Origin: Myxococcales bacterium | Lineage (GTDB): Bacteria; Myxococcota_A; Polyangia; Polyangiales; JAFGIB01 | Direction: 5' to 3' | Assembly: GCA_028817905.1 (NCBI GenBank) | Contig: JAPPOR010001056.1 | Span: 1-32,381 of the forward strand | DNA length: 32,381 nucleotides | Shown: one piece after another, positions 1 to 32,381 of the stretch | How the letters are laid out: each line of letters opens with the position of its first letter | How positions within the stretch are numbered: the first letter of the stretch is position 1 | Program-made: the position numbers and the translations under genes | The notes under the pieces: generated by a model | What the model was told of the DNA's origin: nothing | The model's database searches: none | Seen by the model: the letters and a program-made list of their open reading frames with translations, nothing else

Positions 1-67
1 CCGAAAAGCCGTGTGAAGCCGAATCCCTGCGCGATCCGACGCAGAGTTCATGAAGCATCCGGGCTAG
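1..67 (+). repeat. Dispersed intergenic repeat, copy A (may extend left of the window)
   Basis: 1-38 matches 11865-11902 at 33/38 positions ungapped; 44-61 matches the reverse complement of 11828-11845 at 15/18; ATCCGGGCTAG at 57-67 is the reverse complement of 11766-11776. Confidence 0.6.
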
Positions 68-106
68 CGGCGTTCACTCCGGACGGACGCTTCGAGGTTT
101 CGGTCT

Positions 107-146
107 GCGGCCGGAGTGGAGCGACCGCGGCCGGAGTGGAGCGACC
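107..146. repeat. Tandem 20-bp repeat, two exact units
   Basis: GCGGCCGGAGTGGAGCGACC at 107-126 and again at 127-146. Confidence 0.9.
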
Positions 147-160
147 CGCGGACGGCGGGC

Positions 161-183
161 CCGCCGCGGCTTAGCCGCGGCGG
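161..183. terminator. Strong hairpin downstream of the minus-strand lipoprotein gene
   Basis: CCGCCGCGGC-TTA-GCCGCGGCGG: perfect 10-bp stem, 3-nt loop. No T tract, so intrinsic-terminator function is uncertain. Confidence 0.5.
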
Positions 184-216
184 GGGGCGCGTGCCCCTTC
201 CTGGACGGGAAGCTGG

Positions 217-591
217 TCAGGGCGTGCAGGGCCCACCCGGTGCGAGATCGGGCAGGTACATGCTCGACGTGATGCACATCATGGAGATGCTCGAGACCAC
301 CCCGCACACGCCTTCGGGCATGCAACAGCCGGGCAGATCGATCGGCATTCCCATCACATCGCCCATGTAGTTGGGGCAGGGGCTGGTCGCGGCTGCCTGG
401 TCTGTCATCGCTTGATCTGCCATCCCGGCCTGCCCCGCCTGCATGGTTTGCGCACCCGGAGCCCCCGCCATCGGCTGTGTCATGCCAGGTGCCGGTGCCG
501 CTGGTTCCGGATCGTCCGAACATGCCAATGAGCACAGGAGCGCGCAGGCTCCGATGCAACCCACCAATGTCTTCAGCACAGCTTTCGTCAT
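217..591 (-). CDS. Putative lipoprotein with Met/Gln/Ala-rich linker and Cys-rich C-terminus
   Basis: Internal start MTKAVLKTLVGCIGACALLCSLAC gives a signal peptide with a lipobox-like Cys; C-terminal CCMPEGVCG motif. The ORF-track start at 885 is probably too long. Confidence 0.7.
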   Translation of the reverse strand: MTKAVLKTLVGCIGACALLCSLACSDDPEPAAPAPGMTQPMAGAPGAQTMQAGQAGMADQAMTDQAAATSPCPNYMGDVMGMPIDLPGCCMPEGVCGVVSSISMMCITSSMYLPDLAPGGPCTP

Positions 592-1036
592 CGTGCTTCG
601 TTCCCTTCTTGTGTCCCTAAATGTCCGCCGCTTCCGCCGCGGGGCACCGACGCTAACCGCAGTTGTGGCTCCACGACCACCAAACAGGACTCCCCCCCGT
701 TTTGGGATGCCCATGGGTTCTGCTGTTGCGCCTCGGCCAAAGCCCTTCAATTCGCTGTACGAAATTGTACGGGCTGGGCTCACGCCCCGCCGGCCATGCA
801 GGGGTGGCTTTTCTGTCGACTTGACGATTCGCGCCAGAATCGGGGCAGGAATTTGCACAGTGCCGCAATCCCAACCCCGGATCATTCACGGCTTCGGCGC
901 CGGAACGCGCAGGCTTTGGCTTCGCAGGGGGCTTTCGGCGAGCCACCGGAACACTGTCGGTGTTTTCTAGAGCTGCGGCGAAAGTCCTGTGGAGTCGAAG
1001 GACAAGCGAAGCGGAGTCGAGGTCGTGATCGATCGG

Positions 1037-1498
1037 CTAGCCAACCGCGTTGGCAAAGAGGGCCCAGGCTAGGATGAGAAGCACGCCTTCGATCGCGTCG
1101 AGGATCCCCACCGCTGCGAACCGCAGCGCGGTGGCCTCCCTAGCCTGTGACTGCGCCAGCAGCGGGTGCTGCCCGTTTGCCAGTACGAGGTAGCGGTGCG
1201 CTACCAGTCCGCAGATCGTGACTCGGAACAGGCGTGCAAGAAGCGGCTGTTCTTGCAGGGCCGACGGCAGCGGCAGTGCCGCAGCCGCGCGCAAGGGCCC
1301 CGCACCGGGGCCGAGAAACAGTTGATTGAAGAAAGAGAAGACGTATTGGTCGCCCCGGTCGGTGGCGAGGGCGCCCGCGATATCCGCGGCCAGCAGGTAG
1401 GCGACGAGTGCACCCGCCGCAAATGCACCCCAAGTCTTCGTCCGCGCCGCCTTGAAGACGCCCCAGGTCAACGTCGACGCGGTGAGCAGTTCGAGCAT
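1037..1498 (-). CDS. Small hydrophobic (membrane) protein
   Basis: Several hydrophobic segments; starts 23 nt after the TatD stop on the same strand. Confidence 0.6.
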   Translation of the reverse strand: MLELLTASTLTWGVFKAARTKTWGAFAAGALVAYLLAADIAGALATDRGDQYVFSFFNQLFLGPGAGPLRAAAALPLPSALQEQPLLARLFRVTICGLVAHRYLVLANGQHPLLAQSQAREATALRFAAVGILDAIEGVLLILAWALFANAVG

Positions 1499-1520
1499 CG
1501 CGGTGAGGAGACCGGGCTAG

Positions 1521-2327
1521 CTAGGGCGCCTGGCCAAATAGCCGTTGATAGTTTTCCTCTAGCTGGACAAGCGCACGCTCGGGCGGTTCCTGCCAAAGTT
1601 CCGCGGCGTAGGCGAGCGTTCCCGCCACGTTGCCGGGCTCATTGGTGCGTCCGGGGCTTGGCCCGAGGTAGGGGCAGTCGGTTTCCAGCAAGATGCGGTC
1701 ACGCGGGAGAGTCTGCAGCATCCGTGTGAAGCTTTCAGAGCGGCGGGCGTTGGCCGGAATCGAGAGGTAGTGCCCCGCTTCGGCGATCCGCCGCGCGAGC
1801 TTCACCTTGCTGCCAAAGCAGTGCCAGTTCACTCGGGTGGCCCCAAGGTCGCCCAGGAGCTCCAGGGCGCGCTTTTCACGTTTGCGCGTGTGGATGATGA
1901 TCGCCTTGTCCGCGTCCATCGCAAGCCGAACCAGGCGCTTGAATACTTCCTCTTGCTTGGCCCAAAAGGCTTCAGGAACCCAGTATCCGTCCAGTCCGAT
2001 CTCCCCAACGGCAAAGGCGCGCTCCACGTTCGCCTCCAGATAGGCGACTCCTTCTTCCGCGGTGGCTTCGTGCTCGCTTTCCCGCGGATAGGCGACCCCT
2101 TGTGCCCGCATCTCGGTCAGAACCACGTCGACGGGATAGAATCCCAGCGCTGGGCGGACCAGCGGGTCCCGTTCTGCAAGGGCCAGGGTCGTCTCGTTGT
2201 CGGCTGGGTTCAGCCCGTTGCTAATGATGCTCGTCACACCAGCGGCCCGCGCTCGCGCCAGGACCCCATCCACGTCTTTGGCCAGTTCGGGATGGGTCAG
2301 GTGGGCGTGGACGTCGAAGAGCCCCAT
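1521..2327 (-). CDS. TatD family metal-dependent hydrolase
   Basis: HAHLTHPE, VGEIGLDGYW and ILLETDCPYLGP motifs. Confidence 0.9.
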   Translation of the reverse strand: MGLFDVHAHLTHPELAKDVDGVLARARAAGVTSIISNGLNPADNETTLALAERDPLVRPALGFYPVDVVLTEMRAQGVAYPRESEHEATAEEGVAYLEANVERAFAVGEIGLDGYWVPEAFWAKQEEVFKRLVRLAMDADKAIIIHTRKREKRALELLGDLGATRVNWHCFGSKVKLARRIAEAGHYLSIPANARRSESFTRMLQTLPRDRILLETDCPYLGPSPGRTNEPGNVAGTLAYAAELWQEPPERALVQLEENYQRLFGQAP

Positions 2328-2331
2328 GCGG

Positions 2332-2901
2332 TCAGCCTAGCACGCGGACGATCTTCGATACCGCCCGCATGACTGAAGCATCCGACTCCACGTCATCGAC
2401 CGATGCCAGCGGCACCCATCTGAGCGAGCGTGCGTCGCTCGCCGCTCGCGCCTGGGTGGTCGGGGCGACGAAGAGGTAGCGCACATCGAAGTGGGCGTGT
2501 TCGGGCGATCCGAAGAGCGGCGGAACCGCATGGACGTCGATGTCGAGCACGCCTTGGCCGAGCGGCTCCAGTCCGGTCAAGCCCGTCTCTTCGGAGACCT
2601 CCCGGCGGGCGGCGGCCAGCACGTCCGCATCGCTGGCTTCCACGTGCCCCCCGGGCTGTAGCCAGCGGCCTAGCTTGGCGTGCAGCGCCAGAAGCAAGTG
2701 TTGGCGGTCGGGTGACAAGATGAAGGCGCTGGCCGTGAAATGTCCCGGGTTGAAGTGGTCCCGGCTAAATGGATCGCCGGGGCTTGTCAGCAGCGTGACC
2801 ATGCGGCGGCAAAAGCCGGACTCACGGTCATCACTCGGACGAAAGGTCGCCAGTGCGCGCTGCAGGTGTATGCGGCGCGGGTCCGCACTCGACATGTTCA
2901 C
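2332..2901 (-). CDS. NUDIX hydrolase
   Basis: Nudix box GGHVEASDADVLAAARREVSEETGL; 4 nt upstream of tatD-like gene. Confidence 0.9.
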   Translation of the reverse strand: MNMSSADPRRIHLQRALATFRPSDDRESGFCRRMVTLLTSPGDPFSRDHFNPGHFTASAFILSPDRQHLLLALHAKLGRWLQPGGHVEASDADVLAAARREVSEETGLTGLEPLGQGVLDIDVHAVPPLFGSPEHAHFDVRYLFVAPTTQARAASDARSLRWVPLASVDDVESDASVMRAVSKIVRVLG

Positions 2902-2949
2902 GTCCGCGTCTCATAGTCTCGACAACGATCGAGCGCAAGAGGGTTCCAG

Positions 2950-3351
2950 ATGGCAAAGAAGGTGGACAAGACCGAGGCGGAATGGCGAGCCCAGCTGTCC
3001 CATGAGCAGTACGCAGTGGCTCGCGAGGGGGGGACCGAGCGGGCCTTCACGGGCGCCTACTGGGACGAGAAGGCGGGAGGGGTGTATCGCTGCGTCTGCT
3101 GTGCCGCGGAGCTCTTCGCCTCGTCGGATAAGTACGACTCGGGAACCGGTTGGCCGAGCTTCTACCAGCACGTGGAAGGCGCGCCCGTCGCTACGGTTGT
3201 CGACCATAGCCATGGCATGCAGCGTACCGAGGTCACGTGCGACGCGTGTTCGGCCCACCTGGGACATGTCTTCGAGGATGGGCCCGCTCCCACCGGCCTG
3301 CGCTATTGCATCAACTCGGCATCCTTGAGTTTCGAGCGTGACGAAGAGTAA
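2950..3351 (+). CDS. msrB: Peptide-methionine (R)-S-oxide reductase
   Basis: GTGWPSF, two CxxC motifs (CVCC, CDAC), [10 protein letters not shown] and catalytic RYCINSASL. Confidence 0.95.
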
Positions 3352-3826
3352 TCGTAGACACGCCGGCCCGAGCCACGGGGGGCCCAGTCGCACTTCCCCC
3401 TATCCCGTTAGCCGCCTGTCGGCGCCCCACGACCTCGTCAGCATGGCAGAGGAGATCCAGCGCGCCGACCAGCTCCTATCTTCCGTCGTCGGGGGCAAAC
3501 TCGAGCACATTGCGCGCCAGATGCGGGCGCTCCAGCAAGAAGCGCGGGAGACCCTCGCCCAGGCACAACGCGATGCCGCGTTGCATCGCGCGTCCTGCAG
3601 TTTTCGCAAACGACCCGGCGAGTTGTATCACCTGTACGAGAGACCCGACGGGCAACAGTACTTCTCCATGCTATCGCCAGAGGAGTGGGGCGGAGCTCCG
3701 CCCCATCGTTTTTGCGGAAGCTATCGCCTGGAAGCCAACATGGCCTGGACACCGGCTTCCGAGATCGCCGCTCGGGACCGAGAAGGCCTTCAATTGGCCG
3801 CTTTTTTGCCTCAAAAAGACGAATGA
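3338..3826 (+). CDS. DUF2452-like protein (C1orf50-like)
   Basis: [17 protein letters not shown]...[41 protein letters not shown]...MAWTPASEI matches the C1orf50/DUF2452 pattern as I recall it. GTG start overlaps the msrB 3' end; an ATG at 3444 is an alternative. Confidence 0.75.
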
Positions 3827-3843
3827 TTCCAAGATCTCGGGGT

Positions 3844-3860
3844 CCCGCTTTGGGAGCGGG
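3844..3860. terminator. Hairpin after the DUF2452-like gene
   Basis: CCCGCT-TTGGG-AGCGGG; no U tract. Confidence 0.35.
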
Positions 3861-3915
3861 GGCTTGCGCGTGGATGTATCCCAGTGTAGGACAAAAGCGC
3901 CGCGGAGGTTGGAAC

Positions 3916-4389
3916 ATGGCTGTCTCAACGGACCTGAACTTGCATCCTCGACAGGTGGCCAAGCCCCTGACCGACATCCAGGGTTGGCGTCTACCGGAGG
4001 ATGAGGACGTGCTGCAGCTTCATCGGGGCGTACTGTCGACCCTGCAAGCGATGAGCACGCTCACGCAACTCGAAGTCCCCTTGGCCGTCGACGCGCGCGA
4101 AGGGGCGAGCGGGCAGCGGCGCTCGGAGATCTCCGACGACGAGACCTTGTTTGCGTTGTTGACCGAAGCGGAGCGGACGCTCGACGGATATCCACACCGG
4201 TTGCGGATACACCGCGTCAGCAAGCACTCGCCGGGCCATGCTCGCCAGCTTGAGCGGGCGCGTTGCGAGGCTTTGGACAAAATACGTTCGCTGCGCAAGC
4301 GTGTGGACTTCATCCGGGCTGGGCTGGACCTGCTTGAGGAGCCCGCGTGGATCCGAGCCCGCGCGAACGCGTCACGAGTTGTGAACTAG
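3916..4389 (+). CDS. Hypothetical helical protein
   Basis: ATG at 3916 (MAVSTDLNLHPRQVAKPLTDIQG...); balanced composition, Leu/Arg/Glu-rich C-terminal half. The longer ORF start at 3685 overlaps the previous gene. Confidence 0.65.
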   Translation: MAVSTDLNLHPRQVAKPLTDIQGWRLPEDEDVLQLHRGVLSTLQAMSTLTQLEVPLAVDAREGASGQRRSEISDDETLFALLTEAERTLDGYPHRLRIHRVSKHSPGHARQLERARCEALDKIRSLRKRVDFIRAGLDLLEEPAWIRARANASRVVN

Positions 4390-4604
4390 CCCGGCGAGCG
4401 GGTGCTCCCGTGCCCGGCGTCTTTGTCGGACACCCGATTGGCTCGCATCCATCACCGAGGCACGTGATGCTCGTGCTAGCGATCGGCTTCGCAGGGGTTT
4501 CGGTGAAGGAGGGAATCCTCGCTGTGTGTTCGACTGAGGGCGAAAGCGCTGGGGAGTCGAGCAGTTGTACGAGGGCCCGTGATCTGGTGATGGATGCGGG
4601 CTGG

Positions 4605-4898
4605 CTAGGGGTCGTCCTTGGTGTCGCTAGCGTCAGGCGGGACATAGTCGGCTGGCAGGTCTGAACCCTCACCGAAGAAGAACTTTTCGAGCTCGGTCAG
4701 CCAGACCTTCATGGCCTCGGGCGTCCCGGCCTCGAGGCGGTACTCGTTGATCAGCATGGTCGAGTGCGCGACCCATTGCTGCCAGCCGTCCTTGGACACG
4801 TGCTCGAAGATCCGTTGACCTAGCTCGCCCTTGATCGGGGGACGATCCAGCCCTTCGGCTTCTCGCTTGAGCTTCACACAATGAACCATGCGCGACAT
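4605..4898 (-). CDS. YggX-like oxidative damage protection / Fe(2+)-trafficking protein
   Basis: MSRMVHCVKLKREAEGLDRPPIKGELGQRIFEHVSKDGWQQWVAHSTMLINEYRL matches the YggX pattern (MSR..C..L.REAEG...GELG.RI....SK..W..W....TMLINE..L). Confidence 0.88.
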   Translation of the reverse strand: MSRMVHCVKLKREAEGLDRPPIKGELGQRIFEHVSKDGWQQWVAHSTMLINEYRLEAGTPEAMKVWLTELEKFFFGEGSDLPADYVPPDASDTKDDP

Positions 4899-5281
4899 GA
4901 CATGCCTTTTGTCCCGAGTCTCGTAGGGCGTCAAGAGCCGCGCCGACGTCCCCCACTGTCTTGGCCGCCTCGCGATCGTAACTGTTGATACATTCAGACC
5001 AATGCGGGCAGTAGGGCGGGCCGAACGTTGACCTGGACTCCCTCGTTGGGCGGTGCGGCCAATGGGCGGGTGGTCGGCGAACTCGCTCCACTGTGGCGGT
5101 AGCGCGGTAGGCTGGAGCGAGCCAACCGGACTGTGGGTCACCCACTGTGTCATTTCGCGCCGGGGCCCGGGTTTTTTGTCTTTTTTCGGGGTGGGCGCTG
5201 GCATGCATCTCGCTCAAATTGTACCTGGTTTAATGCTAGGTATGACCTCGGCAACGGGGCGCTGTATACGAATGTAGGGAC

Positions 5282-7312
5282 ATGGCGGGCAACAAGAACA
5301 TGGAGAGTTCCACCGGAGCTTCGGTCGAGGCTGAAGAGCCGGCTGCGGATGCTGAGTCGGGTGCTTTCCGTTCGCCGTTGGCCAGTCTGCGCGATCGCAT
5401 CCGCCAGGCGGGCCGGCTTGCTGAGGGGGCGGAAGGAAGTGCCCCGATGGGTGCCCGGCGCGGTCCCCCCACAGGCAAGCCGCGGGCATCTCAGCGTGCC
5501 GGCGAGCTGGGGAAGGCCGGTTCGACGAAGCCGGCCGAACGTAGGCCCGTGGGTCCGCCGAGCGGGGACGGCTCGGGCATCCGGCCCTTGCCGTCCTCGT
5601 CGCCCCGAACTGATCAAGCCGATGGCGGTGCCGCCGCTCCGGAGCCTGGCCGCGACGGCCACAGAGACTCGCGCCGGCCCGGTCACCGCAAGGCTTTCGG
5701 TCGCACGCGCCCGGGCGGCTATATGGCGCGCGAGGAGACCGCTCCCCCGCGTCCGGAAGGCACGACCGAGCCGTTCGCGGGCGCGCGCCCCGCGACGGGC
5801 GTGTCCGGCCAGGGGTCGCGCCCTGCGGGGGCGGCAGCGCCCGGTCATCTGCGGCAACCCGGTCGCCCATCGGAGGTATCTGCGGCTGAGGGGAGCGGCC
5901 GGGAGCAACCCGCGAGTGTTCGGGGTGGGGCGGGAAGCGATCCCAAGACCGCGCCATTCGGGACGCAGCCACCGCGGCAGGGGGTTCAGGGCCAGTCGGC
6001 GTCGGCCGGCGACCCACCCGAGCCCGAGAGCGATCCGAGGACGGCTCCGATGGGGACGGGGGCGATCCCGAGTGCTCCACCGTCTCGGGGCGACGCATCC
6101 GGGCGCTACCGGCTCGGTCGGACCTGGACCGACGGCTCGAAGGGAGCCGGCGCGAACGGGCCGCCCCCGCATGCGGAACCGCAGGGTTTCCCGGACCCGC
6201 GCGGCGCGCAGGCCCCTCCGCCGCCTCCGCCCCCCGCGGGTGCGGCGCCCGGTCGTTCATCGGTCTCTGGCACGGCAGAACCACGTGCGCGGCGCGCTGA
6301 TCCCTTTGCGACGACGGAGCCCAGCGTTCGACCCCCGCCGGCAGGTCATAGGGGTGCCCAGCAGCGGGAGCCGTCGGCCCGGTTTCGGACCCTGCGTTCC
6401 GCCCACGGTGTCCACAAGGCCCGCTCCCTACACGACACGCCTCCGGCCCGTCCCGGTGGCGTGCGGCGGGTCAAGGATGACAGCGTGCGTGCGGAGGTTG
6501 TGGACGTCACGACGCAGCCCGTCGGGGCGCCGCAGCAGGGTCCGCACATGGGTGTACGGCAAGACGTGACGGGATCGTTTGGCACGCATCGTCCTGCTGG
6601 CAGTCCTTTGGACCCACCCCGCCCGAATCCCAGGGTCGCCTATCCTCCTAGGCAGGATCCGAGCGGTGCGTTCAGCACGCATCGCCCAGCCTCTCCAGCC
6701 GCCAGCCCGACCCAGGGTGGGATGGAAGTCCCCGGCGGGCCGACCACGGCCCCACGCGTTCCGCGTCCTGTCGACGCTGGCATGGGCGAGGACCCTTCCT
6801 CGGCGTGGGCGGACGTGGACACGATGCTGATCCCGCGCGAGGTCCTCAACCGTCCCGGCCTGTTCGGAAGCCTGGGCGTGAGCACGAGACGCGCCTTGCA
6901 TCACTTGCTGATCGGTGTGGGGCTCTCCTCGCACCAGGCAGATGAGACGACCCGCCGGGCCTTTACCCACGTTGCGCTCGGCTTGTGCGTGGTCGTAACG
7001 CTGGTCGCGTTGTTCGCGGATCAATGGGTGGTGGACAGGAGAGAGGAGCGCGTTCGTGAGGCCGAGCTCCAGGCGGCCATTCAGCGCAGCAGCAGTGCTC
7101 GCTTCGGAGAGGAGGCGCTGGTCGTTTCGATCCCACCGCAGGCCGATGTGGTTGCCGATGGCATGCTGATTGGACGCACGCCCCTGTCCGTCGTGCGCGG
7201 CAAGCAAGACGCTCTGCTTCTGGTACGACGTTCCGGCTATGAAGCGCAGATGATTCGTGTGGGTCCCAGTTCGCCCCCGCAGGTCAAGGTCGTACTCAAG
7301 CCGATCCAGTGA
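5282..7312 (+). CDS. Long disordered protein with a C-terminal TM segment and PEGA-like domain
   Basis: Pro/Gly/Ala/Arg-rich low-complexity N-terminus; hydrophobic HVALGLCVVVTLVALFA; C-terminal VSIPPQADVVADGMLIGRTPLSVVRGKQDALLLVRRSGYEAQ resembles PEGA. Confidence 0.8.
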   Translation: MAGNKNMESSTGASVEAEEPAADAESGAFRSPLASLRDRIRQAGRLAEGAEGSAPMGARRGPPTGKPRASQRAGELGKAGSTKPAERRPVGPPSGDGSGIRPLPSSSPRTDQADGGAAAPEPGRDGHRDSRRPGHRKAFGRTRPGGYMAREETAPPRPEGTTEPFAGARPATGVSGQGSRPAGAAAPGHLRQPGRPSEVSAAEGSGREQPASVRGGAGSDPKTAPFGTQPPRQGVQGQSASAGDPPEPESDPRTAPMGTGAIPSAPPSRGDASGRYRLGRTWTDGSKGAGANGPPPHAEPQGFPDPRGAQAPPPPPPPAGAAPGRSSVSGTAEPRARRADPFATTEPSVRPPPAGHRGAQQREPSARFRTLRSAHGVHKARSLHDTPPARPGGVRRVKDDSVRAEVVDVTTQPVGAPQQGPHMGVRQDVTGSFGTHRPAGSPLDPPRPNPRVAYPPRQDPSGAFSTHRPASPAASPTQGGMEVPGGPTTAPRVPRPVDAGMGEDPSSAWADVDTMLIPREVLNRPGLFGSLGVSTRRALHHLLIGVGLSSHQADETTRRAFTHVALGLCVVVTLVALFADQWVVDRREERVREAELQAAIQRSSSARFGEEALVVSIPPQADVVADGMLIGRTPLSVVRGKQDALLLVRRSGYEAQMIRVGPSSPPQVKVVLKPIQ

Positions 7313-7336
7313 GGCTGGGGTAAAGCACGCGAGCGA

Positions 7337-8116
7337 CTACCAGCACATGCGGATCGGCAGTCCCCGGTCGGCAAGGTAGCGCTTGAGCTCGGAGACTTTG
7401 TAGTCCCCGAAGTGCACCATCGACGCTACCAGGGCTGCGTCGGCCTTCCCTTCGGTCAGGACAGCGTAGAGGTGTTCTGGCTTGCCGGCGCCGCCTGACG
7501 CGATCACCGGTACGCCCACGGCTTCGGCGATCATGCGTGTCAACGCGATTTCGTAGCCATCGCGCGTTCCATCCGCGTCGATCGAGTTGACCACGAGTTC
7601 ACCGGCGCCGAGAGCTTCACCTTGCTTGGCCCAGGCCAGCGCGTCGCGTCCTGTGCGCGTGCGCCCTCCGTCTATCACGATCTCGTAGCCGCTTGGCGTT
7701 CCCTCGCAGGCTTCGACGCGCAAGATATCCATGGACAGGATTGTGCTCTGGGCGCCGATCGCTTGGGAGATGCGCTGGATCAGCTCCGGATCTTGAACGG
7801 CGGCAGAGTTCACATTGACCTTTTCCGCGCCAGCGAGTCGCAACTTGGTTGCGTCCTCAACCGATCGGATGCCGCCCCCGACCGAAAACGGTATGAAGGT
7901 GCGCGCTGCCACCGCCTCGACCACGTCGATCATGATGTTGCGGCGGTCGCTCGAAGCTGTGATGTCGTAGAAAACCAGCTCGTCCAGGCCGTCTTGGTAG
8001 TAGAGCGAGGCTCGCTCGAGCGGATCACCGATGTCGCGCGTGTCGACGAACTTCACGCTCTTGGCGAGTTTTCCGTCTCGCACATCGAGACAGGCCACGA
8101 TGCGCTTGGTCAACAT
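7337..8116 (-). CDS. hisF: Imidazole glycerol phosphate synthase subunit HisF
   Basis: [48 protein letters not shown]. Confidence 0.95.
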
Positions 8117-8730
8117 GATGTTCCTTCCCAGCGGGCAAAGCGCTCGAGCAACGCGAGTCCCAGACGGCCACTTTTCTCTGGATGAAATTGCGTGGCAAAC
8201 AGATTGTCGCGGCCCAGCGCGCAGCAGAACGTACCGTCGTAGTCGCTGGTGGCGAACACGTGGCGGTCGTCGGCGGGATCGAGGTAGTACGAGTGCACGA
8301 AGTAGAACGCGTGTTCATTCTGCACGCCCTCCAGGAGAGGATGGGGGCGCTCGACATGCACGGTGTTCCAGCCCATGTGGGGCACCTTGATATGGTGTTC
8401 GCGGGGTGTAAAGCGGCGGGTCTGGCCGGGCACCCAGCCGAGTCCAACCGTCGGCCCTTCATCCGAACCATCCAGTACGAGCTGCGCCCCGACGCAGATC
8501 CCGAGGATGGGAGTCCCGCGGCCGAGGGCTGCGTGGAGCGCCTGATCGAGGCCCCTTGCGACCAGCGTGTCCATGGCGGTCTTCGCGTGTCCGACGCCGG
8601 GAAAGATGATCCTGTCCGCACGGGCCACGGATTCGGGATCGGACGTAAAGTCGGAGGTCAGACCCACCGCCGCGCACGCTCGCTGCACGCTCCGCAGGTT
8701 GCCGGCGTTGTAGTCCACGATCGTCAGCAT
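8110..8730 (-). CDS. hisH: Imidazole glycerol phosphate synthase subunit HisH
   Basis: Start MLTIVDYNAGNLRSV; PGVGHAKTAM, GICVGAQL nucleophile region, QFHPEKSG; overlaps hisF by 7 nt. Confidence 0.95.
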   Translation of the reverse strand: MLTIVDYNAGNLRSVQRACAAVGLTSDFTSDPESVARADRIIFPGVGHAKTAMDTLVARGLDQALHAALGRGTPILGICVGAQLVLDGSDEGPTVGLGWVPGQTRRFTPREHHIKVPHMGWNTVHVERPHPLLEGVQNEHAFYFVHSYYLDPADDRHVFATSDYDGTFCCALGRDNLFATQFHPEKSGRLGLALLERFARWEGTSC

Positions 8731-8800
8731 GTTGGCTGCGTGATAGCACGTTTTTGGCGGGATGCTGGACCCCAGACCCCCGTCCGGGTAGACCCGTCGG

Positions 8801-9427
8801 ATGACGATCGTGGTGATCCGGCACGGTGAAACCGCCCTCAACCGTGCGCGCGTGGTGCAGCCGGCGGACACCCCGCTCAGTGACGTGGGTCAGCAACAGG
8901 CGCAGCGCTTGGCCGGGCGCGCCAGTGGGTGGCCGGTGGCCGCGGTCCTTTGTAGCGATCTGCCGCGCGCCCGTATGACTGCCGCGCCCATGGTCGCCGC
9001 GCTGGACTGCGAACTTGAGCTGACTCCACTGCTACAGGAGCGCAATTTCGGTGACTTGCGCGGGACGCCCTACGCGGAGCTCGAGGTGGACATCTGGGCC
9101 CGTGACTATCATCCGCCGGGTGGAGAGACCTGGGAGGTCTTCGAGGAGCGGGTCGCGCGCGCGTGGGACTGGGTCGTGGGGCGTGCGGACGAGTTCGGTC
9201 GGGCGGGTCGGACCGGTCACGTCGTGGTTGTGACCCATGGGCTGGTGTGTCGGACCTTTGCCGCACGCCACTGGGAGCTCCCTGGGGGCGCAGAGGTTCC
9301 CAGGTACTGGCACAACACAAGCGTTAGCTCGATCGCGCGCTTGGCGCCGCACAGGGCGGCGGAGCTCAACTGCGCAGCTCATCTCGACCCATCGCAACGT
9401 CCGGACGGCGGCGTTTCGGGGATCTAG
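8801..9427 (+). CDS. Histidine phosphatase family protein (phosphoglycerate mutase-like)
   Basis: VVIRHGETALNRARVVQ, LCSDLPRARMTA, VVVTHGLVCRTFAA. Confidence 0.9.
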   Translation: MTIVVIRHGETALNRARVVQPADTPLSDVGQQQAQRLAGRASGWPVAAVLCSDLPRARMTAAPMVAALDCELELTPLLQERNFGDLRGTPYAELEVDIWARDYHPPGGETWEVFEERVARAWDWVVGRADEFGRAGRTGHVVVVTHGLVCRTFAARHWELPGGAEVPRYWHNTSVSSIARLAPHRAAELNCAAHLDPSQRPDGGVSGI

Positions 9428-9515
9428 CTAGCGACCTTGAGTCAGGGTTTCGTGGACGTTTGCGTCAAGTTTGGTCCCGTTGCCTTGATCGCATGCGTCT
9501 GGACAAGGTCGCTAG
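9428..9515 (+). repeat. Palindrome-ended intergenic element, copy 1
   Basis: Perfect 12-bp terminal inverted repeat CTAGCGACCTTG (9428-9439) / CAAGGTCGCTAG (9504-9515). The 84-bp core 9430-9513 aligns ungapped with the reverse complement of 19513-19596. Confidence 0.85.
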
Positions 9516-9743
9516 GTCGCGCTGCGCGCTCCGGGGATGAGCTGCATGCGGGGGTGGTTTCGGATGGCGCCTGGGGCACATGCGTCGTTGGGCGGGGACG
9601 CCGAAATGGTGCACGCGCCCTTTCCCCCGCCGCGGCAAAGCCGCCCCATGCACACCCACCCGGACACCTTTCCGAGGATCGCGCCGCTTCCGGTGCGCCG
9701 AAGTCATGCACCGAAGTCATGCTTGATGCGGGCTGGCCGGTCT

Positions 9744-11753
9744 TCATCCGGGAAGCGGTACGCGTGGTGAGTTGGCGGTGAGCATGCCGCGCAGTGCTGC
9801 GGTGACTGCGCTTTGCGGGGCGTTGCGTTCAAAGTAGGCGACGTCCGAGACAACGATCAGCTTGCCGCGAGCCCGCGAGAGGCTGACGTTGATCAGGTTG
9901 CGCGCGGTTGTACCGCTGCGGGCGTCGTTGAGGAGCACTCCGGGGCGCATCGGAGCGGCGTCGACGGTGTCGAAGATAACCAGGTCCCGCTCGTGGCCCT
10001 GGAAGCGATGCACAGTGCTGCACTCGATGCGGTGGTCTGCTCCCGCACGCCGTAGGCGGCTGCGAATGTCACGTGCCTGGTCCGCGTAGGGCGTGATCAC
10101 CGCGACCGATGCAGCGCCGGCTTGCGCTCCCTCCAGCGCGAGCTGCACACAGAGCTCGGCGCTCTGGTCGTTGTATCTCGAACCGCTGCCTCTGCGGCTC
10201 TTGCAGCGCGAGGTACCGGCGGTGTCGACCACGATCAGCGGCTCGCCCGGATAGGGCGCGCGGCCGGCGATTGCCGCGCGCGTCTCGGTCCCCTCGCCGT
10301 GCCGCAGGCGGCCATTGTAAAATAGGTCGCTGACCAGTTCACCGATGCGAGGATGCATGCGGTACTGCGTGTCGAGCATCACCACGTGTGGCGAGGCCTG
10401 TGGTTGCGGCACCGTGACCTCGAAGATGCTGCGCCCCATGGTGCGGCGCACCTGTGGATCCTCCGAGTGCACGATCGGAGGAAGCTGACGCGGGTCTCCG
10501 ACCATGATCGTCTTGTCCCGCGCAAGGCAGGCCGCGTAGAAGAGCGAAGGCAGGATTGCCATGCTCGCCTCCTCGGCGACCACCACGTCGAACCGCTGCC
10601 CCTCAAGTAGCTGGTTGAAATACGCGCCAGTGAGTGTCGTCAGTATGGCGCGCGCCTGGCCCACCACGGTGCCCTCGTCGCTGCGCAGGACCGCTTCGTG
10701 CCTAGCAATGCTGTCCTTGCAGAGTGCGGCGACCCGCTGCAGGCGCGCTGCGCGAAGCTTCAGCGTCGCCGCCAGGGTCTCGTGGGCTGCGCGGCACAGG
10801 CGTCGGGAGCGCGCTTGTGTGAAGACGCCCTCCAGGTCTGTTGGCCGCAGTGCTGGCGGCTCAGGCTCCGCGAAAAGGGAGGTTTGCTGCGCGGGAGCCT
10901 TCTGCTGCAGGCGTTCCTGTGCCTTCAGCAAGCGCCGAAGCATCGCGCCCACCTCGCGGTGGCGTCGGCGCAGCGCGCGGAGCGCGTCGGTGCGGCCCTC
11001 GTGCAGGCGGCCCATCACTTCATGCAAGGCCGCGCCGTGGGAGTCAGCTTTCGTGCGGCCGAGCCGGACCACGAGCCCACGCTCGATTGCTGCGCGCCCC
11101 TCGTCCGCATTCGCGATTTGCGACAGTCCCTGGTCCACTGCCGAGTTGGTGGTCGATACCAGCAGCAGGCGCTTGCCCTGGGCTAGAAGCTCGCGCACAA
11201 CGTGGCCCAGGGTTCGGGTCTTGCCCGTGCCCGGCGGTCCCCATAGGAAAGCCAGCGAATTGTCGCTACACAGTTGCACCGCGGCGCGCTGGCTTTCGTT
11301 GAGCGCGCTGTGGTCCAGCGAGAGTGTCTGAGGACTGTGCTGCGGCTCGCCCTTGCCGAAGAGCGAGAGCGCGCGCTCCACGTAAAAAGTCTGGGGCGAC
11401 AGGCACTCGAGTGCCCGGTCCAACTTCTCGTAGAGGAACCACGGATAGAATACCAGGATCGTCCTGGTCCCGAGCTCGATGGCGCGCTCACCGCGCAGGG
11501 TAACCATGCCCGCAATCAGCGCCTCGACCGTCACGACCACTTCGCGCCCACCGCTCCGCAAGGTGCACTCGGCTCCCACTATCAACTTGTCGCTGTGTGT
11601 GGGCAGAGCGACCTCGTAGCGCGTGGTGCCATCTGGCTCGCTGGATGCCTCCCCCGTCCCCAGCATGACTTCGAATGGACCAAGGCGCTGACGCATGGCC
11701 TCCATCTCGCCGCGAATTCCCCGTCGGAAGGCTGTGACGAAGCGGACGAGCAT
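9744..11753 (-). CDS. Superfamily 1 helicase, UPF1/IGHMBP2-like
   Basis: Walker A LWGPPGTGKTRTLG, VVAEEASMAILP, MVGDPRQLPPI, LDTQYRMHPRI, STVHRFQGHERDLVIFD, NVSLSRARGKLIVV. Confidence 0.93.
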   Translation of the reverse strand: MLVRFVTAFRRGIRGEMEAMRQRLGPFEVMLGTGEASSEPDGTTRYEVALPTHSDKLIVGAECTLRSGGREVVVTVEALIAGMVTLRGERAIELGTRTILVFYPWFLYEKLDRALECLSPQTFYVERALSLFGKGEPQHSPQTLSLDHSALNESQRAAVQLCSDNSLAFLWGPPGTGKTRTLGHVVRELLAQGKRLLLVSTTNSAVDQGLSQIANADEGRAAIERGLVVRLGRTKADSHGAALHEVMGRLHEGRTDALRALRRRHREVGAMLRRLLKAQERLQQKAPAQQTSLFAEPEPPALRPTDLEGVFTQARSRRLCRAAHETLAATLKLRAARLQRVAALCKDSIARHEAVLRSDEGTVVGQARAILTTLTGAYFNQLLEGQRFDVVVAEEASMAILPSLFYAACLARDKTIMVGDPRQLPPIVHSEDPQVRRTMGRSIFEVTVPQPQASPHVVMLDTQYRMHPRIGELVSDLFYNGRLRHGEGTETRAAIAGRAPYPGEPLIVVDTAGTSRCKSRRGSGSRYNDQSAELCVQLALEGAQAGAASVAVITPYADQARDIRSRLRRAGADHRIECSTVHRFQGHERDLVIFDTVDAAPMRPGVLLNDARSGTTARNLINVSLSRARGKLIVVSDVAYFERNAPQSAVTAALRGMLTANSPRVPLPG

Positions 11754-11765
11754 CGTCGTAGCACC

Positions 11766-11902
11766 CTAGCCCGGATCCCTCATCGACTTCCCGGGACCTC
11801 GCTCGGTCTTCGACGTCCACGGGCTTTCGGCTACTTCACGAACTCAGTAGCATTCGGCCGGTTCCCGAAAAGCCCTGTGAAGCCGCGTCTCTGCGCGAAC
11901 CG
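11766..11902. repeat. Dispersed intergenic repeat, copy B
   Basis: Shares three modules with 1-67: 11865-11902 (direct), 11828-11845 (inverted), 11766-11776 (inverted). Confidence 0.55.
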
Positions 11903-12220
11903 CTCGCGTGTGGCTGGCTGATATGGCGTCCCGCCTTCGATGCCCGCGGGGGCACCCGGGGCGATCGCGTGGGCTGTTTCGAGGCGCGATCCAGCCCCTG
12001 CTGCGCCATGGAACCGCCGGCTAGCCCGGCTCCGTCGCTTCAACGCACAATTGCGATCATTGTACGCCTCCCTTGCGAAACCAAGACTACGTGACAGGGC
12101 CTTCAGAGCGCCCATACGACCGTGCAAACGCTTGCTTTGCAGCGGCTAGCACTTCTAGGAAGAAGGACCCGGGTCCCTGCGGCCTCGGTGCCGCTGTCCG
12201 CCACGAACAACGGCCCGGAA

Positions 12221-13216
12221 CTACCAGTCCGGGTGACTACATACGCGGGCGCTGTCGGCGAGTAGCCCGGGGTGGCCGCCGGTGTGAATGAAACAGACCT
12301 TGTCCGACCTGGTGGCCAGCTGTGATAGGCCGTAGAGCGCTTTGCAGGTGTAGACCGGATCAAGCACGAGCCCTGTTGTGCGTGCCACGCGCAGCAAGAA
12401 CGAGAGTTGCTCGTCCGTGGGGATCCCGTAGGCCGGGCCCCGGAATGCATAGTCGATGGAGAGGGGCGCGGAAGCCGGCAGGTCTCGCGACAGCGCGCGC
12501 GCTTCGCCGATGAGTTCGGCCACCTTGTCTTCGAAGTACGGCGCCTGGTCACATACCGCGATCCCCAGGGCCGCCGCCGCCACCCCATGGTGGGCCGCAC
12601 CGAGTGCTACCCCGGCCGCGGTGCCACCCGACCCACAGGCGAACGCGACCAGATCGAAGCGGGCCGGCGCGCCCGCTTCACCTGCAGCTAGCTGAGCGGA
12701 AAGCTCGCCCATCGCATCTACATAGCCCAGCGAACCGAGCCCGTTGGAACCGCCTTCGGGAATCACGTAGGGCTTTTCACCCACTCGCCGCAGCTCCCGT
12801 GCCACGTCTAGCATCAAGGTGTCGCGGCGTGCGTACTCAGCAGGGGTGACGAGTCGAACCTCCGCTCCGACAAGCGCGTCCAGAAACAGGTTGCCACGCG
12901 GAGTCGCCTGGGCGGGCTCGGTGGTGCGCAGGAGCAGCACCGAGCGCATCCCACAGTTGCGCGCCAACACGGCCGTTGCCCGGCAGTGGTTTGACTGGAT
13001 ACCCCCGCACGTGACCACCACGTCGGCACCCTGGCTGCGCGCGTCGGCTAGCAGATACTCGAGCTTGCGGACCTTGTTGCCGGTCTCGACTCCCCCGCTC
13101 ATATCGTCCCGCTTGACCCACACCTGCCCACCCACGATCTCGTCGAGGGCAGCGTGTCGGAACAGCGGCGTGGGCAGGTTCGCGAGCCTAAGCTTGGCCC
13201 GCGAGGGCGCCGTCAC
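12221..13216 (-). CDS. PLP-dependent enzyme, D-cysteine desulfhydrase / ACC deaminase family
   Basis: NLPTPLFRHAAL, VWVKRDDMSGGVETGNKVRKLEYLLADA, TCGGIQSNHCRATA. GTG start at 13216 proposed from the GTGA overlap with the upstream reading frame rather than the ORF-track start at 13342. Confidence 0.88.
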   Translation of the reverse strand: MTAPSRAKLRLANLPTPLFRHAALDEIVGGQVWVKRDDMSGGVETGNKVRKLEYLLADARSQGADVVVTCGGIQSNHCRATAVLARNCGMRSVLLLRTTEPAQATPRGNLFLDALVGAEVRLVTPAEYARRDTLMLDVARELRRVGEKPYVIPEGGSNGLGSLGYVDAMGELSAQLAAGEAGAPARFDLVAFACGSGGTAAGVALGAAHHGVAAAALGIAVCDQAPYFEDKVAELIGEARALSRDLPASAPLSIDYAFRGPAYGIPTDEQLSFLLRVARTTGLVLDPVYTCKALYGLSQLATRSDKVCFIHTGGHPGLLADSARVCSHPDW

Positions 13217-13838
13217 GGTGCTGGGGACGGAGCGGGCGTCGGCATGGGCATAGGAGCCGGTTGAGGACCCGGAGCCGGTTGCGGGGCTGGGGTCTGCTGC
13301 TGGGCCTGCGTGACCGTGGCCTGTCCTGGCGGGGCGCACCACTGCCCGCCTGAATCTGAGCGCGTGGCTGGGTAACCATCGGCGGAGCCTTGGCCATCCG
13401 CTTCAACTGTGCGTCGAAGATGCCTCCGCAGCTCGTCGATTCACCGGTCGCATCGAACACCCAACCCTCAACGGTGCCGCTCAGATGATCGTTGCTGAGC
13501 ACATCCACGTCGCCTCGGATCTGGGCCATGTTCATGCCTTCCGGCGTGCGGATTTTGACCGTGAGGCCGACCGTGCACCCCTTCATCACCACACCGGTTT
13601 CGATCTGCATGTTGGTGTAGTTGCGGGTGAAGTCGACGGCGCGGCCGCCTCCACCCTTGACGGGCAGCAGGAAGGGGCCGAGGTTGCAGCCAGTCGGGCC
13701 GGAACTCCCCTGCAGAAACTGGTACTCCGACCAGAAATCCCCGTCTACCGCCTGGCACGTCTTGGGCTCGGCCGAGCAGGCCTGGGCGCCCAGCATGATG
13801 GTCAGACTCGCACAGGCCATCGCCACGGTCTTCGTCAT
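13188..13838 (-). CDS. Putative secreted protein or lipoprotein; C-terminal frame questionable
   Basis: MTKTVAMACASLTIMLGAQACSAEPKTCQ signal region; the last ~47 residues as called are Arg-rich, while another frame gives a Pro/Ala/Gln tail ending at 13213. Confidence 0.65.
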   Translation of the reverse strand: MTKTVAMACASLTIMLGAQACSAEPKTCQAVDGDFWSEYQFLQGSSGPTGCNLGPFLLPVKGGGGRAVDFTRNYTNMQIETGVVMKGCTVGLTVKIRTPEGMNMAQIRGDVDVLSNDHLSGTVEGWVFDATGESTSCGGIFDAQLKRMAKAPPMVTQPRAQIQAGSGAPRQDRPRSRRPSSRPQPRNRLRVLNRLLCPCRRPLRPQHRDGALAGQA

Positions 13839-14095
13839 AGCGCTCACTCCCGGATTCCCCGGCTGAAACCCATCGCCGCGGTGTGAGTCGTGATCTCACC
13901 CGTCTGCGTCTGGGCGGTAACACACATTGCCTTCCACGCGGTATCGAGCCGCTGCTCGCTTGTCAATGCGCTCGCCTCTACGTTTGTCCAACACAGTCTA
14001 AATTCCTGGGTGCATTTTTTCCGGGGAATTACATTAGTGAAGGATTTTTAGAACTCGAGTGTTGGTGGTTCGACGCTAGCCGTCGTATATTTGAG

Positions 14096-14115
14096 ACCTG
14101 GGCAATGCCCCAGGT
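14096..14115 (+). promoter_or_regulatory. Hairpin in the 5' leader of the kinase gene
   Basis: ACCTGGG-CAATGC-CCCAGGT ends 9 nt before the ATG at 14125. Confidence 0.4.
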
Positions 14116-14124
14116 AGGGTCCGG

Positions 14125-16125
14125 ATGAGCAGTCGTCTAGAGCAAAGCGGTGCGAATCTCGGTAGGCTGGGACCGTACCAGCTCGTGCGCCGCCTCGGTG
14201 CCGGTGGCATGGCCGAGGTCTTCGAGGCGAGGCGCGTCGGTCCGCGTGGCTTCACGAAGCGTGTCGCGCTTAAGCGTATCCTGCCGCACGTGGCTGAGGA
14301 ACCCGCTTTCGTCGACATGTTTGTCGCGGAGGCCAGTTTGGTCGCGTCGCTATCCCACCCGAACGTCGTTCAGGTGTTTGACTTCGGGGAAGCCGATGGG
14401 TCGCTGTACCTGGCGATGGAGCTGGTAGAGGGCACGACAGTGAGCCGCATGATGCGCGTGCTGGCTGCACGCGGGGACGCGGTTCCACTCGAGGTGGCCC
14501 TTGCGTTGATATCCGCCGCTGCCCGCGGGCTCGCCCATGCCCACGAGGCTCGCACGCCTGATGGAGAGCCGATGCGGCTTGTCCATCGCGACGTGAGCCC
14601 TGGCAATCTATTGATAGGTCATACCGGGCATCTCAAGCTGACCGATTTTGGCATCGCTTGCACCGACCAATGCGAGCGGCACACAACCACTGATCATTTG
14701 CGGGGCAAGGTTGGCTACATGTCCCCGCAACAGGTCATTGGCGAGGACCTCGATGAGAAGAGCGACGTCTTCACGCTTTCTGTTGTACTCGCCGAATTGC
14801 TGATCGGGGAGAGCCTGTTCGCGCGCGGCAGCGATCTCGAGGTGCTCCTGCGCATTCGCGATGTCGACCTCTCCGTGCTCGACAAGACCCAGCGCCAGCT
14901 ACCCGCGGACGTTCGACGAATCGTTCACCTGGGCTTGGCCACCGACCCCAGGGCGCGGCCCACGGCGCGCAAACTGGCTGACACCCTGGACGCGATGCTC
15001 CTGCGGCGAGGCAAGGCGGTGGACCAGGCGGCCGCGGTGGCACAGCTGCTCTACCGATACGAGCTGGTGGATGCGTCGGTGACGCCGGCGCCTTGCTCAG
15101 TGGCCGATCGCCCGACCGGCTTGGTGCCCTTGGATGACGCGACGGCTCCGCTGGCGAACTCGCTTGCGCCGGGGCAGCGCTCTGAGGCTCCGCGGGCCGC
15201 CTCGTACCATGTCGACGTACCCGCTTCCCTTGGGCCCGCCAAGGTTTCCTTCCCTGAACTAGTGCGACTCGCGACCACGGGTGTCGTTTCGGCAGGCACG
15301 ATCGTGCGTCGCGACCAGTCCACACCCAAGCGTGCATGTGAGCTTCCGGAGCTGTCACGGGTGTTTTCGACGCCGGCTCTGCAATGGGATGAGGGCGAGT
15401 TCAGTCGTCCTCGGCTGCGCGGCGAGCTCAGCGCGGCCATGTTGCTGCCCTTGATTCACAGCCTTGCTGCCAACCGCGAGACCGGCATGCTCTATCTGGA
15501 AGATCAGGGTCGGCGCAAGAAGGTGTACTTTGTGGACGGCAGGCCGGACTTCGTCGCCTCCAACGATCGGCGCGGCATGTTGGGCGAGTATCTCGTTCAG
15601 AACGATTTGTGCATGCCGATGGAGTTGGACATGGCCCTGGCGATGATGCCGCGCTTTGATGGCCGGCTTGGTGACGCCCTCGTCAATCTGGGCATGATGC
15701 GCCCGGTTGAGCTCTACCGGGCCGTCTCCGGGCAGGTGCGCCATCGATATCTCGAGGCATTTCGCTGGCGCAGCGGGCAGTGGCGATACGTGCGCGGTGC
15801 CCAGAGCATGGAGGAGACCTATCCGATCGAGCAGGACGCCCAGGTCCTGATGCGCGACGCGGCGAGTGAGCTCGACGCTTCAGAGCTGGAGGCGGCCCTC
15901 TCACCGTTGTGGGAGCGAGTTGTCCGTCCGGTCGTACGGCCACCGGCGCCCCTGTCGTCTTACCAGCTGCCCGACTCGTGGAACTGGATGATCGACCGGG
16001 CGCGGGGAGAAGCCACCGTCGGTTCCCTGTTCGGTCACGGAAGCGTGCAGAGCGGACTGGACGGTGAGGACGCGATGCGCGCCATTTTCCTGGGCCTGTC
16101 CTGCCAGCTCCTAGAGGCCGCCTAG
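14125..16125 (+). CDS. Ser/Thr protein kinase with GYF_2-like segment and C-terminal PATAN/DUF4388-like domain
   Basis: [33 protein letters not shown]-terminal [35 protein letters not shown]...GEYLV. Confidence 0.9.
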
Positions 16126-17219
16126 CGGGGTAGCACGTCTACCGCGTGTTGTCTGAGCCAGTGGTCGGCCAGGACAAGGCAGGTCATGGCTTCTACGATC
16201 GGTACCGCGCGCGGCAGGACGCACGGATCGTGCCGCCCTTGGGCCTCGAGTGTGACCGCTTCGTTGTTTTGGTCTACGGTCTGTTGGGGCTGGGAGATGG
16301 TTGCCGTGGGTTTGAAGGCCACGCGGAAATCCACGTCGCTGCCGTTGCTGATGCCGCCCTGCACGCCGCCAGAGTGGTTGCTGGACGTTCGGGGTCGCCC
16401 ATCCGGCCCCGGCACAAACGGGTCATTGTGCTCACTGCCACGCAGCAGCGTGCCAGCAAAGCCGCTCCCGATTTCGAAGCCTTTGGAAGCCGGCAGCGAT
16501 AACATCGCTCGCCCCAGGTCGGCCTCGAGCTTGTCGAAGACCGGCGCCCCGAGGCCGGCCGGGACACCACGGGCCACGCATCGAACCACCCCACCCAGGG
16601 AGTCTTGGGCGCGTCTGGCAGCGTCGATGGCTTCGACCATGCGCGCGGCCGCTTCGGGATCCGGGCAACGGGTCGGGGTGGCCTCTACACCGGCTCGAAC
16701 TACGGTGCTCGCGTCCACGTTGGCTTTGACGGCTTGCACCGACTCGACCCAGGCAACGATCTCGACCCCCGCGAGTTGGGCCAACAGCTTGCGCGCGACC
16801 GCCCCGCTGGCCACCCTCCCAATGGTTTCTCGGGCACTCGCGCGACCGCCCCCATGCCAGGCACGGATCCCGAACTTGGCCTCGTACGTGTAGTCGGCGT
16901 GTGAGGGTCGGTAGACGTTCGCCATGTGGGCATAGGCCGAAGGGCGCGCGTCCTTGTTGCGCACGAGCATGGCCAGGGGGGTGCCGAGTGTCTTCCCTTC
17001 GAACACGCCCGACAGAAACTCGACGTGATCCGCTTCTGCGCGCGGTGTGGTCAGCCGGCTTTGACCGGGTCTCCGCCGTTCGAGTTCAATCTGGACCTCT
17101 GCTGGCGTGATCGGCAGGCGCGGCGGGCAGCCGTCGATGACGACCCCCACGCCGCCGCCGTGGGACTCGCCGAAGGTGGTGATGGTCAGCAGCTTCCCGA
17201 AGGTGTTGGCCCCGCTCAT
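16122..17219 (-). CDS. aroC: Chorismate synthase
   Basis: [61 protein letters not shown]. Confidence 0.97.
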
Positions 17220-17416
17220 GGGAGCGCCTGCTCGTGTGTGGGGGGCTGTGTCGGGTGGATACTTGGCACGTCTAAACCTCGCTACAGACCTGTGTGAAAG
17301 CAGTATGCGCTACAACGGCGGGGGCTGCGAACGGAGCGGGGGATCGAGCGGGAAAGGCCGCAGATCGCGGTCCTGTGGCGGTGCGGGGGCGGGCTGCCCC
17401 TGCTATGCTGCCGAGA

Positions 17417-19495
17417 ATGGCGGCCCAGAGCGACGACAACCCGTTACTGACCATCGAACATCCCATTGCTTTTGACCGTATTCGCGCCGAGCACGTTGAG
17501 CCGGCGATCGAGGCTTTACTCGAAGAGGGTCGGCATCGTCTAGAGGCCCTGGCTACAGGCAACGGTCCACGTACCTACGAAAACACGCTTGGGGCGTTGG
17601 AGTCGATGACTGAGAGGCTCTCGCGGGCAATGGGCGTGATCGGCCACCTGGAATCGGTTGCGACTTCGCCCGAGTTGCGGGCGGCCTACAATGCTGTGCA
17701 GCCCCCGGTCAGCGCGTTCTTTTCTAGCATTCCCATGTCCGAAGGGCTATGGCGTGCCTTGCTCGCGTTCGCCGACACGGATGAGGCCAAGCGGCTCGAT
17801 CCAACTCGCGCGCGTCACCTGGCGCGCACCCTTGACTCGTTCCGCAGGGAGGGGGCGGAGCTGGACGAGGCGGGCAAGAAGCGCCTGTCCGAGCTCAACG
17901 TGGCTCTGGCCGAGGCGACCACGAAGTTCTCCCAAAACGTGCTCGACGCGACCAACGCCTTCGAGCTCATCGTCGAGGAACGCGCTCGGCTCGAGGGACT
18001 ACCCGAACGCGCCGTGGCCGCCGCGCGTCACAGCGCGCAGAGCAAGGGCCGGTCCGGCTACCGCTTCACGCTCCAGGCACCGAGTTTCGTGCCAGTGCTC
18101 AACCATGCCCATGACGCGGCCATTCGTGAGCAAGTCTATCGCGCCCTCAATACGCGCGCTCTGGGTGGTGATCACGACAACTGCACGCTCGTCGACCGCA
18201 TCCTGGCCCTGCGTCAGGAGAAGGCCGAGCTGCTTGGATATGACAACTTCGTGGACCTGGTGCTCGCTGACAGGATGGCGCGCACGGGCGACAAAGCCCG
18301 TGCGTTCGTGGCGGGCTTGCGGGCCAAGTCCGAAGAAGCCTTCAAGTCAGAAAACGATGAGCTCATGTCCTTTCGGCGCTCGCTGGAAGGTGAAGGTGCG
18401 CCTCCGCTGGAGCCGTGGGATGTTGGCTATTACGCGGAGCTGCAACGCAAGGCCAAGTACGACTTCGACGAGGAGGTCCTGCGTCCGTACTTCCCGGTGG
18501 ATCGGGTGTTCGAGGGAATGTTCGACCTGGTCCACAAGCTCTACGGCATTGCGGTGGAGGAGGCGACAGGATTGCCCGTATGGGATGCTAGCGTCCGGAC
18601 CTACCGGATCAAGGACAGGGATGGCGCTGAGCTGGGCGTGTTCTACGCCGACCTGTTTCCGCGTGAAACCAAACGCGATGGTGCCTGGATGAACGACTTT
18701 CTGACGGGCGAGCCGGAGGTCAACGGGTGGACTCCGCACGTCGGCCTCATTTGCGGAAACCTGACGCCGCCCCTTGGGGGAAGTCCCGCCCTGCTGGGTC
18801 ATCGCGAGGTTGAGACGGTCTTCCACGAGTTTGGCCATCTCTTGCATCACATGCTTAGCCGCGTGAGCGTGAAGGCCCTTTCCGGTACCAACGTGGCGTG
18901 GGACTTCGTCGAGCTACCCTCCCAGATCATGGAGAACTTCTGCTGGGAGCGCGCGAGCCTGGACCTGTTCGCTCGCCAGCACGAGACAGGCGAGCCCATT
19001 CCGGAGTCGCTGTTTGAGCGAATGTCGCGAGCGCGTACCTATCGCGGCGCGAACATGATGATGCGGCAGCTCGGCTTTGCGAGCCTCGATCTTGCGCTTC
19101 ACATGGATCGGCCGCAGCGCTTGGAGGCGGGTGGTTGTGAGGATCTGGTCGCCTACGCGCGGACTGTCATGCAACCGTTTGCGTCGGCGCCGCTAAGGGA
19201 CGACTACGCGATGGTGCTGAGTTTCGGGCACCTTTTCAGTCATTCGGTTGGCTATGCGGGAGGCTACTACTCCTACAAGTGGGCCGAGGTGCTCGACGCC
19301 GACGCGTTCAGCAGATTCCGCGAGGCAGGCCTGTTTTCGCCCGAGGTTGGCGGTGAGTTTCGGCACAAGATTCTCGAGAAGGGTGACAGCCGTGACCCGA
19401 TGGAACTCTTCGTCGATTTCATGGGCCGCAGGCCCGACGAAGCACCGCTCCTGGAGCGTTCGGGGATTCATCGCACCGAGCCCGGAACCCGATGA
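17417..19495 (+). CDS. M3 family metallopeptidase (oligopeptidase A-like)
   Basis: ATG at 17417 (MAAQSDDNPLLTIEHPIAFDRI); zinc motif HEFGHLLHHML; C-terminal SVGYAGGYYSYKWAEVLDADAFSRF. Confidence 0.93.
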   Translation: MAAQSDDNPLLTIEHPIAFDRIRAEHVEPAIEALLEEGRHRLEALATGNGPRTYENTLGALESMTERLSRAMGVIGHLESVATSPELRAAYNAVQPPVSAFFSSIPMSEGLWRALLAFADTDEAKRLDPTRARHLARTLDSFRREGAELDEAGKKRLSELNVALAEATTKFSQNVLDATNAFELIVEERARLEGLPERAVAAARHSAQSKGRSGYRFTLQAPSFVPVLNHAHDAAIREQVYRALNTRALGGDHDNCTLVDRILALRQEKAELLGYDNFVDLVLADRMARTGDKARAFVAGLRAKSEEAFKSENDELMSFRRSLEGEGAPPLEPWDVGYYAELQRKAKYDFDEEVLRPYFPVDRVFEGMFDLVHKLYGIAVEEATGLPVWDASVRTYRIKDRDGAELGVFYADLFPRETKRDGAWMNDFLTGEPEVNGWTPHVGLICGNLTPPLGGSPALLGHREVETVFHEFGHLLHHMLSRVSVKALSGTNVAWDFVELPSQIMENFCWERASLDLFARQHETGEPIPESLFERMSRARTYRGANMMMRQLGFASLDLALHMDRPQRLEAGGCEDLVAYARTVMQPFASAPLRDDYAMVLSFGHLFSHSVGYAGGYYSYKWAEVLDADAFSRFREAGLFSPEVGGEFRHKILEKGDSRDPMELFVDFMGRRPDEAPLLERSGIHRTEPGTR

Positions 19496-19510
19496 TGGAG
19501 CGCGCCAGCG

Positions 19511-19596
19511 CTAGCGACCTTGTCCTGACGCGTCCAGTGAAAGTAGCGCGTTCAAGTTTGACTCAAACGTTCGCGAAACACTGACTCAAGGTCGCT
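19511..19596 (-). repeat. Palindrome-ended intergenic element, copy 2 (inverted relative to copy 1)
   Basis: AGCGACCTTG (19513-19522) / CAAGGTCGCT (19587-19596); reverse complement matches 9430-9513 at about 66 of 84 positions without gaps. Confidence 0.85.
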
Positions 19597-20344
19597 CGTG
19601 GGAAAGGTCCACCAGGTTGGCGGTGGGGACGCGTCGGTCAATGGACATGTACGCCAGGTTCAGCCAGGCCGTGCAGCGATCGAGGATGTCGCCATCGGCA
19701 CTGGCTACGATGTCGTTACAGCGTGACAGTACCGGGTCCGGGTCGGCGACCACCTCGGCTGCCAGGGGCCAGCCGCCGCGCCGGGCGTGTTCGTTGATCA
19801 GGGCCGCCAGCCGGCCGCTGTTGGATACCGGGCGGTCGAGCAGCAGCAAGCAGGAGGCCGCGCCCAATTCCCGGACGACGTCTGCGAGGATCGTCAGGGC
19901 CGGCACGGTTTCCTCGACCCGACGGTAGGACCCGTGCACACCCGCAATATCGCGAGCGGCCCCGTCACGGCCAACCAACACGATTCCCCCGGAAAGGGCG
20001 ACTTCCAAAGTGGTCAGGATGTTGAAGCCGTCGACCCAGAGGGGCCGGTCTCGCACCGCGTCGGGCGTGACCATGCGAGCCTGGCGCAGCCGCGCACGCT
20101 CGGGCGCACAGGCACAGCGGGAAACCGCGGCGCGCTGTCTACCCGACAGGGCGTGGCGATCGCCGACCAGCTTCAAGCTCGAGAGCGGCGCGTAGCCACG
20201 ACCGAGGAGCCAGCTGAGTTCCTCGGTTGCCGCGCACAGACTGGGACGTGCCGCGGGGCAGAACGCGACCGGATCGTGCGGGTGCAAACCGCGGTGTTTG
20301 CGGGTGTCCGGCATCGAGCCCTGAGAGGTGTGCAACCCGAGCAC
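19586..20344 (-). CDS. DUF434-like domain protein
   Basis: [39 protein letters not shown]...LWVDGFNILTTLEVALSGGIVLVGRDGAARDIAGVHGSYRRVEET...LLLLDRPVSNSGRLAALI. The true start may be downstream (e.g. 20314). Confidence 0.7.
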   Translation of the reverse strand: MLGLHTSQGSMPDTRKHRGLHPHDPVAFCPAARPSLCAATEELSWLLGRGYAPLSSLKLVGDRHALSGRQRAAVSRCACAPERARLRQARMVTPDAVRDRPLWVDGFNILTTLEVALSGGIVLVGRDGAARDIAGVHGSYRRVEETVPALTILADVVRELGAASCLLLLDRPVSNSGRLAALINEHARRGGWPLAAEVVADPDPVLSRCNDIVASADGDILDRCTAWLNLAYMSIDRRVPTANLVDLSHERP

Positions 20345-20466
20345 GGGCTGGCATGCCGTGCCCGTGCCCGTGCCCGACTGTTCCCGACGTGGGAGGATAC
20401 TGTGGTAGCGCCGAGTCGATAGGCGCGCAACGTAGGTGGACTACCCCCTTGCAGGCCGACCCTCCG

Positions 20467-21915
20467 TCAACCCGCTGGGGACTCGTTGACAACCCAGCGC
20501 GAGCGGGGATGGCGGCGGCGGCGGTGACAGCGAATCGCCCTTGGCCGTTTCTTGGGATTGCGCCACGTGACCTTCTTGACTCGGCTTCGCTTGCCCGAGC
20601 GGTGGCGAATCCCTGGCCGGAACAGCGGTCCCGGGTCGCAATTCTTGTTTCGATGCATGAGCTCGAAGTGCACATGAGGCCCCCGACTGATGCCTGTGCT
20701 GCCCACTTCCGCAAGGATGGTTCCGCGCGTGACGGGTTCGCCGGCGGAGACGAAATTGACCGAGTTGTGGGCGTACATCGTGACCCAGCCGCCGGGGTGG
20801 ATGACCATGACGACGTTGCCGTACCCGCGCAGCTCGTTACCCGAATAGGCAACGATTCCAGGCGCTGCGGCGCGCACGTTCCAGCCGATCTTGCCCATGA
20901 TGTCGACCGCCAAGTGGTAGCCGCCCTCTCCGGAACCGTAGCCGCGCACGAACCAGCCCTTTGCGACGGGCCAGCGCAGGGTCCCGACGAGCCTGCGTGT
21001 GCTTCCGGCTGCACGGATCCAGCGCGGCTTGACCCGTCCGCGAAGCAGCTGCCTGGCCACGCGGCGTGTGCCGAGTCCGAGCTTCCGAGCGGTCCGTTGG
21101 GCCCGTTCGGTGCGGGGCGACCGTCGGCGCTTGACTCGCCCGCGCTTGTCCTGGGTCACGCCGGGAATCAGGATCTTCTGCCCCCTGCGTAGGGACTTGA
21201 GCTGCTTTTCACTGAGGCCGTTGGCGGCCATGATTTCGCCGGCACCCACGCGAAAGGTACGCGCCAGATCCCAAATCGTCTCACCGGCCGCGAGCGTATG
21301 CTCGATACCTTTGGCGCCCCGTCGAGCCCTGGCCTTGGCGCGTTTCGCCTGTCGTCCTGATAGCCCCGGGATGATGAGCGCTTGTCCCGGCCGCAACCGG
21401 CTCGCGCTGTCGTCGGTCAAGCGGTTGCGTTTCATGATCGCATGGACCGGAACATCGTAGTGGTGAGCCAGGGTCCACAGACTCTCACCGCGCGAGACGT
21501 GGTGGTATACGCCGTCCCTCAGTTTGGGCAGCCTGCTGCGGCGGTCTGCGCGATCGCTGGCGGTCTCGACGTCCCGCAGGCGGGCGCGGCCGGGGATCTT
21601 GAGCTCCTGACCCTTGTGCAGACTCCGCCCCTCGCTGCGAGACATGTGGTTGGCCGTCAGGATGTCTTCGACATTCAGTTCGTAGGCGCGTGCGATGTCC
21701 CACAAGGTCTGGCCGTCTTCGATCGGGTGAATGACGAAAGTCGGGTCTTGTACGGCGTCGATCGACGGGGCCGCGGCCTGGGCCGGTGCGGCCGGGGCCA
21801 GGGCGGCAGGAGCAGATTTCCCGGCCTCGTCGGTGCAGGCCGACAGCAGGAGCCCGGCAGCTAGCCACCGTACAGCCAGCCATCTGGTTACGGCGCAAGC
21901 TCCTCTCGACCGCAT
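20467..21915 (-). CDS. LysM-repeat M23 peptidase, probable lipoprotein
   Basis: Start MRSRGACAVTRWLAVRWLAAGLLLSAC (lipobox); three LysM segments (GQTLWDIARAYEL, GESLWTLAHHYDV, GETIWDLARTFRV); M23 motifs YHLAVDI and HVHFEL. Confidence 0.93.
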   Translation of the reverse strand: MRSRGACAVTRWLAVRWLAAGLLLSACTDEAGKSAPAALAPAAPAQAAAPSIDAVQDPTFVIHPIEDGQTLWDIARAYELNVEDILTANHMSRSEGRSLHKGQELKIPGRARLRDVETASDRADRRSRLPKLRDGVYHHVSRGESLWTLAHHYDVPVHAIMKRNRLTDDSASRLRPGQALIIPGLSGRQAKRAKARARRGAKGIEHTLAAGETIWDLARTFRVGAGEIMAANGLSEKQLKSLRRGQKILIPGVTQDKRGRVKRRRSPRTERAQRTARKLGLGTRRVARQLLRGRVKPRWIRAAGSTRRLVGTLRWPVAKGWFVRGYGSGEGGYHLAVDIMGKIGWNVRAAAPGIVAYSGNELRGYGNVVMVIHPGGWVTMYAHNSVNFVSAGEPVTRGTILAEVGSTGISRGPHVHFELMHRNKNCDPGPLFRPGIRHRSGKRSRVKKVTWRNPKKRPRAIRCHRRRRHPRSRWVVNESPAG

Positions 21916-22053
21916 GACTGAAACCGTATCACAGTGTGAGGACGGCCCTTGAGGGCTAGCCGCCTGAGGTCCGAGCGTGACCCGGACCAGGTCAACAACC
22001 GGGCTTGCGGCTGTGCCTTGAAATCCTGGCCCGCGCGTGCGGCAATAGCGGGC

Positions 22054-22833
22054 ATGCGTGTGGCGCTCAGCGTGGCAGGGTCGGATCCATCGGGTGGCGC
22101 CGGGATTCAGGCAGACCTCAAGGCGTTTCACCAGCATCGGGTGTACGGCGCAGCTGTCATCACTCTGCTGACCGTGCAGAATACCGTCCAGGTCAGCGAG
22201 GTGTCCCTGCAGACGCCGGCCTTTGTTGCGGCTCAGCTCGATGCGGTCCTTTCCGACCTACCGGTGGCCGCCATCAAGACGGGTGCCCTGGGGACGGGGC
22301 CGATCGCGGCGGCGGTGGCACAGTGCCTTGCCCGTCGCGGCCTGCCACTGGTGGTCGATCCGGTCGTTTCCGCCACCCATGGGGCTCAGCTGCTCCGCGC
22401 GGATGCGATCGGCGCCCTTACGTCCGAATTGCTGCCGCTGGCGACCATCGTGACCCCCAACCTCAACGAGGCGGCGCTTCTGACGGGCGCGGAGGTGCGC
22501 ACCGAGGACCAGATTCGGCAGGCGGCGCTGATGATACATGGGCAGGGCGCCGGTGCGGTGCTCATCAAGGGAGGGCACCGGGAAGGAGCTCCCGACGATC
22601 TTCTGTACGCGAATGGCGTATTTCACGTCCTGCGGGGGGAGCGTGTGGCGGGTCGCGGCACCCACGGGCTGGGCTGCAATCTGTCCGCTGCGATCTGCGC
22701 ATGGCTCGCGCGGGGCGAGGACGTGCTGACCGCCTGTCAGCGAGCCAAGGCCTGGGTCGCGCGCGGGATTGCGGGCGCGCCGGGTCTTGGTCAGGGAGCC
22801 GGCCCGATCGACGCGCTTGTGCCTATTCCATGA
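22054..22833 (+). CDS. thiD: Hydroxymethylpyrimidine/phosphomethylpyrimidine kinase
   Basis: MRVALSVAGSDPSGGAGIQADLKAF, VVDPVVSATHGAQLL, TPNLNEAALLTG. Confidence 0.93.
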   Translation: MRVALSVAGSDPSGGAGIQADLKAFHQHRVYGAAVITLLTVQNTVQVSEVSLQTPAFVAAQLDAVLSDLPVAAIKTGALGTGPIAAAVAQCLARRGLPLVVDPVVSATHGAQLLRADAIGALTSELLPLATIVTPNLNEAALLTGAEVRTEDQIRQAALMIHGQGAGAVLIKGGHREGAPDDLLYANGVFHVLRGERVAGRGTHGLGCNLSAAICAWLARGEDVLTACQRAKAWVARGIAGAPGLGQGAGPIDALVPIP

Positions 22834-22871
22834 GCGATGCATCTGTGATCGTGTGCAGCGATCTTGCTTTG

Positions 22872-22897
22872 CCAGGGGTGCTGCTGGTAACCCCTGG
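22872..22897 (+). terminator. Hairpin between thiD and parC
   Basis: CCAGGGGT-N10-ACCCCTGG; no U tract. Confidence 0.4.
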
Positions 22898-22950
22898 TCC
22901 CCGGTTGAACTGAACTGTCGTGCAGCCCTTTTGACGGAGACCGAGCACAC

Positions 22951-25323
22951 GTGGCCAGTAAGAAGAAGAAAAGCTCACAGGGCGATCTCTTTGATGGGTC
23001 TGCGGCGATCGCCCACCCGATCGAGGATGCGCCGCTGTCCGAGGAAACCCGACGGCGCTACCTGCACTACGCGTTGAGCGTCATCACGGCCCGTGCGCTG
23101 CCGGACGTACGTGATGGGCTCAAGCCGGTTCAGCGTCGCATTCTGTATGCGATGCACAACGACCTGCACCTTCGGCACGATGCCAAATATCGCAAGTGCG
23201 CGCTGATCGTTGGCGACGTCATGGGTAAGTACCACCCCCACGGTGACTCGGCGATCTACGACGCGCTGGTTCGCATGGCGCAGCATTTCTCCCTGCGTGC
23301 GCCCCTGGTCGATGGGCGCGGCAACTTCGGTTCGCCCGATGGAGATGCGGCCGCCGCCATGCGCTACACCGAAGCGCGCCTGAGGCAACTGGCCTCGGAG
23401 ATGCTCGGTGAGCTCGGCAAGCGCACGGTGCCGTTTCGTCCGAACTACGACGGCACGCGCTTCGAGCCCGTCGTCCTGCCGTCGCGCTTCCCGAACCTGC
23501 TGGTCAACGGAGTGCAGGGCATCGCCGTCGGGATGGCCACGTCCATCCCTCCCCACAACCTCGGGGAGGTGATCGACGCGGCGGTCGCGCTAATCGACGA
23601 TCCCGATGTCCCGGTGAAGGGCTTGCTCAAGTTCATCAAAGGCCCCGACTTTCCCACTGGTGGTCAGTTGCTTAGCACGCGCAAGGAGCTGCTGTCGGTT
23701 TATACGGAGGGGAGCGGTTCTCTCAAGCTGCGCGGTGAGTGGAAAGCCGAGACTCCGAAGCGCGGCAACGAGCAGATCGTGATTACCTCGATTCCGTACG
23801 CTATCAAGCGCGCCAGCCTAGTCGAAAAGATCGCGGAGGTGATCATCGCGCGCAAGCTGCCTGCGTTGCTGGATGTACGCGACGAAAGCACCGATGAGAC
23901 ACGCATCGTGCTGGAGATCAAGAAGGGCACGGATCCGCAGCTGGTGATGGCCTACCTTTACAAGCACACGCCCATGCAGACCGGCGTGAGCGTGGACCTG
24001 ACATGTCTGGTGCCGACGGAGAACCCCGAGGTTCCGGGGCCGTCACGACTGGATCTGGCGCAGATCCTTCGCCACTTCCTCGATTTCCGAATGGACGTCG
24101 TGACGAAGCGCCTGGAGTTCGACCTCGAGGCGTTGCGCAAGCGCATCCACATTCTGGAGGGCTTTGCGATCATCTTCGACGCGCTCGATGAGACGATCCG
24201 GATCATCCGTCGCTCCGACGGCAAGAAGGATGCAGCTGCCAAGCTTATCAAGCGCTTTTCGCTCACCGAGGAGCAGGTCGAGGCGATTCTCGAGTTGAAG
24301 CTCTACCGGCTTGCGAAGCTCGAGATTCTGCTGATCCGTGAGGAGCTAGAGCAGAAGCGCGCAGAGGCGACCCGCATCGAGCGCTTGCTCAAGAGTCCGA
24401 AGGCACGGTGGAAGCTGATTCGAGGAGAGCTACTCGAGATCAAGGAAGGGTACAACGATCGTCGGCGCACCCGTATCGTAGCGTCTTCGGACGAGCCGGA
24501 GTTCGATGCGGAGGCGTTTATCCTCGAGGAGGATGCCCACGTCATGATTACGCGCCAGGGGTGGATCAAGCGGCAGCGGGAAATCAAGGATGTGACTGCG
24601 ACCCGAACGCGTGAGGGGGACGCGGTGCTGGACGTGGCAGCTGGCTCGACGAAGTCCGTGCTGGCGTTGTTCTCGAATATGGGCACTTGCTACGTGTGCC
24701 GTGTGGTGGACGTGCCGGCCACGACCGGGTACGGCACGCCGGTGCAGAAGCTCTTCAAGCTGGCGGATGGGGAGCGGATCGTGAGCATGATGGGCTTCGA
24801 CCCGCGTGTGCTCGAAGTGCCGCCCATCGACGAGGACTCGGAAGACCTCGAGGGGCCCTACGCGATCGCGGTCACAAAGGGCGGCATGACCCTGTGTATG
24901 TCGTTGCGCGGCCACCGGGAGCCCAGCACTCGGGCGGGTCGTCGTTACATGCGGCTATCCCAGGGGGACGAGGTGCTGTACGTCGGGCTGTGCGGTGAGG
25001 AGGACTACCTGGCGTGTGCCAGCAAGAAGGGCAGGGCGCTCATTTGTGATGCCGAGGAAGTGTCCCTGCTGGCGGGACCGGGCAAGGGGGTGATGCTGAT
25101 CAAGCTGGACAAGGGAGACGAACTGGTCGGTGCGCAGCTATTGCACGCGCCATCCGAAGCGTTGCAGGTCGAAAAAGAGTCGGGGGCGTCGTTTTCGGTC
25201 AGTCGTCGCAAGTATCAGCCGGTTTCGCGTGGTGGCAAGGGCCACGCCATGTTCAAGCGCGGGAGTCTCAAACGGGTCCTCCTGCCCGTTCCTGAGATGC
25301 CTGAGCTGCCGGAGAAGGGCTAG
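22951..25323 (+). CDS. parC: DNA topoisomerase IV subunit A
   Basis: GTG start; [58 protein letters not shown] active site; no GyrA-box QRRGGKG seen; followed directly by the subunit B gene. Confidence 0.88.
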
Positions 25324-25325
25324 GA

Positions 25326-27230
25326 ATGTCCTACACAGCTAGCAATATCGAGGTTCTCGAGGGCCTCGAGCCGGTCCGAAAGCGCCCGGCGATGTACATC
25401 GGCGGGACCGACAAAGCCGGGTATCATCACCTGCTGTGGGAGATCGTCGACAATTGCGTCGATGAGGCGATCAACGGCCACGCCAGCAAGATCGAGGTGG
25501 TGATCGACGAGGACCAACGGGCTGCCACCGTGACCGATGATGGCCGCGGCATTCCGGTCGACGTGCACAAGAAGTTCAAACGGCCGGCGCTTGAGCTGAT
25601 TCTGTGTACCCTGCACGCGGGCGGCAAATTCGATGAGGGCAGCTACAAGGTGTCGGGCGGTCTCCATGGTGTGGGGTCATCCGTCGTCAACGCGCTATCG
25701 GAGCGGATGGTCGCGACCGTCAAACGGGGGGGGCACGAGTACACCCAAAGCTATGGGCGCGGGACACCCACAACCAAGCTAAAAAAGGGAAAGGCCGTGC
25801 GTGGGCATGGGACGAAGATCTACTTTCGCCCCGACTCCAAGATCTTTGGCGAGCGTATGAAGTTCGATCTAGGTCTCGTTCGCGAGCGGCTGGAAGCGAA
25901 GAGCTACCTGCATCGAGGACTCCTGATCACCCTGGTCGGCCCGGCGGGAGAGCGCGAGGAGTTCCATCATCCGGGCGGGATCACCGAGTATCTTGGCAAG
26001 CTGATCGAACAGCGCGGCAAGCCGCCGACCCACCCGACGGCGTTTTCCCTCGAGCGCGACAGCGATCCCCGCCTGGAACTGTCCTTGCAGTGGACTGAGA
26101 GCACGGACGAAACGATCAAGTCGTACGCCAATGGGATTCCCACTGGCTCGGGCGGGACGCACGAGAACGGCTTTAAGCAGGGGCTGGGCAAGGCCATCCG
26201 CGGCTACATGCAGACCAAGAAGCTACAGCCGAAGGGTGTAACGATCACGGCCGAAGACATCCGCGAAGGTGTGGTTGCGATCGTCAGTGTGTATGTCAGT
26301 GACCCGCAGTTTCAAGGACAGACCAAGGACCGCCTCAACAATCCCGAAGTCACGAGTCCTGTGGAGTCGGCCCTGCGGGTGGCGCTGGAACAATGGCTGC
26401 TCGACAACGCCAGCTCCGCCGACGCCATTGTGGCGCGCATCGTTACGGCCGCCCGGGCACGCGCGGCGAGTCGCGCCGCTGGGCAGCAGGTGCTGCGCAA
26501 AACCGCTGTAAGCCACCGTTTGAATCTACCCGGTAAGCTGGCCGACTGTTCCAGCACCAACCCTGCCGAGTGCGAGCTGTTTCTGGTCGAGGGGGACAGT
26601 GCCGGGGGCAATGCCAAGCAGGGACGAGACCGTCGTACGCAGGCGATTCTCCCCCTACGAGGTAAGGTATTGAACACCGAACGGGCAAGCACCGCGGCGG
26701 TACTCGCGAACAAGGAGTTGCAGGCCGTCGTCTCGGGGCTCGGATGTGGGGTAGGCAAGGATTTTGATATCTCCAAGCTCCGCTACGCTCGCATCTTCCT
26801 GTTGATGGATGCGGACTCTGATGGCCACCACATCACGACCCTGCTCTTGACGTTCTTCTATCGTCACCTGCCGGGGCTCGTGAAAGGCGGCCATGTGTAC
26901 CTATGTATGCCGCCGCTCTATCGCATCGACGCCGCCAACCAGACGTACTGGGCCATCGACGATGCCGAACGCGAGCGCGTCATTGCGGGCCTGCCCAAGA
27001 ACGTCAAGCCGGACATCAGTCGCTTCAAGGGCTTGGGTGAAATGCCTGCCGAAGATCTCAAGCACACCACGCTCGATCCCAGGCGGCGGCGCGCGCTGCG
27101 CGTCACGATCAGCAACGAGTTCGAGACCGACCAGTTGATGAATGATTTGATGGGCAAGGATCCATCCGCCCGCTATCAGTTCATCATGGAGTCGGCCAAG
27201 CATGCAGAAGCCGAGGAACTCGATCTGTAG
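25326..27230 (+). CDS. parE: DNA topoisomerase IV subunit B
   Basis: [82 protein letters not shown]. Confidence 0.9.
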
Positions 27231-27393
27231 CCGATCCGCTTACACGCAAGTGCACGCAGGCAGATGTATGCTCGGTGACAGACGAGCTTGATGAAGCCGG
27301 GGTCACCTGAAATAATGAAATTTCGGAGCTTTGTTCGGCCTCTCCAGACCGGGCACGCACCGACCGTTCTCGACTCGCTCGAGTGGGCTTTGC

Positions 27394-29022
27394 ATGACTT
27401 GCGCGCGACCAGCCAAACCCAAGGGTTTCGCTAGACGTACTTCGATCATCGCTGCGGCTGCGGTCGCCTGGGTCTTCGTGACCGTTGGGGGCGTCCGGGC
27501 AGAAGCCGCACTCGTCAGTCTTGAGGCTGACGGCGCGATGCCCCTTGGCACGCCCCAGTCGAACCTATTCGGCCCGGGGGGCGGCTTGGCCTTCGGAGTG
27601 CTCTACCCCATTGCGCCGCAGTTGTTGGTGGGTGGACGCCTGCGCGTTGCGGCCCTGTTGGATGGCGATCCACCGGTGGATCCGGGCCGCGTCGACCCGG
27701 ACATGGGCACGCTCGAGGTCGCCGAGCTTGCGCTGCGCTTGCGTCCATTTGCCAGTGAGGATGAGGCTTCGCGCGCGACTGGGTTGTTTGTGGATGGCGC
27801 GTTCGGTGGCGGCCTGACAGGTGAAGAGACGCGCATGGTCCTCGAGGCCGGACTTGGCTTCGGCGTCGATCTCGGTGGGATCGGGCTGGCTCCGGTGGTG
27901 CGGTACCTGCAGGTTGTCCAACCGGACGACCAGCTCTCGGATGCGGATGCGAGGCTTTTGCTGGCGGGGATCGAGTTCAGTTTCGGTGGCAAGCGGGCAA
28001 AGCCCGCTCCCAAGGGGCCTCCGCCGCCCAGGGAAAAGCCCGACCGGGATGGTGATGGGATCGAAGACCTGGAGGACTCCTGCCCCGATGACCCCGAGGA
28101 CCACGATGGGTTCGTCGACGAGGATGGTTGTCCCGACGGCGACAATGACGCAGATGGGCTTGCCGACATGGACGACGACTGTCCCGACGAGGCTGAGGAC
28201 CCCGACGGCTTTGCGGACGACGACGGGTGTCCGGACCCGGACAATGACCAGGATTCCTTTCTCGATGGGGAGGACGAATGTCCCAATGAGGCCGAGGTCG
28301 TCAACGGCAACAAGGACTACGACGGGTGTCCCGACGAAGGTCTCATCGAGTTCAAGGATGATCGCATCGTGTTGGAAGAGCGTGTGCTGTTTGACCTGGA
28401 GCGGGCACGCATCAAGCGGGCAGGGCGGCCAGTTCTGAAGGCCATCGTGGAGCTTCAGAAGCAGCACCCGGAGTGGATTTCCATCCGGATCGAAGGGCAC
28501 GCGGATGCTCGCGGTGACGAAGACTACAACTTGCGTCTCTCCAAGCGCCGCGCCGACAAGGTTCGCGATGGTCTGGTACGTCTCGGTATCCCCGCCGACT
28601 TGATCACGTCCGAAGGCTATGGTTCTACGCGTTTGCGGGACAAGCGAGATGATCCTGAGGCGCATCAGAGAAACCGCCGCGTGGAGTTCGTGGTGGTCGC
28701 GCGCAAGACCGAAGCTCCCCCTGCGGGCGATGCTGAGGGCGACGAGCGGGACACCGAGGCTGGCCCCGACCCCGTGGAGCAAGCGGGCGGTGACTCGGAG
28801 GCACAGGCGGGCTCGGGTCAAGCGACGGCGGGCGACAGCAGCGCGGCGCCGCGAGGGGACGAAGGGGGCGAAGGGGACGAAGGACAGACGGTGCAGGCTC
28901 CCGCACCGGACCAGACGACCGGGGATGCGGACGAGAGCGCGTCTTCCGAGGACACCGGGCCACCTGATCCGGAGGCGGAGGGTGAAGGTACAGCGTCCCA
29001 GCGCGAACAGGAGGCGCAGTGA
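27394..29022 (+). CDS. OmpA-family outer membrane protein with thrombospondin type-3-like repeats
   Basis: Signal-like N-terminus from MTCARP; DRDGDGIEDLEDSCPDDPEDHDGFVDEDGCPDGDND Asp-rich repeats; OmpA motif IRIEGHADARGDEDYNLRLSKRRADKVRDGLV; acidic Gln/Glu/Gly tail. Confidence 0.92.
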   Translation: MTCARPAKPKGFARRTSIIAAAAVAWVFVTVGGVRAEAALVSLEADGAMPLGTPQSNLFGPGGGLAFGVLYPIAPQLLVGGRLRVAALLDGDPPVDPGRVDPDMGTLEVAELALRLRPFASEDEASRATGLFVDGAFGGGLTGEETRMVLEAGLGFGVDLGGIGLAPVVRYLQVVQPDDQLSDADARLLLAGIEFSFGGKRAKPAPKGPPPPREKPDRDGDGIEDLEDSCPDDPEDHDGFVDEDGCPDGDNDADGLADMDDDCPDEAEDPDGFADDDGCPDPDNDQDSFLDGEDECPNEAEVVNGNKDYDGCPDEGLIEFKDDRIVLEERVLFDLERARIKRAGRPVLKAIVELQKQHPEWISIRIEGHADARGDEDYNLRLSKRRADKVRDGLVRLGIPADLITSEGYGSTRLRDKRDDPEAHQRNRRVEFVVVARKTEAPPAGDAEGDERDTEAGPDPVEQAGGDSEAQAGSGQATAGDSSAAPRGDEGGEGDEGQTVQAPAPDQTTGDADESASSEDTGPPDPEAEGEGTASQREQEAQ

Positions 29023-30296
29023 TGGGAATCTCCCAGGCCCAGCGAGGATGCTTGCTGATCGGGGCGGTCTGCCTGCTGAGCTGTGGCAGTCCCCTGGTTG
29101 GCGGGGAGTGCCGACCAGGCCTCGAGGTCTGCGAGGGTCTGTGCATCGACTTCGATAGCGATTTCCGCAATTGCGGGCGCTGCGGAAACGATTGCGGCCC
29201 TTTCGTGTGTTCCCGTGGCATGTGTACTGAACGCGTGCGGCCGCCCGAGATCATGGATGGCTCGGTCATGCTCCCGGACGGGCGTGTTCGGCCGGTGGAC
29301 GACGGGGGCGTGATCGTCGAGCCACCCATGGATTCCTCCATGCCCGACGCCAGGCCCCCGGTACCGCCTGGCTACGACGCCAGCTTTGATGTCGACACCG
29401 GTCTGCCGGGTTGCAGCGTGGGACTTACCGAGTGCGAGGGTGAGTGCGTCTCGACGCTCAGCGATCTCAACCACTGCGGCGAGTGCGGCAACGGCTGTCC
29501 CGAAGAGCAGGTCTGTTCGGGAGGGATGTGCGCCGACGCGTGCGTCGACGGTCTGGTTCGCTGTGGGGGGACCTGCTTCGATCTGCAGGCCGATGCGAGC
29601 AACTGCGGCAGCTGTGGCAACGTGTGCGCCTCGGGGATATGCCGTTCGGGCGGGTGTGCCGACTCCGTGCCGGGACAGCTGGTCGTCATCGGCCACGACT
29701 ACACCCGCAGCAACCGCTTTCAGAACACCTTGCTTGGCAACTCGCTGTTTCTGGCCCGCGGCGCGCCTGTACGTACCCTGGTGTTTGCAGGAACCGCGTC
29801 TCAGGCGTCGCAGACCGGGGTGGAGGAGGCGATCGATTTTGTCGCGGACAGCATCGGGCGCGAGTGGGAGCAGGTCGAGGGGCTGGAGAGTCTCATCACC
29901 CTGCAACTGGCGAGCGCGGATGCCTTGCTGATCCATGACCAGCGCGGCAGCACCGACAGCGTATTGACCAAGTTGGGCGAGCAGTGGGGCATGGCGATGG
30001 CCGAGTTCCTGGTGCAGGGCGGCGTGATTGTGCTGATCGAGGGGGCCGGCAGCCAGAATGATGGGACCCACCAGATCCTCACGCCCGTGGGGCTGTTCGA
30101 GGCCGGGCGCAGGGAGCGAATCACGCGCCAGGATCTGGAGATCGTCAGCCCGGGGATCGGGATCGCCCTCCGAGTCGGTGCCCAGTATCGCGGCGAAAAC
30201 GACACGGTGCGCTTCATCGACATCGCGACCCCCGGGACCGTGGCAACGCGAGATCAGGACGATAACCCCGTGATTTTTCAGCGAATAGTACGCTAG
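29022..30296 (+). CDS. Cys-rich repeat lipoprotein with uncharacterised C-terminal domain
   Basis: LLSC lipobox; three repeats of NCGxCGNxC type (NCGRCGNDC, HCGECGNGC, NCGSCGNVC); starts at the ompA-like stop (TGATG overlap). Confidence 0.8.
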   Translation: MGISQAQRGCLLIGAVCLLSCGSPLVGGECRPGLEVCEGLCIDFDSDFRNCGRCGNDCGPFVCSRGMCTERVRPPEIMDGSVMLPDGRVRPVDDGGVIVEPPMDSSMPDARPPVPPGYDASFDVDTGLPGCSVGLTECEGECVSTLSDLNHCGECGNGCPEEQVCSGGMCADACVDGLVRCGGTCFDLQADASNCGSCGNVCASGICRSGGCADSVPGQLVVIGHDYTRSNRFQNTLLGNSLFLARGAPVRTLVFAGTASQASQTGVEEAIDFVADSIGREWEQVEGLESLITLQLASADALLIHDQRGSTDSVLTKLGEQWGMAMAEFLVQGGVIVLIEGAGSQNDGTHQILTPVGLFEAGRRERITRQDLEIVSPGIGIALRVGAQYRGENDTVRFIDIATPGTVATRDQDDNPVIFQRIVR

Positions 30297-30479
30297 CCCG
30301 TCCGCCTGGTTGGGGCCTGTCCCGCTGGTTCCTCCGCCGTTCTTGCGGCGCAGCTCCTGGTGACCGGTTCGGGACGCGTGACGCTCCCGCCCGTGTGTGG
30401 AAAACTACGGCACGTTGGGATGTTCTACGCGTGCCCGCAGCGGTGGGCGACCGCGAGGTGATCGATGTTGCGTGCCACC

Positions 30480-32381
30480 ATGCCAAACCACAGACACGGC
30501 AACCGTTGCCCCTTGGTACTTCCCGGGGCCCAGACAGGCCCCGGGGCCCAGACAGGCGACCCCCTTCGAGGTGCCTGGCCCCGTCTTCGACTTCGCAGCG
30601 CCTCCGCCCCTTTGGCGCTGGCGGCCATCTTGGTGACAACGTGGGTGAGCATGGCACCGGCGCCAGCCCTTGCGGCACCCCAAGGGCCGGCAGTCGAGCG
30701 GATCGAGCCGGCGGCTGGCCCGCCGGGCACCGTCGTGAACATTGTAGGGCGGCGCTTCGGGCGCGCAGCGAGAGTGTGGATCGGCGGCCTCCCGGCACAG
30801 GTGCTTGAGACGCTGCCCAGTCGTGTGACCGTGAAGGTTCCCGCGTTGGCCAAGACCGGCATCGTTTCGGTGGCCGCGGGTGAGCTGGTCGGGAGGGGCC
30901 CTGAGTTCCGGGTCACCCCTCCGCCCCGTGCCGCCAAGATTACAGGTATCAAGCCGCGACGTGGTCCCGCTGGCTCCGAGGTGGTCATCTCGGGCGAGAA
31001 CTTCTCGCCCCGCATGACAGGCAACCTGGTCGAGCTGGGGGGAGTGCCGGTGCTGGTGCGAGCCGCCTCTCCTGTGGCGCTGACGGTGATCGTCCCAGAA
31101 GGTGTGACCAAGGCGCGCTTCAGCGTGCGCGTGCCGCCTGCGGCGGCGGTGGACAGCGCGACGGATTTTGAGGTTACCGCGGTGACCAAGATCGTCGACA
31201 TCTCTCCCCGACGGGCGGGCCCGGGTGCCGAGCTGTTCGTGTCGGGCACAGGCTTTTCCAAGAAAGCGAGCGACAACCGCGTCTACCTTTCGAACCGCAA
31301 GCTCCAGGTTGTTTCCGCCAGCGCCAAGCGGCTGAAAGTACGCCTACCGCTGCAGCCGGCCAGCGGCCGAATCCTGGTGGATGTGAAAGGCGCTGGGCGC
31401 GCGGAGAGCGGTCGCGAGTTCATCGTCCAACGGCAACCCAAGATCGAGGGACTGACACCCGAGGGTGCGCCGCCCGGCGGCTACGTTGTCGTGCGAGGGG
31501 TGCACTTCGGCGATGACCCGGAGGCCGTCGAGGCGAAGCTCGGCGATCGCGCCATGAAGGTGATCGAGACCCGCGACAACGAGCTGGTTGTGGAGGTGCC
31601 ACCGTTGCCCGCCGGTACGTCGCGCCGGGGCAAGGCCGCCCGGGCGCCGCTTTCTGCCAAGCTCTCCATCACGGTGCATGGCGTCGGGCCGGTCGTCTCG
31701 GAACGTGAGCTGGTCGTGCTCGCACCCCTTACCTTGCGGCGTTTCAAGCCCACCCAGGGCCCGGTCGGGTCGTTGGTCAACCTGGTCGGGACCGGCTTTG
31801 ATGCGGCGCCGGAACAAAACCTCGTCACCATCGCAGGCAACCGCGCCCAGGTGGTCTCAGCGGGCCCCGGAAGGCTGCGCGTGCGGGTGCCGGAGACGGG
31901 CAGTGGCCCGATCCGATTGGCGGTCGCCGGACAGGTGGTGGAGACGCGGGCGCCCTTTGTGGTCAACCGGCCCCCGGTCGTGACCGGCGTCACCCCCGCA
32001 GCGGCCGAACCCGGCGCTCGTGTCACAGTGCACGGGAGCGGTTTCGGGACGCGGCCTTCGCTCCTGCGGGCCAAGGTCGGAAATGTGCGCGCGCGGGTCG
32101 TGTCGGCTAAGGACGATCTCCTAGTGGTGGCCGTTCCCGCGGATGCCAAGACGGGCCGGCTGAGCGTCACCAAACCGTTGCACGGGCGCGCGGTTTCGCC
32201 CCAGTCAGTGACGATCGTGGAGCGCCTGTTCATCTCGGCCCTCCGGTCTTCGAGGGTTCAAGCCGGTGCCCTGTTGACCATCCGGGGGGGGGGATTCATC
32301 CCGGGCCAAACCCCCGGGGAGTGGGGGGGCGCGCGGGCGGTGCCGCAAAGTGTTGCGAGCGACCGCCTCAGCGTTCGTGTG
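30480..32381 (+). CDS. IPT/TIG-repeat secreted protein (3' end beyond window; absent from the ORF track)
   Basis: Manual translation from ATG 30480 stays open for 634 codons to the window edge; hydrophobic APLALAAILVTTWVSMAPAPALA signal; about seven repeats, e.g. ITGIKPRRGPAGSEVVISGENFS, IVDISPRRAGPGAELFVSGTGFS, VTGVTPAAAEPGARVTVHGSGFG. Confidence 0.87.
   Translation, partial: MPNHRHGNRCPLVLPGAQTGPGAQTGDPLRGAWPRLRLRSASAPLALAAILVTTWVSMAPAPALAAPQGPAVERIEPAAGPPGTVVNIVGRRFGRAARVWIGGLPAQVLETLPSRVTVKVPALAKTGIVSVAAGELVGRGPEFRVTPPPRAAKITGIKPRRGPAGSEVVISGENFSPRMTGNLVELGGVPVLVRAASPVALTVIVPEGVTKARFSVRVPPAAAVDSATDFEVTAVTKIVDISPRRAGPGAELFVSGTGFSKKASDNRVYLSNRKLQVVSASAKRLKVRLPLQPASGRILVDVKGAGRAESGREFIVQRQPKIEGLTPEGAPPGGYVVVRGVHFGDDPEAVEAKLGDRAMKVIETRDNELVVEVPPLPAGTSRRGKAARAPLSAKLSITVHGVGPVVSERELVVLAPLTLRRFKPTQGPVGSLVNLVGTGFDAAPEQNLVTIAGNRAQVVSAGPGRLRVRVPETGSGPIRLAVAGQVVETRAPFVVNRPPVVTGVTPAAAEPGARVTVHGSGFGTRPSLLRAKVGNVRARVVSAKDDLLVVAVPADAKTGRLSVTKPLHGRAVSPQSVTIVERLFISALRSSRVQAGALLTIRGGGFIPGQTPGEWGGARAVPQSVASDRLSVRV
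30522..30557 (+). repeat. In-frame tandem 18-bp repeat, two exact units
   Basis: CCCGGGGCCCAGACAGGC at 30522-30539 and 30540-30557, encoding PGAQTG twice. Confidence 0.9.
32284..32293 (+). repeat. G10 homopolymer within the IPT/TIG gene
   Basis: ATCC-GGGGGGGGGG-ATTC, encoding IRGGGF. Confidence 0.85.

Follow-up and report, generated by a model that had tools for sequence, protein, structure and literature searches.

Small mobile elements that insert at TA and belong to the MITEs are well known in bacteria, among them RUP of the pneumococcus, ERIC/YPAL of the enterobacteria and Correia/NEMIS of Neisseria. Short mobile repeats of this sort are thought to gather at gene ends, and the usual view is that they do so because insertion there is least harmful. 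To our knowledge, anchoring on stop codons in a single orientation has been described neither for RUP, ERIC/YPAL or Correia/NEMIS nor for ordinary small transposons in general. The 84-base palindrome-ended element of the present study, here called E, shares with these three groups its small size, lack of coding capacity, inverted terminal repeats, TA duplication, high copy number and want of a transposase of its own, but it has a different sequence and, unlike them, it builds arrays with a second module, S (a list of bacterial MITEs is given in PMC3733652).

Other described systems come close in single respects. IS630 of Shigella and ISY100 also insert at TA with a 2-bp duplication, and for IS630 PMC2170065 cites Tenzen and Ohtsubo 1991 for a preference for TA within CTAG; E, in contrast, contains no transposase, and its terminal repeat was matched here to no IS630 element. 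The GTAG REPs and BIMEs resemble E as repeated palindromes at the 3' ends of genes, in mosaic arrays and with termini that often give a TAG stop (PMC3733652), whereas REPs are single hairpins of 20-40 bp tied to RAYT and E is 84 bp long with one pair of terminal repeats and a TA duplication. MITEPsy1 of Pseudomonas syringae, a 100-bp MITE inserting at CTAG or YTAA, is similar as well, but a 4-bp duplication and a possible relation to IS5 were reported for it (PMC3189936), against the 2-bp TA duplication of E. E represents a novel family within a familiar class, the MITEs, and repeats that supply stop codons are not new; what stands out is its strict one-way placement, together with a control family of the same target that lacks the bias.

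The window, i.e., the whole stretch of 32,381 nucleotides that was analysed, corresponds to contig C95 in a draft assembly of 11.1 Mb and 1110 contigs that is broken at repeats of the E type; the relatives of this genome suggest, at the level of a conjecture, a myxobacterium. The initial annotation had described two inverted 84-bp copies about 10 kb apart, with conserved ends and a diverged centre, the first lying directly after a phosphatase stop codon and bounded by TA on both sides. All of this was borne out (Table 1): the two copies form the longest inverted repeat of the window and share 79% identity over 86 aligned bases, their 10-bp ends matching perfectly. The extent of 84 bp is right for E itself, but the repeat at copy 1 is longer and continues into the 98-bp S module. 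Copy 2 is flanked by TA on one side only, its left flank reading CGAG in place of CTAG, and the final residues of the DUF434/DUF5616 gene, ERP, are encoded across the junction and the element.

Table 1. Positions of the two E copies and of the adjoining features in the window.
Feature	Coordinates	Strand	Remarks
Histidine phosphatase (PF00300) gene	8801..9427	+	3' end carries E copy 1
TAG stop of histidine phosphatase gene	9425..9427	+	Adjoined by the left junction of E, CTAG 9428-9431
E copy 1	9430..9513	+	84 bp; terminal repeats AGCGACCTTG/CAAGGTCGCT; flanking TA 9429-9430 and 9513-9514
S module, positions 1-86 of ~98	9515..9600	+	Usual 3' companion of E
M3 peptidase gene	17294..19495	+	Convergent; ends 18 bp from right end of E copy 2
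E copy 2	19513..19596	-	Solo, without S; TA of right end at 19512-19513, GA in place of TA at left end
TGA within E copy 2 (E positions 9-11)	19586..19588	-	Stop of DUF434/DUF5616 gene
DUF434/DUF5616 gene	19586..20344	-	Runs into E copy 2

Searching the whole genome with the element, as the annotation had advised, returned about 140 copies, far beyond chance. The end pattern CGACCTTG-N52-82-CAAGGTCG has 142 intact matches against 0 for a control pattern, at least one of those listed (C146:13536) having only the ends in common with E, and a stricter oriented end pattern has 122. The family comprises about 150 copies, about 140 of them intact; these counts are lower bounds, since a contig end is no more than 300 bp away from 48 of the analysed copies. 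E reads CTAGCGACCTTG / CAAGGTCGCTAG at its two ends, and across about 110 distinct copies the termini AGCGACCTTG/CAAGGTCGCT are invariant and the interior variable; some of these copies were gathered by end-anchored patterns, but the copies that BLAST retrieved have these termini too. Outside this genome, E was detected neither in 56 genomes belonging to the host's family and order nor in plasmids, a search of further genomes of the class gave a single match, of 33 bases and to the end of S, and no genome of the same genus was found for comparison. Matches to the end pattern in other organisms, obtained by scanning a genome collection, share only the ends and differ in the interior, and their number is close to the chance estimate. 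Two copies in all with none in relatives, or unconserved ends, had been named beforehand as grounds against a mobile repeat; the copies are many and their ends conserved, yet relatives contain none.

One and the same 84-bp E sequence recurs at as many as five places whose flanks differ, and further identical sets exist as well; identical copies at different loci are evidence of recent mobility. At 84 bp, E is too short to encode a transposase. Among unique flanks, TA borders E in 90 of 100 on the left and in 39 of 42 on the right; beyond it the outer bases are mostly C and G, and the element occupies a TA that usually lies inside CTAG. The comparison of empty with filled sites proposed by the annotation gave a single TA in the empty and a doubled TA in the filled site for two pairs (L208 vs L010, 98 bp at 98%; L182 vs L196), both of them paralogous and at junctions with another repeat family rather than orthologous, since no same-genus genome was found. 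A 4-bp duplication of CTAG is argued against by copies flanked TTAG..CTAG. E is short, multi-copy and non-coding, with terminal inverted repeats and a TA duplication, and the 2-bp length of that duplication agrees with the IS630/Tc1-mariner type. The annotation's suggestion of a TA-targeting MITE is supported by the copy number, the identical sets with different flanks, the TA flanks and the empty sites; the family name itself follows only the anatomy and the CTAG preference, by which E would be classed as an IS630/Tc1-mariner-type MITE.

The genome yielded no match to DDE_3, and no intact IS630 transposase with E ends was found in the 1110 contigs of the assembly. The profile NF033545 gave sub-threshold matches only, one of which (L269; C434:92-310, minus strand) is a truncated N-terminal HTH_29 remnant of the IS630 type; the remnant adjoins a family C repeat. 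The remaining matches lie in IS21/IS110 loci or antisense to a gene and were discarded, as was an IS5-like remnant, which has no matching ends. Two other transposase loci are present, an IS110-type gene beside an IS21-like frame (L267, C1083) and a full-length IS21-like transposase (L268, C546).

Copies of E mostly lie exactly on the TAG stop codons of genes and nearly always in one orientation. Of the copies whose left flank is unique (n = 69), 53 carry a stop on that side, 49 of these at the left only and 4 at both ends, against 2 with a stop at the right only (orientation p ~1e-12); gene ends outside the Pfam-checked cases rest here on a codon-usage caller trained on the window genes, most of which are Pfam-supported. 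Copies unique on both sides (n = 22) behave in the same way, with 15 left-only, 2 right-only and 4 both, and the youngest copies point in the same direction by 18 to 0, so that selection, if any, must be quick. Divergent gaps contain none of 74 copies (0/74), although such gaps make up 43% of the intergenic bases of a 213-kb baseline. The usual stop is a TAG formed by the junction, its T coming from the flank and its AG from the start of E; in 4 copies, including copy 2 of the window, GAG replaces TAG, and the gene ends ...ERP at the in-frame TGA of E. Pfam domains were present in 9 of 10 upstream proteins tested, several of them complete to the C-terminus (SecF, TyrRS, Usp, acyl-CoA dehydrogenase), and this domain completeness indicates that E sits at native stops. 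Position after a stop codon, which the annotation had noted for copy 1, is the rule for the E family.

Of the CTAG sites in the baseline, 30 lie at stops, 59 elsewhere in noncoding sequence and 126 in coding sequence; as a null, stops account for 30 of the 89 stop-plus-noncoding sites, and loss of coding insertions would put the expected share at stops at about 17% per orientation. Within the same baseline (L270-L289 and the window), TAG makes up 42% of stops and CTAG alone 25%, which seems high for a GC-rich genome. A sister MITE, family B, uses the same CTAG/TA target; 13 of its 24 cases are at stops, with an orientation of 5 to 6 and thus no bias. E differs from B at p = 0.03 when all copies are compared and at p = 0.002 when only solo copies are. 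This same-target sister serves as an internal control and makes insertion bias versus selection directly testable. A palindromic TA/CTAG target offers no obvious means to set orientation, and the one-way pattern needs a further cause.

For the copy number, terminal repeats, TA duplication, stop position, one-way orientation and modular arrays observed here, the explanation that we hold, as a whole, to be very probable is that the 84-bp E is a MITE, a DNA transposon without autonomy. On this view it inserts at the TA of a CTAG or YTAR site and duplicates that TA, and its perfect terminal inverted repeat of 10-12 bp would most likely be recognised by a DDE transposase of the IS630/Tc1-mariner type. 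Since a G of E follows the TA, an element that enters a TAG or TAA stop rebuilds a TAG stop, and in the orientation seen it also provides an in-frame TGA nine bases on. Copies therefore accumulate as sense-oriented 3' tails of genes, consisting of E alone, of E followed by the 98-bp S module, or of (E-S)n-E arrays, the latter probably built at regenerated CTAG sites. E is thus a mobile element that rebuilds the stop codon that it enters and can become the gene's own stop. The orientation itself may stem from an insertion bias or from selection for the stop-proof, 3'-compatible direction, and we lean slightly toward selection. We entertain only tentatively, and with some doubt, the stronger idea that E is sent to, or kept only at, sense amber stops by a mechanism that reads the direction of transcription or translation; if true, it would be a stop-codon-homing mobile element providing a reusable 3' tail for scores of genes.

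The orientation could instead reflect RNA function, with E acting as terminator, mRNA stabiliser or processing site, its spread owed to its use in 3' UTRs and its mobility secondary. We consider this unlikely, although the sense orientation at stops is what it predicts and the sense RNA does fold better than the antisense (mean -33 vs -26 kcal/mol). The sense strand is G/U-rich in 110 of 110 copies, and its advantage in stability is explained by that composition. Copy 1 as a whole folds better than its shuffles (z -4.7), but when the ends were fixed and the interior shuffled in 25 copies the mean z was about 0. Moreover, the covariation check that had been recommended showed none for the interior pairs: pairs were kept at 88.3%, both observed and expected, double changes were at chance, and RNAalifold of the copies retained mainly the invariant terminal stem. 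Neither a terminator-like T tract near copy 1 nor an Rfam match in the window was found. Because the interior pairs stay at the shuffle rate with z near 0, the palindrome is best read as the terminal repeats of a DNA element, and the REP-like RNA hairpin, which the annotation had judged equally possible, is not supported, as each end forms no hairpin by itself.

A very unlikely origin, in our estimate, is a REP/BIME-like element or REPIN moved strand-specifically at the CTAG tetranucleotide by RAYT or by an HUH transposase of the IS200 type. Strand-specific insertion would yield the orientation naturally, the many copies, the 3'-end placement and the mosaic arrays of modules are REP-like, and GTAG REPs are reported to give, in many cases, the TAG stop of flanking ORFs (PMC3733652). 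E ends, however, pair only with each other and not as hairpins; TA is kept about equally on both sides; and TA (or CTAG) stands twice in filled and once in empty sites, which argues against HUH transposition, if not absolutely, as a CTAG-ended HUH element could mimic it. The genome does hold one clear Y1 gene, of the IS200 type (L171, C780), but no E-like ends lie in or near its locus, and it was rejected as the partner of E. An apparent left/right asymmetry of the flanks, of HUH type, vanished after copies beside other modules had been removed. That E is an attC-like site of an integron-type cassette system is hardly credible: it does lie directly after stops in one orientation, but its copies are dispersed after housekeeping genes (SecF, TyrRS and others) rather than in a cassette array, those of the window are 10 kb apart in opposite orientation, and its ends lack core sites of the GTTRRRY type.

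Returning to E as a MITE, its usual neighbour S is about 98 bp long and reads TA-GGTCGCGCT...CCCCGC-TA. At dozens of loci, L018, L218 and L257 among them, it stands on the 3' side of E and is oriented alike, and E-S units build tandem arrays of the form (E-S)n-E. At some loci a variant, S2 (GGTCGCACCTnCGGTGC), takes the place of S, and its first hairpin carries what looks like a compensatory change. The genome contains further TA-bounded families, namely the near-palindromes B and C of about 164 bp and family D of about 81 bp. Copies of B and C lie in the window at 876-1034, 2-65, 11768-11922 and 4441-4602, and 31 stretches of these two families in 213 kb suggest more than a thousand in the genome. 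Additionally, about 30 copies of B are 99-100% identical to one query and mark a very recent burst.
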